The notes under the pieces: model-generated | Databases searched by the model: none | What the model was told of the DNA's origin: nothing | The model's input: only the letters and a program-made list of their open reading frames with translations | Translations under genes and position numbers: made by a program | Origin: Phycisphaera sp. | GTDB taxonomy: Bacteria > Planctomycetota > Phycisphaerae > Phycisphaerales > Phycisphaeraceae | Assembly: GCA_028285385.1 (NCBI GenBank) | Contig: JANQPR010000133.1 | Coordinates: 1-64,000 of the forward strand | Direction of reading: 5' to 3' | Length of the DNA stretch: 64,000 nt | In this document: piece by piece, positions 1 to 64,000 of the stretch | Numbering within the stretch: position 1 is the first letter of the stretch | How the letters are laid out: each line of letters starts with the position of its first letter

Positions 1-234
1 ACGGCCGAAGACCCGGTCATCGCCGCGACCACGCAGACCCTCGCCGCCTCGGCCGAGTTGGCCCGGCACGGGTTCTACGTCGAGCCTTACGCCCGGACGC
101 AGCCGGACGGCCGCCGGGTGCCAGCCGTCCGGCTGCGTCCGGGCGTAAGGCTCGACGTAGAACCCGTGCCGGACCAACTCGGCCGAGTCGGCGAGGGTCT
201 GCGTGATCGCGGCGATGACCGGTTCTTCGGCCGT
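1..234. repeat. Near-perfect inverted repeat at window start
   Basis: Bases 1-111 are the reverse complement of bases 124-234, with a 12-base centre (112-123). Four mismatches are visible, at positions 12, 29, 47 and 62; in each the left arm carries C. All four change the encoded amino acid (E/D, I/T, D/A, V/A), while the inner 49 bases are identical. The right arm continues the minus-strand gene normally, so the left arm is the copy. A foldback of this kind at a sequence edge is typical of assembly or amplification chimeras; a natural hairpin is possible but less likely. Confidence 0.85.
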
Positions 235-1377
235 TTTGAGTCGCTGCTCGACCCACTGCCGGGCGAGATCGTCCGGTGTCGCCTTGGGATCGTCGGCGAG
301 CCGGCTCGCCGCGTAAACGTTGGCGTCGATCCACGACTCGTCGCCCACGAACGGCCCGCCCCAGCCGCCGCCGCGCACCCACGCCATCACACCGGCAACG
401 TTGATGCGGTCTGCCACGTTCGCCAACCCGACCGCCTGCCCATTGTTGCCTTGCGGGGCCTGCCGCATCTCTGGATAGCCGTCGCGCCAGAGTGCCGCTT
501 GCCCATTGGGGATCGCCCCCTTGCCCTCGAACTCGCGCTGGCATTGCAGCTCGTAGATCACCGGTCGATCGCCACACACCAACGACGCCTCGTTCCAGGC
601 CTGGTAACGCCAGAAGTCGGTCTGCGTGAACTTGAACGACAGCACGAGCCGGTCGTCGTTTGGGTCCCCTGGAAGCCGTGAGGCGACGCGTTCGGCGAGT
701 TGCGGGGTGTCGTGCATCCCGCCGGGCCGGACGTCCCACGCCCGGACGATCAGACGCTTGCCGTGCTCGTCGACCACCTTGCGGTAAGTTGCGTCGATGA
801 GTTGCGTGATACGGTCGACCGGATCGATCGCAGCGCAACGTGCACAGTGCGGTGTGTAGAGGTCGTTGCCCATCAGGTGGGGCAACCTCCGAGCGTCACA
901 GTCGCCAAAGCGCAGCACCACACCCGACGCGCTCGGCCAACGCTCGATCAACCCGTTCAACGCCTCGAGCCAGCGACGCCACGCGCGGTCGCTGCCGGGA
1001 CAGAGCGTCTGCGGCCGCCTCTTGCACGTCAGCCCGGACACGTCGCGTTGCACGACCGACGACGCCAAAACCAGCGCGTCGTAGCTCAGGTAGACCTCGA
1101 GCCCGGCGTCGACCGCGTCGTGAACCCGGGCGTCCAGCGTATCCACCGTCTGTTGCGCCCACCGGCGTACCTCGGCGTCCTCCAGGTCCTCCACCCGGGG
1201 CACGCCGGACAACGCCGTGGTCTCGTAGAACACCCGACCGGTAAAGCCCAGGTCGACCAGCTCTTGCGGGTTGTCGTAGCGGGACTCGAACTCCGGCTCG
1301 CCGGGGTTCCGCATCATCGTGGCGAGCTTCAGCACGTCGTGATCCTTGGCCGTGAAACGCAGGCGGCACGGGATCAT
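124..1377 (-). CDS. Putative alpha-glucuronidase-like carbohydrate-active protein (3' end missing)
   Basis: About 418 residues are visible from the ATG at 1377, 32 bases after the stop of the upstream metallopeptidase gene; the C-terminus is lost where the window folds back at 124. The frame has codon use like the neighbouring real genes. It shows a CxxC pair (HCARC) near residue 180, a DVRPGGMHD segment, and a QCQREFEGKGAIPN segment followed by a Trp/Gly-rich stretch (MAWVRGGGWGGPF). I associate this arrangement with GH67-like alpha-glucuronidase proteins found beside uronic-acid polysaccharide genes, but that is recollection, not a search result. No signal peptide is seen, so it would act in the cytoplasm. 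Function is tentative; that the frame is coding is fairly certain. Confidence 0.6.
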
Positions 1378-1409
1378 AACCCAGCCAGACGGCCAAGCGA
1401 CACATCGCG

Positions 1410-1820
1410 TCAGCCGTAGCCGAGCTCGTCCAGGTCTTCCTCGTCCAACCCGAAGTGGTGCCCTAACTCGTGCAGCAGCGTGATCCGCACCTGCCGCGAA
1501 AGCTCTGCCCGGCTGCCCCGTTCCCGAGACCGCCACGACCACCCCGCCAGCCGCATGATCGGCCCGCGAAACAGCCGGATGTCGTCCGGCACCGCCCCGC
1601 CGTCTTCGACGCTCCGCTCGGTCAGCGGCACGCCCGAGTGTAGCCCGCACAGGTCATCGTCCTCGGGGTCCAATCCCGCATCGATCAGCAGTTCCGCGTC
1701 GGCCTCGTCTTCGACGATCACCGGCACCTCTTCCAGCCACGCCGCAACGTGCGCCGGCAGCGACGCCACATGCCGCTCCAGCAGCCCATCAAACACCTCA
1801 CGCTCGCGGTCGTTCACCAT
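1410..1820 (-). CDS. Small zincin-like metallopeptidase family protein
   Basis: A 136-residue protein ending in a clear HELGHHFGLDEEDL zinc motif near residues 117-130. Length, the acidic middle part and the C-terminal HExxH fit the predicted Zn-dependent protease family with the MMP-like domain (COG3824/PF06262). In this family the two histidines and a downstream acidic residue bind zinc; substrates are generally unknown. It lies 32 bases upstream of the glucuronidase-like gene on the same strand and is divergent from rlmN. No signal peptide or membrane segment is seen. Confidence 0.85.
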   Translation of the reverse strand: MVNDREREVFDGLLERHVASLPAHVAAWLEEVPVIVEDEADAELLIDAGLDPEDDDLCGLHSGVPLTERSVEDGGAVPDDIRLFRGPIMRLAGWSWRSRERGSRAELSRQVRITLLHELGHHFGLDEEDLDELGYG

Positions 1821-1890
1821 GGCTGTCTGCCTGCCGGTTCTAACCGGCTGCGATCGTATTCGGCCAAGGACGATCTACACTGCCCGTCGC

Positions 1891-3063
1891 ATGCAGCGTA
1901 GCGACCGCCCTCACTTCTTCGACCTGACGCCGGACACGCTGCGGGAACACCTCGCTGGGCTTGGCATGCCGGCGTTCCGGACGACGCAGGTGCTCGACTG
2001 GGTCTACCGCAAGGGCGTAGCTGACCCGGCCGGCATGACGAACCTCTCTGCCCGCGACCAGGACGCCCTGGCCGAGCACGTCATGTTCCTCCGCGGGGAA
2101 ATCGTCCAACACCAACGAGCAACAGACGGCACGCAGAAGCTGCTCGTGGACTGGAGTCTGGGTGAGGACCGAGCGCCAAAGGGCGTGGGCCGAGTGGTAG
2201 GACCAGATGGTACCGCCGCCATGCGTCTCAATGTTCTGACTCAGCCCTACATCATCGACCCGAATCCTTCGCTCCAGACCGAATGCGTCATGATCCCGAC
2301 GCTCCGGCGTCGCACCGCGTGCATCAGCTCGCAGGTCGGCTGCCCGGTCGGATGTCGGTTCTGCGCCTCGGGCCTTGGCGGGCTCGACGGAAATCTTTCT
2401 CCCGGCCAGATCGCCCAGCAGGTCTGGCAGCTGTCACAGATGCTGCGTGAACAAGGCGACGAGATCGGCCGGATCACCAACGTCGTGTTCATGGGTATGG
2501 GCGAGCCACTGGCGAACCTGTCCGCCGTCATCCCAGCGCTTCGAGTTCTGACCGCCGAGTGGGGCGTGAACCTCTCGGCCCGCAAGATCACGGTCTCCAC
2601 GGTCGGCGTGGTGCCCGGCATCCGCAAGCTCGCCCAACTCGACCTGCCGATCACGCTCGCGATATCGCTGCACGCGCCCAACGACACGATCCGCCGAGAG
2701 ATCATCCCTTGGGCGAAGTTCGTGACGGTCGAAGAACTCATCGACGCCGGTCAGGACTACTTCCGGCAGACCGGCCGGGAAGTCACCCTGGAGTACATCC
2801 TGCTCGGCGGGGTCAACGACCAGCCCGAGCACGCCCGGGAGTTGGCGGCCGTCGCCCGCAAGCTGCGCGGCAACGTCAACCTCATCCGCTACAACGAGGT
2901 CAAGGGCTTGCCCTACCAACGCCCCGCGTCTGGGGACGTGCACGCGTTTCAGGAGACGCTGAAACGGGCCGGCATCAACACGCACATCCGCGCCAGCCGC
3001 GGCCGGGACATCGCCGCGGCGTGCGGCCAACTCCGCCACGAGGCCGCCAGAACCGGCGGGTAG
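1891..3063 (+). CDS. rlmN: Dual-specificity 23S rRNA/tRNA adenine-C2 methyltransferase RlmN
   Basis: A 390-residue radical-SAM enzyme. The cluster motif C-x3-C-x2-C is visible (CPVGCRFC, Cys151, Cys155, Cys158), as are the family motifs VFMGMGEP and SLHAPND and a C-terminal AAACGQL segment holding the expected catalytic cysteine. RlmN methylates A2503 of 23S rRNA and A37 of some tRNAs. The open frame extends far upstream, but the ATG at 1891 gives the normal family N-terminus; the upstream part overlaps the divergent metallopeptidase gene and is low-complexity. It is the last chromosomal-type gene before tRNA-Arg. Confidence 0.95.
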   Translation: MQRSDRPHFFDLTPDTLREHLAGLGMPAFRTTQVLDWVYRKGVADPAGMTNLSARDQDALAEHVMFLRGEIVQHQRATDGTQKLLVDWSLGEDRAPKGVGRVVGPDGTAAMRLNVLTQPYIIDPNPSLQTECVMIPTLRRRTACISSQVGCPVGCRFCASGLGGLDGNLSPGQIAQQVWQLSQMLREQGDEIGRITNVVFMGMGEPLANLSAVIPALRVLTAEWGVNLSARKITVSTVGVVPGIRKLAQLDLPITLAISLHAPNDTIRREIIPWAKFVTVEELIDAGQDYFRQTGREVTLEYILLGGVNDQPEHARELAAVARKLRGNVNLIRYNEVKGLPYQRPASGDVHAFQETLKRAGINTHIRASRGRDIAAACGQLRHEAARTGG

Positions 3064-3099
3064 CCGGCTCCCGGTTGCGATATACTCGGCGTTTCGCAA

Positions 3100-3173
3100 G
3101 ATCGCGTAGCTCAGCTGGATAGAGCGGCTGCCTCCGGAGCAGCAGGTCGCAGGTTCGAATCCTGCCGCGATCG
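3100..3173 (+). tRNA. tRNA-Arg (anticodon CCG)
   Basis: A complete 74-base cloverleaf. The 7-bp acceptor stem pairs GATCGCG with CGCGATC, the anticodon stem is GCTGC/GCAGC with loop CTCCGGA (anticodon CCG), and the T arm is GCAGG-TTCGAAT-CCTGC. The discriminator base is G; CCA is not encoded. A TATACT hexamer at 3081-3086 could be its -10 box. The 3' half (3127-3173) plus four following bases recur at 50942-50992, suggesting this gene is an integration site. Confidence 0.95.
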
Positions 3174-3256
3174 TTGGTGAATGGTGTGGAAATGTGTTGA
3201 ATCTCAAGCACTTGCGGCACGCACGCCCGATCCTCCGTGTTGGTTTGTGTTGGGTT

Positions 3257-3554
3257 CTATTGAACGATTTCCCCCGATATTGACACCACAATGCCACCAC
3301 CCGCGTCGTCTAACGCCGGCAGCTTTGACGCCGAACCGGCCAAGTCCATCAGGCGCGCGTCGTTGTAGAGGGCCAGCATCAGCCGGGTGCCCTTGAACGG
3401 GTTGTACCGCGTCAGGTCCCAGTTCGAGAACACCATTACCAGCGAGAACGGCGCCGGAAACACCTTGATTTCCGCCACGCCCAGGATGTCCGGCGACAGA
3501 AGGCCAGGCCGTCAGCAGGGCACGGCGGCGGTCGCGGGCGGCGCGTCGACTCAC
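3257..3554 (-). pseudogene. Truncated, frameshifted sugar ABC transporter permease
   Basis: The GTG at 3554 overlaps the stop of the solute-binding gene (GTGA). It encodes a typical permease start, MSRRAARDRRRALLTAWPS. Near 3500 the frame must shift by one base to continue as LSPDILGV..., then FSLVMVFSNWDLTRYNPFKG, which resembles the first transmembrane segment and loop of MalF/UgpA-type permeases. After about 60 further residues, unlike any permease, the frame stops at 3257, only 84 bases from tRNA-Arg. The remaining five or so membrane segments and the second permease are absent. Most likely the operon was cut at the island edge. Reading the fragment as permease rests on the start, position and coupling. 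Confidence 0.6.
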
Positions 3555-5095
3555 GGCAAAGACACCGCCGCGGCGCCGCCCTCGACGGCTGCGCCGGGAG
3601 TCGCTGCAGCCCCCGATAGCCGGCCGGTCCGCCGGTAGTAGGCCAGGTGGAACGGGTTCTTGATCAAACCCGCGGGGATTGACCGACCCGCGGCCTTGAG
3701 CGCATCAATCTCATGTTGAATCGCGACGTCAGCGGCGTACGCCTCGGCCAACTCAGGTTTACGACTGAGCTCGGACGCGATCTTTTCGTCGATGCGTATG
3801 ACGGTCAGCCGGGCCGCCTCCGCCGCCGTGAGTTTGCCGTTCATGAACAGTTCTTCGTAGTATCGTCGCTCCCGGTTGACCACGGTCGGCAGCACGTATG
3901 GACTCGTTACGAATCCGACCGCGATCGTCTCCGCGGCCTCGACGAACGCGCCGTGGGCCTGCCACTCGTTGGGGTAGTCGGGCGGACGCAGAAATGCCTC
4001 GGTGCGGGTAAATCGCGGGTTGGGGGGCAGCGCGTCGGCATCGGCCACGATCAAGCTGTTGTAATCATCGCTGGCGAGGTAGGCGAGAAAGAGTTTTGCC
4101 AACTCGGGGTGTCGGCTACCTGCGTAGACCACCACCCCGCGCGCCTGGATCGTCGTACAACGAAACCCGTCGTGAGGAAACTCAACCACCTTCAAGCCTC
4201 CGAGCTGCCCGAAGTGACGAAACTGAATCAACAGCCATCGCCCCCCCTCGACCATGACGTAGTTCCCGTTCGCAAAGAGTTGAGGGTTGGCCCCGCCGAA
4301 CCCCTGCTGACTCACAAAGGCAGCCCGGTCATCTGGCGTCGGCATGATGTTGATGTCATACACCCAGCGCTTCTTGGTTTCGAGCGTTTTGATGTACTTT
4401 GGGTCGTTCAGAACGCAAGCCGTGAGCGTCTCATTGAACACGGACAGGCCGGTCGTACGGTACAGCCTCTCGGCGGGGATGTCGGACGCGAGGAACCGGC
4501 GTTCGTTGGGTTGAGTGCCGGGCGGGTTGGCGGCGTCGCGGAAGGCCAGGCCAAGGGCTTCGAACTCCTCCCAAGTCCACGGTGACACGGGCGGCTCGAA
4601 ACCGAAACGCCGCAGCGCGTCGACGTTGACCCACATCATCGCGGCATCGACATTGGCCGGGTAGCGGACTTGTCGGCCGTCGATGGTGATCGAAGGCTCA
4701 ATGGCAGGGTAGGTCTGACTGGGATCGAACCCCATCGCCTTCGCGTCCTCGGTCAGGTCAACCAAGACATCCATGGCATCGAACAACCGGATCGATGCGT
4801 CGTAGGTGTCCATCAGGTCCGCTGCGACACCGGACACGCTCTGGATCAGCTGCTTGGTCCGGCCCATGTTGGCAACGTCGAGGCGAAGCTCGACGATCGG
4901 ATCGCCACTATCGTCAACGTGGCCGTTCTTTATCAGCCAAGCGTGGAATGTCTCGACCTGGAGTTCCCGCGCAGGGTTCTTCTCGGTGACCCAGTAGATC
5001 ACTGGCCGATCTGTTTGCACATCTGGGAAAGACCACCTGATCCCGACACTCGCCAGAACCAACACCAACAATAGAGTGCAAAAGAGGAGCTTCAT
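3551..5095 (-). CDS. Extracellular sugar-binding protein of an ABC transporter
   Basis: A 514-residue protein with an N-terminal hydrophobic segment (MKLLFCTLLLVLVLASVG), then a layout typical of large family-1 carbohydrate-binding proteins: YWVTEKNPARE near the start, NVDAAMMWVNVDALRRFGFEPP and PWTWEEFEALG in the middle, and GNYVMVEGGRW later. It would bind an oligosaccharide outside the cytoplasmic membrane for import. The ATG at 5095 is chosen because it starts the signal; an in-frame start at 5194 would add 33 residues ahead of it. The gene overlaps the broken permease by four bases (GTGA), so it was once the first gene of a transporter set. No intact permease or ATPase is in the window, so it may now work with a distant transporter or be left over. 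Confidence 0.85.
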   Translation of the reverse strand: MKLLFCTLLLVLVLASVGIRWSFPDVQTDRPVIYWVTEKNPARELQVETFHAWLIKNGHVDDSGDPIVELRLDVANMGRTKQLIQSVSGVAADLMDTYDASIRLFDAMDVLVDLTEDAKAMGFDPSQTYPAIEPSITIDGRQVRYPANVDAAMMWVNVDALRRFGFEPPVSPWTWEEFEALGLAFRDAANPPGTQPNERRFLASDIPAERLYRTTGLSVFNETLTACVLNDPKYIKTLETKKRWVYDINIMPTPDDRAAFVSQQGFGGANPQLFANGNYVMVEGGRWLLIQFRHFGQLGGLKVVEFPHDGFRCTTIQARGVVVYAGSRHPELAKLFLAYLASDDYNSLIVADADALPPNPRFTRTEAFLRPPDYPNEWQAHGAFVEAAETIAVGFVTSPYVLPTVVNRERRYYEELFMNGKLTAAEAARLTVIRIDEKIASELSRKPELAEAYAADVAIQHEIDALKAAGRSIPAGLIKNPFHLAYYRRTGRLSGAAATPGAAVEGGAAAVSLP

Positions 5096-5180
5096 GCTTG
5101 CTGAGTTCCAAAGACGAAACGCACTGCCAACCCAGGGAATGACACAAAAAGGTCGATCGACTAGCCAACAGTTGAATGCC

Positions 5181-5555
5181 TCAACCCTTCGCATGTGGCA
5201 CGACTTTGATCCACGATTCGCCTTCCCGGCAACTCGAGAAGCACGCCGTTACTGCGTCGAACACGTTTGCCGTGGTCCGTTTGGCCTGCATCGCGTTGTA
5301 CGTTTTGGCGGCAAACAGTTCGTGCGGAAAGAACTGCACGCCAGCCCGTTTGGTCAGATCCAGCGTTAGGGCGTAAGCGAGCCTCAAAACCAGCGTTTTT
5401 CTCGCGCAGGCGTACGCGATTTGCGCCAACGGCGAATCACACCGCATCGGCTGGAGACCTTTGCCCACAGCCACCAATGTGATCTCAAAAGAGCCATCCA
5501 TTCGCAGGTGAGCGGAGAGCCGGCCGGCTTGACTCGTTGAGGTGACTCGCTTCAC
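5181..5555 (-). CDS. Small protein with SpoVS-like N-terminal half
   Basis: A 124-residue protein. The GTG at 5555 overlaps the sulfatase stop (GTGA), implying translational coupling. Residues 1-50, with the pattern RVTSTSQAGRLSAHLRMDG then LVAVGKGLQ and AQIAYACAR, resemble the stage V sporulation protein S fold (K-V-S-a-x-S...AGALA...AIGAGA...AVKAVAIAR), an Alba-related nucleic-acid-binding type. The second half (AKTYNAMQAKRTTANVFDAV) is unfamiliar. SpoVS-like proteins occur in non-sporulating bacteria as possible regulators. Its place between sulfatase and transporter genes would suit an operon-specific RNA- or DNA-binding protein, but that is inference. Confidence 0.45.
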   Translation of the reverse strand: MKRVTSTSQAGRLSAHLRMDGSFEITLVAVGKGLQPMRCDSPLAQIAYACARKTLVLRLAYALTLDLTKRAGVQFFPHELFAAKTYNAMQAKRTTANVFDAVTACFSSCREGESWIKVVPHAKG

Positions 5556-6979
5556 GGCAACACGCTTGGCGGTGTACACCCAAACGCGTGGAGTGCACCA
5601 TCGCGCACGAAACGCTCGGATCGCCCGCTCAACAACTCAACAAGTCGATTACGCCAAATCGCATGATCACGGCCGCTTCCTGCCAAGCCGATCAGGTCCG
5701 TTCTCTCGTTTGGGTCGGCTTCGAGATCGAACAACTGTTCATCACCCGTGTCGGATCGCCAAACATACTTCTGACGACCATCGGTCAGATAGTGCATCGC
5801 CGAGTCGGGCCGGGTCGAGTCGCCACCACGATGCTGGGCGCATTCCCCATGCAACCAGGCGCGCCACGCCCCACCGTCACCCCGCAGCAGTGGCAATACG
5901 CTGCGACCCTCAACCGACTCTGGCGCATCGACACCCGCCACGTCCAGAATCGTGGGCATAACATCCATCAACTCGACGGGTTGGTCACAGACTTGCCCGG
6001 GCCGGATGCCAAACGATCTTGGCAACCGGATCAAGAACGGTATACGTGCAGACGCCTCATACGGCAGACCCTTCTGAAAGTATTGGTGATCACCAAGCAT
6101 CTCGCCATGATCAGAAACGAACAGTACAACGGTCTGGCGATCCCCCTTGATCCGGTCAAGGATCCTTCCGATTTGGTCGTCGAGGTGGGTAATGCTCCCG
6201 AAGTAACCGGCCCTAAGGGTCCGCATCTCATTCGCCGGAAGTGCGCAACGCATCGAGCGCACCGGTTGCCCCAAAGCCGGGCATTCAGTGAAACGCGCCC
6301 AGTCCCCAACCACCGGCTCAGGTAGTTCCTGGTTTAGGTAGTGATCGAAGTAGAACGCGGGCGGGGTGCAGGGCGTGTGGGGGTGGAAAAAACTGATCTT
6401 TAAAAAGTACGGAGCAGTCGGGTCGCGACAATCCAGAAACTCCAACGCGCGGTCCGTGCACCAGTTCGTGAAGTGCAAACGGTCAGCGAGGTGCCAAGGA
6501 CGGGCGACCCAACTGTTCAGCGTTGCGCCGTGGGCCCGAGCGGCGTAGGGGATGTCGCCCGCCTGCCGGATTAGGAACGAGCCGTAATCACCGATGTCTT
6601 CCCCCTCATAGGGGCCGTCAGACCAGTCCATGCTTTCAAAACCGTATCGCTTTCGCTTCGGCCACAGGTGCAGTTTGCCGCATAGGTGCGTCTGGTATCC
6701 GGCATCGCGGAGCAGCCCTGGCAGCGTCGGCAGATCGAGGGGGCGGTCGACATTGCCAACAACGCCGTGCGTTTTTGCGCTGACGCCAGTCATCAGCGTG
6801 CGACGTGCCGGGATGCATAACGGGCAAGCTGAATAGGCCCGTCGAAATCGGGCCCCAGTACCGGCAATCTCGTCGAGGTGAGGCGTCTGCAACACCGGGT
6901 GCCCCTCGATGCCGAGGCAATCCGCCCGGTGCTGGTCGGTCATGATCAACAGGATGTTGGGGGGTGTTTCGAGCGTCAC
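5552..6979 (-). CDS. Sulfatase (S1 type, formylglycine-dependent)
   Basis: A 475-residue type I sulfatase. The sulfatase motif is C-I-P-A-R with Cys55 to be converted to formylglycine. PPNILLIMTDQHR carries the first metal ligands and SDHGEMLGDH the second set; CGKLHLWP is the usual Lys-containing block. The GTG at 6979 places about six residues before PPNILL, as in related enzymes; upstream ATGs would run into the preceding sulfatase gene. With this start no signal peptide is present, suggesting cytoplasmic action on imported sulfated oligosaccharides. It follows another sulfatase by 163 bases and is coupled to the SpoVS-like gene. Substrate cannot be read from the sequence. Confidence 0.92.
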   Translation of the reverse strand: MTLETPPNILLIMTDQHRADCLGIEGHPVLQTPHLDEIAGTGARFRRAYSACPLCIPARRTLMTGVSAKTHGVVGNVDRPLDLPTLPGLLRDAGYQTHLCGKLHLWPKRKRYGFESMDWSDGPYEGEDIGDYGSFLIRQAGDIPYAARAHGATLNSWVARPWHLADRLHFTNWCTDRALEFLDCRDPTAPYFLKISFFHPHTPCTPPAFYFDHYLNQELPEPVVGDWARFTECPALGQPVRSMRCALPANEMRTLRAGYFGSITHLDDQIGRILDRIKGDRQTVVLFVSDHGEMLGDHQYFQKGLPYEASARIPFLIRLPRSFGIRPGQVCDQPVELMDVMPTILDVAGVDAPESVEGRSVLPLLRGDGGAWRAWLHGECAQHRGGDSTRPDSAMHYLTDGRQKYVWRSDTGDEQLFDLEADPNERTDLIGLAGSGRDHAIWRNRLVELLSGRSERFVRDGALHAFGCTPPSVLP

Positions 6980-7142
6980 GTTCAACCCGTCGCTTCGATT
7001 CAACGACGCAAATGCGTGGATTTGTACCGGCCGTGGGCGGGCGCGGCGGAACATCCGAGCAACGGGCCAACCATTCGACTCGCGCCGTGAGAGTTGTAAA
7101 TCAAAACGTCGAGCCGTTTCTGCACGATCAACTCCTGATTGC

Positions 7143-8519
7143 CTATTGCAACACCTCTTCGTCACGCACCCGGTACGGCCCGGCGGGCCGGGTCTCGGGG
7201 AAGGCACTGATCGTCGGCAAGGCCTCGCCTGCGGCGGCCATACGATCGAGCAACGTAGCGCGTAGTCGATCGCACACGGTCTGGTGCGACACTCGGCCGA
7301 TCAAGTTCTCCAACTCGTAAGGGTCGTACTCCAGGTCATAGAGTTCGGCCTCGACATAACGGTCACTACCGGGGTCGTGCCACGCGTTCGCCTGGGGGGC
7401 TTCGACGGCGTACTTCCAGCGACGCGTGCGTACCGCGCGACCGACCATGCTACCGCTGACCTGTACGAACACATCGTCGGGCCATTCCACGTCTGGGTCA
7501 CGTAACAAAGGCTGGATCGATCGCCCCTGCATCGACGCAGGCACGGTCAAGCCTGCGGCATCGAGCAGCGTCGGGGGCAGATCGACCAGGCTCACCAAAC
7601 GCCGCACTTCCTGCCCGCGGTCAAACCCCGGCCCAGCGATCATGCCGGGCACCCGGATCGAGGCGTCGTGGCAGGTCCGCTTGAACTCACCGCGCTGAGT
7701 ACGGAAGTGGCATCCATGGTCCGATGTGAACATGACAACGGTGTTCTCGGTGAGCCCGTAGCTGCGCAATGCATCAAGCATGCGGCCGAAGGCCTCGTCG
7801 ACCCGACGCACCATTCCACAGTAACCCGCCAAGTCTTTGTGAGCACTGCCACCGACGAAGCCGTTCTCCACCCCGATACGGGCGGCGACGTCGGGCGGCA
7901 TCCACCGGCCTTGGTAGCGTTCGGCGTAACCTTCAGGTGCGCGGAAGGCGTTGACTCGGTTCTGTTGGTGCGGCGCAACAAACGAAACCCACAAAAAAAA
8001 GGGCCGGCTGCGCGCCTCGCCAACGAACCGGATCGCCTCGTCGGCCACGGCATCGGTTCGGTAACCCGGCCGGAAGACAAGTTGATCGTTCGTGTCATAG
8101 AAACGCGTGTCCCAGAGGCCTCGGCTTTCGCGGGCGGCGGCGTCCAAACACATCCAGTGCTCGTACCCGCCTCGGAGTTCTGGCGGTTCCGGCTCGCTGA
8201 AACGGCCCAGGTGCCACTTGCCCACCATGCCCGTGCGGTACCCCGCCGCAGCGAAACTCTTGGCGAGAGTCGCGGCGTCTGTCGGCAATACACAGCGGTT
8301 CTGATGACAACTCACCGCTGTCGCGTACCGCCCTGTTTGCAAGCATGCGCGGGCCGGGCCACACAACGGCTGCGGGGTAAAGCAGTGCTTCAGGTGCACC
8401 CCCCGCCGCGCCACACGGTCGAAGTTCGGCGTCAGGTCCAGCGGGTTGCCGTTGAGGCCGACCGTGTCCCACCGCTGCTGGTCGGTCAGAACCACCAGGA
8501 TGTTCGGCGGGCTGGGCAT
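7143..8519 (-). CDS. Sulfatase (S1 type)
   Basis: A 458-residue sulfatase starting PPNILVVLTDQQRWD, with active-site motif C-G-P-A-R (Cys53), GMVGKWHLGR, and the second metal block TSDHGCHFRTQ followed by the usual RVPGMIAGPG. The start at 8519 is preferred because it sits five residues before the conserved PNIL; the frame extends 18 residues upstream without a better site. No export signal is seen. It is only distantly similar to the sulfatase just downstream (different motif and metal-block sequences), so the two probably remove different sulfate groups. It lies 92 bases after the beta-propeller gene. Confidence 0.92.
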   Translation of the reverse strand: MPSPPNILVVLTDQQRWDTVGLNGNPLDLTPNFDRVARRGVHLKHCFTPQPLCGPARACLQTGRYATAVSCHQNRCVLPTDAATLAKSFAAAGYRTGMVGKWHLGRFSEPEPPELRGGYEHWMCLDAAARESRGLWDTRFYDTNDQLVFRPGYRTDAVADEAIRFVGEARSRPFFLWVSFVAPHQQNRVNAFRAPEGYAERYQGRWMPPDVAARIGVENGFVGGSAHKDLAGYCGMVRRVDEAFGRMLDALRSYGLTENTVVMFTSDHGCHFRTQRGEFKRTCHDASIRVPGMIAGPGFDRGQEVRRLVSLVDLPPTLLDAAGLTVPASMQGRSIQPLLRDPDVEWPDDVFVQVSGSMVGRAVRTRRWKYAVEAPQANAWHDPGSDRYVEAELYDLEYDPYELENLIGRVSHQTVCDRLRATLLDRMAAAGEALPTISAFPETRPAGPYRVRDEEVLQ

Positions 8520-8611
8520 CGAGCAATCGAAACGACTTGAAAAACGGTCTGTACTCCGACCAGGCGCGTCCATGCGTTGACGTCATGTGAGCCCGCCGAA
8601 GAACGGGTGCA

Positions 8612-9760
8612 TCAGCCGACGGTTACACCCCGCCGCGGCAAGGTACGACAACGAACAACAGGTCGCCACTTAGATACCGGACGGGGTAAGTCGGCCAGCC
8701 TTCCGTACAACTGTTCTTGCCCGTAGGAGCCGCTGTTGTAGTAAAGGTACAGACGACCGTCCGGCGTCACGAGCGCATGGTGACGCCAAAGGTTCACGCC
8801 CTCGCCTTCGGCGATCGCTTCGGGAGGCAACTGGTCGATCCACTCGATCGGCTCATCGGCAACCCTCCAGCCACGGGTCGGCCAGGCTTCGGGGGTATAC
8901 GCCCACCCCCCCAAGCTCGGCGCGGGCTCACGCATGACCGGCTCGACATCGACCGGCGCCGGTGGCGTCGGCCCCGCGTTGATCAACCCCCACCAGCCGC
9001 CATCCGTCGCAGGCAGCAGTTGCAGCGCAGCAATCAGACCACCCGTCCAGTGCCCCGGCGTCGCTGAGGGGCGCAGTACGGGCCCGAGTTTCTCCGCCTT
9101 CGACGCGTCGCCGCGGATCACCGCCACCGCGTTCGACGAGCCGAAGGGTGACGCGGGCTGATCTGCTTGCGCGACCGCCGGATAACCCTTGTAAAACAGC
9201 AACACCGCGTCGCGGTCCGGGAAGTGGTACGCCGTGACCGAGTCGACGTGGTACGCGTCGAAGTCCGCATCGTGACCACGCGAGACCACCGGCTCCGCCT
9301 GCACCGTCCAGGGGCCGGCCAACGAGCTTGACCACGCGCGGTGGATCACCTTGTGCCGGCCGCGATACGTCACGGTCAAGAGTACAAACCGCCCGCGGAT
9401 CCTCGCCGCGTGATTGGGGCGGTAAGGGTCCATCACGATGAAGGGCTTGTGTGTATCGCCACCCAGCGCTTCGGGGTTCACGTACTCCAACGGGCCCTGC
9501 TTCTGCCAAACACCGGGCCGACCTCGTGAATCGGCAGCCGCGATCGCCATCCCGTTGCCATTCACTTCTGCGCCGTTTAGATGGCGCTGAGCAAAATAGA
9601 ACATCCGGTACGCGCTGGCCTCGTCGTCCCAGACGACGCAAGGGTCCCCCACGACGCTCGAATCCAGACCACCCGCGGCGTCACGCTCCATGACCCGGCC
9701 GATGCGCCGCCAACGCGTTGGGGGGTGAGGGATCTTGATGGTGTCACTTCCCAGAATCAT
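8612..9760 (-). CDS. Beta-propeller glycosidase-like protein (GH43/GH117-type clan)
   Basis: A 382-residue protein with repeated five-bladed-propeller features: GDPCVVWDDEASAYRMFYFAQ, THKPFIVMDPYRPN, DADFDAYHVDSVTAYHF and DGRLYLYYNSGSYG. Asp and His residues in these strand repeats are where GH43/GH117-type enzymes keep their catalytic groups. There is no obvious signal peptide. It sits between the GH4 gene (99 bases upstream) and two sulfatases on the same strand, so it probably cleaves a bond in the desulfated oligosaccharide. Exact family is not assignable by eye; GH130 or an unclassified propeller family is possible. Confidence 0.65.
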   Translation of the reverse strand: MILGSDTIKIPHPPTRWRRIGRVMERDAAGGLDSSVVGDPCVVWDDEASAYRMFYFAQRHLNGAEVNGNGMAIAAADSRGRPGVWQKQGPLEYVNPEALGGDTHKPFIVMDPYRPNHAARIRGRFVLLTVTYRGRHKVIHRAWSSSLAGPWTVQAEPVVSRGHDADFDAYHVDSVTAYHFPDRDAVLLFYKGYPAVAQADQPASPFGSSNAVAVIRGDASKAEKLGPVLRPSATPGHWTGGLIAALQLLPATDGGWWGLINAGPTPPAPVDVEPVMREPAPSLGGWAYTPEAWPTRGWRVADEPIEWIDQLPPEAIAEGEGVNLWRHHALVTPDGRLYLYYNSGSYGQEQLYGRLADLPRPVSKWRPVVRCRTLPRRGVTVG

Positions 9761-9859
9761 CCGCGAACTCCCGATACCCAGCCCGGCTCAATCAGTCTTG
9801 CCTACAACTACCGTTCATCTCACTGCTTCAGAAAACCGTCCTCATCCGATCCGCAAGAC

Positions 9860-11245
9860 CTAGCCAGTCGCCGCGGTCGGCATGTCACACCGCGCCCGAC
9901 GCGGGTACGGTTCAGCGGAAAACCAAGCCTTTGCTGCTGCGCTCGTCGGCAACGCCAACCACGCGTCCACCAACGCCTCCGCCTGTTCCAACGACTGCGC
10001 CTGATGGCACAGCAGCAAGCGCTGCACGACGAAGTCCGGGTCGCGTTGCACGACCGCGTTCACCAGCGTCTCGCACTTGAGCCAACGCGGGATCAACGCA
10101 CCGGTCACCACCTTGGCGGGCAGGTCGGACACGGCTACAGCACGGACACCCGCGCCGTCCACCACGGCCGGCACCTCCACCACCAGGTCTTCCGGGAAGC
10201 CCCGCACCACCGGGCCCCGGTTCGGCACATTCACTTGAAAGATGCCCGGCCGGTCGTTGGCCAACGCGTCGATCACGGGAACGATCTGCTCGTCGCTAAG
10301 CTTGGGGGGGAATGTCTCCGTGATCGGTCGGCTGTCGTCGCCCGCGGCTTCCGCGATCGTGGCGACTCGCTGCGCACGAGTCTTGAGGTATTTCGCCCAA
10401 CCCAGTTCCGAGTCGAAGCCGCCGTCGGCGGTATACCAGTGCTGCCGGGTTTCGAGGTCCGTCCCGTACCACCACCCTGCGAACCGCGGCGTATCGCCGA
10501 TGCCCAGCAGGCCGAACAACCGGTACTGGTGCACCGCCGCCCGCGACAGGTGAAGGTCCCGGAAGTCGCGGTCGTGGTGCTCCGCCCAGTAGCGATCGGC
10601 TCCATTCTTGATCCAGCGGTCAAGGATCGGGTACGCGTCCTGCCCGCGATACCGAAAGCCCGTCAGCCAGACACAGTGGTTGAAACCGTGCGTCTCGGCC
10701 GTAACGTGTTCAAGCTCCAAGCCCAACACCCGCGCAACGTGGCGGTAGCCGTAGTGGCCGTGGCAAAGCCCGATGCACTTGACCGACGTGAGCCGGTGCA
10801 TCAGCGTGCAACCCTCGAAGACCGGGTTGGCGGACTGGATCAACCACGCCTCCGGGCAGAGCCGCTCCATGTCGCGGGCCACCTCGAGAAAGAACAAACA
10901 CTGCCGATAGGCGTGCAGCGTCGCGCCGCGGTAGAAACCGTGCCGTTCGGCGAGGGCTCGCTCGGCCTCAACGGTGTCGTGCCCTCCGACCAGCGCCGTG
11001 TTGATCACGAAATCCGCCCCGGCCAACGCCTCGGCCCGATTGGTCGTCGTAGTCACCGTGAGCCCCGCTGTCAGTTCATCGCTGATGCGCTCGGCCAACC
11101 GAGCGATCGTGCCTAGCCGGGACTCGTCGACATCCATCATCACCACGTGCGCACCGTGCAGCCCTGCGGTGATCGCCAAGTCACGCACCACCGCTCCGGA
11201 GAACGTTGCACTGCCGGCGCCCAGAATGACGATGCGGATGCTCAT
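9860..11245 (-). CDS. GH4 family NAD+-dependent glycosidase (alpha-galactosidase/alpha-glucuronidase type)
   Basis: A 461-residue GH4 enzyme. It opens with the NAD-binding stretch IRIVILGAGSATFSG; NPVFEGCTL and GLCHGH give the active-site Asn and metal-binding Cys/His, and AETHGFNHCVWL is the family block that usually reads GLNH. GH4 enzymes use NAD+ and a divalent metal to cleave glycosides by oxidation, elimination and reduction inside the cytoplasm. The ATG at 11245 directly precedes the Rossmann strand; the 31 upstream residues are non-conserved. It begins the minus-strand catabolic run. Whether the glycon is galactose or a uronic acid cannot be decided here; the uronate theme nearby makes glucuronidase worth testing. 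Confidence 0.85.
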   Translation of the reverse strand: MSIRIVILGAGSATFSGAVVRDLAITAGLHGAHVVMMDVDESRLGTIARLAERISDELTAGLTVTTTTNRAEALAGADFVINTALVGGHDTVEAERALAERHGFYRGATLHAYRQCLFFLEVARDMERLCPEAWLIQSANPVFEGCTLMHRLTSVKCIGLCHGHYGYRHVARVLGLELEHVTAETHGFNHCVWLTGFRYRGQDAYPILDRWIKNGADRYWAEHHDRDFRDLHLSRAAVHQYRLFGLLGIGDTPRFAGWWYGTDLETRQHWYTADGGFDSELGWAKYLKTRAQRVATIAEAAGDDSRPITETFPPKLSDEQIVPVIDALANDRPGIFQVNVPNRGPVVRGFPEDLVVEVPAVVDGAGVRAVAVSDLPAKVVTGALIPRWLKCETLVNAVVQRDPDFVVQRLLLCHQAQSLEQAEALVDAWLALPTSAAAKAWFSAEPYPRRARCDMPTAATG

Positions 11246-11334
11246 GGACGGGACGGCACGGATAACGGGATCAAGCAACATCAGCCTACGGCTCACCGCA
11301 ACGGGCCACGGGGCGTGCCCGCCGGAGCCTCTAC

Positions 11335-12168
11335 TCACTGGTCGGGGATGTTGGCGGCGTCGACCTCGGCGGCAGTCCGGGCGTAACCTCGCGGGGAGTC
11401 GGATCTGTCGTTGCTGCGGAACGGCTCGACCGATGCAAACAAGTTTACGTCCGGCCCGACCACTTCCGCCCGGCCGAAGCGTCGTGCGGAGCCATCCAAA
11501 AACCCGTAGTTTGCCCCGCCGCTGTGGCGGACGTGCTCGGCCTCCAGGAGGTCGTCTCGTCGGTTCAGGTCCATGTAGTTCTGGGCCGGGCCGTCGCGCA
11601 CCTCGGACATCACGATCGTTTCGGTCGGCTGCTTGAGCAGGTCACGGGGCACGGAACGCCCGTTGATCTTGCTGACCGCCGTATCCGTCGTGCTGCTCAT
11701 GATGCCGGCCGAGAGGTAGAACGCATTGAAGCCGTTGTAGGTGTAGCTGCGCGGCAGCTTGTCGGCCTCACCGGTCGGCAGCGTGCCCGAGACCCCGGGC
11801 TCTTCTTGGGACGGGCACTGCAGGATCTCGGTCGAGCCGTAGTACTCCTCGAACGCCGTGGGCCACCGCGCGGTGTTGAAGCGCTGCCCCTCGAACTCCT
11901 CGGTCCCGTCGGCTTTGAAACCACTGAACCGCGCGATGTAGTTGCCGCCGTAATCCACCGCGTAGACCTCGTTGGCCTGAGCAAAGCTCCGCAGGTGCGT
12001 CGCGCACTTGATCGCACGGGCGGTCTCTCGCGCCGCCCCCAATGCCGGCAGTAGGATCCCTATCAGCAGCGCAATGATGCTAATCACCACAAGCAGTTCG
12101 ATCAGGGTGAAGCCTCGACTACTCGTGAGGCACGATTCACGTAGGCGGGGGTTCGGTGAGTCGTTCAT
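11335..12168 (-). CDS. Prepilin-like protein with H-x9-DG box
   Basis: A 277-residue protein with the type IV pilin/pseudopilin start [20 protein letters not shown] near residue 18, cleaved after Gly by a prepilin peptidase, then a long hydrophobic helix and [12 protein letters not shown]. Near the C-terminus [12 protein letters not shown] fits the H-x9-DG signature common in planctomycete pseudopilin-like proteins of unknown role. The ATG at 12168 leaves a short basic leader. It is followed after 89 bases by the GH4 gene and preceded by an operator-like palindrome at 12305. Expected location is the cytoplasmic membrane with the body outside. Confidence 0.88.
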
Positions 12169-12304
12169 GCTTGAAACCAAGGAGCGGATGCGGCGGGAGA
12201 GCTGAGAGGGAAGAAACGGACATCGGGTACTCGCCGGCGGACACGACGGTGCTAGCAAGTCAACCGATGCGGTCTACTATCCGCGATGACGGCAGCTCGG
12301 ACAA

Positions 12305-12319
12305 TGCAAAATACTTGCA
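12305..12319. promoter_or_regulatory. Operator-like palindrome TGCAA-n5-TTGCA
   Basis: The sequence TGCAAAATACTTGCA is a perfect 5-5-5 inverted repeat 137 bases upstream of the prepilin-like gene. The same pattern, sharing TGCAAAA and TTGCA, recurs at 14079-14093. Symmetry, spacing and position ahead of two minus-strand genes suit a transcription factor site; the XylR-like regulator at 14108-15298 is the obvious candidate. Confidence 0.5.
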
Positions 12320-12437
12320 CATATAAAGCCAGAATATTGCAATCGCGTTATGTCGTCTGGTTAACCACACAACCAACCCAATCCAGCACCGTCCGCTGGG
12401 TCACGGCGGAGATGGCAAAACGAAACAGCGGCGGATC

Positions 12438-12472
12438 AAAAACTTGCCCGCGAGGACGAACTCGCGGGCAAG
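12438..12472 (-). terminator. Rho-independent terminator of the PEP-CTERM gene
   Basis: A perfect 12-bp stem (CTTGCCCGCGAG with CTCGCGGGCAAG, loop 6) lies 33 bases after the stop at 12505 and is followed on the minus strand by TTTTT. Confidence 0.85.
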
Positions 12473-12504
12473 CTGGAAGTAGGCGGTGGTTGGCGAAATC
12501 GAAC

Positions 12505-13779
12505 TCACACGTCGCGCCGCCCACGTGACCGCAGCGCGACACCGAGCAGAGCTAGACCAGCTAGTGCGCTCGGCTCGGGAACGTTCACTCCGCTGAAGTC
12601 CGGCGCGGCGGTACTGCCCCAGTTCTGGAGCACGCCGTCGAGCTCGTTCTGGTCGACCGTGCCGTCGAACGGCCCGCCGCCGACCAGGGCGCCTTCGTCG
12701 CCGGTGAAGGTGCCGGTGCCCCAGTTCTGCAGCACGATGTCTAGGTCGCCCTGCTCCACTTGGCCGGAGGTGTCGTAGTCGCCCACTAGCGAGCCGACGC
12801 CGGCCAAAGCCGCGATGTCGGCATCGCTGAGGATGGTGCTGGCCCAGAACTTGACCTCGTCAAGCTGACCGAACGCAAAGAACGGCTCGTTGGCGTTGTT
12901 CTGCGCACCGATGTTTAGGATTTTGTTGGCGAAGTCGGCATCGTAGCCGTCAACCGAAAACGCGCTGTCAACCACGAACGTGTCAAAGAGTACGCCGTCG
13001 GCGTAGAACTTGGTCACGACGTTACCCGTGGCGTCGGGGTCCGTGCCGTCGAGCACGATCGCGACGTGGTGGTACATATCGTCGTCAGGCACGGTGTCCA
13101 GCGGCACACCGTTGTCCTGCGGGTCGGTCGTGACGGTCCGGTTGCCGATCATGCTGGTACCGTTGGTGTCGCCGAACTCGGCGCGGAGGTCACGGTTGTC
13201 GGGGTCGGCGACGGGGTGGCGAAACTCGTTGAGGAAGAACTTGAACCCATCGATCGGGAACTCGCTCCAGTTGTTCGCCAATGACATCAGGCGCCCGCTG
13301 CTGTTGTTGCTTGGGTTGGGGTTTCGCCCGTTGCTGGCCGACTGGTTCGGATTCGTCCCCAGCTTGACCCAGGCGGAGAAGGTGAACTGCTGCCCGAGAT
13401 CGAACGCGGGGATGACCATGGGCCCGCCAAGCGTGCCGATGTCCTCCGCCCCTGGGGCGGTGTCGGTGAAGTTCGTCGGCTGGAAAGCGCCGACTCCGGC
13501 GAAGGCGTCTGTGCTGATGGTCGGGCTGAACGCCGACGGCCCAGCGAAGTTCACGCCGGTGGTGCGGTTGAGCACGCCGCTGCGGTCCAGGGTGGTCAGC
13601 ACGCCGTCGAAGGCGTTGCCCGCCGAACCGACGTTGGCCACCGTGGTGCCAGACACGTTGCCGGGCTCGAAGTCGTAGTACAGATCCGGCACGGGCTGTG
13701 CGGAGACGGCTCCGGCCACGCAGACCACGGGAGCGATCGACAGCATGAGCCGAGGACAGCGTTGAGAAGACATCAGCAT
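12505..13779 (-). CDS. PEP-CTERM surface protein with LamG-like domain and dockerin-like module
   Basis: A 424-residue exported protein. A signal peptide (VVCVAGAVSAQP) is followed by a LamG/concanavalin-like domain (about 30-310: YYDFEPGN, FTFSAWVKLG, YHHVAIVLDG, FGQLDEVKFW). Next come two short Ca-loop-like repeats, DYDTSGQVEQGDLDIVLQNW and FDGTVDQNELDGVLQNW, and a terminal VPEPSALAGLALLG plus Arg-rich tail, the PEP-CTERM sorting signal recognised by exosortase. AGGAGG nine bases upstream fixes the ATG at 13779. The carboxyl third is nearly identical to that of the protein at 19301-20563. Likely anchored at the surface to bind glycan or partner proteins; no catalytic motif is seen. Confidence 0.88.
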   Translation of the reverse strand: MLMSSQRCPRLMLSIAPVVCVAGAVSAQPVPDLYYDFEPGNVSGTTVANVGSAGNAFDGVLTTLDRSGVLNRTTGVNFAGPSAFSPTISTDAFAGVGAFQPTNFTDTAPGAEDIGTLGGPMVIPAFDLGQQFTFSAWVKLGTNPNQSASNGRNPNPSNNSSGRLMSLANNWSEFPIDGFKFFLNEFRHPVADPDNRDLRAEFGDTNGTSMIGNRTVTTDPQDNGVPLDTVPDDDMYHHVAIVLDGTDPDATGNVVTKFYADGVLFDTFVVDSAFSVDGYDADFANKILNIGAQNNANEPFFAFGQLDEVKFWASTILSDADIAALAGVGSLVGDYDTSGQVEQGDLDIVLQNWGTGTFTGDEGALVGGGPFDGTVDQNELDGVLQNWGSTAAPDFSGVNVPEPSALAGLALLGVALRSRGRRDV

Positions 13780-14010
13780 GACGGGAATCCTCCTAACGGG
13801 CACTAAACAAGTTCAAATGGGAGAGGACACTTCAAAAAATGACGAGCAGGAGTGGGCGTAGTACAGGTCGCCATTGACGGCATTCAGGCACACCAGGGCG
13901 GAAGCCGAGGAAACCGACCGGTGTTGGCTCAGGCAAACATAACGCGGGTATCGGGCCACGCCCATTCCAAGATGCGAAGGCGTGAAGAGCGAAAAACGAA
14001 GAACAAACCG

Positions 14011-14033
14011 GCGTCTCCCTCGGGGAGAGGCGC
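14011..14033 (-). terminator. Weak terminator-like hairpin after the regulator gene
   Basis: TCTCCC/GGGAGA with an outer GCG/CGC (bulged) forms a hairpin 75 bases after the regulator stop, followed on the minus strand by a T-rich run. It could equally be a structure in the 5' leader of the PEP-CTERM mRNA. The rest of 13780-14107 holds no convincing gene. Confidence 0.35.
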
Positions 14034-14078
14034 GGTTTCCGAAGGAGGAATTATGGCCTTTAAACGCGATATCAACCA

Positions 14079-14093
14079 TGCAAAACAGTTGCA
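14079..14093. promoter_or_regulatory. Operator-like palindrome TGCAA-n5-TTGCA (second copy)
   Basis: TGCAAAACAGTTGCA matches the site at 12305-12319 in both arms and in the first two spacer bases. It sits just after the regulator's stop and about 300 bases upstream of the PEP-CTERM start at 13779, so it could control that gene or form part of its promoter region. Confidence 0.5.
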
Positions 14094-14107
14094 GATTGAC
14101 TGCCGAT

Positions 14108-15298
14108 TTATTGCACGGCGTCTCGCTCGATGTTGCCGAGCACCCCCGCGTATCGACCCCGGTGGCGAAGCCGGTAATCGCTGGGCCGCTCACCCTCCAG
14201 TTCCTTGAAAGTCGCGCCTAGCTGCCGGCCGTCCCGGAACCCCGAACTCCGGGCGACCTCATCCATCCGCAGGTCGGTTTCTGCTAGTAGTCGCTTGGCC
14301 TTCTCGACCTGCGTCCGGCGGATCTGTTGCCACGGCGAATGCCCGACCGCGTCACGAAATCGATACTCCAAGGACCGGCGAGACAAGCCGACAAAGTCCG
14401 CCAGTTCATCCACCGTGACGCGTTGATCCACGTGATCGCGGAGGTACCGCAGGCACGCTGCCACCGCGGTATCGGGGATCGCGTACACGTCCGACGATTC
14501 ACGAGCGACAACTTCCAACGGCGGGACTACCACCGATGAACCCGGCGGTTTGCCACCACGCAGCAGGCCCGCCAGGATCTTTGCGGCCCGATACCCGATC
14601 TCTTGGCTAGGCACGGCGAGGCTGCTGATGCCCAAGGGCCCGAGCGTGCAAAGCAGCTCGTCGTTGTCCACGCCCACGATCGCTGCTTGCCCGGGCACCT
14701 CGACTTCGGCCAATCGGCACGCGCTGATCAAGTCGAACGCGCGTTCATCGTTCCCGGCCATGATCCCCACCGGCTTCTCGAGCCGGCCGACCCAGGCGGC
14801 CATGTGTTCGAGCGCCATGCGAGACGTAACCCGCCCGGGGCGGGTCTGACGCGCACGATAGACCTGCCCGACCAAGCCTTGCTCCGCGGTCGCCAGCACA
14901 AAGCCCGACTCCCTACCGGCTTCCAGGCGGTGCGCCGGCCATCCGCAAAACGCCAGGTTCCGGAACCCCCGGGCCACAAAATGGTTCACCACTGCCCGAC
15001 CGATCTGCTCGTCAGACTGGTACACCATCGGCAGGCGGGCGTCGATCCGGCTAACACTCACCACCGGCGTCCGCGTCCGCGTGAGCGTGCGGGCCGCGTC
15101 GGCATGTGTGATCGTGGCGATCACGCCATCGCTCTCCCGACACACCCGCTTGAGTTCCTTCTCCGACACGCTCGTGGGGACGTAGTCCAGCTTCCACGGC
15201 CCTCGCTGCATCGCATATGCCGCGACGCCGCGGATCAAACCACGCCCCCAGCCCTGGTGCAGATCGACGAGGACGTGAATGATTGGCAGGTGTTTCAT
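14108..15298 (-). CDS. XylR-like sugar-responsive regulator (LacI-type sensor + AraC helix-turn-helix)
   Basis: A 396-residue one-component regulator. Residues about 1-275 form a LacI/periplasmic-binding-like sugar sensor (HVLVDLHQGWGRGLIRGV, GNDERAFDLISACR, AIVGVDNDE). The last 110 residues form a double helix-turn-helix of AraC type (VDELADFVGLSRRSLEYRFR, LRMDEVARSSGFRDGRQLGATFK). This is the arrangement of E. coli XylR, which binds DNA at its C-terminus when the sensor holds xylose. The ATG at 15298 is chosen since the longer frame overlaps the divergent gene. It faces the gene at 15436 across 137 bases and probably controls both directions. The actual inducer is unknown. Confidence 0.9.
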   Translation of the reverse strand: MKHLPIIHVLVDLHQGWGRGLIRGVAAYAMQRGPWKLDYVPTSVSEKELKRVCRESDGVIATITHADAARTLTRTRTPVVSVSRIDARLPMVYQSDEQIGRAVVNHFVARGFRNLAFCGWPAHRLEAGRESGFVLATAEQGLVGQVYRARQTRPGRVTSRMALEHMAAWVGRLEKPVGIMAGNDERAFDLISACRLAEVEVPGQAAIVGVDNDELLCTLGPLGISSLAVPSQEIGYRAAKILAGLLRGGKPPGSSVVVPPLEVVARESSDVYAIPDTAVAACLRYLRDHVDQRVTVDELADFVGLSRRSLEYRFRDAVGHSPWQQIRRTQVEKAKRLLAETDLRMDEVARSSGFRDGRQLGATFKELEGERPSDYRLRHRGRYAGVLGNIERDAVQ

Positions 15299-15435
15299 CG
15301 TCGACACAACCCCGAGGTGCTTCGCAAACGAGTTGAATGAATCGCGCAATCTATGGCCACACTCTCGTAAACGCGCTCGGCTGCGTCAATGAACCGAGTA
15401 CGCTTGATTTCACTTCACGGTCCCCATTCAGTCAT

Positions 15436-17187
15436 ATGCCGGCCACCCCCACGCCCCCGAACGAATCGACTCGAGGCGCCTCACCGTCAGAGGCCCGTCG
15501 CGTTGCCCTTACGCTGAGCCGATGGGCCGACGGGCACCTGCCCCACCAGTGCATGGACCCGGAGGACCCGGACTACGGCGGGTTCGTACACCCATCGAGC
15601 CGTTTTGTGGACGGGCGGCAATCCATCCTTAAGGGACAGGAGTTGTGCGCACTCTACCTGACCCCGGGCGTTGATCTGCCGTGGAGTCGATCCCGGTTGG
15701 CTCGACACGTCGGGGCACACTTGGCCTTCCTTCGCACTTGTGCCTACGAAGACGGCTCGATTGATCACCTCGGGTCGGGGATCGGCACGGGGCCGGAGGC
15801 CGGCTTCGTGCTGCCCTTCCTATGCGAGACCTTCCGGCGATTCTCCGCATCCGACCTTCCCGAGCAACGCGAAGCGTTGGACACACTCGAGCCCTTTATT
15901 CTCCGGTCAGCCGACGTCGTGCGACGCGAACCGGCGCTCACCTCGAACCACCGGTGGGCGGCTTGCGCGGGCCCGCTGTCGGTTGTGCAAGGCCTGTTCC
16001 CAAACCCGAAAAACGCCTCCGTCATCGACGACTATCTCGCAGACGGAATCGACCTCAACGACGACGGTCTCTATTACGAAGAACGCAGCCCGAACTACGA
16101 CACGGTGGCCAACTGGGGCTTGATCCTGCTGGCCGACCACTATCGCCGCCCAGACCTGCTCAAGTTGGTTGAGCGAAACCTGCGCTTCGCCCTCAAGATG
16201 AGGCAACCCAACGGCGAAGCGGAGACCCTGTTCAGTCTGCGGCAAGACCGGGGCAAAGCCGGCGCGTCCTTCGGGAACTATTACATCATGCGACGGATCG
16301 CCAACGAATCCGGCGACGGTGTTCTTGCCCAGGGGGCGGACCAGTTGCTGGAGGAGATGGAAAAGAGCGACGACCGCGACCGGATCATCACGTCTTATCA
16401 CCTGCTGAGCGTGGCCCGCCGTGCCGACGAGTTGACCATCGCTCGCAAGCCATTACCAAACAACTACGTCGAATGGTTTAACACGAGCGCGATGTGGCGG
16501 GCCCGCTCGATGGGCGCGGCGGCCACTGTGGCGGCGGACCCGGGCGGGCATTACTTCGACACGATCCTTGGCGGCTGGGGCGGAGCAAAGCGATCCGACG
16601 CGGTGATGAGTTACCACTTCCACGACGCCGTGATCGCTTCGGTCAAGCTGCTGTGGGGAGCCGGCATCGGTGGGCTTCGCCCACAAAGGATCGAGCAGCT
16701 CGGGGACAACGAGGTTCGTCTGAGTTTCGACGACCCGGGCTGGGACCACATCGCGCACTTCCGCCGGGAAGAGCGGCGTGAACCCCGGCGCCTCCCGGTC
16801 AACCTGCGCGGGTCGATCGACGTCGCGTGGCAGGCGTGTGGCGAGGTTGCGCTGCGGATCCGGGTCGAAGGCTGGGAACGCGTGCCGGTTAATCTGCAGT
16901 TGCTGCTGCGTGAGCAAGGCGAACTGGTACCCGCCGATAAGGGCCCGCTGGCGCTGGAGCGTGGAGGCCGGACGTACAGCGATGGCGGCACGTACACCCT
17001 GCGCAGCCCTGCGGGCGCACGGGTTGAAGTCCTTGGCCTGCCGCAGAGCAAGCATCAACTGAACTTGGGCAAGAGCCCGCCCATTCCCGGCAAGGCCGAA
17101 CGCCGTGCTCACCGCTTGATCGCCGGGCTGTTGACGCCGGTAGATTTCCGAGTGGTGCTACGGCCGGTCCGTCCGGTTGACACTTGA
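15436..17187 (+). CDS. Predicted alpha/alpha-toroid polysaccharide-degrading protein, family not identified
   Basis: A 583-residue protein, divergent from the XylR-like regulator. The first 370 residues look helical with conserved aromatic and acidic clusters: DGSIDHLGSGIGTGPEAGFV, TSNHRWAACAGPLSVVQGLF, and DGLYYEERSPNYDTVANWG. The remainder is beta-rich. This order (helical toroid then beta-sandwich) is seen in heparinase-type lyases and several glycoside hydrolases; NHRW and YYEERSPNYD are candidate catalytic blocks. I cannot place it in a named family. The ATG at 15436 is the best start; an in-frame start at 15337 would overlap the regulator gene. No clear signal peptide is visible. Context implies a main-chain or side-chain cleaving enzyme. 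Confidence 0.6.
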   Translation: MPATPTPPNESTRGASPSEARRVALTLSRWADGHLPHQCMDPEDPDYGGFVHPSSRFVDGRQSILKGQELCALYLTPGVDLPWSRSRLARHVGAHLAFLRTCAYEDGSIDHLGSGIGTGPEAGFVLPFLCETFRRFSASDLPEQREALDTLEPFILRSADVVRREPALTSNHRWAACAGPLSVVQGLFPNPKNASVIDDYLADGIDLNDDGLYYEERSPNYDTVANWGLILLADHYRRPDLLKLVERNLRFALKMRQPNGEAETLFSLRQDRGKAGASFGNYYIMRRIANESGDGVLAQGADQLLEEMEKSDDRDRIITSYHLLSVARRADELTIARKPLPNNYVEWFNTSAMWRARSMGAAATVAADPGGHYFDTILGGWGGAKRSDAVMSYHFHDAVIASVKLLWGAGIGGLRPQRIEQLGDNEVRLSFDDPGWDHIAHFRREERREPRRLPVNLRGSIDVAWQACGEVALRIRVEGWERVPVNLQLLLREQGELVPADKGPLALERGGRTYSDGGTYTLRSPAGARVEVLGLPQSKHQLNLGKSPPIPGKAERRAHRLIAGLLTPVDFRVVLRPVRPVDT

Positions 17188-17396
17188 CCACACGCAGAAC
17201 CCAACCGGCTACCGCAGTTGCCCCGTCAACGAACTGCGGCACACTCACATTAGAGAGGCCTGCAACATTTAGGCAGTAACGCTACAAGCTCTCTGCATTG
17301 CCCGTGTCGTGAAGCAGCGGTAGGCTCGAGGCTTGCCGGTTGAACGACACTACGCCTGAGCATGTTTCAAGTTCCCTTTCTTGGCCGGCCGCAACC

Positions 17397-18887
17397 ATGG
17401 AAACCCTTTCTCGCCGCACCTTGCTTAAACAACTAGCCGCGGGGTCAGCGTTGGCGTGTGTGGCTCCAGGGGCGTCTCCGGCGCAGCCGGGCCGAGCTAC
17501 TCGTAAGAATGTCTTGATGATCGCCGTCGACGATCTGCGCCCCGAGTTGGGTTGCTACGGTCGCGGGCAGATGGTCACGCCTCACATCGACGGCCTCGCG
17601 GCCGGTGGCACCGTCTTCCGCCGGGCGTATTGCCAGCAGGCGGTCTGTAATCCGTCGCGCGCGTCGCTGATGACCGGCTGCCGCCCGGACACGACTCGGG
17701 TTTACAATCTGAGATCCCATTTCCGCGACGCGCTGCCAGACGTGGTCACGCTCGGGCAACACTTCAAGGCACACGGCTATCACAGCGAGTCCTTCGGGAA
17801 GATCTACCACCGCGGGCAAGACGACGCCCCAACTTGGTCCGTACCGTTTGAGCCGATCCGGGCACGCGAGTTCCGCCTGCCGGAGAACCGTGACTGCTTC
17901 ACGTTCGGCGTCGACGACGACGACATACCGCGAAACCAGCGCCGCTACGGCCCGATCGTTGAGGCGGCGGATCGCCCCGACGACGAATATCGTGACGGCC
18001 ACGTCGCACAGGCCGGATTGGCCGCACTCGAGCGACACCGGGACCAACCATTCTTCCTCGCCGTCGGGTTCCGTAAACCGCACATCCCCTTCGTGGCGCC
18101 CAAGCGGTACTGGGACCTCTACGACCGGGACGACATCGACCTAGCAGACAACCCCTTCGCGCCAGAAGGCACCCCGCCTTATGCGCTCAACAACTGGAAC
18201 GGCTTGCGTCGGTATACGCCGGTGCCGCGGCACGGCCCGGTCCCGGACGACCTAGCACGGGAGATGATCCATGGCTACTACGCCTGCGTCAGTTTCATCG
18301 ATGCGCAGGTTGGCCGGCTGCTCGCGAAACTCGAAGAACTCGGCCTCGCGGAAGACACTGTGGTGTGCCTGTGGGGCGACCACGGGTTCCACCTCGGCGA
18401 CCACGGGCTGTGGACCAAACACTCGAACTTCGAGAACGCCTGCCGATCACCGCTGATCGTGCGCGCGCCGGGGCAGGCCGCAGCCGGTGCCGCGACCGAA
18501 GCACTCGTAGAGTTTGTCGACATCTACCCGACACTCTCCGAGCTTGCCGGCCTGCCGCAGCCCGGCCATCTGGAAGGTGACAGCTTCGCCTCGCTGTTGA
18601 ACGAGCCTGATCGGCCGTGGAAGTCGGCGGCGTTCAGCCAATACCCGCGGAGCAACGAGCAACGCGAGCCGTTGATGGGCTACTCGATCAAGACCGACCG
18701 TTACCGATACACCGAGTGGCAGTACCGTGACCGGCCCGGCTGTGACGCGGTCGAACTCTACGACCACGAGCAGGACCCCAACGAGACTGTCAACGCTGCG
18801 TCCGAGCCGAGCCAGGTCGACATCTGCGCGCGGCTCTCGAGGGTGCTCAACGCCGGGTGGCGTGCTGCACGACCAAAAGGCGCTTGA
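17397..18887 (+). CDS. Iduronate-2-sulfatase-like sulfatase with Tat-type signal
   Basis: A 496-residue sulfatase starting with SRRTLLKQLAAGSALACVAP, a twin-arginine-type export signal. Then follow KNVLMIAVDDLRPELGCYG (the DDLR metal block typical of iduronate-2-sulfatases), the active-site motif C-N-P-S-R (Cys84), FGKIYHRG, and WGDHGFHLGDHGLWTKH. The DDLRPELGCYG, CNPSRAS and GDHGFHLGDH sequences together fit the iduronate-2-sulfatase subgroup. The ATG at 17397 begins the Tat signal; an upstream TTG would add 19 residues. It acts outside the cytoplasm. It is probably part of the regulator-controlled plus-strand set, 209 bases after the toroid gene. Confidence 0.93.
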   Translation: METLSRRTLLKQLAAGSALACVAPGASPAQPGRATRKNVLMIAVDDLRPELGCYGRGQMVTPHIDGLAAGGTVFRRAYCQQAVCNPSRASLMTGCRPDTTRVYNLRSHFRDALPDVVTLGQHFKAHGYHSESFGKIYHRGQDDAPTWSVPFEPIRAREFRLPENRDCFTFGVDDDDIPRNQRRYGPIVEAADRPDDEYRDGHVAQAGLAALERHRDQPFFLAVGFRKPHIPFVAPKRYWDLYDRDDIDLADNPFAPEGTPPYALNNWNGLRRYTPVPRHGPVPDDLAREMIHGYYACVSFIDAQVGRLLAKLEELGLAEDTVVCLWGDHGFHLGDHGLWTKHSNFENACRSPLIVRAPGQAAAGAATEALVEFVDIYPTLSELAGLPQPGHLEGDSFASLLNEPDRPWKSAAFSQYPRSNEQREPLMGYSIKTDRYRYTEWQYRDRPGCDAVELYDHEQDPNETVNAASEPSQVDICARLSRVLNAGWRAARPKGA

Positions 18888-19256
18888 CTTTCACGGAGTT
18901 CCTTGTGCATGTGCGTAGCAATGACTCTTGCAACCTGCCCCTGCTTAGGGGTACGCCTGCTTTCGGTTGACGTGGATACGGTCGCGCTGGAGTGCTTGTC
19001 GGCCGCCCACGATCCCGATCAATCCGTCTCAGATCCGGAGAAACCCAACACGCTAAGGCCCGATCCAACAATGGGCACCGCGCCCGCTCTTGATCTTCGC
19101 ATTTCGTACAGCGACGCAACGGTGAACAGTCTTGCTCGAAAGAAATCACCTGTCACAATTCGCCTACAAGGGCTTCTACATGCGCGTCAGGCATTGCAGT
19201 CGATGGGTTCCTCGTATCGCGTCTCACCTTTCCTAACTCGCCTTGATTCACAAGCC
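18888..19256. other. Non-coding gap between sulfatase and PEP-CTERM gene
   Basis: I see no credible gene here: the open frames lack family features, ribosome-binding sites and the usual GC-rich third positions. The stretch presumably holds the promoter of the PEP-CTERM gene. Confidence 0.5.
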
Positions 19257-19276
19257 GGATGAGTACCTACTCATCC
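19257..19276. promoter_or_regulatory. 20-bp palindrome just upstream of PEP-CTERM gene
   Basis: GGATGAGTA and TACTCATCC are perfect 9-base arms separated by CC, 24 bases before the ATG at 19301 and directly before its GAGGAG ribosome site. A two-base loop is too tight for an RNA hairpin of full length, so a protein-binding DNA site is more likely. Confidence 0.4.
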
Positions 19277-19300
19277 CGGCCCACATGAGGAGACGCCAAG

Positions 19301-20563
19301 ATGACCGTTTTCCGTCCCGTGCCTTATGCCGGTTGCGCGACGCTCGTGATCGGAGCCATTGGCCCGGCGTCGGCGACCGTCGCCGACCTGCGCAGTGCCG
19401 CCCAGGCCAACACCAATCTGCTCTACCAGTACACCTTTGAGGGCGACAGCACCCAACGGCTGCTCGACTCCGGCAACGCTGGCGAGGCTCGCCACTTGAC
19501 CGAAGAAGCCGGACGCAACGGCGGCAACACCGCCAACCTCGCGTTCCCCCAAGGCTTCGACCCCACAACCACCGCATTCCGCCCCGAATGGATCAGCGAG
19601 ACCCAAGGGGCGGCGCTGCGGGCCAACGACGACTCGAACACCGCCGACGACGACCTGCTGATCCCCGGGGCGCTGACCGTGGAGTTCCTGTTCACCGTCG
19701 ACTCGGCCTCTCCCAACTACAGCGAACCGTTAGAAGACGACTACAACCACGCGGTCAACACCCGCATCTGGCCTCTGCGGCGAGGCTATTACCTGATGCA
19801 AGACCCCGACGGCAACCTGATCACGAACATTGGGCGACGATTCAGTTCGCTCAACCAACGAACCATCGTCGACGCCGCCGCGATCAACCCGGGCAACTGG
19901 TACTACTACGCGATCACACTCGAAGCCGCCGACTTCGACAACGTCGACGCCATCCCCGACACCGACCCCGGTGCCGTATCCACCGGCAGCGACACCACAG
20001 TGAACGCTTACATCGCCGACCTGACCGCCGGCGATACCGTCCTTACGCAGGTAATCACCGACGAGGTCTTTGCCGGCGGCTTCGCGGGGCCGAAGAACTC
20101 CGTCTCGTCGGGCAACATCGGGATCGGCATGTTCGAGGAGAGCGAAGAGAACAGCCCCGGCGGCGGCGACAAGCAGTTCTGGGACGGCTCCCTCGATGAA
20201 GTCTCGTTGTACGGCGAGGCTTTATCTGCGGTTCAACTGCAGGCTCAACTCGACGCCCTGCTGAGCGTCGGAAACGGTGTCATCACCGGCGACTACGACA
20301 CGTCGGGCCAAGTCGAACAGGGCGACCTCGACATCGTCCTCCAGAACTGGGGCACCGACACCTTCACCGGCGACGAAGACGCCCTCGTCGGCGGCGGGCC
20401 GTTCGACGGTACGGTCGACCAGAACGAGCTCGACGGCGTACTCCAGAACTGGGGCTCGACCAGTGCCCCGAACTTTGCCGGCAGCAACGTCCCCGAACCC
20501 GTTTCCGTCGCCCTGCTGGGCGTCTCGGGGCTGATGCTCTGCCGCCGTCGGGCCACCGCCTGA
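19301..20563 (+). CDS. PEP-CTERM surface protein with LamG-like domain and dockerin-like module (paralogue)
   Basis: A 420-residue exported protein: signal peptide (about 1-26), LamG-like domain (LLYQYTFEGDS, LTVEFLFTVDS, WYYYAITLEA, DGSLDEVSLYGEAL), two Ca-loop-like repeats (DYDTSGQVEQGDLDIVLQNW, FDGTVDQNELDGVLQNW), and VPEPVSVALLGVSGLML with an RRR tail, the PEP-CTERM signal. GAGGAG 9 bases before the ATG supports the start. The last 90 or so residues almost match those of 12505-13779, although the LamG parts are only distantly related, so the module was duplicated or exchanged. It follows the sulfatase on the same strand and probably tethers or captures glycan at the cell surface. Confidence 0.88.
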   Translation: MTVFRPVPYAGCATLVIGAIGPASATVADLRSAAQANTNLLYQYTFEGDSTQRLLDSGNAGEARHLTEEAGRNGGNTANLAFPQGFDPTTTAFRPEWISETQGAALRANDDSNTADDDLLIPGALTVEFLFTVDSASPNYSEPLEDDYNHAVNTRIWPLRRGYYLMQDPDGNLITNIGRRFSSLNQRTIVDAAAINPGNWYYYAITLEAADFDNVDAIPDTDPGAVSTGSDTTVNAYIADLTAGDTVLTQVITDEVFAGGFAGPKNSVSSGNIGIGMFEESEENSPGGGDKQFWDGSLDEVSLYGEALSAVQLQAQLDALLSVGNGVITGDYDTSGQVEQGDLDIVLQNWGTDTFTGDEDALVGGGPFDGTVDQNELDGVLQNWGSTSAPNFAGSNVPEPVSVALLGVSGLMLCRRRATA

Positions 20564-20572
20564 CGCACGTCC

Positions 20573-20613
20573 GACCGACCATCCAGCGTCGGCCGGGGAT
20601 GGTTCCCGGTCGA
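20573..20613 (+). terminator. Possible terminator hairpin after PEP-CTERM gene
   Basis: CGACCG-ACCATCC pairs with GGATGGT-tcc-CGGTCG (6 + 7 bp, one bulge). It lies 10 bases after the stop but is followed by only a weak T-rich stretch. Confidence 0.35.
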
Positions 20614-20664
20614 TGCTTTCAGATTCTTGATAGTCGTCTGAGGCCTGTGCCGAAGAATCAAGCG

Positions 20665-21831
20665 CTAAGGCCCGCCACGCGCATCGACCGGCCAAAGACC
20701 CATCAGCTTCTCCCCTTGCACCACGTGGAAGACATCGTGCAGGCTGATGGTCGGATCGCAATGCGGAGCCATAAGCTCTACCAACTCACCGCGTTCAAGT
20801 GGGTTTTCGGGTGATGTGTCTAGCCACCCGTGTTCGTCGCCCGCAAAACGGTACCGAGCACCGACTCCCGTCGGCCGGACCAAAACGGGAGCCGGGCCAC
20901 CACGAAACAACACCTTCTGGCCTGCGTTCACCAGCACGGTCCGGACATCGTCGGCTTCGGCGTGCGTCAGCCCCACCACCGTAGCCGCCACAAACACGGC
21001 AGGCTCGAAGGCTGGCGATCCAACCGATGCCACCCCAGCACGGACCTCTCGGTACTCGACATCCATGACCGCGTACGAGCCGACCTGATACTCCGTGTAC
21101 AGCCCGTGTTCCTGATCCAGGTCGAAGCAGCCCGTGCCCGAACCGGTGACCACGGCAGAATCAAAACCGCCTCGTTCCAGCGCGACAATCGCGTCACGCA
21201 AGCGGCCAGCACACTCAGTCACGGCTGCACGACGTAACCGGCGGTCAACGATGTGCTGGGCGTGAGCCGCGTAGGCCTGGATCCCCCGAAAGCTCAGCCA
21301 GGAACAACGGCCCACGCCGCGCGCCAACTCAAGCAAGCCCTCGACGGACGCCACACCCGTACGCTTCGATCCGACGTCAAGATCAACGACAACCCCGACC
21401 TCCACACCGACACGGGCCGCGGCCTGATCGAGCCAGGTAAGGGCGTCGGCGTGATCGACGGCCGCCGTGACTTCGGTCTGCTTAGCACAGGCAACCAGGC
21501 GCTCGGCGTGACCGGGGCCGCAAAGCTGCGCCGTGTAGAGCAGCCCGGGCACACCCGCCGCCGCCATCACCTCCAGTTCCCGCACCGTCGCGCAACAAAC
21601 CCCAACGGCACCGAGGTCGACCTGACGGTGCGCGATCCGGCTGCACTTGTGGGTCTTTGCGTGGGGTCGCAATCGCACTCCGGCTTGACCGGCCCACCGT
21701 GACATCGCCGACAAGTTTCTTTCCAACGCGTCGAGGTCCAACACCAACGCCGGCGTCATTAGCGCACGCCGGGACCCGGGCCAGTGAAGCAGCGGGGCGT
21801 TGGGGTGGTGGTCGAGCGGTGCCGGCGGCAT
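20665..21831 (-). CDS. PLP enzyme of the D-threonine aldolase / D-serine dehydratase-like family
   Basis: A 388-residue alanine-racemase-fold enzyme. TPALVLDLDALERN opens the barrel, RLRPHAKTHKC carries the lysine that binds pyridoxal phosphate, VVTGSGTGCFD is the phosphate-binding glycine region, and HCDPT near the C-terminus supplies the His/Cys metal ligands of this family. Members cleave D-3-hydroxy amino acids or dehydrate D-serine. It lies 24 bases downstream of a dicarboxylate/amino-acid symporter, suggesting the pair imports and breaks down a D- or hydroxy-amino acid. A second, divergent family member is at 24575-25705. Substrate is not predictable. Confidence 0.85.
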   Translation of the reverse strand: MPPAPLDHHPNAPLLHWPGSRRALMTPALVLDLDALERNLSAMSRWAGQAGVRLRPHAKTHKCSRIAHRQVDLGAVGVCCATVRELEVMAAAGVPGLLYTAQLCGPGHAERLVACAKQTEVTAAVDHADALTWLDQAAARVGVEVGVVVDLDVGSKRTGVASVEGLLELARGVGRCSWLSFRGIQAYAAHAQHIVDRRLRRAAVTECAGRLRDAIVALERGGFDSAVVTGSGTGCFDLDQEHGLYTEYQVGSYAVMDVEYREVRAGVASVGSPAFEPAVFVAATVVGLTHAEADDVRTVLVNAGQKVLFRGGPAPVLVRPTGVGARYRFAGDEHGWLDTSPENPLERGELVELMAPHCDPTISLHDVFHVVQGEKLMGLWPVDARGGP

Positions 21832-21855
21832 AAGGAAAACAACGAGACTCGTTCG

Positions 21856-23187
21856 TCACGCTCGTGCGAGGCGGTTGTAGACCTCTTCGTCGAGATCACC
21901 CTGACGCCGGGCAACGAAGACGGCCGCGACGGCGTCTCCCGTGATGTTGGTGGCAGTCCGGGCCATGTCAATCACGCGGTCCACACTCGCCAACAGGACA
22001 AAGACTTCAAGGGGCAAACCGACCGACAACAACACGGTAGACACCATGACGAGGCTGCCGCCCGGCACACCCGCGGCGCCAATCGAGGCCAACGTCGCGG
22101 TCAAGATGAGGGTCACGTAATCACCAGCCGAGAGGTGGATGCCCGCCACCTGCGCCGCGAACGCGGCGACGATGCCCATGTACACCCCCGTGCCGTCCAT
22201 ATTCATGGTCGCGCCCAACGGCAGCACAAAGCTGGAGGTCGAACGGCCCACGCCCAGGTTCTCTTGCACACAGGTGATCGTGACCGGCAGGGTCGCCGAA
22301 CTAGACGTCGTCGAGAATGCCACCGCCTGCGCATCGATCATCCCGCGATAGAAACGCCGCAGCTTCAATCGTAGAGCCTTGATGATCACTCCGTACGTCA
22401 AAACGACGTGGGCGAGGCAGGCCGCGTAATAAACCAGCACCAGCTTCAGCAGCGTGCCGATTGTCGCCGGGCCGTGCTCCGCTACGGCAACCGCGATCAA
22501 CGCCGCAACCCCGAATGGCGCCAACTCCATCACGAGCCGGGTTACCTGCAGCATCACTTCTGCAAAAGAAGCAAAACCGCGTGCCAGCGACTCTCCTTTT
22601 GCTGCTGCCATCAGGATGCCCGCCCCCAACAACAACGCGAAGACGATCACCTGCAGCATGTCGCCTTCGGTCATCGCGGCAAATGGGTTCGTCGGGATCA
22701 TCTCGACGAATCGATCAACCAGGCTGATATCACGCGGCGGGGGCGCGGCCTCGGCGTCGGCGGGCAGCGCCAGCCCCGCGCCAGGCGAAAACACCCGCCC
22801 AAAAACCACCCCGATCAACAACGCCACCAGCGTCGTACACAGGTAGACCAAAATCGTCCACCCTCCCAACGAACCCATCCGACGGATGTCGCCGAGAGAG
22901 ATCACTCCGCTGACCAGCGTTGCCAGCACCAACGGCACGATCAGCAGCTTGATGCCCCGGATGAACAGATCACCTAACGGCTCAAGCCACGCCGCGGCGT
23001 TGGGCGCGAAGACGCCAACAGCAAGCCCCAACACGAACCCGCCCAAGACCCGCTTCCACAAGGCGACGGCAAACCACCAAGCGACAAGGCGCATCACCGC
23101 ACTACGACTCGGTGCCCCTTCCGGCGGTGGGTTCTCAGGGGTCGACAACAGGTTCACACGCATGGCTCCATCTGCTCGAATCGCCAC
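21856..23187 (-). CDS. Dicarboxylate/amino acid:cation symporter (DAACS family)
   Basis: A 443-residue integral membrane protein with about eight hydrophobic segments and two re-entrant loops. It shows the diagnostic serine-rich motif FSTTSSSATLP, the NMDGTG cation site and the later ASIGAAGVPGGSL and DRVIDMARTATNITGD segments of GltP/DctA/EAAT transporters. It imports glutamate, aspartate or C4-dicarboxylates with Na+ or H+. An alternative ATG at 23163 would shorten the tail by eight residues. It is followed after 24 bases by the PLP enzyme, so an acidic hydroxy- or D-amino acid is a sensible guess for the shared substrate. Confidence 0.92.
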   Translation of the reverse strand: MAIRADGAMRVNLLSTPENPPPEGAPSRSAVMRLVAWWFAVALWKRVLGGFVLGLAVGVFAPNAAAWLEPLGDLFIRGIKLLIVPLVLATLVSGVISLGDIRRMGSLGGWTILVYLCTTLVALLIGVVFGRVFSPGAGLALPADAEAAPPPRDISLVDRFVEMIPTNPFAAMTEGDMLQVIVFALLLGAGILMAAAKGESLARGFASFAEVMLQVTRLVMELAPFGVAALIAVAVAEHGPATIGTLLKLVLVYYAACLAHVVLTYGVIIKALRLKLRRFYRGMIDAQAVAFSTTSSSATLPVTITCVQENLGVGRSTSSFVLPLGATMNMDGTGVYMGIVAAFAAQVAGIHLSAGDYVTLILTATLASIGAAGVPGGSLVMVSTVLLSVGLPLEVFVLLASVDRVIDMARTATNITGDAVAAVFVARRQGDLDEEVYNRLARA

Positions 23188-23433
23188 ATCGGCCTTGCCT
23201 ATTGACGCGGCAAGCGTGCATCAACATACGGACATCAGTGCGCGAGACCTAGCGCAGAGCAAGTTGGCGGTTCACGACTCGCGCAATCAGAGTTGATCGG
23301 CTGCGCAAATGGTGGGTTACACGATTCGGACACGAGCCGCCGATGCAACCGAACCGTCTAGAGCACCCGGCCCTCAAAACGCAACAGCTGGCCGAGAGTT
23401 CTAGATGGCCGACGACAACACCAACGGCACCGT

Positions 23434-24477
23434 TCATTCTCCTGTCGATAGGTACTCAAGCAGCTCGGCGGGCGAGGCGTCCCAACACCCCAGCGCGATA
23501 CCGATCTCGCCACCGACGCTGTACAGCAAGTAGGTCTGGCCGTCGTCGACAAAGAACGCCGGGTCGCGGAGTTGCCGAACGTTCATCTGCCAGCCTTTCT
23601 TGCTTGGGCCGGGCTCCATATGCGCCCCTTCCCAGTCACGTTCGGGGCGGACCACCGACACACTCGGCCCGGAACGCCACGTCATCCAATCACCGTTAAG
23701 GTCAACACTGGCGAGCAGGATGTGCTCGGGGTCGTCGTACCAACGGCTGTAGGCGACGAGCAGCCTGTCGCCCGACACCGTGACCGCGTTGTGCCGCCAC
23801 CGGGGTCGGCCGTCCGGGTCGGCGCCCCACATCTGGCCCCGCTCCCACCAGCCCGACTCGTCGTCGAGCGGCGCGCGGTAGACCTGCCCGCCGCCGGCCA
23901 CCGCGTAACGCCGACCGTTGAAGTCAAACACTCGGAAATAGCTACGCCCCAGGATCGCGGAGTCAGAGTCCCAGCGGAGGCCGTCCCGACTGGTCGCCAG
24001 CACCGTGCCCTGGCGGTTGCCCAAGCGTTCCGGGTCAGGCTCGGGGACCACCTTGCCGTGGTAGTACATCCGCAGCGTTCGGGCATCGTCATCGACGTGC
24101 ACGTCGGGCGAGGCGATGTGGTGCTCGACCGGCGAGTCGTTCACCGACAAGACACCACCGGGCCACAGCTTCCACGGCCCGGTGAGCTCGTCGGCGTAAG
24201 CGAGACGAAGGTACTTCCCTTTGTGGTGCGCGAAGTAGAGCAGGTACCGCCCAGGAGCCCCGCGTTCCAGCAGCCAATCCGGGGCTTCGATCAGCGACGG
24301 GCCGTTGATATTCATCGCCTCGTACCCCGCCGGGTCGTCGAAGATATCCGGCCCGATGAGGGGCGCGTCGCCCACACGTTCAAACGGTGGGAGCCCCGGG
24401 GCCTCTGTCCCTATGGCTTGGCACGCCACAATCTGACTGACCCAAAGCACGAGTAGAGCGGGCAAAAAGTATTGCAT
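23434..24477 (-). CDS. Secreted beta-propeller glycosidase-like protein (GH43/GH32 clan-like)
   Basis: A 347-residue protein with signal peptide (LPALLVLWVSQIVACQAIG). Propeller-type repeats follow: NINGPSLIEAPDWLLERG, RYLLYFAHHKGKYLRLAYAD, HHIASPDVHVDDDARTLRMY, and HMEPGPS then QLRDPAFFVDDGQTYLLYS. The RDPAFFVDDG block resembles the substrate-binding strand of GH43-type propellers. It would act outside the cytoplasm. It lies on the minus strand between the symporter and the second PLP enzyme. Catalytic residues cannot be named confidently, so a binding role is not excluded. Confidence 0.65.
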   Translation of the reverse strand: MQYFLPALLVLWVSQIVACQAIGTEAPGLPPFERVGDAPLIGPDIFDDPAGYEAMNINGPSLIEAPDWLLERGAPGRYLLYFAHHKGKYLRLAYADELTGPWKLWPGGVLSVNDSPVEHHIASPDVHVDDDARTLRMYYHGKVVPEPDPERLGNRQGTVLATSRDGLRWDSDSAILGRSYFRVFDFNGRRYAVAGGGQVYRAPLDDESGWWERGQMWGADPDGRPRWRHNAVTVSGDRLLVAYSRWYDDPEHILLASVDLNGDWMTWRSGPSVSVVRPERDWEGAHMEPGPSKKGWQMNVRQLRDPAFFVDDGQTYLLYSVGGEIGIALGCWDASPAELLEYLSTGE

Positions 24478-24574
24478 CTAGAAACCTGCGCTAGAGAAGA
24501 ACCTGTACCAAGCAAACGAGGCGGTTCCAGGGAAAACGAAAGCTCGGGGTAGAACTGTTCGGCACGAATACTCG

Positions 24575-25705
24575 TCAAACCGAGAGGCGCCGGTCGCGGG
24601 CCTCTATCGACCAACGGTCAACCACTCGATGCTCGTCCACCACGAGTGCTTCCTGGTGCAACGCCGAAGTCGGGCAGACGTGAAAAGGCACGCCGTACAG
24701 GACCTCGCCCACCCGGTATCGGGCGGCGGATGCGGTTTCGACGGTGAGGTGTTCTTCGCTGTGAATACGGACCGTACCGTCCATGAACCCCTCGTGCGAT
24801 GGTCCAAGCAAGAATACCCGGCACTCGACCGGGTTCTCGCTGGCAATCGCCTTGTGGCCGAGATCGAGCGTCAGGCGATCTCGGCCCGGTTTACTGATCA
24901 CCCGGGTGAGCACTACGGCAGCAGGCTCATAGTCGATGTCGGCAAACTCACTTCGGCTACGGACGTCGGACAACGCGCACGTTCCCGGTGAGCACTGTCG
25001 ATCGGCAAACCGCACATGAATCGGGAATGAGCCTGTGCCTCCCGCCACGATCGTCGGGACCGGCCAGCCCTCGGCCACCAACTCATCCCGCAGTTCAAGC
25101 ACTGGCCGCATGGCCTCCTCGATGTCGGCCGCACGCTCGACGGGGTCGTGCTGCCGCAAGTGGCCGTCGTACACGTGGAGCCCACCTGGCTCCAAAGCCT
25201 GCGCGTTCACGATCGCGCGGTACACATCTTTCGCTCCCTCTCCTGGCATGACCCCAGAACGGCCGAGCCCCGGGTCCAAGTCGAGGTAGCAACCGAACGT
25301 CACGCGCTCTTGTCCGGCGGCCGAGTCCAACGCGGAAACAACGGCGACTTCGTCTGCAACTGTCGAGAAGTGGATACTGGGGTAGCGACCGGCCAGCCGC
25401 GCCAGGCGGCCCGGGTGTGGACCGGTGAGTTGGTAGGCGAGCAACACATCCGAAGCTCCACACTGACCGAGCAACTCCGCCTCGGCGATTGTCGCACACT
25501 TGAAGCGGCTCAACCCCTCGCCCAGCATCAAGCGTACGACACCGGCACACTTGTGCGTCTTGATGTGCGGCCGCAGACGATCGACGCCCCCCGCTTGCGC
25601 GATCATGCCGCGAATGTTCGCCACCAGCCGCGCTCGATAGAACACCAAAGCCGGCGTGGCCAACTCAGACGAATCACGAATGGCAAACCAATCGGTGTTA
25701 CTCAT
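24575..25705 (-). CDS. Second D-threonine aldolase-like PLP enzyme
   Basis: A 376-residue alanine-racemase-fold protein: TPALVFYRARLVANIR, RLRPHIKTHKC with the PLP lysine, CYLDLDPGLGRSGV, VAGGTGSFPIH and FHVCPTSAL with the C-terminal His/Cys metal pair. Compared with the family member at 20665 the metal block is HVCPT rather than HCDPT, suggesting a different substrate. The ATG at 25705 is favoured over 25744, which adds a non-conserved leader. It is divergent from the sulfatase/RidA run at 26044, with two palindromes between them. Confidence 0.85.
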   Translation of the reverse strand: MSNTDWFAIRDSSELATPALVFYRARLVANIRGMIAQAGGVDRLRPHIKTHKCAGVVRLMLGEGLSRFKCATIAEAELLGQCGASDVLLAYQLTGPHPGRLARLAGRYPSIHFSTVADEVAVVSALDSAAGQERVTFGCYLDLDPGLGRSGVMPGEGAKDVYRAIVNAQALEPGGLHVYDGHLRQHDPVERAADIEEAMRPVLELRDELVAEGWPVPTIVAGGTGSFPIHVRFADRQCSPGTCALSDVRSRSEFADIDYEPAAVVLTRVISKPGRDRLTLDLGHKAIASENPVECRVFLLGPSHEGFMDGTVRIHSEEHLTVETASAARYRVGEVLYGVPFHVCPTSALHQEALVVDEHRVVDRWSIEARDRRLSV

Positions 25706-26043
25706 CGCAAGGACTCGGACGATGTTCCCGCTACATGTCGACAAGCACCGTTAGCACGAGGTTTACATCGGACCGATGTTTCGCAAACTACGTTTTGCGA
25801 ACAAGAGAACCTCTTTTCCGCAGCAACTCGGATGAGGACTACGCAAGCTGCGGTGTAACCCAGCAGTAGTTGGACCCGGTGCGCCCCCCCTTTCGTACCC
25901 ACGAGAGCACCGTTAACATCATTCTCCGTGAGCAACCTTTTCTGCTCTTCCGAAAGTCGTGAACGGCTGTCCTCCACTACCACAATGACTGTAACAAGGG
26001 CGGTTAGCCAAGAGGAGAGCGTGGGAAGCGGACGGAGTTAGAT
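25706..26043. other. Divergent promoter region
   Basis: These 338 bases separate the PLP enzyme (minus) from the sulfatase operon (plus). No gene is seen. It contains two adjacent perfect inverted repeats (25765-25801) and a C7-TTTCG tract near 25884-25895 that recurs at 39319-39330, the other long divergent region. Confidence 0.6.
25765..25801. promoter_or_regulatory. Two adjacent perfect inverted repeats (operator candidates)
   Basis: ACATCGG-a-CCGATGT (25765-25779) is immediately followed by TTCGCAAA-n6-TTTGCGAA (25780-25801, sharing no bases). Both are perfect and lie 60-96 bases upstream of the PLP enzyme start at 25705, a normal place for regulator binding. Confidence 0.5.
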
Positions 26044-27636
26044 GTGATCCCCTCGTCGCCAAGCCAACGCCTGAAGCGCCGGGAAGTGCTTGGACTCGGC
26101 GCAACCGGTGCCGCGGCGATGGCTCTCTACCCCGTGACTGCCACCGGGGCGACACCGATGCCCCATCAACCTAACCGCCCCAATGTGCTGTTGATCATCT
26201 GTGACCACCTCAGCCCGCGGGTCATGGGGTGTTACGGCGCCCCGGACTCGGCGACGCCCAACATCGATGCGCTCGCCGAGGCCGGTGTTTGCTTCGACCG
26301 GGCCTACACCACAGTTCCCCTTTGCCAGCCGGCACGCGCCTCGTTCTTGACCGGGCTCTACCCGCACCAGTCGGGCGTTCGTTCCAACGGCAACCCGGCC
26401 CGCTTTCCCCACCGCCACCTCTACCTCGATGCGCCGGTTGGGCAGGACGTGCCGACACTCGGCTCACTGTTCGCCGACGCCGGGTACACCGCTATGCACT
26501 TCGGCAAGACGCACGACCGCGGAGGCTTGCGGGGTTTCACCTGTGCGGCTCAAGACGAGGTGCCCGTGGAGGGCGACCCGCGTTTCCCGCTGAATCACGA
26601 CACCTTCCGTGACCGCCACACAACTCAGAGTTGCGAGGCTTTCCTCCGCAACCACGCTGGGGGGCCGTTCATCGCCGTGGCCGACCTGAACAACCCACAC
26701 AACATCTGCGGCTGGGTTGGCGCTCATGCGGGCCACCCCGAAGACCTCGATCCCGACGCAGAAGGCCTGCCCGACCTCCCGCCGAACTTCACGGTCGACG
26801 ACTTCGACAGCCGCCCCGATCCGGTGCGTTACCTCTGCTGCTCGCACAACCGCCAGGCTCAGGCGGCTCAGTGGGACGAAACGGCGTACCGATACTACCT
26901 GCAGGCTTACCGGTATTACTGCGGACTCGCCGATGCCGAGGTGGGCCGCCTGCTAGCGGCGCTGCGGCAAAGACCCGACCACGACAACACCGTAGTCGTG
27001 GTCATGGCAGACCACGGCGACGGGCTCGCGTCGCACCGCATGGTGACGAAACAGGTCGCGTTCTACGAACAACTCGTGCGTGTGCCGCTCATCGTCGCCG
27101 GCTCGGGCGTAGTGCCACACGTCCCGGTATCGGAAGGCCCCTTGGTCTCTTTACTCGATCTGCTGCCGACATGCTGCGATATCGCGGGCATCGAAACCCC
27201 TCTCGACAAGCCCGGCCGTTCGCTGAAACCGTGGCTGCGCGGTCAGCCCGCGCCGACGTGGCGTAAGTACGTCGTCAGCGAGTGGCTGACCGAGTGGGGC
27301 CACACGATCAATCCCGGCCGGATGCTGCGCGACGACCGCTTTAAATACGTTGTCTACCGTGGCGGACGAAAAGGAGAACAGCAGGAAGAACTTTACGACC
27401 TGCACGCCGACCCCTGGGAAACGCGTACGTTGCATAACGACCCGGAACACACCCAGACACTCGAGCGTCTTCGGCAACAACTTTCGGAACACCTCCGCAT
27501 TCAGGAAGACCACTTCCAAGCGGAACCGGTGTTCGTCCGGGCCGACGCCCGGCAGCACGCCCCCGGGTACGGCAACCACCGGGGATTGGCGGCGCCCGCG
27601 TTGGCCGGGCAAGGCATCAACCACTTGACGCCCTGA
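26044..27636 (+). CDS. Sulfatase with Tat-type signal
   Basis: A 530-residue sulfatase. QRLKRREVLGLGATGAAAMAL is a twin-arginine-like export signal (R12-R13). RPNVLLIICDHLSPRVMGCYG, active-site motif C-Q-P-A-R (Cys94), HFGKTHDRG and ADHGDGLASHRM follow. The first metal block has a single Asp (CDHL) in place of the more common DD/DQ pair. The start is GTG with GGAG upstream; no ATG is nearby. It begins a plus-strand run: RidA 62 bases on, then a DUF1961 protein, another sulfatase and a large glycoside hydrolase. Confidence 0.92.
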   Translation: MIPSSPSQRLKRREVLGLGATGAAAMALYPVTATGATPMPHQPNRPNVLLIICDHLSPRVMGCYGAPDSATPNIDALAEAGVCFDRAYTTVPLCQPARASFLTGLYPHQSGVRSNGNPARFPHRHLYLDAPVGQDVPTLGSLFADAGYTAMHFGKTHDRGGLRGFTCAAQDEVPVEGDPRFPLNHDTFRDRHTTQSCEAFLRNHAGGPFIAVADLNNPHNICGWVGAHAGHPEDLDPDAEGLPDLPPNFTVDDFDSRPDPVRYLCCSHNRQAQAAQWDETAYRYYLQAYRYYCGLADAEVGRLLAALRQRPDHDNTVVVVMADHGDGLASHRMVTKQVAFYEQLVRVPLIVAGSGVVPHVPVSEGPLVSLLDLLPTCCDIAGIETPLDKPGRSLKPWLRGQPAPTWRKYVVSEWLTEWGHTINPGRMLRDDRFKYVVYRGGRKGEQQEELYDLHADPWETRTLHNDPEHTQTLERLRQQLSEHLRIQEDHFQAEPVFVRADARQHAPGYGNHRGLAAPALAGQGINHLTP

Positions 27637-27698
27637 CACAATCAGGCCGCGATTTCATCCGCTTGCGATTGGAGATCGCACTTACGCTCAACGGAGAC

Positions 27699-28112
27699 AT
27701 GAAACAGGTTCACACCGAACACGCCCCGCTACCGGCCGGATACTACGCTCAGGGCGTCACCCATCGAGGGCTGCTGTACGTTTCGGGCCAACTCCCGATC
27801 GTTCCGGCCCAACCACCCGCGGGGGTGGCGTCAGCAGTCGTTCCAATCGACCAGCAAACCCGCCAAGCCCTGGCCAATGTCAAGGCAATCGTCGAGGCGG
27901 CCGGGGCATCGTTGTCCAGCGTGATCAAAACCACGGTCTACGTTAGTGACGTCGCGCTGTGGCCGGATGTCAACTCGGCATACGCGACATTCTTTGAAGA
28001 ACACGCCGCCAATCATCGACCGGCACGTGCGGTTGTCCCATGCAAGACACTTCACTTTGGTTACCAGATCGAAATTGAGGCGGTCACCGTATTACCCGAA
28101 CCTTCAGCCTGA
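27699..28112 (+). CDS. RidA family enamine/imine deaminase
   Basis: A 137-residue protein of YjgF/YER057c/UK114 type: YYAQGVTHRGLLYVSGQLP, QTRQALANVKAIVEAAGASL, VIKTTVYVSDV and NHRPARAVVPCKTLHFGYQIEIEAV, with the catalytic Arg in the PARAVV block. RidA hydrolyses reactive 2-aminoacrylate and similar enamines made by PLP enzymes. That is a sensible partner for the two PLP enzymes at 20665 and 24575, which belong to a family that includes serine/threonine-type dehydratases. The ATG at 27699 matches family length; upstream TTG is unlikely. Confidence 0.9.
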   Translation: MKQVHTEHAPLPAGYYAQGVTHRGLLYVSGQLPIVPAQPPAGVASAVVPIDQQTRQALANVKAIVEAAGASLSSVIKTTVYVSDVALWPDVNSAYATFFEEHAANHRPARAVVPCKTLHFGYQIEIEAVTVLPEPSA

Positions 28113-28148
28113 ATGCTTCTTATCGCCACCACTTCTCCGCAACCGCTG

Positions 28149-28994
28149 ATGAACGCTTACCCCCGGATTAGATTAGGTTTGATGGCTCTGTTAATCGGCC
28201 TCGCCTTGGCATTGCCACAAGTCACCGCCCAGAACCAGGAAGCCCCGATGGGCCCAGACTTCGACGATCCCGCAGCCGACCCCGCCGCCTTGTTTGCTGA
28301 ACTCGACGAGCTGCCGTGGCAGGAATCATTCACCGACGCGGGCGACCGCGATTGGGAACAGCACTGGTTCCTCGACGGGCAGCGTGCCTCGGTGCGGACC
28401 ACGCCCCAAGGGATGGTGTTCGAGGCCGGGCCTGTCGTGGGCGACCGCGGGTCCAACGCGGTGCTCTGGAGCCACGCCTCGTACGCAGACCCGGTCCGGG
28501 TGGCGTTCGACTACACCCGGCTAGACGACATCCAAGCCGGCGTGAACTTGTTGTACCTGTTGGCCACGGGCACGGGAGAGGGGCCGCACGACGAAGACAT
28601 CGCGGCGTGGAACCACCTCCGCGACGTGCCTTACATGCACCTGTATTTTAACGGCATGAACCTCGTGCACCTCAGCTACGCCACATCGACCGAAGGCCAA
28701 GCCGACTATGTCCGCTGCCGACAATACCCCACGGGCAAGGGCACGTTCAACCAGATGCACGTCGCTCCAGATTACCGCAACACGGGGCTCTTCCTCCCGG
28801 GCGTGACTTATCGGTTTGTTGCGATCAAGCGTGGGCCCGACCTCGTGTTCCGCGTATCCGAAGGCGACGAACACCACTACTTCGCTTGGAGCCTCGAAGG
28901 CCGACCGGAGATCAGGAATGGCAGGATCGGCTTGCGGCACATGTCGGGGCGTTGCTCGCGTTACGCGAACGTGTTGATCTCAAGTCTGAACTAA
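28149..28994 (+). CDS. Secreted DUF1961 family protein (YesU-like)
   Basis: A 281-residue exported protein: signal peptide (LGLMALLIGLALALPQVTA), then a jelly-roll-like body with ESFTDAGDRDW, MVFEAGPVVGDRGSNAVLWS, RVAFDYTRLDD, YMHLYFNGMNLVHLSYATS, PDYRNTGLFLPGVTYRFVAIK and RIGLRHMSGRCSRYANV. This matches my memory of DUF1961, including B. subtilis YesU from the rhamnogalacturonan gene set. The family is lectin-like and found in pectin and sulfated glycan clusters; no enzyme activity is established that I know of. An upstream ATG directly after the RidA stop (28113) would give a longer signal region. Confidence 0.75.
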   Translation: MNAYPRIRLGLMALLIGLALALPQVTAQNQEAPMGPDFDDPAADPAALFAELDELPWQESFTDAGDRDWEQHWFLDGQRASVRTTPQGMVFEAGPVVGDRGSNAVLWSHASYADPVRVAFDYTRLDDIQAGVNLLYLLATGTGEGPHDEDIAAWNHLRDVPYMHLYFNGMNLVHLSYATSTEGQADYVRCRQYPTGKGTFNQMHVAPDYRNTGLFLPGVTYRFVAIKRGPDLVFRVSEGDEHHYFAWSLEGRPEIRNGRIGLRHMSGRCSRYANVLISSLN

Positions 28995-29082
28995 CGCCAC
29001 GGTGTTAGTCGCCCCAGCATTCACTCGGTATGTGAGATCGCGCGCTTTATGGCGAAACAGAACCCGCCGTAGTATCTCATCC

Positions 29083-30483
29083 ATGTCCAAACCTCCCAAC
29101 ATCTTGCTCCTGATGTCAGACGAGCACCGGTACGACGTTGCCGGATTTGCGGGCGACCCGGTTGTTCGTACACCGTTTCTCGATTCACTCGCGGCGGGCG
29201 GGGTAGTCTTTGACAACGCTTACTGCCCCAGCCCGATCTGCATCCCCTGTCGGCAAGCCATGGCTACCGGCCAGCGGCCGCGTACGTGCGGCGTCGAACG
29301 CTTTGGCCAAGACCTGCCGGCGAACTCGATGACCTTCGCCCGAAGGCTGGCGCAATACGGCTACCACACGACCTGCGCGGGGAAGCTGCACCACACCGGG
29401 CCGGACCAGATGCAAGGCTGGACCCGCCGCACCGGTCTTGACCTGAGCGTCAGCGACCCGAACCGTGGCTTACGGATCGACCCGTCGAGCTTTGGCCCAA
29501 GCCTAGGTGATCCAAAGTGGTCCGACGCTAAAGAGGTGCAGCGCGCCGGTGTCGGCCGGGGCACGTTGACCCACGACCACGACCGTGCTGCCCTCGACAG
29601 CCTGATGCTGATCGCCGAAGCCACCTTCGCCAACGCATACTACGACCGGCCGTCGGGCCAGCGGCCACAGCTGATGATGCTCAGCTTCAACCGGCCGCAC
29701 TACCCGTACTTCACAACCGAAGACCGCTTCCTGTACTACCTCAATCGGGTGCCGTTGCCTTACATGCACGATCAGCCCTTTGACCACCCGTTCCTGTCAC
29801 GACGTAGCGTCGAGGTCGGCGTTGACGTGACCGAACGCGAGTATCGCCGTGCGGTCACCGCATACTACGGCATGATCGACGAAATCGACCACGACTACGC
29901 GCGCTTCGCCGACAAACTCACCGAGCTCGGGCAAGACCTCGACGACTGGTGGGTCTTTTACACCACCGACCACGGTGAGATGCTCGGGCAACACGGGATC
30001 TGGGAGAAGCAAAAGTTCTTCGAGGCGTCCGCACGTGTGCCTTTGGTGGTGCGCCCGCCTAGTTCGGTCCGCCGCGATTGGGGTTGCGTGGGCCGGCGAG
30101 TTACCCAGAACGTCAGCCTCTGCGACCTCTTTGCGACGCTGTGTGACATTGCCGATGCTCCACTGCCCAAGGGCTCGGAAGCCGTTAACGGCGCGGGGTT
30201 GGAAAGCAGGTCTTTACTGCCGCTGATGCGCGGCGAAACCGCCCAATGGGACGACGAATCCGTCAGCGAGTTTGAGGGCACTAACCTGATGATCAAACGC
30301 GGGCCGCTCAAGTATCAGTGGTACGACCGCCCCGACTGCCGATCCGAGCCCGAAGTGCTTTTTGACCTCGACGCCGACCCGAGCGAACGAACAAATCTGG
30401 TCAACGAACGCCGGTACTGGGAAGCCGTCGAGACGTTCCGACGGCGGCGAGACGCATTGGGCTTCGCACCCAGCTCGAGCTGA
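29083..30483 (+). CDS. Sulfatase with unusual C-I-P-C-R active-site motif
   Basis: A 466-residue sulfatase: PPNILLLMSDEHRYDVAGF, active-site motif C53-I-P-C56-R57, TCAGKLHHTG, and TTDHGEMLGQHGIWEKQ with the second metal ligands. The fourth motif position is Cys where most enzymes have Ser or Ala. It begins at the ATG 29083, four residues before the conserved PNIL, with no export signal. It sits 88 bases after the DUF1961 gene and ends 317 bases before the large glycoside hydrolase. The motif still carries the Cys and Arg required for formylglycine formation and catalysis. Confidence 0.9.
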   Translation: MSKPPNILLLMSDEHRYDVAGFAGDPVVRTPFLDSLAAGGVVFDNAYCPSPICIPCRQAMATGQRPRTCGVERFGQDLPANSMTFARRLAQYGYHTTCAGKLHHTGPDQMQGWTRRTGLDLSVSDPNRGLRIDPSSFGPSLGDPKWSDAKEVQRAGVGRGTLTHDHDRAALDSLMLIAEATFANAYYDRPSGQRPQLMMLSFNRPHYPYFTTEDRFLYYLNRVPLPYMHDQPFDHPFLSRRSVEVGVDVTEREYRRAVTAYYGMIDEIDHDYARFADKLTELGQDLDDWWVFYTTDHGEMLGQHGIWEKQKFFEASARVPLVVRPPSSVRRDWGCVGRRVTQNVSLCDLFATLCDIADAPLPKGSEAVNGAGLESRSLLPLMRGETAQWDDESVSEFEGTNLMIKRGPLKYQWYDRPDCRSEPEVLFDLDADPSERTNLVNERRYWEAVETFRRRRDALGFAPSSS

Positions 30484-30800
30484 TGGCGAGCGTGACCGTT
30501 GTTTGCGCGCGATCCCTTGATCAGGCGTCGACCTCGGAGATGCCGCAACCGAGAAGCGTTGCATTTACAGAAAGGTTCGCGCTGCGCAAAACATGTATCG
30601 GGCACGCGGAATCCAGTGTTGTATGTGGCTTCGGCTTGGGTTTTGATCGATTGGCTAGCGCACCGACATCCGTAGTTGACTCCACCCGCTTCATACGGTT
30701 GTCCTTCACTACCCAGGCGCTTTCAGCCGTGCTTGCACTTGCGCACTCACACGCCGAAGCTGGGCACCACTCACGGCCCGCAGCCACACCGAGCTCAACT
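30484..30800. other. Gap upstream of the large glycoside hydrolase
   Basis: The frame of the downstream hydrolase is open through this stretch, but its composition is AT-richer and no signal sequence or conserved residues appear before the ATG at 30801. I read it as a promoter and leader region with no gene. Confidence 0.5.
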
Positions 30801-33800
30801 ATGCAACTCATCCCGTGCCGTAGTGTCAGTGTCCTAACCGCCTCAATCCTTCTCGCCTTCGCCACGCTGCTGCCGGTATCGACGGCTACCGCGGCCGAAA
30901 CCACGTTTGAGAAGCGGGTGCTGAAGTTCAACAGCGACGAGCAGTGGAGGGCACGACGCCCCGCCCAGGCGGCCGAAGTACCGTACACCTTTGGGTTCGA
31001 TGAGCCCAACTGGCTTTTGCAGATAGAAGCGTCGGCCGAGCCGTTGCGGCTCGACGTTCTGAGCAACGTAGTGCGGGAGCGTAAACGTCACCGCCTCCAG
31101 AACCCGGTGACGTTTACGCTCTCAATCGCGCAAGCCGCGGGTGACGGCGTATCGGTCTCTGCCGTGTTTGTCGACGAGGGCGGCGAGACCCACCGCACAA
31201 AGCCGCAGGCGGTCCCCTCCAAACGATCTGAACTGCAGTGGGCCTTACCAGGTGACGTGGAGGCATCGTCCGACGGTGACCAGAACGGCCGGATCAACGG
31301 CGACCTCACGCTTGAACGGCTCGTCTTCACCCGCGCTGGCGGTGTCACGACCCCGGCTACTCTGCGGCTGACAGGAGCGAGCTACGTCGGTCAACTCGAT
31401 CCGGTCCGCTTTCGTTTCTTGCCCGACGAGCCGGTCTACCACGTGCGGCCGGGGCGAGAGTCGGAAGCCCGGCTTGAACTCACCTCGGACCTGAAAGAAC
31501 CGGTCGAGGTCACGATCGACGCCACGCTGACGGATTACGCCGGCAACTCCCGCCACGCCGAACAGACCGTCACGCTCCTGCCCGAATCTGTGCAGGAATG
31601 GCCACTCCCCTTTGATCTGCACACGACCGGTCCAAAACGGTTGAACTTGACCTTCACGTACGGACACCGGACCGAGCGGGCGCAGCTCGACTTCGCCTAC
31701 ATGGAACCGGCCGGAGTCACGCCGCGCGGGCAGCGTAAGTTCCGGTTCGGCACCAACGCCAATCGCACGGCCAACCCCGATACCGAGGCCCGCGAGTTTC
31801 GCGCAATGAGCTTCATCGGCATTGATATCGCTAGGGCGGGTTACGACTGGTGGCAGATCGAACAGACTCAGGGCAACTGGGATTGGTCGCGCGTGGACCG
31901 CCTATACGCCAACGCCGAGCTCAACGAGGTCGACATACAGACGGCGCTGCTGTACGGCGTGCCTTGGGCGGTTCGCCCCGCGTTCATCGAAGCCAACCGG
32001 GGCAAGAAGCTCAATAGCAAGCAGTACTGGACCGCGCCGCCCCGGGAGGAGCTCTGGCGGGATTACGTACGACGCCACACCGAGCGTTACCGTGGCCGGG
32101 TGCTGTTCTACGAGATCTGGAACGAGCCCGACCTCCGGGGTTTTTATCGAGGCAACACCGATGAGTTCCTCGGGCTGCTCAAAACCGCTTACGAAGAAAT
32201 CAAACAGGTCAACCCGGAACAGATCGTGATGTCGCCGGGAATGGCTCACGCCGGACACTACCACGGGCACTACCTCAACCCCGACATGTACGAGCGGGTG
32301 ATGAAGGAAGGGCAAGACTACTTCGACGTCTTCGCCGCGCACGAGCACGGCACGTTCGAGCAGTTTCAGGGCGTCGTGGACGGGGCACTGGCTCGGATGC
32401 GCAGCTACCTCGACCCGCCCAAACCGCTGTACTTCAACGAGACCGCGATCAGCAGTTCGCCGTTCGGTCAACAGGTGCAAGCCGAAACACTCGTTAAGAA
32501 ACTTACCTTTGCGTGGGCACGCGGCGCGAGCGGGTACTTCTGGTTCAACCACCGCGAACGGGCCGGCGAAACGCCCGGCGAGCGTGGCTTCGGGTCTGTT
32601 ACGCCCGATTTCCAACCCAAGGCGGTCTATTGCGCGTACAACGAGTTGATCAAGCTCCTCCGGACCAAGGATTTCCTGCACGATATCGACTTGGGCCCGC
32701 ATCAATGGGGTTTCGTGTTCGGTGACGATCGCGAACAGGTGCTCGTGTACTGGGCGAGTGACCTACCCGTCCCCGCGACCCGGCCTTACGCGCTCGCCGT
32801 TCCCGACGGCATCACCATCGAAACGATGGACATCATGGGCAATCGCCAAACGATGCGACCTCTCGACGGCCGGCTGTTGCTGACGCCTCTGACCACCCCC
32901 AACTACCTGATCGTCGACACGACGGAGTCCTTGTCACAGGCGGCTTCGCCTCTGGTCACACAATCGGATACCGGCATGGCTTTGCTTCGCCCGGGAGCCA
33001 CCGGCCGAATCGTCGCCCGCCTGCACAACCCCATCGATCACGACGCGGTCTACCGATTGCAATGGGTGCTACCCCGCGGCGTCACCACAGAGGCCAACCC
33101 GCACCAGACCATCGAAGTCGTTGCCAATGGGTCGGTCGACATCGGTCTGCCCATCTCTGTCACACACGAGGGCGGAGACGCCTTGGCCCAACGCGGCGTG
33201 GTCAACCTGATGTACACGATGGAAGACACGGACTGGAACGGGCAGCTTACAGTGCCGGTCGCGGTGCCGACGGTGTTCTCGGGCGACCCCTCTTTCGACC
33301 GACCACCGGATGTCGTCTTAGATCGTTATGCACAGGTCCGAAACTTCGCCGAGAACGACCCGAGCACCGAGCACCTGACCTGGCAAGGGGTCGACGACCT
33401 GAGCGCGTCGGCTTGGGTCGGCCTGACCGATGACGGGCTGCTGCTACGTGTCGACGTGCGCGACGATCGCCACGTGCCGCCCACCAGCCGCCGACGGTTA
33501 TGGGAAGGCGACAGCGTGCAACTCGGGCTCACGCTGCCTGGCGTACCGGGCGCCTGGGAGGTCAGCTTCTCGCACGCTAAACAAGAGACACATAGATTGC
33601 AGACCTATCGCATGCCGTCGGGCATCGACACCGACGCACGCTTCGAGATTGAGACGACGCCAAGCAACGGTGGCATGCGTTACATGGCTCGGTTACCGCT
33701 GGATCAACTCGGCTGGATCGAGAGCATGCGAACCGAGGGTATTGGGTTCAACTTGCTGGTCAACGACAACGACGGCGAACGACGCGAAGGTGTGATCCGC

Positions 33801-33863
33801 TACGCTCCCGGCATCGGACCTGGGTCGGACCCCAGCCTGTATCCCGTCGTGGTCTTCCCATGA
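30801..33863 (+). CDS. Large secreted GH39/GH5-type glycoside hydrolase with C-terminal CBM9-like domain
   Basis: A 1020-residue enzyme: signal peptide (SVLTASILLAFATLL...TATAA), beta-rich domain (35-300), TIM barrel (about 310-640) and Ig-like and CBM9-like regions (about 700-1020). In the barrel, EIWNEPDL gives the acid/base Glu442 and YFNETAIS the nucleophile Glu547, the clan-A arrangement of GH39, GH5 and GH51. The tail VVLDRYAQVRNFAEN through LLLRVDVRDDRHVPP and WEGDSVQLGL is characteristic of CBM9-like carbohydrate binding. It is the last gene of the plus-strand run and should cut polysaccharide outside the cell. GH39 is my best guess, in keeping with xylan- or iduronate-type substrates. 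Confidence 0.8.
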   Translation: MQLIPCRSVSVLTASILLAFATLLPVSTATAAETTFEKRVLKFNSDEQWRARRPAQAAEVPYTFGFDEPNWLLQIEASAEPLRLDVLSNVVRERKRHRLQNPVTFTLSIAQAAGDGVSVSAVFVDEGGETHRTKPQAVPSKRSELQWALPGDVEASSDGDQNGRINGDLTLERLVFTRAGGVTTPATLRLTGASYVGQLDPVRFRFLPDEPVYHVRPGRESEARLELTSDLKEPVEVTIDATLTDYAGNSRHAEQTVTLLPESVQEWPLPFDLHTTGPKRLNLTFTYGHRTERAQLDFAYMEPAGVTPRGQRKFRFGTNANRTANPDTEAREFRAMSFIGIDIARAGYDWWQIEQTQGNWDWSRVDRLYANAELNEVDIQTALLYGVPWAVRPAFIEANRGKKLNSKQYWTAPPREELWRDYVRRHTERYRGRVLFYEIWNEPDLRGFYRGNTDEFLGLLKTAYEEIKQVNPEQIVMSPGMAHAGHYHGHYLNPDMYERVMKEGQDYFDVFAAHEHGTFEQFQGVVDGALARMRSYLDPPKPLYFNETAISSSPFGQQVQAETLVKKLTFAWARGASGYFWFNHRERAGETPGERGFGSVTPDFQPKAVYCAYNELIKLLRTKDFLHDIDLGPHQWGFVFGDDREQVLVYWASDLPVPATRPYALAVPDGITIETMDIMGNRQTMRPLDGRLLLTPLTTPNYLIVDTTESLSQAASPLVTQSDTGMALLRPGATGRIVARLHNPIDHDAVYRLQWVLPRGVTTEANPHQTIEVVANGSVDIGLPISVTHEGGDALAQRGVVNLMYTMEDTDWNGQLTVPVAVPTVFSGDPSFDRPPDVVLDRYAQVRNFAENDPSTEHLTWQGVDDLSASAWVGLTDDGLLLRVDVRDDRHVPPTSRRRLWEGDSVQLGLTLPGVPGAWEVSFSHAKQETHRLQTYRMPSGIDTDARFEIETTPSNGGMRYMARLPLDQLGWIESMRTEGIGFNLLVNDNDGERREGVIRYAPGIGPGSDPSLYPVVVFP

Positions 33864-34153
33864 AAGCCGCGCCTGCAAGCGGGCGTATCGACCACCCATT
33901 GGCCGAACATAACTCGCCGACTCAGTACCAAGCGACCCAACCCGTGATGGGCTTCGCACTCGCCGAACGCAGTACCCTCTCGCGCTCAAGTCGCGTGTAA
34001 GGCGCCAGCACCGACCGCGGCGTCTTCTCCGAAGCCGGCTGAGTGGCGGAAGATGCTCACTGTAAACACAGCCCGAACCGACGCTGGCAGAGTGCGAAGC
34101 AATCCAAACGTCACCGGTTTACGGTAGGTCCGCGGTTTTGCGCCGGGCCATGC

Positions 34154-35374
34154 TCAGTGTTGTAACTCGCGGTGCCAAGCGTCGATCGATAACGCCAGAG
34201 TCCGGCCGAACCGGTGGTAGTCGGCAATGGTGAAGTCTGTCGAGTCGCCCATGCGTGATTGGCTGATCTCCACGTTGCCAGCCATCATCTGGTACGTGTT
34301 GTAGCCGTAGTCACGGGCCGATCGAGTCTTGTTGCGGTCGCGCGGGATAATGGGCCAGTGCTGGTTGATGTGGTCGGCCAGAGGTTTGAGGATGTTGTCA
34401 GGGCTCTGCAGGGCGTTGCGTTCGGCTCGCTGTGTGTTGCTATGCAGGTCCAGCCATAGCGCGATCTTCCCGCCGTCTTGGTAGACCGCGTCGATCCAAC
34501 GCTTCACGGCCAGCACCTCCACTGCGGGCTCGGGCTCGCCAGGCGCCGGGGTGTACCACTGGGTGTTCAGATCGACCATCGCCCACGTATACCGAGACAC
34601 ACCGTGGAACTGCCCGTCGGGGTTCATCATTGGCACGACGTGGAAGGCGTAGGCCTGCCGCAGCGCTTCGGCCTCCGCCTCGTCGGAAAACAGAAAGCGG
34701 CATAGCCCTTCCATGACGAGGGCACCACCGTTCTCGCCGGAATGTTGCAGCGCGTTGATGAGCACAATCGGGCGGTCCGCCGCACCGTCCGTGCCAAACG
34801 AGATCATCTGGATCGCTCGCCCCTCTACCGACCGCCCCAGTTCGCTCACCGAGGCGTGAGGGGTAGCCTCAGCGTCACGGATCAGCGAGGCGTTTTGGTC
34901 CAGTGTGAACGGGTGGGCATAGGCGACCCAGGCCGTACCCTGTCTGAAGGCGTGCCGGAACGTGAACCGGCGTGCATCCGCGTCGTACGTCACGTCAGTG
35001 ATGCGTTGCCAACTCTGCTTGTCGTAGCTGACCACCGGGTGCGTGCGCGGCGTGTAGACAAAGTGGGCGTTGCCTCGGTACACGCCCTCGATGTGGTTGA
35101 GCTCGAAAGTCAGGGCCCGGTTAGCCGCACCATCGATACGGAAGTAAAACCAGTAGTACTGGTCGCCGACGCGGTCTTGTTTGATCCAGTGCGCGGTCGA
35201 TCCGACGAAGCGGTCCGGCGCGGTCTGCTTGAACGAGCCGAGGCTGCCGCAGGGGAAATCGGTACGGACCGTCACCTCTGCCTCAACTCCCACGCTCAAC
35301 CCGCCGCCGGTCACCGCCAGCCCGAAACCAACCCAGAGCAAAGCACCGAAACGCCAATCGGCGACTCCCGACAT
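34154..35374 (-). CDS. M14 family zinc carboxypeptidase-like protein
   Basis: A 406-residue protein with an N-terminal signal or anchor (FGALLWVGFGLAVTGGG). A beta-domain (35-150) precedes an M14-type catalytic domain. ALQHSGENGG holds the H-x2-E zinc pair, WLDLHSNT the third His, and PMMNPDGQ the usual substrate-binding loop. The beta-domain order resembles cytosolic carboxypeptidase-like M14 members. ATG 35374 is preferred over the TTG at 35389. A peptidase in a glycan locus might process a glycoprotein or peptide-linked polysaccharide, or matter to surface-protein turnover; context does not decide. Confidence 0.8.
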   Translation of the reverse strand: MSGVADWRFGALLWVGFGLAVTGGGLSVGVEAEVTVRTDFPCGSLGSFKQTAPDRFVGSTAHWIKQDRVGDQYYWFYFRIDGAANRALTFELNHIEGVYRGNAHFVYTPRTHPVVSYDKQSWQRITDVTYDADARRFTFRHAFRQGTAWVAYAHPFTLDQNASLIRDAEATPHASVSELGRSVEGRAIQMISFGTDGAADRPIVLINALQHSGENGGALVMEGLCRFLFSDEAEAEALRQAYAFHVVPMMNPDGQFHGVSRYTWAMVDLNTQWYTPAPGEPEPAVEVLAVKRWIDAVYQDGGKIALWLDLHSNTQRAERNALQSPDNILKPLADHINQHWPIIPRDRNKTRSARDYGYNTYQMMAGNVEISQSRMGDSTDFTIADYHRFGRTLALSIDAWHRELQH

Positions 35375-35490
35375 ACGATTCGTGATCAAAACAGATCGCC
35401 CCTTGCTGAGTTTGGCGTTCCCCGATCAACACAGTTTGCCCTGAGTGAGCGGCCACCGGTCGGCCTTAAGGCCATGGACAGGCAACCTAG

Positions 35491-35522
35491 AAAACAGCCC
35501 CGCCGAGCAAACGGCGGGGCTG
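35491..35522 (-). terminator. Rho-independent terminator of the lamin-tail PEP-CTERM gene
   Basis: A perfect 11-bp stem CAGCCCCGCCG/CGGCGGGGCTG with a 6-base loop, followed on the minus strand by TTTT, lies 19 bases beyond the stop at 35541. Confidence 0.88.
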
Positions 35523-35540
35523 ATGAGTTAGACCAAGATC

Positions 35541-36308
35541 TCACGCTCGACGTCGCAGCAGGCAGAGGCCGCCAAGACCCAGCAGTGCGGCGGTAGTCGG
35601 CTCGGGGATGCCGCCAGGGCTGCCGTAGCCGCCGGCAAACAACCGGGCGTTGGCGTCGGTGCTCGACAACTCGTAACCCAACACGCCGGTACCGGTATCG
35701 TTGCCACCGACCACGATCGCCGGGGTCGTGCCGCCGGGGTTCTGGAAGTCGGACTCGGCACCGTACATGTTGACCGAGAAGCCCGCGCTATCGGCGAGGT
35801 AGTAGCTGTCGCCGTCACTTCCGGTGCTGTACGCGGCACGCCAAAGGATGTTGTCATTCGGGTCCATCACGATGACTTCGTCGCTGTTGCTCGACAGCCC
35901 GAAGCGACCGTCGGTCGCCAGACCGCCGGTGACAAGGTCGGCGACGTCGTTTGAGGACCAGCCGTAGGCCTGCACATTGCCCTCAACGCCGGGGAAAGCG
36001 TCAAGGAACGGCTGCAAGTTGCGGGCGATCACGATGTACTCGTCCGGAGCGATCGAGATGCCCGCCGGGAAGACCGCGATGCGGTCCGGACGCGGGTTTC
36101 CGCTGTCCAAGCTGTTGTCGATGACCTGGTAACCCGTGAGGTCCACGGTCGCCTGACCGTAGTTGTACAGCTCGATGTACTCCGCGTCGTTGCCGCCGAC
36201 GGGCGAACCGCCGGTCATGATCTCGGTCACGGCAATCGTCGTGCCCGAAGCCGACGACGACGCGAGCGCCGCTGCGGCTACGCTCGTTCCAAACCAGATT
36301 CCTCTCAT
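35541..36308 (-). CDS. PEP-CTERM surface protein with lamin-tail-like domain
   Basis: A 255-residue exported protein. MRGIWFGTSVAAAALASSSASG is the signal; TIAVTEIMTGGSPVG followed by AEYIELYNYGQATVDLTGYQ and IAPDEYIVIARN is a lamin-tail domain (LTD), a beta-sandwich found in many secreted bacterial proteins. It closes with IPEPTTAALLGLGGLCLL and RRR, the exosortase signal. AAGGAGG six bases before the ATG at 36308 fixes the start. The gene is divergent from the second XylR-like regulator, with a strong hairpin and palindromes between. Function is presumably structural or adhesive. Confidence 0.88.
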   Translation of the reverse strand: MRGIWFGTSVAAAALASSSASGTTIAVTEIMTGGSPVGGNDAEYIELYNYGQATVDLTGYQVIDNSLDSGNPRPDRIAVFPAGISIAPDEYIVIARNLQPFLDAFPGVEGNVQAYGWSSNDVADLVTGGLATDGRFGLSSNSDEVIVMDPNDNILWRAAYSTGSDGDSYYLADSAGFSVNMYGAESDFQNPGGTTPAIVVGGNDTGTGVLGYELSSTDANARLFAGGYGSPGGIPEPTTAALLGLGGLCLLRRRA

Positions 36309-36394
36309 CGAAAACCTCCTTACTTGGGTCATATCCACGAAGTGATTCAAAACACGAAACGTGATCCTCGATCTCGCCCGTCGACGCGATTGAG

Positions 36395-36437
36395 GTGCTC
36401 TCGTCCCCCCGCCCCGGATGGCAGGGGACGAGAGCAC
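36395..36437. promoter_or_regulatory. Perfect 14-bp hairpin in divergent region
   Basis: GTGCTCTCGTCCCC (36395-36408) pairs exactly with GGGGACGAGAGCAC (36424-36437) around a 15-base centre. It lies 87 bases upstream of the PEP-CTERM start and 139 bases before the regulator. No T-run follows on either strand, so it may be a leader RNA structure or a protein-binding element rather than a terminator. Confidence 0.55.
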
Positions 36438-36500
36438 TTCAAAGGCCTTGCCCTCTCGGACCCACGTAAAACTAAACCATGCCCGGCCCCCGACAACCCC

Positions 36501-36548
36501 GTTACACGAACAATAGACTTACGATTCGCGCAGCAATCGTGTAGCAAC
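36501..36548. promoter_or_regulatory. Nested inverted repeats upstream of regulator
   Basis: GTTACACGA (36501-36509) faces TCGTGTA-gc-AAC (36537-36548), and within them ACGATT (36521-36526) faces AATCGT (36535-36540). They end 27 bases before the regulator's ATG, suggesting autoregulation or shared control with the divergent PEP-CTERM gene. Confidence 0.4.
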
Positions 36549-36575
36549 GCCATCTATTTCGGATTATCGTTAAGC

Positions 36576-37814
36576 ATGCCCTCGGCGCGGTCTGCCCTGC
36601 TTGTCATCCCGCTGGACTGGTCTTATGGCCGCCAGATCATCAGGGGCATCCACCATTATGCGAAGCCTGCTCGGCCGTGGTCTCTCTCCAACCCGAAGAA
36701 GACCTCCGACCGCACGTGCGACTACGACTTCTACCGGTATGAGCACAGGATCGATGGCATCATCGCGATCACCGACCAGGAAGTGCTCGGCCCCATCTCT
36801 CGAGTGGACAGCCTGCCGGTTGTCTGGATCGAAGCCTCGCCCCTTGAACAACTCGGCCCCCGCGAAGCGTTAGTTGGGATCGACGTCCCCGCGATCGCGA
36901 GCCTCAGCGTGGAACACTTCGCCGAGCGCGGCTACCGCCAGTTCGCGGTCTACGGCGGCCAGACACCGGGGTACGCCCAGTCCCGCAGCGGGGCGTTGGC
37001 CGACGCCGTCGCTGAGGCGGGGCTGCAAGTCGATGTCTTCGATTTTGGTCAGGAGTACGATGCCGGTGCCCCTGAGTTTCCACACGTGAAGTTCCACTGG
37101 GAGCAGATCCATCAATGGATTGTGACGCTGCCCAAACCCGTAGCAATCCTCACCGCCGACGACCGCGCCGCTTGGGTCTGCAGCGAGGTCTGCCGACGCA
37201 CCGACATCCCAGTCCCAGAAGAGGTGGCTATCCTCGGCGTCGGGGACGACGACATGTACTGCCAGATGGCCTACCCACCGCTATCCAGCGTGCAGGTCCC
37301 TGGGGAACGGCTCGGGTTTCTTGCCGCCAACATCCTTGAACGGCTGATGGACGGCAACACCCTGAACTCTCAGGAAGTACGGCTGCCGCCCAGCGGTGTT
37401 GTGTCGCGCATGTCCAGCGACACCCTCGCCATCGATGACGCGCACGTGGCCGCCGCGTTGCGTTTCATACGGAACCACGCGCACGAACAGATCGGCGTCG
37501 CTGATGTGTTGAAGGTCGTGCCGCTCAGCCGACGCGTGTTAGAACAGCGGTTCCAAAAACTGGTCGGACGAGGGCCGTACGCTGAGATACAGCGACACCG
37601 CATCGACCACGTCCGCCAGATGCTCGCCGAGACGGACCTTACGCTCGACCGTATCGCGGAACGCTGCGGCTACAACAGTGTGAACCGAATGAGCCTGGCC
37701 TTCCGTCAGGCCGAGGGCGTCTCGCCGGGGGCTTACCGCAAGCGGTTCTTCCCCAGCCGGGTCGACCCCAACGCCGAAACACCGTCCCGAAAGAATCGGA
37801 GTTCCCCCGGCTGA
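36576..37814 (+). CDS. Second XylR-like regulator (LacI-type sensor + AraC helix-turn-helix)
   Basis: A 412-residue regulator. Sensor part: ALLVIPLDWSYGRQIIRGIHHY, IDGIIAITD, ILTADDRAAWVCSEVCRR, VAILGVGDDDMYCQMAYPPLSSV. The C-terminal AraC domain has VADVLKVVPLSRRVLEQRFQ and LTLDRIAERCGYNSVNRMSLAFR. It shares architecture with the regulator at 14108 but little sequence in the sensor, so it should respond to another sugar. The frame is open 84 codons further upstream, but ATG 36576 gives the normal start. It probably controls the divergent PEP-CTERM gene and the convergent module around 37936-46554. Confidence 0.9.
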   Translation: MPSARSALLVIPLDWSYGRQIIRGIHHYAKPARPWSLSNPKKTSDRTCDYDFYRYEHRIDGIIAITDQEVLGPISRVDSLPVVWIEASPLEQLGPREALVGIDVPAIASLSVEHFAERGYRQFAVYGGQTPGYAQSRSGALADAVAEAGLQVDVFDFGQEYDAGAPEFPHVKFHWEQIHQWIVTLPKPVAILTADDRAAWVCSEVCRRTDIPVPEEVAILGVGDDDMYCQMAYPPLSSVQVPGERLGFLAANILERLMDGNTLNSQEVRLPPSGVVSRMSSDTLAIDDAHVAAALRFIRNHAHEQIGVADVLKVVPLSRRVLEQRFQKLVGRGPYAEIQRHRIDHVRQMLAETDLTLDRIAERCGYNSVNRMSLAFRQAEGVSPGAYRKRFFPSRVDPNAETPSRKNRSSPG

Positions 37815-37935
37815 TCCGGTAGGGAGTGAAAGCCCCAGGCTTCACCAGGGCCGTGTTGGGCACACGAACGGTGTCGGTGCTTGGCCACTCGGCCAGACGC
37901 ACCCCGTGTTTCACGCGCCACGGTCTTCTTCCGGT

Positions 37936-38853
37936 TCAGTCGTTCGGGTCGATCGTCCACCGGCCGCCGGAGTCGGAGTATGGGCCGTCCGGGTCCGCTA
38001 AATCCTCGGGTGACTCGAAGGCCGGGGTGCGCGGAATGCCGTTCTGAGACACCGTGTCGACGGGGCTGAGAAACTCCACGTGCCCGTCGACGTGGAGGAA
38101 GTTGTTCCGACCGCCGTGCAGGATGGTCGAGTCGTTGACGAAGGCCGTGTTCGCTTGAGACCCCAGCCGACGCGCGGCCGAGACCGAGGAAGAGTCGGGC
38201 ATCCCCAAACCGCGCCGCTTATTGTTGTCGTTCTCGACCGTCGGACGCTCGACCATCAGCAGCGTGCCGGACGCATTGGGGATGAAGTCAGCGGCCACAC
38301 CCACGGGCTCGTTGGGCGTGTTGCGAGAGTACGTCCCCATCGCACCGAGAACCCTCCCGCCCTGAATGAAGGGCTTGCCGCCGTCAACGCCGTCCCGCGG
38401 GTTGAGCGTGCGTGGCATCTTGTAGGTGCGTCCGTTGCCGGCCTCGTCTTCGTCGCTGGGGCACAGGACGATGTTGGTCCCTCCCCAAGCATCAAGCACT
38501 TCCTGCTTCTCGGCGTCGGTCGCCGCGTTGCCCGCGCCATACGCGATCTGGTCCCTCGTGAGCCGAACGCCGAAGTAGTCCGCCAACAGGTCGTCGAACA
38601 CAATACCGCCCGCCTCCCAAGCGCAATAGGCGTACTCGCCCCCGTTATCGACCGAGTAGGCCGTGAACGAGACACCGAACTGCCGTTGGTTGCTGCCGCA
38701 CTTGATCTGTCGAGCAGTGGCCCGTGCGGCACCCAACGCTGGCAGCAAGATGCCGATCAGCAGCGCGATGATGGAGATCACCACGAGCAGCTCAATCAAG
38801 GTAAAGGCCACCCGAACGTTGCGGGGGCCAGCGGGAGATTCGAGGTGGTTCAT
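37936..38853 (-). CDS. Prepilin-like protein with H-x9-DG box
   Basis: A 305-residue pseudopilin-like protein: [20 protein letters not shown] near residue 16 with the peptidase and methylation site, [19 protein letters not shown], a CPSDED segment, and H-GGRNNFLHV-DG near residue 262. A long C-terminal tail (DTVSQNG ... GGRWTIDPND) resembles the end of the protein at 44380, its close paralogue (FGVxLxRD, DAWGGxNI, CPSDE, RTYxMPR in common). AGAGGT precedes the ATG at 38853. It ends 121 bases from the regulator's stop, convergent with it. Confidence 0.88.
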   Translation of the reverse strand: MNHLESPAGPRNVRVAFTLIELLVVISIIALLIGILLPALGAARATARQIKCGSNQRQFGVSFTAYSVDNGGEYAYCAWEAGGIVFDDLLADYFGVRLTRDQIAYGAGNAATDAEKQEVLDAWGGTNIVLCPSDEDEAGNGRTYKMPRTLNPRDGVDGGKPFIQGGRVLGAMGTYSRNTPNEPVGVAADFIPNASGTLLMVERPTVENDNNKRRGLGMPDSSSVSAARRLGSQANTAFVNDSTILHGGRNNFLHVDGHVEFLSPVDTVSQNGIPRTPAFESPEDLADPDGPYSDSGGRWTIDPND

Positions 38854-39689
38854 CACGTGACCTCTTTTGAGTGATCTTCTTTGAAGGAACAACGATGAGA
38901 CGAGAACTCAGATACGACGACCCGCGGGCCGTCACTTCACGGTGATTTCAGGGGTGCCGACGCACGCGAGTATGCCTCCCGAAACACAACACCACGCACT
39001 GACAAGCGAGGGCCGACAGAAGTACCGAAACGAACGGCACATTCGGCGATCGGGCACAGCCAAGGCCCTGCAGCCCGTCCGGCACGGGCGCCTCACCGAC
39101 ATGCAACGCACCAGGGTGTTCTTGGATCAGAACCATGCGAATCAAACTCGGTTCCCCGAAACCAGCGATCACACGCCAAGTCTAAAAACGAATATGGGAG
39201 GCAAACTCGCCAAAGGCCGGTACACCTAACTGAAGAATAGAGGCCGCGGCCCGTACCGCCAGTCTGTTTTGCGTCAAGGCAAGCTGCGGAATGCGCACAG
39301 AGAAAATGCAGCCCGCACGCCCCCCTTTCGAGCGAAGGAACGCCTCACGAAGAAGCAAAACCTGCCTCAAATCCTCGCTGAAACGCGACTGGCGTATTCG
39401 CCCTGATCGGAGCGGTTTTGGCCCTCCCCCTCGCAGACCAACATGACGACACCCCGCCAAGTTGCGTTTTCCGATGCCTGCGCGAAGCCGCCTCTCAGGC
39501 TGCGCCATTTGCGGGATCGCGGACAGCGTCGAGCGAGTATAGACGTAGGGAGTCAACACACGACGTCTCGAAACCACACCCGGCCAAGAGACACTCGTCC
39601 CGTTACTGCCCCGTTTTCATCGCGAACCGTAAGTCAACCCTACTTGCCCCGATCACTCCGACCTACTCTCTTTGATTGAGACTCTGATC
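38854..39689. other. Long divergent intergenic region
   Basis: No convincing gene: the open frames of 80-130 codons have no recognisable motifs or ribosome sites. It must hold the promoters of the prepilin-like gene (minus) and the esterase operon (plus). It includes a C6-TTTCG tract (39319-39330) like the one in the other divergent region at 25884. Confidence 0.5.
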
Positions 39690-40997
39690 ATGTTGAAACG
39701 CTGCCTTGCCATGTGCCACCCACTGATGTGGTCCGCCCTAGTGGGTGTCTGGCTCTTACTGAGCAGCAGTACAGCCGCTACGCCCGCGACGCCCTTCCCC
39801 GAGCCCGGGGCGTTGCCGCCTCAGGCCGGGTTGCCGGACCCCTTCCTTCGCCCCGACGGCACCCGAGTCGCCTTGCCCGACGAATGGCCCAGCCAGCGTG
39901 AACACCTCAAGGCCATGCTGCTGCACTACATGTACGGGCAGGTTCCGCCGCGACCCACCGCCGCGCAACGCGCCGTGGAGTTGGTGGGCAGTCAGCCGGT
40001 ACCCGGCCTCGACGCGGTCGAAGAGCACTACCGACTCACCCTGTCCCGCAATGGCCTGCATCGCAAGTTCGACTTCTGGGTGATCCGCCCCGATACCGAC
40101 GAGAAGCTACCCGCGATCGTAAAGAACGATTCCCGCAGCTTCCACGAGCCCGAGCCAGACCTGACACTCACCGGCCGCGCCCTACGGCGTGCGAAGAAGG
40201 CGTACCAGACCGCGAAGTGGGACTTGGCCGCGGCCCAGGAGGCGGTCCGGCGGGGCTATCTGATGTGCAAGTTCGACCGCGAACACTGGGCGGGCGATCG
40301 GGCGGAAGGTGCCCGGCGCGACATCGGCGCTTATGCCCTCTACCCCAAGTACGACTGGGGGGCAATCGCGATCTGGGGCTGGGCACACGGGGTCATGCTC
40401 GACGTCCTGAACGAAGACCTTGGCCTGATCGATCCGCACCGCGTCGTAGCCACCGGGCACTCGCGGGGCGGGCAGGCGGCCACGGCCGCGGGAGCACTTG
40501 ACGAACGGCTCGCCATCATTGCGCCTAGCGCCGGGGGCTACGGGTCGACGTCTTCGTACCGGATCCGTGACGAGAACGACAACGCCGGCAAGGACGACAT
40601 CTTCGCGAGCAACGCCCGCAACCATCCGCACTGGTACCACGCGCGGCGCGGCGCGTTCGCCGGGCAGGGAGAGCGATTCCCGTTTGATACCCACACCCAG
40701 ATCCTCCTGTCCGCGCCCCGGCCGTACCTCAACGTGAACGCCATCGACGACGAACACAACAACACCCTCGGCGTCGAAGCGGGGATCCGGGCTGCGCGCG
40801 AGGCGTACAGACTCTGGGGCGCCGAAGACCAAGTCCGCGTGCATTGGCGTCCGGGCACACACGCCCAGAAGACCGAGGACTGGAACGCGATCCTCGACTT
40901 TGCCGACGAGATGTTCCACGGCAAACCCGGCAAGAGCAAGTTCAACCAGTGGCAGTACCCCGGATATGACCTCGGGTTGACCTGGTCGGCACCATAA
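39690..40997 (+). CDS. Secreted CE15-like glucuronoyl esterase (alpha/beta hydrolase)
   Basis: A 435-residue exported hydrolase: signal peptide (MWSALVGVWLLLSSSTAATP), GTRVALPDEWPSQREHLKAM and LHYMYGQVPP at the start, as in bacterial glucuronoyl esterases and acetylxylan-esterase-like enzymes. The nucleophile elbow is VVATGHSRGGQAA (Ser258) and the late WRPGTHAQKTEDW holds the likely catalytic His391. CE15 enzymes cleave the ester between 4-O-methyl-glucuronate and lignin or similar alcohols. The elbow G-H-S-R-G-G differs slightly from the G-x-S-R-x-G-K of the second copy at 45355. It is followed after 42 bases by a GH51-like gene. Confidence 0.8.
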   Translation: MLKRCLAMCHPLMWSALVGVWLLLSSSTAATPATPFPEPGALPPQAGLPDPFLRPDGTRVALPDEWPSQREHLKAMLLHYMYGQVPPRPTAAQRAVELVGSQPVPGLDAVEEHYRLTLSRNGLHRKFDFWVIRPDTDEKLPAIVKNDSRSFHEPEPDLTLTGRALRRAKKAYQTAKWDLAAAQEAVRRGYLMCKFDREHWAGDRAEGARRDIGAYALYPKYDWGAIAIWGWAHGVMLDVLNEDLGLIDPHRVVATGHSRGGQAATAAGALDERLAIIAPSAGGYGSTSSYRIRDENDNAGKDDIFASNARNHPHWYHARRGAFAGQGERFPFDTHTQILLSAPRPYLNVNAIDDEHNNTLGVEAGIRAAREAYRLWGAEDQVRVHWRPGTHAQKTEDWNAILDFADEMFHGKPGKSKFNQWQYPGYDLGLTWSAP

Positions 40998-41039
40998 TCT
41001 CAGCCTGGTCGCATCCACAGAAAGCACTGGGGAACGCCC

Positions 41040-42644
41040 ATGCACAGATCAGCCTCTCACACGTGGTGGGTCTTCGGCGGGCTGTGCTTGTTGCTTTCGA
41101 GTCTCGCGGCGGCTCCTGAAACCGAACCCTTCGTCCGGGGCGGCGGCGAGTACGACGGCATCCGCCTGACCGCCGGCGAATCCACCGCCGGCGCGGTGAT
41201 CCTGCATCTCGATCTCGAAGCGCCGAGGCGACAGGTCTCCCCGCAGATGCTGGGCTTCAACTGGGGCTGGGTCTGGCCGAACGAACGCATTATCGAACCA
41301 AAAACAAGCCGGATCGCTGCGGGCTTCAAGCGTGTTGTCGCGGACTACCCGATCCCGCTGATCCGCCTCGCGGGCACCGAGTCGCAGTACTTCCGTTGGC
41401 GCGAGGCAGTCGGCCCGATCGAGCAGCGGCAAGCCCACCGCATCAACCGCTACGACAATGCGTTCGGCGACCGGGTGATGTTGTTCGGGGTCATCGAACT
41501 GCTCGAGGTCCTCCACGACTCAAAAAGTCACCCGCAACTGGCGTACGTTCTGAACTTCGAACTAGATGACAAGGCCGACCACGCCGACCTCGCAGAGCTG
41601 CTCGTTGGTGACGATAAAACCAACCCCAACGGCGGAACGAACTGGGCGGCCGTCCGGGTCGCCGCCGGCTTCCCCGAGCCGACCGACGTCGCGGTCTGGG
41701 AGTTAGGCAACGAGTTGGACGGGGCATTTCACCGTGAGAGCTTCCCCACGGTCGAGCACTACATCGCCCAGTGCCGAAAGACGATCGAAGCGGTGCGCCG
41801 GGTCGACCCCGACGCTCGGTTCGCCGCGGCGGCATCGACCGCCCCGTGGCACCCCCGGAACCAGAAGCAAAACCAGTACTGGCCGCATTGGCACCGCCGA
41901 GTGCTCGAAGCACTCGGCGACGACATCGACTACCTCACGTTCCACCCGTACTACCACGGTCTGAAGACCGCAGAGATCGTCGCATACCTCGATCAACTGC
42001 GTGTTGACATCCGAGACATCACCGGGTCGGACCGGATCAGACTCTTCCTCTCCGAACACGCACGCTGGCCGCGACAACGACCCGACGGCGGACTGCGCGC
42101 CCGGGACACCCACAACCTGGCCGCGTGTCTAGCCGTTGCCGAGTTCCTCAACGTCTCGTTCGCCGATCCACAGATCGCGATGATGGCGTACCACAACCTC
42201 AACGGTCAGCCCTGGAAAGTCTTGACAAGGGAAAAAGAATCGGGGGCCTGGTATGCCAACGCCATGGGTGAGACGTTCCGCTTTTATCACGATCATCTGC
42301 GCGAACAACTCGTTCTGCACTACATCGAAGGGCCGGGCACCGACACCCGCCACAACGACCTGAACGTGACAGCCTTGGCCACGGCCGACAACGGTGGGCT
42401 CTCGGTCATCCTGGTCAACCGTGACGCCAAGCTCGGACGCCCGCTGCGAATCACCGGCGTCGAAGGGTATGCGTTCGGAGAAGCAGCCGCCCTAACCGGG
42501 CCCGAGCTGGACGCGATCAACACCGCCGACTACCGCCCCGTCGTGCCGCGCTCCTTGACGCTCCCCAATCATCCGCAAACGCTCAGCCTACATCTGCCGG
42601 CAAAAACAATACTCGGCATTCAACTGACGCCGAATGCAAACTGA
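41040..42644 (+). CDS. Secreted GH51/GH39-like alpha-L-arabinofuranosidase
   Basis: A 534-residue exported enzyme with signal peptide (WWVFGGLCLLLSSLAAAPE). The TIM barrel shows SPQMLGFNWGWVWP, IPLIRLAGTESQYFRW, VAVWELGNELDG with acid/base Glu225, and IRLFLSEHARW with nucleophile Glu339; a beta-domain (GGLSVILVNRDAKLGRPLRI) closes it. The WELGNE plus SEHA combination is that of arabinofuranosidases of GH51. Exported form and its pairing with the esterase suggest removal of arabinose from a decorated polysaccharide. GH39 or a related clan-A family is the alternative. Confidence 0.8.
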   Translation: MHRSASHTWWVFGGLCLLLSSLAAAPETEPFVRGGGEYDGIRLTAGESTAGAVILHLDLEAPRRQVSPQMLGFNWGWVWPNERIIEPKTSRIAAGFKRVVADYPIPLIRLAGTESQYFRWREAVGPIEQRQAHRINRYDNAFGDRVMLFGVIELLEVLHDSKSHPQLAYVLNFELDDKADHADLAELLVGDDKTNPNGGTNWAAVRVAAGFPEPTDVAVWELGNELDGAFHRESFPTVEHYIAQCRKTIEAVRRVDPDARFAAAASTAPWHPRNQKQNQYWPHWHRRVLEALGDDIDYLTFHPYYHGLKTAEIVAYLDQLRVDIRDITGSDRIRLFLSEHARWPRQRPDGGLRARDTHNLAACLAVAEFLNVSFADPQIAMMAYHNLNGQPWKVLTREKESGAWYANAMGETFRFYHDHLREQLVLHYIEGPGTDTRHNDLNVTALATADNGGLSVILVNRDAKLGRPLRITGVEGYAFGEAAALTGPELDAINTADYRPVVPRSLTLPNHPQTLSLHLPAKTILGIQLTPNAN

Positions 42645-42720
42645 TTGCCTTGTGTCGTGAAGGCGGGCACGAGACGCCGGCATGCCGAACACGTGGAGCG
42701 GCCTCGACTGGACTTGGCGA

Positions 42721-44271
42721 CTAGCGCGCCCCAGCCGAAACCCCACGGCGCCGGCGCTTCTTCTCGTAGGGCTTGACGGGACGAACTGTCGGGGTCGCTT
42801 GAGCCAAGGAAGCGACGTCCGTGTTCAGTCGGCGTTCAACATCGGTACCCCGCAGGCCGTCCGCAATCTGCTGCGAGCGGACGCCCATTGCGCCCGCACC
42901 GCCCTGGTTGGTCTGTAGGTGCTCGAGATCGAGCTGGTCTGCCCGCCAAGCGAGCAGGCTGTGCCGGATGGTATCCACCACGGCCCGGTGTTCCGGTGAG
43001 TCGTTGAGATCGTGTTGCTCGAGCGGATCGTTGACTCGGTCCCACAACCGGCCACGGCGTTCGTCGGGGTACCACTCATACTTCCACCGCTCCGTGACCA
43101 CCGCTGACGACTGCAACAGGCACGCCGCCACGGCGCGGCGCGGCGACGAGGCACCCGCACATGCCGGAGCGATCAAGTCGAAGCCCTGCACCGGGAGGAA
43201 GCAGTCTTCGTCGATCCCTGCAGCCGTAAGCATCGTGGCCGTCAGATCAGTCCAGTTGGCGAAGCTCCCCACCCGGCCGGCCCCTAGACGATCCGGCCAA
43301 CGAATGATTAATGGGACACGCCACGACGTGTCATACCACGAGTGTTTGCAGATCATCCCGTGGTCGCCGTTGAGGTGGCCGTGGTCGGACGTGAAAATCA
43401 CCAGCGTGTTCTCCGCCAACCCACGCTCTTCGAGGAACCGCATCAGCCGTCCGACCTGAGCGTCTACGTATGCCGCCAAGCCGTAGTAGAGCCGCCGGAC
43501 CCGGTCGGCGTTCTCGACGTCCAAGTCCCCATCGGGCGTGAAGTAACAGCCTGGCTCCGAGCCTTCGTCTCGGTCGCGTTCCCCCAGCACGTTCTGAATC
43601 GCCCGCAGTTGACGCGGGAAATGGTCTTCTTCACCTGGCACGTAGTTGATGGGCGGCAAGGCCACACCATCAAACATCGTCGCGTACTGGCCCGGGGGGT
43701 CCATCGGGGGGTGCGGGCTCAACAACGAGCAGTGGCACATCCAAGGCTGACCTGCCGACCGCGCCTCGTCGATCCCTCGCATTGCGCTGTCGGTGATGAA
43801 GGCGTCGGCAAAGTGCTCCGGCGGGATGTCGTGCTGGACAATTCGGCCTCGTGGCACCTCGTGCCCTAGCGCCCGCAAGTGCTCGGGGTAGATCCCCGTC
43901 GACACACTCTTCTCTCCGTCCAAGTCATAGCGGACCGTAAAGCCACGCGGCATCTCACCGAAGTGCGTCTTGCCCGCGATGATGCAGGTGTAACCGGCGT
44001 CGGCAAGCAAGTCGGGGTATACCGAGTGATCTCGGGTCTGTAAGAAACCGTTCTCGATACACCCGTGCACCGGCGTGTTCAGCCCCGTCAACAGGCTGAC
44101 CCGCGCGGGCATACACACCGGGCAAGGGGAGTGGCAGTCCGTAAACCGGATGCCCTCGCCCGCCAAGCGGTCCAGGTTCGGCGAGACCGCAAAGTCCGAT
44201 CCGTAGCAGCCCAACGTGTCGGTTCGCTGCTGGTCGGAAGTGATCAACAAGATGTTTGGTCGATCGGCCAT
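42721..44271 (-). CDS. Sulfatase (S1 type, choline-sulfatase/sulfohydrolase-like)
   Basis: A 516-residue sulfatase: RPNILLITSDQQRTDTLGCYG, active-site motif C-M-P-A-R (Cys53), IIAGKTHFGEMPRGF, and TSDHGHLNGDHGMICKH for the second metal set. The ATG at 44271 lies four residues before PNIL; no export signal is visible. The C-terminus is extended by a basic tail (EKKRRRR) beyond the usual end. It is convergent with the GH51-like gene (76 bases between stops) and follows a prepilin-like gene on the same strand (108 bases). Confidence 0.92.
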   Translation of the reverse strand: MADRPNILLITSDQQRTDTLGCYGSDFAVSPNLDRLAGEGIRFTDCHSPCPVCMPARVSLLTGLNTPVHGCIENGFLQTRDHSVYPDLLADAGYTCIIAGKTHFGEMPRGFTVRYDLDGEKSVSTGIYPEHLRALGHEVPRGRIVQHDIPPEHFADAFITDSAMRGIDEARSAGQPWMCHCSLLSPHPPMDPPGQYATMFDGVALPPINYVPGEEDHFPRQLRAIQNVLGERDRDEGSEPGCYFTPDGDLDVENADRVRRLYYGLAAYVDAQVGRLMRFLEERGLAENTLVIFTSDHGHLNGDHGMICKHSWYDTSWRVPLIIRWPDRLGAGRVGSFANWTDLTATMLTAAGIDEDCFLPVQGFDLIAPACAGASSPRRAVAACLLQSSAVVTERWKYEWYPDERRGRLWDRVNDPLEQHDLNDSPEHRAVVDTIRHSLLAWRADQLDLEHLQTNQGGAGAMGVRSQQIADGLRGTDVERRLNTDVASLAQATPTVRPVKPYEKKRRRRGVSAGAR

Positions 44272-44379
44272 TGTTCACTGCTTCCCCGGCTGAGCCGGTC
44301 GTGTTCCTCGTTGATCAGCTCACCCGCAACCTTAAGCCCGCGCAACGCGGCAGATCGACGGAAGGGCAACTACTTCGAG

Positions 44380-45300
44380 TCAATCTCCACCTTCTACACT
44401 CCAACGCCCACGGACATCGATTAAGTCCAGGTCGAAGTCAACCAACTGGGCAGGCGTCAGCCCTTGAGGATGATCTTGACTAACCGTGTCGATCGGTTCC
44501 AGCAACTCCACGTGACCGTCCCCATGGGTGTACTGGTACTTCCCACCGTGAAGAAAACCGGAGTACTGCCCGTACCCATCTTCGGCCTTAGCGTTCTGCC
44601 GCGCCGGCCGGGTGACGGTCGCACTGCGTGGGATACCGAGGCCACGCCGATTGCTGTCGTTCTCGTTCGTGATCATCTCGGTCAGAACCAAAGTGCCGGA
44701 CGCGTCGGTCATCCAGTCCAATCTCGCATGGTCCGGCGGCGGCGTGGTCGGGCCGCTCGCCGCCCACCCCGTGTCCTGTCGCCGGGTACCGACCCCACCG
44801 ATGAGCCTGCCGCTACTGTCCTTGAAGACCCCGCCCGCTTGCGGGTCCGAGGTGCGGAACTGGTTGGGGCCGCGAGGCATTCGGTACGTCCGGTCGGTAC
44901 GGTCGTCCGGTTCATCGCTGGGACAGAAAATGATGTTGACCCCGCCCCAAGCATCAATGATCTCGTCACGGCGTGAATCCCCCGCGTCCATCAAATCCCG
45001 GCTGAGTTGCACCCCAAAGTATTCGGCGACCAGGTCGTCCCAAGAACGGCCTTCCGACTGCCCCCACTCCCCGTAGGGGAGAAGGTCTTGGTGGTCCGTC
45101 GCGTAGGACACAAACGCGATGCCGTTCTGTCGATGGTTCGAGCCGCAAGCAATCTGCCGAGCGGTCGCCCGCGCCGCGCCCAGAGCAGGTAGGAGGACTC
45201 CAATCAGCAGCGCAATAATCGAAATCACCACAAGCAGTTCGATAAGCGTGAATGCCGTCCGGACTTCATCGTTCACGGAGGATGTGTGCTTGAGAGACAT
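44380..45300 (-). CDS. Prepilin-like protein with H-x9-DG box
   Basis: A 306-residue pseudopilin-like protein: [20 protein letters not shown] near residue 16, [27 protein letters not shown], and H-GGKYQYTHG-DG near residue 265, ending GRWSVEGGD. It is a clear paralogue of the protein at 37936-38853. It sits between the second CE15-like esterase (54 bases upstream) and the sulfatase. The start at 45300 gives a short leader; the upstream in-frame start is less likely. Confidence 0.88.
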   Translation of the reverse strand: MSLKHTSSVNDEVRTAFTLIELLVVISIIALLIGVLLPALGAARATARQIACGSNHRQNGIAFVSYATDHQDLLPYGEWGQSEGRSWDDLVAEYFGVQLSRDLMDAGDSRRDEIIDAWGGVNIIFCPSDEPDDRTDRTYRMPRGPNQFRTSDPQAGGVFKDSSGRLIGGVGTRRQDTGWAASGPTTPPPDHARLDWMTDASGTLVLTEMITNENDSNRRGLGIPRSATVTRPARQNAKAEDGYGQYSGFLHGGKYQYTHGDGHVELLEPIDTVSQDHPQGLTPAQLVDFDLDLIDVRGRWSVEGGD

Positions 45301-45354
45301 GATGGAGACGCTTTCGTCGGAAGGACGACCAGTCAATCGGGTGCCGCGGCACAG

Positions 45355-46554
45355 TCAATCGGGGTCCTCTGTTCGCGCAAGGCGCCGGTCGGCATAGTCG
45401 AGGATGTAGGACCAGATCTCCCGATCGCAGCGGTGCGGCCCCTCGATCAGGACATAGCCAAGCGGCGAATCAAGTCGGGCTTCACCGACCCGCGGCGGCA
45501 CCGACGACCACGGCTCGCCTGAGCCCAAAAGCCGGTAGACGGGCTCGGCGGCTTGCAGCGCGAGGAACGCCCCGCCGGGATCGGCCCACTCGTCCTCAGC
45601 CCCTTGAGTGAGCAGGATCGACCGCGGTGCAACCGTGGCGACCAGCTGGTGTTGATCGAGAGGCAACCGACCGATGTCGTCACCGATCGAATCCATGTAG
45701 TCGTTAAGCCAATGGGGGAAGTCGGTGTTGAGACGATGGACCGACTCACCAACCGGGTGCCGAGACAATGCCGGGCCCATACACCCCGCCATGTTTGGCA
45801 CAACGAGTCCGATCCGGTCATCGTTGGCCGCCGCCCACAACGCCGCCTTGCCTCGCCGCGAGTGACCGAAAGCCGCCACGCGCCGGGGGTCGATCCCCGG
45901 GTCTTGAACCAGGTAATCCACCGCGCGGTGCAGCCCCCACGCCCAAGCAGAAAGCGCCTTGCTGCCCCCCGGCCCTTCCGCGTCAGCCCGGTCGGGCATC
46001 ACATCTCGGGCGCACAACGTCGCCAGCGCGTAGCCACGCGACACCAACAGGTCAGCCGACCAGTGCTCAGACCGCTCGCCACGCCCTGAGGTGCTCGGCT
46101 CCTCTTCCCCGTCACGCGGCCGCCAAGCACCCGCCTTGGAGACCGAAGGATCGTCGACCACGGTGTGGTTCCCTGCCCGATTCAACCCAACAAACACCGG
46201 CTGCGGCCCGGGCGTGTTCGGACGGATCAGCAGCAATCGCAACTCCGGGTCGCTGTGAACCACGACCTCATCCAATGTCGCTTGACCGGCGAGGGCATCG
46301 CTGCGCAGGCGTCGAGAAGTGAACGCGAGCGACTCGGGTACATCCGGCAAGGGGCCGTAAACCAAGTCAGTGAACTGGCGGACCAACTCAGCACGCCGAA
46401 GCTGCCAGGCGTCGGAAGAGTTAACTGGATTGCCATCGGACGCGACGAGTAGCTCCGGGAGCGGCTCAATCAGAGGCTCAAGTCGCACGGCCTGCGCTCG
46501 TTCAATCGGCAGGGTGTCGGTGCTGCCAACGCGGTTTTCCTGGGCGACTTCCAT
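45355..46554 (-). CDS. CE15-like glucuronoyl esterase, no export signal
   Basis: A 399-residue alpha/beta hydrolase. The nucleophile elbow AAFGHSRRGKAAL matches the G-x-S-R-x-G-K signature of CE15; TQGAEDEWADPGG and LIEGPHRCDREIW supply acidic and His residues of the triad. Unlike the esterase at 39690 it lacks a signal peptide (start 46554, or 46578 with eight more residues), suggesting it acts on esters already inside the cell. It heads a minus-strand set with a prepilin-like protein and a sulfatase. Confidence 0.82.
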   Translation of the reverse strand: MEVAQENRVGSTDTLPIERAQAVRLEPLIEPLPELLVASDGNPVNSSDAWQLRRAELVRQFTDLVYGPLPDVPESLAFTSRRLRSDALAGQATLDEVVVHSDPELRLLLIRPNTPGPQPVFVGLNRAGNHTVVDDPSVSKAGAWRPRDGEEEPSTSGRGERSEHWSADLLVSRGYALATLCARDVMPDRADAEGPGGSKALSAWAWGLHRAVDYLVQDPGIDPRRVAAFGHSRRGKAALWAAANDDRIGLVVPNMAGCMGPALSRHPVGESVHRLNTDFPHWLNDYMDSIGDDIGRLPLDQHQLVATVAPRSILLTQGAEDEWADPGGAFLALQAAEPVYRLLGSGEPWSSVPPRVGEARLDSPLGYVLIEGPHRCDREIWSYILDYADRRLARTEDPD

Positions 46555-47447
46555 GATCAACACACTCATCAAACTCACCCATGACGTCGGCCTGGAAACA
46601 AATCACGTTGCTGCATTCTTGATCGCTACGTTCTTGGCCCCAGCCAGACCGCACTGTGTACCCGACTTTGGTAATAGGACCATCGCCTTCTTGCGCCACG
46701 ACTACGCTGTCGCCGCATGGACTGACGCAACTGCGAAGCCTGGCCATGCGTGAGTTCGAGGATCGGCATCGCGCAAAGAGCACTGCGCTGGTATTGTGGG
46801 CGATCCACTTCGCATACGACCTCACGCCCAACGTCCGGAACACGACCAGTCGGACGAACAGACCACCATCAGAGATGTTCAAAAGTTACCCCTGCTGAGT
46901 GAACCGACAAGTGTGTTTTACGTCGAGCGGGAGTGCACTTTGCGGCGTAGCGAGACCGCTCACCGACACTCTGTATCGCGCACGCCCTTGAATAGGTTGG
47001 TTTGGCTGGCACTTGACGGGCGCCATGCCCGTTGATCTCGCCCCTCATGGCCTCAGAAACCTCGACAGGATTGCTGCACCCGGTCGAGGTTGCGATAACC
47101 AGCCCACCTGAAAATTGCCACATCTCTACCCGGAAGAACCAGATATCAAAAAGGGAAGCGACCCACCAGGGAACGGAAGGCCCGTGTTCTTCGCCTGGTT
47201 CAACACGGAACAGGTGATCAACGCCAACCCGATGGCTGAAGTTGCCCGCCTAACCAAACTTCGGCGATGACGCCCGCAACAAGCCCGCCGCCCTCTAGTT
47301 TGATGCCTTCCTGACATTGACGATCAATGCGGCCGAACGGGCCCGGTACCTGCCGGGCACATCGGCCTGCCGCGTTCGTTGGTTTGAGGCACACCGTCTA
47401 AGGCACCCACAAGCGCACCGGCACCCGCGGGACCGGCATCTCGCTGC
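46555..47447. other. Long non-coding stretch with a possible gene fragment
   Basis: Most of these 893 bases have no supportable gene. At 47112-47270 (plus) a 52-codon frame with coding-like codon use reads LPHLYPEEPDIKK ... GNGRPVFFAWFNTEQVINAN and ends LTKLRR; it has no proper start and looks like the 3' remnant of a lost gene. A minus-strand frame at 47324-47548 also looks plausible in places but is proline-rich and unfamiliar. Confidence 0.4.
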
Positions 47448-48926
47448 TTGTTGACAAAGATCGGGGATTGGCCCGATACTCGTTCCCCGGAGGGGTCCCT
47501 TAGCCAGGGGACGATATTGATTCCCAGGAAACGGCGCGAGCCGATCAACCAGTTCCGGATTGGACAGCGGACCTACCGCCTCGTCCAAGCCACCGAGACG
47601 CTCATTGACGGCGAGGGGAAGGAAGTGACGCACCTGCTCCGGCCCGAAGAAGGGCTGATGCTGGTGTCGCCGGACATCGAAGACGGGTTGTACCTCGCGG
47701 CGATCGCGGCGATGTACATCAACGCCTCCCGGCACGAGCGCGGCCAGCCGTACCTCACCGAGGCGGATGAACTCGACATCGCCGCCGACTGGGAACAGGC
47801 GCTCCGCAGCGTGCACGTCGCTGACGACGTGATCGCGCGACTCCCCAAGACCCAAGCCCGCGGCCCGCTCAGCAGCGTGTCGGCACCCACTTGGAGCTGG
47901 CGCAACGCGATCGGAGCGTTCGTGCTCGCGGGGCTCTGCGCCGCGATCGGGTGGACGCTTTGGCCCGCCTCGGACGCGGCGCCCACCGTTTCCCCGACGC
48001 CCGTGAGAGCGGCTCCTCATGGGTGGCCGTTTGCGATTGGCAATCTGGTCGCAGACAAGCACGTGACTTCGTTCTTTTCGTTTGATTCCCCCCCCAGTGC
48101 CATCGCGGCGCACCCCACGCGCCCGGCGTTTGTGGTGGCCCACGACGACCACACCGTTCATCTGCTTGAACCCGGCAACAGCACGACGGTGCTCGCCACA
48201 ACCAATGCACCCGCACACTGGATTCACTTCTCTGCCGACGGCGGCGAGGTGGCGGTCAGCGATTGGTACGGGACCGTGACCCTGATCCCTCTAAACCTCA
48301 CGTCGAAGGTGGTAGCGCATCGGCCGCCCGGTCGTCAGGTGCGGGCGTACGCGCTCGGCAACGCCTGCGCGATCGGCGTGCGCGTCCACACGCTCGAGTC
48401 GGTGCCTTTGGGCGAATCGGTAGCGGTCCCGGAGGGGGCGCTCAATGCGATGCCGTCGACCAGTGACTCCGATCTTGTTGCGTATGTCCTGGAAGTCGGT
48501 GATGCCCGGCTGCTGAAGGTCGATGACGCCGACGGCTCCACCCTGGTGAGTCGCCGGCTCGGAACGCAGCAACACCTCCGTTCGTTCGACTTTTCCAGCG
48601 ACAAGACCGTGGGGGTTTTGTTCTTCTCTGACGGGCTTCTGGCTTCGTACACCGGAGATGGCGGTCGCGCATCGGTGCAACATCAGGTCGGGGTTGATCG
48701 CAAGGACGAGACGTTCGCGTCCGTCCAGGTGGCCCCGGACGGTGAGAAGGCTTGGCTGTACCGCAGCGGGATCGTGGAGTGGAGTCTGCCCAGGCTCGAG
48801 CGCGTAGCCGTCGCAAGAGTGGAACGCACCGTGGCCCACCCGTCCCCGTTCGGGTACCGGGTCCAGCCAAAGGCCAACGGGCGCATTTTGATGGCGACGG
48901 AGATCGGAGGGGTCATCCTCGAATGA
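47448..48926 (+). CDS. Membrane-anchored beta-propeller (WD40-like) protein of unknown function
   Basis: A protein of up to 492 residues: an N-terminal alpha/beta part (YRLVQATETLIDGEGKEVTHLLRPEEG), one membrane helix (about 150-171, AIGAFVLAGLCAAIGWTLW), then repeated propeller strands (PSAIAAHPTRPAFVVAHDDHTVHLLEP, WIHFSADGGEVAVSDWYGTV, VQVAPDGEKAWLYRSG). No ATG is near; TTG at 47448 or 47517 could start it. The helix would leave the propeller outside. Its stop overlaps the next gene's start (ATGA), so it is coupled to a prepilin-like protein, suggesting a joint surface role. I do not recognise a named family. Confidence 0.7.
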   Translation: MLTKIGDWPDTRSPEGSLSQGTILIPRKRREPINQFRIGQRTYRLVQATETLIDGEGKEVTHLLRPEEGLMLVSPDIEDGLYLAAIAAMYINASRHERGQPYLTEADELDIAADWEQALRSVHVADDVIARLPKTQARGPLSSVSAPTWSWRNAIGAFVLAGLCAAIGWTLWPASDAAPTVSPTPVRAAPHGWPFAIGNLVADKHVTSFFSFDSPPSAIAAHPTRPAFVVAHDDHTVHLLEPGNSTTVLATTNAPAHWIHFSADGGEVAVSDWYGTVTLIPLNLTSKVVAHRPPGRQVRAYALGNACAIGVRVHTLESVPLGESVAVPEGALNAMPSTSDSDLVAYVLEVGDARLLKVDDADGSTLVSRRLGTQQHLRSFDFSSDKTVGVLFFSDGLLASYTGDGGRASVQHQVGVDRKDETFASVQVAPDGEKAWLYRSGIVEWSLPRLERVAVARVERTVAHPSPFGYRVQPKANGRILMATEIGGVILE

Positions 48927-49651
48927 AGCCGCGTGGGTTCACCATCATCGAGTTGCTGGTCGTGGTCGCGGCGATCGTGCTGCTCGTTTCCCTCCTGCTG
49001 CCCGTGCTCGGCCGGGCGCGGCAGGCGGCCAAGGACGTGACGTGCCTAGGCCAGCTCGCGCAGATGCACATCGGCTGGACGGCCGTCACGATCGAGCGCG
49101 ACGGGCGGTTCCCCAACACGTACACCGCCGGCTCGCAGAACAAGTGGGACACGCAGATCCTGTTCGCCATGGGGCTCGACCCCAGCTCACGGGACCACGG
49201 CGTCGGCTGCCCCACGGTGAAGGCCACGTTTGGCCCGGAGTACCTGCTTGCCGGCCGTACCACGTACGGCGTCAACGTGCGGTGGAACCCGAACGGCCCG
49301 CCGGGCGAGAACGAGGGCAAGCGCGAAGCCGGGCTCACTCGACCATCCACCTACCCGCTAATGGCCGACACGTTCGTGAAGACGACGCTCTCAAAGCCGC
49401 TGATCTACGACAAGATCGGCACCAACCCGCAAGACGACTGGCGCGTCGGGTTCCACCACCTCAACGAAACCGTCAACGTCTCGTACGCCGACGGCCACGC
49501 CCAGGCCGAGGACCGGACGATCATTGACGGCCCCTACGACGAGAACTACGTCCCGCTCTGGTTCTTCAACACCGGCCGCGCCTACGAGACAGCCCTAGCA
49601 GCGCCAGCCCCGCCACCGCTGCTGGCTCTGGCACGATGGGTGTTAAGGTGA
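48923..49651 (+). CDS. Prepilin-like protein with type IV pilin N-terminus
   Basis: A 242-residue protein beginning MKPRGFTIIELLVVVAAIVL, the prepilin cleavage/methylation signature almost at the very N-terminus, then LPVLGRARQAAKDVTCLGQL. The late segment FHHLNETVNVSYADGHAQ carries H-x9-DG-like spacing (H-LNETVNVSYA-DG has ten). Stop and start with the previous gene overlap by four bases. The last 28 codons overlap, on the opposite strand, the end of the PEP-CTERM gene. It differs from the other three prepilin-like proteins in this island in lacking the conserved AARATAR block. Confidence 0.82.
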   Translation: MKPRGFTIIELLVVVAAIVLLVSLLLPVLGRARQAAKDVTCLGQLAQMHIGWTAVTIERDGRFPNTYTAGSQNKWDTQILFAMGLDPSSRDHGVGCPTVKATFGPEYLLAGRTTYGVNVRWNPNGPPGENEGKREAGLTRPSTYPLMADTFVKTTLSKPLIYDKIGTNPQDDWRVGFHHLNETVNVSYADGHAQAEDRTIIDGPYDENYVPLWFFNTGRAYETALAAPAPPPLLALARWVLR

Positions 49652-50087
49652 TCCGTGTGTCCCGCGACAGCGTGATGTCCAGGTCGATGAATAGCGTCGT
49701 CGTGTGCGGGAACGGCGTGATCAACTCCGCCAACTCGTCCCCCGCGCCCGACACCGCCGACATGAACGCGCCCCCGAGCGTGAGGCTCGGGGGTGCGTTG
49801 AAGGCTGCCCCGTCGCCGAGCTCGAAGTCGAGCCCGAGCCAGTCGACGCCCGACTCGTTGAGGTGGAACAAGTTGATCTTCGCCGCCTGGGTACCAGGCT
49901 GGGCCGGGACGAGGTCGATGAACGAGTCGCCCGTCGATGTGGTCATGATGCCGACGATGGCCGGATCCGCATCAAGGTTGAGGATCGTGGGCTCGCTGCC
50001 GCCGGACACGAACACGTCGGCGAACTGCATCGCCTCGACGCAGAGTCCCAGGGTCAACGCAGCGGTTGCGGCGATCAAGTACTTCAT
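49566..50087 (-). CDS. Small PEP-CTERM protein
   Basis: A 173-residue exported protein: MKYLIAATAALTLGLCVEA signal, a body without a recognised domain (IVGIMTTSTGDSFIDLVPA, INLFHLNESGVDWLGLDF), and IVPEPAAVAGLALLGL plus RRRGRC, the exosortase sorting signal. ATG 50087 begins the signal; the longer frame to 50132 adds a non-conserved leader. Its 3' end overlaps the convergent prepilin-like gene by 86 bases, and the PEP motif lies in that overlap, so both frames are constrained there. Confidence 0.82.
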   Translation of the reverse strand: MKYLIAATAALTLGLCVEAMQFADVFVSGGSEPTILNLDADPAIVGIMTTSTGDSFIDLVPAQPGTQAAKINLFHLNESGVDWLGLDFELGDGAAFNAPPSLTLGGAFMSAVSGAGDELAELITPFPHTTTLFIDLDITLSRDTRITLTPIVPEPAAVAGLALLGLSRRRGRC

Positions 50088-50164
50088 GGGCTTTGTCCCT
50101 CTCCGTACGGCATGGTACTCGTAAACGGCCACGCCACACCACCCCTCATTGAAAGGATTCCGAC

Positions 50165-50449
50165 ATGGGCCGGCAGATTCAGGTGACGTATTCGGGCAAC
50201 AACTTCCCCGCTATCATGACGCTCGACGAGATTGGTACTTCAGGCACCTGGGCCGGGACCACCGGTGACTTCGCCGCCGCGTCGATCGGTAAGAATGCAA
50301 GCGGGGACTATGAGCTCACGACGTTTCCTGGCGGCACGTTCGGCACCTGGTCCTCCGCCCCTTGGATCATGACGCCCCAAGGCGATCCGCAAGTGCCGGA
50401 TGGGGAATACGTCGGCGCGGGCGGTGAAGCCGTGGCCAGCTTCCTGTGA
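50165..50449 (+). CDS. Hypothetical 94-residue protein (possible phage-like remnant)
   Basis: Starts MGRQIQVTYSGNNFPAIMTL after AAAGGA (8-base spacing) and ends GGEAVASFL. Strand-rich with many Gly/Thr, like small phage structural or coat-associated proteins, but not identified. The same frame continues past the TGA at 50447 for 61 more sense codons (PHDRPHAV ... VILRFGITPSPMRFVRL ... VETFPLR), all with coding-like codons, so the gene may be interrupted by a nonsense change. It is the first of several short frames next to the tRNA fragment. Confidence 0.45.
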   Translation: MGRQIQVTYSGNNFPAIMTLDEIGTSGTWAGTTGDFAAASIGKNASGDYELTTFPGGTFGTWSSAPWIMTPQGDPQVPDGEYVGAGGEAVASFL

Positions 50450-50941
50450 CCCCACGATCGACCCCACGCCGTTGGCTCCGCGGTCGATGGCGTGATCCTG
50501 CGCTTCGGCATCACCCCCTCGCCCATGCGATTCGTTCGGCTTTGTGGAGTCAGAGGTCTGCAGCCGTACCCCGATACGACGGGTTTCAAACTCATGTTGG
50601 ATGCGCTTGTCGAGACGTTCCCGCTGCGTTGAATGAACGGCCAACCGGCGTGGGCTTGGCGGATGCCGTGACCCTCACCTCCGCCCAACGCGACGCCCTC
50701 CGCGCCCGGGCGATGGAGATCGGCAAGCAGGGCAAGCTTCGGCCGTTCCACGGCGGCCGGCTCGACGGGCTGGCGCTGCCGGTTCCTGATGCGTGCTGGG
50801 TGTAGGTGATGTCCCTCGGCGTGTCGGACGCCGACCTGCGCGGTGCCGCCGATCGGCTCGATTCCCTCTGCCCCAGCTGTGCTCACCCCCAGGAAGGGGT
50901 CGCTTATGACACGTCGTCGCCGCGGGGTGCCGGAAAAACGT
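50450..50941 (+). pseudogene. Cluster of short broken frames beside the tRNA fragment
   Basis: Three consecutive plus-strand pieces look coding by codon use but lack complete genes: continuation of the preceding frame to 50632; TLTSAQRDALRARAMEIGKQ to a stop at 50805; and SLGVSDADLRGAADRLD from 50809, breaking up near 50910. A last frame, MTRRRRGVPEKRAASG, runs into the tRNA fragment. Short adjoining frames at an attachment site suit remnants of an integrative or phage-like element. No integrase motif (R..HxxR..Y) can be found. Confidence 0.35.
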
Positions 50942-50992
50942 GCTGCCTCCGGAGCCGTAGGTTGCAGGTTCGAATCCAGCTGCGGTCGTTGG
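50942..50992 (+). repeat. Decayed 3' half of tRNA-Arg(CCG), att-like
   Basis: Aligns without gaps to 3127-3177, from the anticodon stem to four bases beyond the tRNA (45 of 51 identical; differences at repeat positions 15, 17, 22, 37, 40 and 44). The anticodon loop CTCCGGA and GCAGGTTCGAATCC are intact, but the T stem and anticodon stem each have a mispair, and the upstream bases show no trace of the 5' half. This is what an integration event leaves at the far end of an island. Confidence 0.75.
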
Positions 50993-51095
50993 GGGGCGTC
51001 GGCGCGACTCGGGAACAAACAAGCTGGGATGCCCGTTAAACCGTCCACGCTGTCGCTGTCGATCCGGCAGCCTCAAGCCCGCGTATCCTGAACCG

Positions 51096-53294
51096 ATGCT
51101 CGATGTGCGCCCATCCCGCCTGCTCGTTCTCGCCGACCGACGCGCCTGGCAGATCGGGTTCGCCGTTCTCGCCGCTTGGTTGGTGGCCGGGCCGAGCGTC
51201 GCGGTTGAGTCGGGTACGGTCACCGACGCCCACGTCGAAGCTCAACTCGTCAGCGAGGTCACGGCCGCCGTGCCCGGCGAGCCGTTCCGCGTCGGGCTGC
51301 GGATGACGATGGACCCGAAATGGCACACGTACTGGATCAACCCCGGGGACGCGGGGCTCACCACCAAGATCAAGTGGACGCTGCCAGAGGGCGTCGAGGC
51401 CGGTGAGATCCAGTGGCCAACGCCGATCAAGTTCGGCGAGGAGCAGGAGATCATCGGCTACGGCTACGAGGACACGGTGCTGTTGCCGGTCGAGGTGACG
51501 GTACCGGCCGACTTCTCGGGTGCAGAACTGACGCTTCAAGCCCGGGTCGATTGGCTTGCGTGCAAGGAGGCCTGCATCCCGGGCCGAGCAGAGTTGTCGA
51601 TATCCCTGCCGGTGGTTGCAGCCGGTGAGCCGGATCGCTCTACGCACGCCGAGGCCTTCGCGCGGGCCGACGCGGACATGCCGCAGCCGACCGACGACGA
51701 TTTCGCGGTGGTCTGGCGGGACGGCGAGAAACTCGTGCTCGGCCTACGTCTGCCACACGATGCGCTGGGTGAAGAAGGCGAGAGTCCCCTGTCGTTCTAC
51801 CCGGGTGCTTTGGGCGTGGTTGACGACTTGGCCGAGCAACCGACTGGGCAACACGGCGACCTGGTCACGCTAACCCTAACCAAGAGCGAGCTGTTCGACG
51901 AAGACACCGAGACGCTCGGCGGTTTGGTCGTGATCGGCGAGGAAGGGTCGGGCGAGCAGGTGAGTTATGCGGTCGACGCGGAGATCCGCGACATACCGCC
52001 CGCGATCCCGGCCGCGACGCCGAAGAACACGACCAGCCTCCTGACGGTGCTCGGCTCGGCGATCGTCGGCGGGCTGATCTTGAACCTGATGCCGTGCGTG
52101 TTCCCGGTGCTGGCGTTGAAGATCACGGGCTTCGTGCAACAGGCGGGCGAGAACCGCGGCCAGATCGCGGCGCACGGGTTTGCGTTTGCGGCCGGGGTGC
52201 TGGTGTCGTTCTGGGCGATCGCGGCGGTGGTGGTGGCGGTTCAGGCCACGGGGCGTGAACTCGGCTGGGGTTTCCAACTGCAGAGCCCGGTGTTCGTCGG
52301 GGCGATGGCGATCCTACTGTTCGCCGTCGGGCTGAACTTTGCCGGGCTCTTCGACATCGGCATGTCCGTCATGACCACGGCGGGGCAGGCCAGCGGCAAG
52401 CTCGCCGGTGGCACGCTCTCGGGCACGTTCGGCTCGGGCGTGTTGGCGACGGCGTTGGCGACGCCCTGCTCGGCGCCGTTCATGTCGACCGCCGTGGGTT
52501 ACGCGTTGACGGCAACCACCGCGACCACGGTGATGGTTCTTACCGCGCTTGGCGTCGGGATGGCGTTGCCATACGTGTTGCTGTCGCTGTTCCCCGCGTG
52601 GTTGAAGGCGCTGCCTAAGCCGGGGCCTTGGATGGAGACGTTCAAGCAGCTCATGGCGTTCCCGATGTTTGCCGTCGTGGCGTACCTGGTGTGGGTCTTC
52701 AATAACCAAACCGGCGGCGGCTTAGGGCTGCCGCTGCTGCTGGGCGCGTTGATCCTCGCGGCGTTGGGGCTGTGGGCACTGGGACGCTGGGGCCGGCCTT
52801 CACTGAGCGGCACGGCGCGGTGGGTTTCACGGTTGGCGTGCTTGTTGCTGCTAACACTCTCAGTGAGCGCGGTGGTGACGGCGTCGAGCTTCGGCGCGGC
52901 TAGTACCACGGAGGCGTCGATGGCAAGTGAAGACGGTTTGAAATGGGAACCGTTTTCCGAAGCGCGCATCGCGGAACTCCGAGCCGCGGGTCATCCGGTG
53001 TTTGTCGACTTCACCGCCGATTGGTGTGCGACCTGCAAGTTCAACGAACGGGTCTTCATCGATACCGCCGATGTGCGAGACACCATCGCCGAACACGGCG
53101 TGGCGCTAGTCAAGGCGGACTGGACGACTCGGGACGACACAATCACGGCGGCGTTGGACGCGTTCGGCGTCCGCAGCGTTCCTTATTACGTCTTTTACCC
53201 CGCGGACCGGGCCGGCGAGGTCGTGCACTTCGACTCTATCTATTCGCAGCAGAAGGTGATCGACGCCATCAAAAAAGTAGCCGGCGCAGGTTGA
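51096..53294 (+). CDS. DsbD-like protein-disulfide reductase
   Basis: A 732-residue protein. After a signal peptide (about 1-36) comes a periplasmic DsbD N-terminal-type domain with a C-x3-C pair (WLACKEACIPG). The membrane domain has eight or so helices and paired redox cysteines LNLMPCVFPVL and LATPCSAPFMS. A C-terminal thioredoxin domain shows VDFTADWCATCKFNE. Such proteins pass electrons from cytoplasmic thioredoxin across the membrane to reduce extracytoplasmic disulfides. The ATG at 51096 lies just past the tRNA fragment, so it is the first chromosomal gene after the island. A redoxin follows after 102 bases. Confidence 0.92.
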   Translation: MLDVRPSRLLVLADRRAWQIGFAVLAAWLVAGPSVAVESGTVTDAHVEAQLVSEVTAAVPGEPFRVGLRMTMDPKWHTYWINPGDAGLTTKIKWTLPEGVEAGEIQWPTPIKFGEEQEIIGYGYEDTVLLPVEVTVPADFSGAELTLQARVDWLACKEACIPGRAELSISLPVVAAGEPDRSTHAEAFARADADMPQPTDDDFAVVWRDGEKLVLGLRLPHDALGEEGESPLSFYPGALGVVDDLAEQPTGQHGDLVTLTLTKSELFDEDTETLGGLVVIGEEGSGEQVSYAVDAEIRDIPPAIPAATPKNTTSLLTVLGSAIVGGLILNLMPCVFPVLALKITGFVQQAGENRGQIAAHGFAFAAGVLVSFWAIAAVVVAVQATGRELGWGFQLQSPVFVGAMAILLFAVGLNFAGLFDIGMSVMTTAGQASGKLAGGTLSGTFGSGVLATALATPCSAPFMSTAVGYALTATTATTVMVLTALGVGMALPYVLLSLFPAWLKALPKPGPWMETFKQLMAFPMFAVVAYLVWVFNNQTGGGLGLPLLLGALILAALGLWALGRWGRPSLSGTARWVSRLACLLLLTLSVSAVVTASSFGAASTTEASMASEDGLKWEPFSEARIAELRAAGHPVFVDFTADWCATCKFNERVFIDTADVRDTIAEHGVALVKADWTTRDDTITAALDAFGVRSVPYYVFYPADRAGEVVHFDSIYSQQKVIDAIKKVAGAG

Positions 53295-53396
53295 CTTTGG
53301 TGCGCCGCGCCTAACATCAAAAATCCTTGCGTCATCTCCCGCGGTGCCGTGTGGCCCTCGGAGTGACGCTCCACCGCTAGAACGAGGAAGAACGCC

Positions 53397-54065
53397 ATGA
53401 CGTTTCGCAAACCGAGTTTCACGCCTTGGCTCGCCGTCTTGGCCGTAATGGGCCTGAGCATCGGGATCGGGATCGGCACCGCCGACCGCGTCGCGTTGGC
53501 CGATGACTACGGCGACGCCCCGAGCGGCACCGACAATGAAGCGGTCGGCCTGCCCGAGGCCTCGGCGTTCACGCTGACCGACACGAACGGCATCGAGCAC
53601 AGCCTCGCCGATTTCCGCGGCAAGCACGTCGTGTTGGAGTGGATCAACGACGGGTGCCCGTTCGTCAAGAAGTTCTACGTGCCGGGCAAGATGCAGGAAC
53701 TACAGGAGACGTACACCGAGCAGGACGTCATCTGGCTCGCCATCGCGTCGTCCGCGCCTGGCAAGCAGGGCCACCACGACGCGGCCGGATGGAACCAGAT
53801 CATCGCCGACTGGGACATCAAGGCGACCGCGATCCTCCTCGACGAGGACGGCGCCGTGGGTCGGGCGTACGACGCGAAGACCACGCCGCATATGATCGTT
53901 ATCAACCCGGACGGCAAACTCATCTACGACGGCGCGATCGACAGCGTCCGATCGGCGAGCAGCGACGACATCGACGACGCCGAGAACTACGTCGCCACGG
54001 TGCTCGACGGCGTCCTGCTACAGAAGACGCAGCCCTACGGCTGCAGCGTGAAGTACGCGAACTGA
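53397..54065 (+). CDS. Exported thioredoxin-fold (redoxin) protein
   Basis: A 222-residue protein with an N-terminal signal (TPWLAVLAVMGLSIGIGIG), then an AhpC/TSA-like redoxin fold: ASAFTLTDTNGIEHSLADFRGKHVVLEW, the reactive region INDGCPFVKKFYVPG, TPHMIVINPDGKLIYDG (the cis-proline loop), and YGCSVKYAN at the C-terminus. The usual CxxC is replaced by C-P-F-V, leaving one N-terminal cysteine and one far C-terminal one, peroxiredoxin-like. GAGGAAG precedes the ATG. Likely a partner of the DsbD-like reductase just upstream. Confidence 0.85.
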   Translation: MTFRKPSFTPWLAVLAVMGLSIGIGIGTADRVALADDYGDAPSGTDNEAVGLPEASAFTLTDTNGIEHSLADFRGKHVVLEWINDGCPFVKKFYVPGKMQELQETYTEQDVIWLAIASSAPGKQGHHDAAGWNQIIADWDIKATAILLDEDGAVGRAYDAKTTPHMIVINPDGKLIYDGAIDSVRSASSDDIDDAENYVATVLDGVLLQKTQPYGCSVKYAN

Positions 54066-54086
54066 ACACATCTCAAGGCAACAGAC

Positions 54087-54115
54087 AAAAGCCCGGCTGT
54101 TTTGGCCGGGCTTTT
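54087..54115. terminator. Bidirectional Rho-independent terminator
   Basis: AAAAGCCCGGC (54087-54097) pairs perfectly with GCCGGGCTTTT (54105-54115) around a 7-base loop. Located between the convergent redoxin and sigma-factor genes, with T-runs usable on both strands. Confidence 0.92.
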
Positions 54116-54142
54116 CTGTTGGATCGCACTCGCGTAATCGCT

Positions 54143-55036
54143 CTACGCTGACTGGCGGCGTTGTCGGTTCGCCTCGGCCTCCTGCCGGAAGCGGATCGCG
54201 GCCAGGGGGCGGTCAGAGTTCATTCGTGTGTTGAGCTTCTTGAGCGCCTCGATCTCGATCTGACGGACGCGCTCACGGGTGAGGCCTACCTTCGCGCCGA
54301 TCTCCTTGAGCGTCAGCGGCTCCTCGCCATCGAGCCCGTAGCGGAGGCGGAGGATGGTCGCCTCGCGGTCGTCGATGGCCTCGAGCATCAGCCCGATCGT
54401 GTTCAGGTCGTCTTCCTTGAGGACCTGCTCCTCGGGCGTCAGCGTGCGTTCGTCGGCGAGCATCTCCGACAGCGTCGGCGGGGCGTGGTCGCCGCCCTCC
54501 GACTCCTGCATCGGGCGCTGCGAAGCCTTCACGGCCTTGCGGATGATCCGCACCTTCTTGGGCGGCAGCTCCATCCGCTCGGCCAGCTCGTTGATGTTCG
54601 GGGTTCGGCCGAGCTCTTCCTCCAGGTCGCGCGACGCCTTCTTCCACTTGGCGATCAGCTCGACCATGTAGGCGGGGATGTGGATCGGCTGCACGGCGTT
54701 GATCAGGGCACGTTTGATCGCCTGCTTGATCCACCACGAGCCATAAGTCGAGAACCGTGCACCGACCTCCGGGTCAAAGCCTTCGACGGCGCGGAGCAGC
54801 CCGAGGTTGCCTTCTTCGATCAGGTCCTGCAGCGGCAGCCCACGATTGGAATACCGCTTCGCGATGGCCACGACAAGCCGCAGGTTCGCGCGGATCATGC
54901 GTTCGCGTGAGGCCATGCAGTTCTCGTGGATGATCTTCCGGCAGAGATCCTTCTCCTCGTCAGCGGTGAGGAGGGCGACCTCGTCGATCTGCCGAAGGTA
55001 GAGCTCGAGCTCGGTTTTGACGCGACCCTTGGCCAT
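54143..55036 (-). CDS. RNA polymerase sigma factor, RpoD/SigA type, short form
   Basis: A 297-residue sigma-70 factor lacking region 1.1. Region 1.2: LELYLRQIDEVALLTADEE. Region 2: ANLRLVVAIAKRY, LPLQDLIEEGNLGLLRAVEGFD, RFSTYGSWWIKQAIKRAL. Region 3: IHIPAYMVELIAKW. Region 4: LRYGLDGEEPLTLKEIGAKVGLTRERVRQIE for -35 recognition. GGAGGAG five bases before the ATG at 55036 fixes the start and excludes the longer frame. Bacteria of this group often carry several such primary-like factors, so it may be an alternative primary sigma rather than the only one. Confidence 0.93.
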   Translation of the reverse strand: MAKGRVKTELELYLRQIDEVALLTADEEKDLCRKIIHENCMASRERMIRANLRLVVAIAKRYSNRGLPLQDLIEEGNLGLLRAVEGFDPEVGARFSTYGSWWIKQAIKRALINAVQPIHIPAYMVELIAKWKKASRDLEEELGRTPNINELAERMELPPKKVRIIRKAVKASQRPMQESEGGDHAPPTLSEMLADERTLTPEEQVLKEDDLNTIGLMLEAIDDREATILRLRYGLDGEEPLTLKEIGAKVGLTRERVRQIEIEALKKLNTRMNSDRPLAAIRFRQEAEANRQRRQSA

Positions 55037-55213
55037 GCAAACTCCTCCGGCCGGTGTGGCCGATCCTGAGGCGCCGAGCGTGGCCCGGGCCCTTGGCAAC
55101 ATCGACGGGATCGGGGCACCGCTTAACGGAGGGGGACCGACGGCCGCGGCGAGTCAGGAACGCCGTTTGGGCCGTAACGCCTGTGCTGCCCGGCAGTTGC
55201 TAGGCTGGGGCCG

Positions 55214-57046
55214 TTGAGTGATGGAGCCCCCGACAAGCCGCCTTCGGCCGCCCAGGCGGCCCTCGCCGGCATCGAGCCGTTAACCCGGGCGGCGACTGCG
55301 CCGCTGCGGCTGGCTCGGGGTTATCGGGCCGGGTGGTGGCGGGCGGACATCCTCGCGGCGGTCACGGTGGCGTTGGTCGCGGTGCCACAGTCGATGGCGT
55401 TCGCGGAGGTCGCGGGCCTGCCCCCGCAGGTCGGGCTGTACACGATGATCGTGGCGGCGGTGGTCGGCGGGCTGCTGACGTCCAGCCGGTTCCTCTCGAT
55501 CGGGCCGACCAACACGATGTCGATCATGGCCGGCAGCGCAGTGCTGCTGGTCGCCGGCGACGCGTCAGTTGAAAACAAGATCGCTTTCATCGGCGGCATC
55601 GCAGTGCTGGCCGGGGTCATCCAACTGCTGTTCGCACTGCTGCGGCTCGGTGAGTTGGTGCGTTACGTGAGCCACAGTGTGATCGTGGGGTTCGCGGCGG
55701 GGGCCGGTGTGTTGATCGCGGCGAAACAGGTGCCGGCGTTCCTGGGGGTCGAGGTCGGCGAAGTCCGCGAGCATCTGCACGGCCTGCCTAAGACGGTGGT
55801 GCAGTTGATCGAGACGACCGGGGGCCCGGACTGGCGGCCGATCGCGGCCGGGGCCGTCTCGCTTGCCGTCGCGCTGATATGCAGGCGAGTGTCGAAATGG
55901 CTGCCGGCGTATCTGCTGGCGGTCGTGGCGGGCGGGGTAGTCGTTTGGCTGGCAGGGTGGACGCCGGACCAGCTCCGGCAGGTCGGCGAGTTGCCGTCGG
56001 GGTTGCCTGCGTTCCAGGCGCCGCCATCCGACTTGGGGTTCTACCGCGAGATGCTGGTGCCGGCGTTGGCGATCGCGCTGGTCGGGATGATCGAGGCATA
56101 CGGGATCGGGAAGACCCTCGCGGGCCGGGCCGGGGACCGGCTTGACGCGAATCAGGAGTTCGTCGCGCAGGGCGTGACGAACATCGCGGTCGGCGTGTTC
56201 CGCGGGATGCCGGCCACGGGCAGCTTCTCTCGCTCCGCGCTGAATGCCGACGCCGGGGCGAACTCGTCACTGGCGTGCTTGCTCAGCGGCGTATTCACCG
56301 CAGCGGTGTTCCTGTTGCTCGCGCCAGCGGCGCGTTTCATCCCGATGGCCAGCATCGCGGCGATCCTGTTCATCATCGCCTACGGGCTGATCGACTGGCG
56401 ATACGTGCGTCGGCTGATCAGGTCCAACAACGCCGACCTCGCGGTGTGCGTCGGAACGTTCGCCGCCACGCTCACGATCCCGTTGGAGATCGCGGTATTC
56501 GTCGGCGTTTTCCTGAACATTGCGCTGTACCTGCGACGGGCAAAGCAGGTGTACCTGATGGAGATGGTGCGAGACCCGGACTCGTCGACCGGGCTGATCG
56601 AGCGGCCGCTGCGCGCCGAGGACAGCGACGGCTCGATCGTGTTCGTCCAGCTCGAAGGGAACCTGTTCTTCGCTTCGGCCGACGAGCTGCAGGAGCGATT
56701 GACCCAGCTGTACCACCGCGGGGCGAAGGCGGTGATCCTTCGGCTCAAGCGGACCCACATGGTCGACGCCACGGTGATGCACGTGCTCGAGCAGTTTGCC
56801 GAGCGGATGCGCGACGACGGCCGGCACGTGTTGCTATGCGGTGTTCGGCCGCGTATGAAACAACGCATGGACGAGTTCGGGCTGACCGAGTTTATCGGCG
56901 AGGACCACATCTTCCTGACACGCGATGACCTGTTCGCCTCGGCGAAAGCGGCGATCAGCCGGGCGCGGGAACTCACCGGGGCCGACATCACCGGCGGACG
57001 GAACGTGCAAGAGCGCGAACGCCGGCGGTGGGCATACGAGATCTGA
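55214..57046 (+). CDS. SulP family anion (sulfate) permease with STAS domain
   Basis: A 610-residue membrane protein with about 10-12 helices: AAVTVALVAVPQSMAFAEVAGLPPQVGLY is the family opening, then GPTNTMSIM, KTLAGRAGDRLDANQEFVAQG and GMPATGSFSRSALNADAGA, the SulP central motifs. A cytoplasmic STAS domain (about 475-590; IVFVQLEGNLFFASADELQE, VILRLKRTHMVDATVMHVLEQ) follows. It would import sulfate, bicarbonate or another anion. Start is TTG at 55214. Outside the island, but a useful partner for the many sulfatases. Confidence 0.92.
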   Translation: MSDGAPDKPPSAAQAALAGIEPLTRAATAPLRLARGYRAGWWRADILAAVTVALVAVPQSMAFAEVAGLPPQVGLYTMIVAAVVGGLLTSSRFLSIGPTNTMSIMAGSAVLLVAGDASVENKIAFIGGIAVLAGVIQLLFALLRLGELVRYVSHSVIVGFAAGAGVLIAAKQVPAFLGVEVGEVREHLHGLPKTVVQLIETTGGPDWRPIAAGAVSLAVALICRRVSKWLPAYLLAVVAGGVVVWLAGWTPDQLRQVGELPSGLPAFQAPPSDLGFYREMLVPALAIALVGMIEAYGIGKTLAGRAGDRLDANQEFVAQGVTNIAVGVFRGMPATGSFSRSALNADAGANSSLACLLSGVFTAAVFLLLAPAARFIPMASIAAILFIIAYGLIDWRYVRRLIRSNNADLAVCVGTFAATLTIPLEIAVFVGVFLNIALYLRRAKQVYLMEMVRDPDSSTGLIERPLRAEDSDGSIVFVQLEGNLFFASADELQERLTQLYHRGAKAVILRLKRTHMVDATVMHVLEQFAERMRDDGRHVLLCGVRPRMKQRMDEFGLTEFIGEDHIFLTRDDLFASAKAAISRARELTGADITGGRNVQERERRRWAYEI

Positions 57047-57109
57047 GGACGCCCCCAGGTGTGATTGCGGCACGGGCAAGCACTGACCTCGTGGGATGGA
57101 GACTCCGTC

Positions 57110-57988
57110 ATGAACGTCGTGTTCCATCAAGCCGCGCTCGGCGACTTTGCGCTCGTGTTGTCAACAATCCGGCGGTTACCGGGGCCGACAACGCTGGTGG
57201 TGCCGTGGTCGCACGGGCGGGTGGCCGTGTGGCTGGCGCCGGAACTGCGGGTGATGGACGCGGAACTTTTCGAGTTCTCGAGACTGTGGGCCGAGGGAGG
57301 GCCGTCCACGTTGAGCCCGGCGGTGCAGGCGTTGTTCGACGAGGCGAGGCTGATCGTATCGCTGGTTGCGGATGCGAAATCCGCCTGGGCGGCGAACGTC
57401 AAACGTCTCGCCTCGTCCGCCGACCTCGTCTGTGTCCCGCCGCGCCCGCCGGCGTCATGGGAGCGGCACGGGACTGAATGGCACGCCGCGGCTCTGGACC
57501 AAGCCGGTTTACAGCCCGCCCTCAGCGGGACCACATCGACTGAACCCGCGGGCAGCGGCTGGTTGATCCACCCCGGATCGGGAGGGGTCGACAAGTGTTG
57601 GCCGCTCGACCGCTTGCTCGCGATCGCCGAGCGGCTGCAGTCCCGCGGGGTTATTGTGTCCTGGCTTGTCGGCGACGCCGAGGCTGAACGGGGCCTGTTG
57701 GGTCGGCTGCTCGACCAGGTGGACGGGGCCGGCGTCACGCACGCCCGGGACGCCGACACGATGTTGCGGGCGATGCAGGGCGTGTCGCACTACCTCGGCA
57801 ACGACGCCGGCCCGACGCACGTCGCTGCGCAGCTTGGCCTGCACACGACCGCCCTGTTCGGGCCGACCGACCCGCGGGTGTGGGCACCAGTCGGCCCACG
57901 GGTCACGGTCGTCGCTCCGCAGGAGCCCGGCCCCATGGCGTGGCTGTCGGTGGACCACTTGACCGAGCGGCTGAACGCGTCGGCGTAG
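57110..57988 (+). CDS. Glycosyltransferase family 9 (ADP-heptose:LPS heptosyltransferase-like)
   Basis: A 292-residue GT9-type enzyme: MNVVFHQAALGDFALVLSTI opens with the GD pair of heptosyltransferases, LIHPGSGGVDKCWPLDR is the donor-binding block, and YLGNDAGPTHVAAQLG followed by TTALFGPTDPRVWAP is the family's C-terminal signature. Transfers a heptose-like sugar to a surface lipid or glycan in the cytoplasm. The ATG at 57110 has GGATGGAG upstream. It ends 10 bases before ispH and may share its transcript. Confidence 0.9.
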   Translation: MNVVFHQAALGDFALVLSTIRRLPGPTTLVVPWSHGRVAVWLAPELRVMDAELFEFSRLWAEGGPSTLSPAVQALFDEARLIVSLVADAKSAWAANVKRLASSADLVCVPPRPPASWERHGTEWHAAALDQAGLQPALSGTTSTEPAGSGWLIHPGSGGVDKCWPLDRLLAIAERLQSRGVIVSWLVGDAEAERGLLGRLLDQVDGAGVTHARDADTMLRAMQGVSHYLGNDAGPTHVAAQLGLHTTALFGPTDPRVWAPVGPRVTVVAPQEPGPMAWLSVDHLTERLNASA

Positions 57989-57998
57989 ACTGACCACA

Positions 57999-58946
57999 AT
58001 GAAGATCCTGCTCGCCAATCCCCGCGGCTTCTGTGCCGGCGTCGACATGGCGATCGACACCGTGCAGGAGCTCGTCGACCTCATCGGCACGCCGCTCTAT
58101 GTCTACCACGAGATCGTGCACAACCGCCACGTGGTCGAGCGGTTCGTCCGGCAGGGCGTCACGTTCGTCGAAGATGTCAACGAGGTCCCACCTGGGAACA
58201 CGGTCGTGTTCAGCGCCCACGGAGTCAGCCCGCAGGTCCGCGCCGACGCCGAGGCGAGAGACCTACGCATGATCGACGCCACCTGCCCGTTGGTCACGAA
58301 GGTGCACGTTGAGGCACGCCGGTACGCCCGGATGGGCAAACAGATCCTGCTCGTCGGTCACGCCGACCACCAAGAGATCAAGGGCACCTTCGGCGAGGCG
58401 CCCGAGCGTATGACCATTGTCGAAAGCCCCGAGGACGTCGAGGAACTCGACTTCTCGCCCAACACGCCGATGGTGTACCTGACGCAGACGACGCTGAGCA
58501 TCGACGACGCGAACGTGATCATCGACGCGATCAAGCGGAAGTACCCGCACTGTATGGCCCCGCCGAAGGAAGACATCTGCTACGCGACGACGAACCGACA
58601 GCACGCCGTCCGCGACCTCGCTCCGCGGGCGGATCTGACCATCGTCATCGGCTCGCGGAACAGCTCGAACAGTGTCCGCCTCACCGAGATCAGCGAGCAC
58701 TCGGGCACGCCCGCCCGACTGGTCGACGACGCCACCGAGCTGGACTACGGCTGGTTCGAGGGCGTGGAGACCGTGCTGGTCACGGCCGGCGCATCGGCGC
58801 CGGAAGACTTGGTCAACGGCGTGATCCGGGCGCTGCGTATCCGCTACGACGCCGATCTGGAGGAGCCCGTCACCGTGGACGAGGGCATGAACTTCGCCCT
58901 GCCGGTGCAACTGCGGATTTTGAAGAACGAAGCGTCGTCGGCGTGA
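57999..58946 (+). CDS. ispH: 4-hydroxy-3-methylbut-2-enyl diphosphate reductase
   Basis: A 315-residue IspH: three cluster cysteines lie in NPRGFCAGVDMAI (Cys12), MIDATCPLVTKVH and KEDICYATTNRQ, with VYHEIVHNRHVVE and FSAHGVSP carrying the substrate histidines and VIGSRNSSNSVRL binding the diphosphate. It makes isopentenyl and dimethylallyl diphosphate in the last step of the MEP pathway. Length is that of the family. Its end is convergent with the lipoprotein gene (31 bases between stops). Confidence 0.96.
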   Translation: MKILLANPRGFCAGVDMAIDTVQELVDLIGTPLYVYHEIVHNRHVVERFVRQGVTFVEDVNEVPPGNTVVFSAHGVSPQVRADAEARDLRMIDATCPLVTKVHVEARRYARMGKQILLVGHADHQEIKGTFGEAPERMTIVESPEDVEELDFSPNTPMVYLTQTTLSIDDANVIIDAIKRKYPHCMAPPKEDICYATTNRQHAVRDLAPRADLTIVIGSRNSSNSVRLTEISEHSGTPARLVDDATELDYGWFEGVETVLVTAGASAPEDLVNGVIRALRIRYDADLEEPVTVDEGMNFALPVQLRILKNEASSA

Positions 58947-58977
58947 CCAAGCAGCGCTGCTGCCAGATGAAGCGTCG

Positions 58978-60114
58978 TCACTCGTCCGGCTGGTCGAGGT
59001 CGATCACACGGTCGGGCTTGAGTGTGTCGCGGAGCAGATCGAGGTCGAACAACGCGTCGCGTACCCGCCGGTCCTGCGCGTCGGCCGACTTAATCTCGAC
59101 CACCATCTTCGACTCCTCGCCGACTGGATACAGCGTGGCGACCTCGGGCAGCGTCAGCTCGGGCTTGACCGAGGCTTCGGGCACGATCACCCAGCCCTCG
59201 TTGGCCGACACGCCCTCGGCATCCAGGGCCTCTTCGATCAACGCCTTCAGCGAATCGCTGCGGTCGGGCAGCTCTACCACGCGCGTCTGCCCGTCCATGT
59301 TTCGCAGCGTGACCCGGCGCGGTCCCGGCGACGACCGCAGCACGCCCCCGTTGACCAGCCCGCCGCCCTGCACGAAGTACTCCGGCCGGACCAGGTCCTT
59401 GACGGTCACGTCACCGTCGAGCAGGCAGATGACGCTCGACACGCCGTCTCGATCGATGAGGTCGACGCGGCGGGGCGTGCCCGTGGCCGGCTCCAGCAGC
59501 ATCCGCATCCCCATGCCCGGCGGCTCGATCAACGCGTAGCCCCGCAGCGCCTCGACCTCGGGCGTCCCGTCCGGCGGGTTCGGCGTCAACGGCATCAACC
59601 CCAGCAGGAACGGCACCGCGTCCGGCGGGACGACCAACGTCCGACGCGTCGGCCCCTGCCCTATGAACCGGCCGAAGTACAACTCCCCGCCCTCGTGGAG
59701 GTTCACGAAAAGCCAGTACATCGCCTGGTTCGAGCCTGCCCACATCACGGTCTTCCCGAACGCCTCGACCGTCAGCGCCGTGTCGAGCGGGCGACGAAAA
59801 ATCAGCCGGCCCTTGCCGGACTCGCGTCGGCGCTTGCCCTTATCGTCGATCCACACCGCCTCGACGTGCGTGCGGCACGAGAGCGTATCCAAGCCCTCCA
59901 GCCGGGCGTTGTACCGACGGATCAGCGTCGCGTAGTCCGGCATGTTGGCCGACTGCTCCAACCCCGGCGGCAGCAACTCGTCCGGCACCACCGACTTCGA
60001 CGGCGGACAACCGAGCAGGAAGGTAAGCAGCACCGCCAGCGATGCCGACAACAGCCCTCGATGCGCCCACAACCGACACCGTTGTCGAAGAGACGACGAC
60101 TGCCTGGGAATCAA
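58978..60114 (-). CDS. Predicted lipoprotein of unknown function
   Basis: A 378-residue protein starting at TTG 60114, overlapping the upstream stop (TTGA). A lipobox-like LTFLLGCPPSKS near residue 34 gives a lipid-attached cysteine. The body, TLSCRTHVEAVWIDDKGKRRRESGKGRLIFRRPLDTALTVEAFGKTVMWAGSNQAMYWLFV, has the order of LolA/LolB-like or DUF4292-type outer-membrane lipoproteins, but I do not recognise an exact family. It is the last gene of the folD-unknown-lipoprotein run. Confidence 0.75.
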   Translation of the reverse strand: MIPRQSSSLRQRCRLWAHRGLLSASLAVLLTFLLGCPPSKSVVPDELLPPGLEQSANMPDYATLIRRYNARLEGLDTLSCRTHVEAVWIDDKGKRRRESGKGRLIFRRPLDTALTVEAFGKTVMWAGSNQAMYWLFVNLHEGGELYFGRFIGQGPTRRTLVVPPDAVPFLLGLMPLTPNPPDGTPEVEALRGYALIEPPGMGMRMLLEPATGTPRRVDLIDRDGVSSVICLLDGDVTVKDLVRPEYFVQGGGLVNGGVLRSSPGPRRVTLRNMDGQTRVVELPDRSDSLKALIEEALDAEGVSANEGWVIVPEASVKPELTLPEVATLYPVGEESKMVVEIKSADAQDRRVRDALFDLDLLRDTLKPDRVIDLDQPDE

Positions 60115-60704
60115 AGCTCGGCCTCCAGGATCTCGCCGAGTTGTTTTGTCACCTGCTCGACCCCCGCCTCGTCGAGCTTGGGATCCAACACGCGGAGCGT
60201 CTCGTCCTCGTTCCACTTACCGAAGTGGCCCTTGGAGACGTCCGCCTTGGGCGTCATCAACCACCACTCGCGGGCCGGCGGCTCGGCTTCGGGGTTGCTG
60301 GCCTCTTCGCGCTCGACGCCGTCGTATCGCAGCAGCTTCTTCCGCATCAGGATCAACGCAACGACGTACCGAAACGCCAGCCGTTGCGGCTCCTCTGCGT
60401 CTTCAAGCCGACGCAACAAGTTCATCAAGACGGCGTCGTCGACGAACGTTTTCTTTTTTTCCTGCGGGTCCGGGACGGTCGTCTTCCAGAACGAGAACAG
60501 GCCCGCCGGCCGGTAGCCCTGCTGCCACGCGTCGACCGAGACGTCGACGCGTTTCATGCCGAGTTCGTCGTTGGGCTCGCGTTGCTCCGCCGGGATGTCG
60601 ACCAACGCGGAATAGCACGCCTCCCCGGGCTCCAGCGAGCGCCCGGTGGCCAAGCAGAACCCAGAAGGTTTCTGCACGTCGTAGCCGGGGGTGAGTTGAG
60701 ACAT
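60111..60704 (-). CDS. Conserved-looking hypothetical protein with N-terminal Cys pair
   Basis: A 197-residue soluble protein. GFCLATGRSLEPGEACYSAL contains C-x13-C, reminiscent of half a zinc ribbon; later WWLMTPKADVSKGHFGKWNED and an acidic C-terminus. It has normal codon use, starts 10 bases after the folD stop, and overlaps the next gene by four bases, so the frame is surely coding. Function is not recognised. Confidence 0.8.
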   Translation of the reverse strand: MSQLTPGYDVQKPSGFCLATGRSLEPGEACYSALVDIPAEQREPNDELGMKRVDVSVDAWQQGYRPAGLFSFWKTTVPDPQEKKKTFVDDAVLMNLLRRLEDAEEPQRLAFRYVVALILMRKKLLRYDGVEREEASNPEAEPPAREWWLMTPKADVSKGHFGKWNEDETLRVLDPKLDEAGVEQVTKQLGEILEAEL

Positions 60705-60714
60705 TGCCGACAGT

Positions 60715-61572
60715 CTACGCGGCGGCGTCGACGCCTAGCTGTCGGGCAGCCCCGGTCACGGTCTGGTCGATCAGCGTCGCGATCGTCATCGGACCCACTC
60801 CGCCAGGAACGGGAGTGATCAGCGACGCAACTTCGGCCGCCGCGTCAAAGTCGACATCGCCGACATTGCCCTCGTTATAGCCGGCGTCCATGACCACCGC
60901 TCCCGGCTTGATCCAGTCGCCCTGAACGAAACGGGGCTTGCCGACGGCGGCGACAACGATGTCGGCCTGTTGGACCACCCCCCCAAGGTGCTGCGTCCGG
61001 CTGTGACATATGGTCACGGTTGCGTTGCGGTCCAGCAGCAGACCGGCCATCGGCTTGCCAAGTATCGCGGACCGGCCGATGACCACGGCGTGCCTGCCCT
61101 CGATCTCGACGCTGTAAGCGTCGAGCAGCCGCACGATCCCGCCCGGGGTGCACGACGCGAAACCCGCTTCGCCGAACCACATGTGGGCGAAGCTGCCGAA
61201 GGTAACGCCGTCGACGTCCTTGGCGACCGGGATGGCCTCAAACGCGGCGCGTTCATCGACGTGCGGCGGGCTGGGGTGCTGAAGCAGGATGCCGTGGACC
61301 AAATCATCTTTGCCAAGGCGAACGATCTCGGCGACAAGCTGTTCGGTGGTCGTCGCCTCGGGCAGCTCGACTTTCATCGACTTCATGCCGACGCCTTCGC
61401 AGCGCTTGCGCTTCATCTGCGTGTAGGTCACCGAAGCCGGGTCGGCCCCGACAAGCACCGTCGCCAGGCAGGGGGTGACACCGGTCCTGTCGACGATGCG
61501 TCCGACACGGCGGCGGGCGTGTTCGAGTGTCTCGGCGGCCACGCGTTTGCCGTCCATGAGTTCAGCGGCCAT
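60715..61572 (-). CDS. folD: Methylenetetrahydrofolate dehydrogenase/cyclohydrolase
   Basis: A 285-residue FolD: SVTYTQMKRKRCEGVGMKS contains the catalytic Tyr and Lys-x-K region, GILLQHPSPPHVDE matches the family's VQLPLP loop with changes, DVDGVTFGSFAHMWFG, CTPGGIVRLLDAY, HAVVIGRSAILGKPMAGLLL (NADP site) and PVPGGVGPMTIATL follow in order. It interconverts methylene-, methenyl- and formyl-tetrahydrofolate in the cytoplasm. Divergent from cinA. It heads a three-gene operon. Confidence 0.95.
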   Translation of the reverse strand: MAAELMDGKRVAAETLEHARRRVGRIVDRTGVTPCLATVLVGADPASVTYTQMKRKRCEGVGMKSMKVELPEATTTEQLVAEIVRLGKDDLVHGILLQHPSPPHVDERAAFEAIPVAKDVDGVTFGSFAHMWFGEAGFASCTPGGIVRLLDAYSVEIEGRHAVVIGRSAILGKPMAGLLLDRNATVTICHSRTQHLGGVVQQADIVVAAVGKPRFVQGDWIKPGAVVMDAGYNEGNVGDVDFDAAAEVASLITPVPGGVGPMTIATLIDQTVTGAARQLGVDAAA

Positions 61573-61673
61573 GCCGGGAAGATACCAGACGGCCGACGCC
61601 GATCGCGATCGGCCACCGTGGCGAACGGAGACCCGCCGTGGAGGACCTCACCGGCGGTGGCTACGATCCGGCC

Positions 61674-62960
61674 ATGCAAGCCGTGCTCCTCTCCATCGGG
61701 GACGAACTCGTCCTCGGGCAGACCGTCGACACCAACACTGCCTGGATCGCCGAGCAACTCGCCCGGCGGGGCCTGACCTGCGCCCGGCACGAGACGATCG
61801 CCGACGACCTTTCTCTGATCGCCGACGCGTTCCGCCGCGCCGCGCGGGACGCCGACCTTGTGATCGTGACCGGTGGCCTCGGCCCCACCGCCGACGACCT
61901 GACCCGTGACGCGCTCGCCGACGCCATGGGGGTCGAGTTGAACCTGCACGCACCGTCGCTGGACCGGATCGAAGCGTTCTTCGCCAGACGAGGCAAGACG
62001 ATGGCCGAACGCAACCGTGTGCAGGCGATGTGCCCGGACGGAGCGACCATGCTGGACAACGACGCCGGCACCGCGCCGGGCATCCGGTCGACGCTAAAGG
62101 GGGCGACCGTGTTCGTGGCGCCCGGGGTGCCGCGTGAAATGAGGTCGATGTTCGAGGCCTACATCGCGCCGTTTCTCGCGGAGCACGCCGGACAGGCCGA
62201 CACGCTGCTGACGACGAAAGTCAACACCTTCGGCCTCGGCGAGTCCGACGTCGCCGAGCAGTTGGGCGACCTGATGCAACGTGACCGCAACCCAACGGTC
62301 GGCACGACCGTGAGCCAGGGCCTGTGCTCCATCCGCGTGCGTAGCCGGTTCGGGGACGCTGGCCGCGCGCTCCGCGAACTGGAAGACACGGTCGAACAGG
62401 TCATGGCCCGCGTCGGCCCCGTGGCGTTCAGCCGGGACGAGACGACGTTGCAGGAGTCAACGGTCTCGGCGCTGCGTGAGGCGGGTCTCACGGTCGCGAC
62501 GGCGGAGTCCTGCACGGGTGGACTCGTCGGACAGATGCTGACCGACGTGCCCGGTTCCAGCGTGGTGTTTACCGGCGGCTGGGTCACCTACAGCAACGAC
62601 ATGAAGTCAGGCCAACTCGGCGTCGACCCGACGCTCATCGAGCAGTACGGAGCCGTGAGCCCGGAGGTTGCCGCGGCGATGGCGAGCGGCTGCAGATCAC
62701 GAAGCGGCGCCGACCTCGCCGTATCGCTCACCGGGATCGCCGGCCCCGAAGGCGGCACCGACGACAAACCCGTCGGTACCGTCTGGATCGGCCTGGCCTC
62801 GGTGAACGGCACACAGACCTTCCTCGCCCGGCTCGCCGGCCCGCGTTCGGTCGTCCGAGACCGCGCCGCCAAGTGCGCCCTGCAACTCCTGCGACTCACC
62901 GCGATGGGCGAAGACCCCGCCGCCATCAGCTGGCTGACGGCCGAGACCGCCGCTCGGTAA
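61674..62960 (+). CDS. cinA: CinA family protein (nicotinamide-nucleotide amidohydrolase / ADP-ribose pyrophosphatase)
   Basis: A 428-residue two-domain protein. The N-terminal COG1058 domain starts MQAVLLSIGDELVLGQTVDTN and shows VIVTGGLGPTADDLTRDALA and VFVAPGVPREMR; the C-terminal PncC-type amidase domain has TVATAESCTGGLVGQMLTDVPGSS and VSLTGIAGPEGGTDDKPVGTV. It recycles pyridine nucleotides by deamidating NMN. The ATG at 61674 gives the exact family start; a GTG 36 bases before is unlikely. Confidence 0.94.
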   Translation: MQAVLLSIGDELVLGQTVDTNTAWIAEQLARRGLTCARHETIADDLSLIADAFRRAARDADLVIVTGGLGPTADDLTRDALADAMGVELNLHAPSLDRIEAFFARRGKTMAERNRVQAMCPDGATMLDNDAGTAPGIRSTLKGATVFVAPGVPREMRSMFEAYIAPFLAEHAGQADTLLTTKVNTFGLGESDVAEQLGDLMQRDRNPTVGTTVSQGLCSIRVRSRFGDAGRALRELEDTVEQVMARVGPVAFSRDETTLQESTVSALREAGLTVATAESCTGGLVGQMLTDVPGSSVVFTGGWVTYSNDMKSGQLGVDPTLIEQYGAVSPEVAAAMASGCRSRSGADLAVSLTGIAGPEGGTDDKPVGTVWIGLASVNGTQTFLARLAGPRSVVRDRAAKCALQLLRLTAMGEDPAAISWLTAETAAR

Positions 62961-63004
62961 CGCGCGTTACGTCAGACCGATCAACGCTGCGGTACATTCT
63001 CGCG

Positions 63005-64000
63005 ATGCCACCCCTCGCTCACGCGGAATCGTCGCAGGTCCTCTTGCCATGCATTCTGTTCGGCCTGCTAGCTGCAGCAACGCCGACAGGTTTCGGCCAG
63101 CAACCCGTCACCGATACGACGGACAATGCCGGCGCCGACAACACCGTCCCTCTGGCGCCGACGCTCGACATGGGCGGTGCCGTATCCACCAACGCGGAGT
63201 TGCCCAGAGTCCGGCTAACCCCGCCGGTCGTGGCGGTAGACGGCCTCGACCCGTTCCGGCTTGACCTGTCCGGGGCGTGGAACTTCGCGCACCGCAAGCC
63301 GGTGAAGTTCACCGGCAAGGTCAAGGAGGTTCCGGAATGGGGTGTCATCAAACTCCCCGGGCACTTCGCGCTGCAAGGCTACAACCGACTCGAGAACGAA
63401 CTCGGCCGAGCGGTGATCTACAGCAAGACCGTTGACATCCCCGCGGGGTGGGCGAACCACAGCGTCGCGCTGCGTTTCGAGTCGGTCGACGGGCTGGTGC
63501 GCCTTTGGGTTAACGAGACGCCCGTAGGCAGCAGCGACTCGGCGTTTCTCCCGGTGGAGTACGACGTCACACCGTTCGTTAAGCCCGGCGAACCCAATAC
63601 GGTCACGCTCAGCGTTGAGGTCTCCGAGTTGACGAGTTGGTACCTGCGCCCGCTGGGCGGCATGGGCCGGCCGGCGTCGCTCACCGCCCTGCCTCTCGTG
63701 CATATCGCGCGGCTCCACGTCGACACCGACCTTAACGACGACGGCAGCGCGAGCCTCAACGCGCACGTTTCGGTGCGAAACGATGCCGTACAAGCGATGC
63801 ACGACGTCGCCGTGGCCTTCGAACTCCGCGACCGGACCGGGAAACGCGTCGCCTTGCCCCGCAACGGCCGGGCGGACGTGCCTACGGTGTCTCCCGGCGC
63901 AACTTGGTCGGCAACGATTCCGTTCGACGTGGCCGAAGTCGAGACGTGGGACCCCGAACACCCCCGGCTCTACACCCTCACGGCAACGCTCGAAACGGAA
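63005..64000 (+). CDS. GH2-like glycosidase, N-terminal part (runs off the window)
   Basis: 332 residues are visible from ATG 63005 with no stop before the window ends. A signal peptide (VLLLPCILFGLLAAATPTGFGQQ) is followed by FRLDLSGAWNFAHRK, a sugar-binding jelly-roll (GHFALQGYNRLENELGRAVIYSKTV, VALRFESVDGLVRLWVNETPVG), and an Ig-like domain ending WDPEHPRLYTLTATL. This is the usual N-terminal order of family-2 beta-galactosidases, -glucuronidases and relatives; the catalytic barrel would follow beyond 64000. It lies outside the tRNA-bounded island but serves the same theme. Confidence 0.8.
   Translation, partial: MPPLAHAESSQVLLPCILFGLLAAATPTGFGQQPVTDTTDNAGADNTVPLAPTLDMGGAVSTNAELPRVRLTPPVVAVDGLDPFRLDLSGAWNFAHRKPVKFTGKVKEVPEWGVIKLPGHFALQGYNRLENELGRAVIYSKTVDIPAGWANHSVALRFESVDGLVRLWVNETPVGSSDSAFLPVEYDVTPFVKPGEPNTVTLSVEVSELTSWYLRPLGGMGRPASLTALPLVHIARLHVDTDLNDDGSASLNAHVSVRNDAVQAMHDVAVAFELRDRTGKRVALPRNGRADVPTVSPGATWSATIPFDVAEVETWDPEHPRLYTLTATLETE

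Follow-up and report, generated by a model that had tools for sequence, protein, structure and literature searches.

A fused permease start and integrase tail beside tRNA-Arg(CCG) at the edge of a tRNA-associated island in Phycisphaera sp.

Why does a transporter operon break off directly after its solute-binding protein (SBP) gene, beside a tRNA gene? The locus lies in the window analyzed here, which covers the opening 64 kb of the 71,518-bp contig C24 in a draft genome of Phycisphaera sp. (G000; 264 contigs, 4.42 Mb). An earlier note, made from the sequence alone, described a permease start coupled to the SBP gene, a frameshift near 3500, an early loss of permease similarity and an end beside the tRNA, and concluded that the operon had been cut at the boundary defined by the tRNA repeat. 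In this study, the first observation stands, and its interpretation is most likely to be corrected to a deletion inside the island that also took most of the integrase. As judged by titles and the beginnings of abstracts, no paper bearing on this locus was found; the main text of PMC11131199 makes no use of the term "genomic island". The features discussed below are as follows (window positions).

3100–3173, plus strand: tRNA-Arg(CCG), left edge of the island (ARAGORN)
3127–3177, plus strand: left att-like direct repeat, the 3′ part of tRNA-Arg plus GTTGG
3175–3204, plus strand: first triplet of decayed 10-bp repeats (TGTTGAATCN type), with a better-preserved counterpart on contig C146 (locus L047)
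3204–3373, minus strand: 3′ end of a tyrosine-recombinase gene (LALYNDARLMDLAGSASKLPAL...), recognized by its match to C146, by profile A2 and by the tails of full-length PF00589 integrases
3205–3237, plus strand: 33-bp spacer, 31/33 bases identical to C146
3238–3267, plus strand: second triplet of decayed 10-bp repeats, laid out as in C146
3371–3379, no strand: junction of the integrase tail with the permease start
3379–3554, minus strand: start of a MalF-type permease gene (first ~58 codons), a pseudogene fragment with two one-base losses, matched to contig C70
3551–5095, minus strand: SBP gene (SBP_bac_8/SBP_bac_1 by Pfam), 514 aa if the start is MKLLF; aligned relatives place the start probably here rather than at the listed 5194
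50942–50992, plus strand: right att-like copy, a decayed 3′ part of tRNA-Arg

The permease fragment, its intact paralogue and the SBP

An own-genome DNA search with window 3060–3620 as the query (40 of 127 candidates scored) returned two strong matches besides the locus itself and tRNA genes, one on C70 and one on C146. The C70 match concerns the operon. The GTGA at 3554–3551 on the minus strand is the overlap of the SBP stop with the permease start, a GTG at 3554, and the same coupling occurs in the C70 operon (locus L048), where the SBP occupies L048:9356–10906 and MalF L048:7866–9359. The C70 operon is intact: SBP, MalF (497 residues) and MalG (424 residues), with PF00528 in both permeases, are followed by an alpha-L-fucosidase gene. 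We take this SBP-MalF-MalG sugar importer to be of the CUT1 class. The window copy shares with it the GTGA coupling to MalF and an SBP identity of 66–68%. In contrast, MalF is nearly gone and MalG missing altogether from the window copy, whereas C70 continues into MalG and the fucosidase gene.

Window 3379–3604 is 83% identical at the DNA level to C70:57181–57408, and the encoded fragment is 69% identical to MalF residues 19–60, a level that within the genome only C70 itself surpasses. At two places around 3502–3513, one base is missing from the window relative to C70, which switches the frame. Permease similarity stops at about 3379. The GTGA coupling, the frameshift (by comparison with a homologue), the early loss of similarity, the kinship to permeases and a truncation near the left edge of the island are thus all borne out. 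The supposed end of the permease beside the tRNA holds for the open frame, as the unshifted frame 3204–3554 stops 30 bp short of the tRNA (the shifted one stops at 3257), but not for the permease, whose similarity gives way to an integrase tail. The fused frame has no Pfam match at all, and no hit to the BPD_transp_1 (PF00528) transmembrane domain is present anywhere on C24. The window copy is a fragment, not a permease.

With 26 of 26 candidates scored, the search for the missing permease elsewhere, which the earlier note had proposed, led to no copy of the lost MalF in the assembly other than the intact C70 gene. The other assembly matches to MalF, beyond C70 and the window fragment, are 26–40% identical, and we read them as other permeases. 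The SBP is an orphan in the sense that no permease lies beside it, but the genome holds a complete paralogous operon whose permeases might stand in.

The fragment is closer to C70 at silent sites than the SBP is. At third codon positions it differs from C70 at 9/57 sites, compared with 247/516 for the SBP (Fisher p 2e-6) and 17/52 for the nearest SBP stretch (p 0.045). No unusual similarity to C70 at third positions is seen in the opening MalF codons of nine relatives, and the codon-position patterns of fragment and SBP do not differ significantly (Fisher p 0.65), on too few sites. A simple shared history with C70 does not explain the lower third-position divergence of the fragment; gene conversion between the window and C70 operons before the deletion possibly lies behind it.

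The window SBP itself is conserved. An alignment of 11 SBPs has 79 columns that do not vary among nine relatives; of these, the window SBP departs at 3 (keeping 76/79) and the C70 SBP at 1. Over the 181 columns identical in at least seven of the nine relatives, the window SBP differs at 26 and the C70 SBP at 30, and lineage-only changes number 16 and 21, respectively. The window SBP accordingly does not decay faster than the C70 SBP. The two proteins are related by pN 0.218 and pS 0.588 (dN/dS about 0.22). These comparisons give no sign of relaxed selection on the window SBP, as an average over a long time within which the permease loss may be recent.

To place this arrangement among relatives, we used an alignment-based scan, which gave 26 SBP-relative loci; a contig scan with a single protein found none. 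MalF directly follows the SBP in 24 of these 26 named loci, the exceptions being L126 (a second SBP in between) and L132 (no MalF within 4 kb). Similarly, of 20 whole-genome loci, the C70 operon of G000 among them, 17 have MalF directly after the SBP; in L005 MalF lies on the other side, in L011 a second SBP comes next, and in L021 none is present in the flank viewed. The two sets share some genomes. Since L132 and L021 also have no adjacent permease, the window is not the sole case.

The sequence between the break and the tRNA

The sequence past the break, which the earlier note had overlooked, is not featureless; it is the 3′ end of an integrase gene. Window 3107–3370 is 82% identical at the DNA level to C146:20859–21122. 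The C146 match adjoins tRNA-Ala(TGC) and encodes MLHSDPKLTSRLYNDARLMDLAGAASKLPALGDAGGG onward to a stop, for which the window counterpart is LALYNDARLMDLAGSASKLPALDDAGGG; the two peptides are 74% identical (1.9e-12). The C146 frame is open to L047:9526, equivalent to window 3204. In the window, one base is missing near 3273 relative to C146, and the frame starting in the tail consequently stops at 3257. The unshifted frame 3204–3554 terminates in QHGGSGVRAASA, where C146 has QHGGSGVRAVSA.

The C146 peptide has matches with E of 0.001 or lower in 6 of 51 family genomes, two of them in G000 and one in each of five others. The five matches outside G000 lie within frames of 434–686 residues, each with a tRNA in the flank, and the four of these full-length bearers that were scanned with Pfam (all except L068) are PF00589 integrases. 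We built a profile, A2, from seven integrase-tail rows, in which Y, D, L and L are invariant; the Y is presumably the catalytic (active-site) tyrosine. A2 matches the window tail at 3.4e-11, with the window row itself part of the profile, and has matches in 109 of 301 genomes of the order. The resulting set of tail loci, 30 listed and the window's own, takes in both remnants of G000 and the genomes from which the profile was built and is thus not independent. With a view of at most 1.5 kb beyond the match, a tRNA is seen at 15 of these 31 loci, and the integrase frame converges on it in all 15, within 380 bp in nine and at 1.1–1.8 kb in six; no tRNA is in view at the other 16. The end of the A2 match lies 119 bp from the tRNA in the window and 120 bp in C146. 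Collectively, because the C146 and profile matches sit in PF00589 integrases and the frames converge on tRNA genes, we read 3204–3373 as an integrase 3′ end, most likely that of the island's own integrase. We also considered random post-frameshift sequence between the break and the tRNA, which is ruled out by the matches to C146 and to integrase tails.

C24 has no PF00589 match, and the four PF00589 hits of G000 are all on other contigs. No intact integrase with this tail was found in G000: scoring 10 of 10 candidates for the C146 peptide and 25 of 46 for the profile gave only the remnants on C24 and C146. Other genomes also have short frames with the integrase tail, for example of 56–70 residues, so such decay is not unusual in integrases of this type. 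Elsewhere, G031, G072 and G073 carry 18, 9 and 12 profile matches, many in full-length frames, an expanded integrase family. A PF00589 frame of G000 with one internal TAA, near tRNA-Leu(GAG) (L053, C71:12713–13156), is possibly a further decayed element.

The second integrase tail of G000, at L047:9326–9557 on C146, adjoins its tRNA-Ala(TGC) together with two triplets of 10-bp repeats and is another fossil island edge. The window resembles it in having an integrase tail, a 33-bp spacer and two repeat triplets at the 3′ end of a tRNA. In contrast, C146 is at a different tRNA, keeps about 9–10 more integrase codons and is joined to non-permease DNA. In C146 the triplets flank the spacer; four of their units contain TGTTGAATC exactly and two are divergent, and these four are the only exact copies of this 9-mer in the 13.5-kb C146 stretch. 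The window has an exact copy at 3195 and one further copy at 3714. The observed periodicity score was reached by single-base shuffles in 2/300 cases for the window and 0/300 for C146. For seven full-length relatives, the counts were 0/300 each in L080, L101 and L102 and 16, 37, 101 and 147 of 300 in the other four. By analogy with other elements, from which we draw this reading as an assumption, the repeats are possibly arm-type integrase sites. It is also conceivable, and in our judgment very improbable, that the ~200-bp cassette of tail, two repeat triplets and spacer persists at two tRNA genes by working in trans as a docking site for the integrase of another element; if so, an integrase-less island could be mobilised or replaced.

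The island and its edges

Genomic islands integrated at tRNA genes and carrying a degenerate tyrosine integrase are an established concept. The window resembles them in having a tRNA at one end, a partial tRNA repeat at the other, an integrase gene adjoining the tRNA and pointing at it, and different DNA in the slot of a congener. It differs in that the 3′ end of the integrase alone is left, fused to a broken transporter gene. The att-like repeat pair spans 51 bp at 88% identity (E 4.9e-14 within the window), and the identity of the tRNA region between G001, of the same genus, and the window ends at 3177, the same base as the repeat. In G001, a single contig carries rlmN, tRNA-Arg(CCG), ~14.5 kb of other DNA and then orthologues of the window sigma factor (87%), SulP transporter (68–69%) and two further window genes. 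The slot (L061/L070, G001:C64, about 55.5–70 kb) includes a 2,953-codon frame, and its frames match no island frames except for short stretches of Laminin_G-type proteins.

The left flank varies: the tRNA directly follows rlmN in G012 and G004 as well, but the gap is ~2.9 kb in G001 and ~2.5 kb in G019, where the tRNA is also inverted. The right edge is not confirmed by synteny, because the DsbD/redoxin region (51.1–54.1 kb) has no match in the G001 slot. DsbD was dropped as a right-flank marker, its G001 match being 32% identical and on another contig, and the sigma factor and SulP were used instead. Collectively, the tRNA-half repeats and the different DNA in the congeneric slot support a tRNA-associated island with an uncertain right edge.

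Between 3.5 and 50 kb, a Pfam scan of the 30 larger frames found six sulfatases, a GH4 enzyme and two glucuronyl-esterase-like proteins, and none of these 30 frames belongs to an integrase family. Judging by these sulfatases and the C70 alpha-L-fucosidase, the SBP ligand might, as a guess, be a fucosylated or sulfated oligosaccharide. Three related stretches of ~105 bp (75–80%; 12003–12114, 38697–38809 and 45152–45256) lie near the starts of N_methyl or DUF1559 genes, and a 168-bp inverted repeat (12616–12783 and 20288–20455, 93%) lies in two opposite-strand Laminin_G_3 genes. The contig opens with an inverted repeat (window 1–234, 93% over 236 bp), probably an assembly hairpin, and the frame reading into it is unreliable there.

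Origin of the junction

The C146 match reaches 3370, and the C70 match starts at 3379. Against C146, 72/78 bases are identical at 3293–3370 compared with 16/30 at 3371–3400, and about 9 bp at the junction are assignable to neither parent. Both fragments read toward the tRNA, and this orientation is what an internal deletion between them would leave. We consider it likely that one internal deletion removed both permeases and most of the island's integrase, leaving the scar. An ancestral island at tRNA-Arg(CCG) would have carried the SBP-MalF-MalG operon and then the tyrosine integrase on one strand, reading toward the tRNA. The deletion would have fused malF codon ~58 to the integrase gene ~55 codons ahead of its stop (counted in the C146 frame), with the joint lying about 200 bp in from the left att site; the remainder of malF, the whole of malG and the bulk of the integrase gene would have gone. 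From the sizes of the relatives' genes, we infer a loss of about 4 kb at least. Loss of the integrase would have fixed the island in place, and the one-base losses in the remnants would have followed the deletion. The SBP would have remained subject to purifying selection; that it now serves the paralogous C70 permeases is a guess. The single deletion is not proven, since no ancestral island holding intact permeases together with an intact integrase came to light.

Other histories were weighed against this one. The proposal of a cut through the operon exactly at the att/tRNA boundary draws on the closeness of the break, ~200 bp from the tRNA repeat; yet the repeat ends at 3177, the cut lies at ~3371–3379, and most of the sequence between them is the tyrosine-recombinase tail with its adjoining repeats. 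We regard it as hardly tenable. Since the integrase tail lies between the repeat and the cut, the truncation of the operon most likely happened within the island and took in the integrase as well, rather than falling at the tRNA.

Two separate events could also have produced the junction, an older element leaving its integrase tail at the tRNA and illegitimate recombination later joining the SBP and the ~58-codon permease segment to it. C146 is indeed a case of an integrase tail that lies at a tRNA and continues into other DNA, with no SBP or permease match in its 13.5 kb by sequence matching, and the silent divergence of the permease fragment is unlike that of the SBP. However, tail and operon share the orientation that one deletion would leave, and att-like repeats bracket the whole segment; two events are the strongest of the alternatives, and still unlikely. 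A chimeric join or base errors in the draft contig would find some support in the 264 contigs of the assembly and in the resemblance of the first 234 bp to a contig-end artefact. However, the junction is 3.4 kb away from the contig start, its halves share no more than 82–83% identity with C146 and C70, so that it is not a join of those two contigs, and rlmN and the SBP gene flanking it are open frames. An assembly artefact is accordingly very unlikely.

With a single internal deletion as the preferred reading, the scar is an ordinary form of island decay and fixation. For annotation, the open frames 3257–3478 and 3204–3554 are fusions of two gene fragments, not genes. The locus offers a base-resolution case in which a single deletion can fix an acquired island in place and knock out a transporter at the same time. 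Moreover, it poses a natural test of whether an SBP without its permeases is kept by serving a paralogous transporter.
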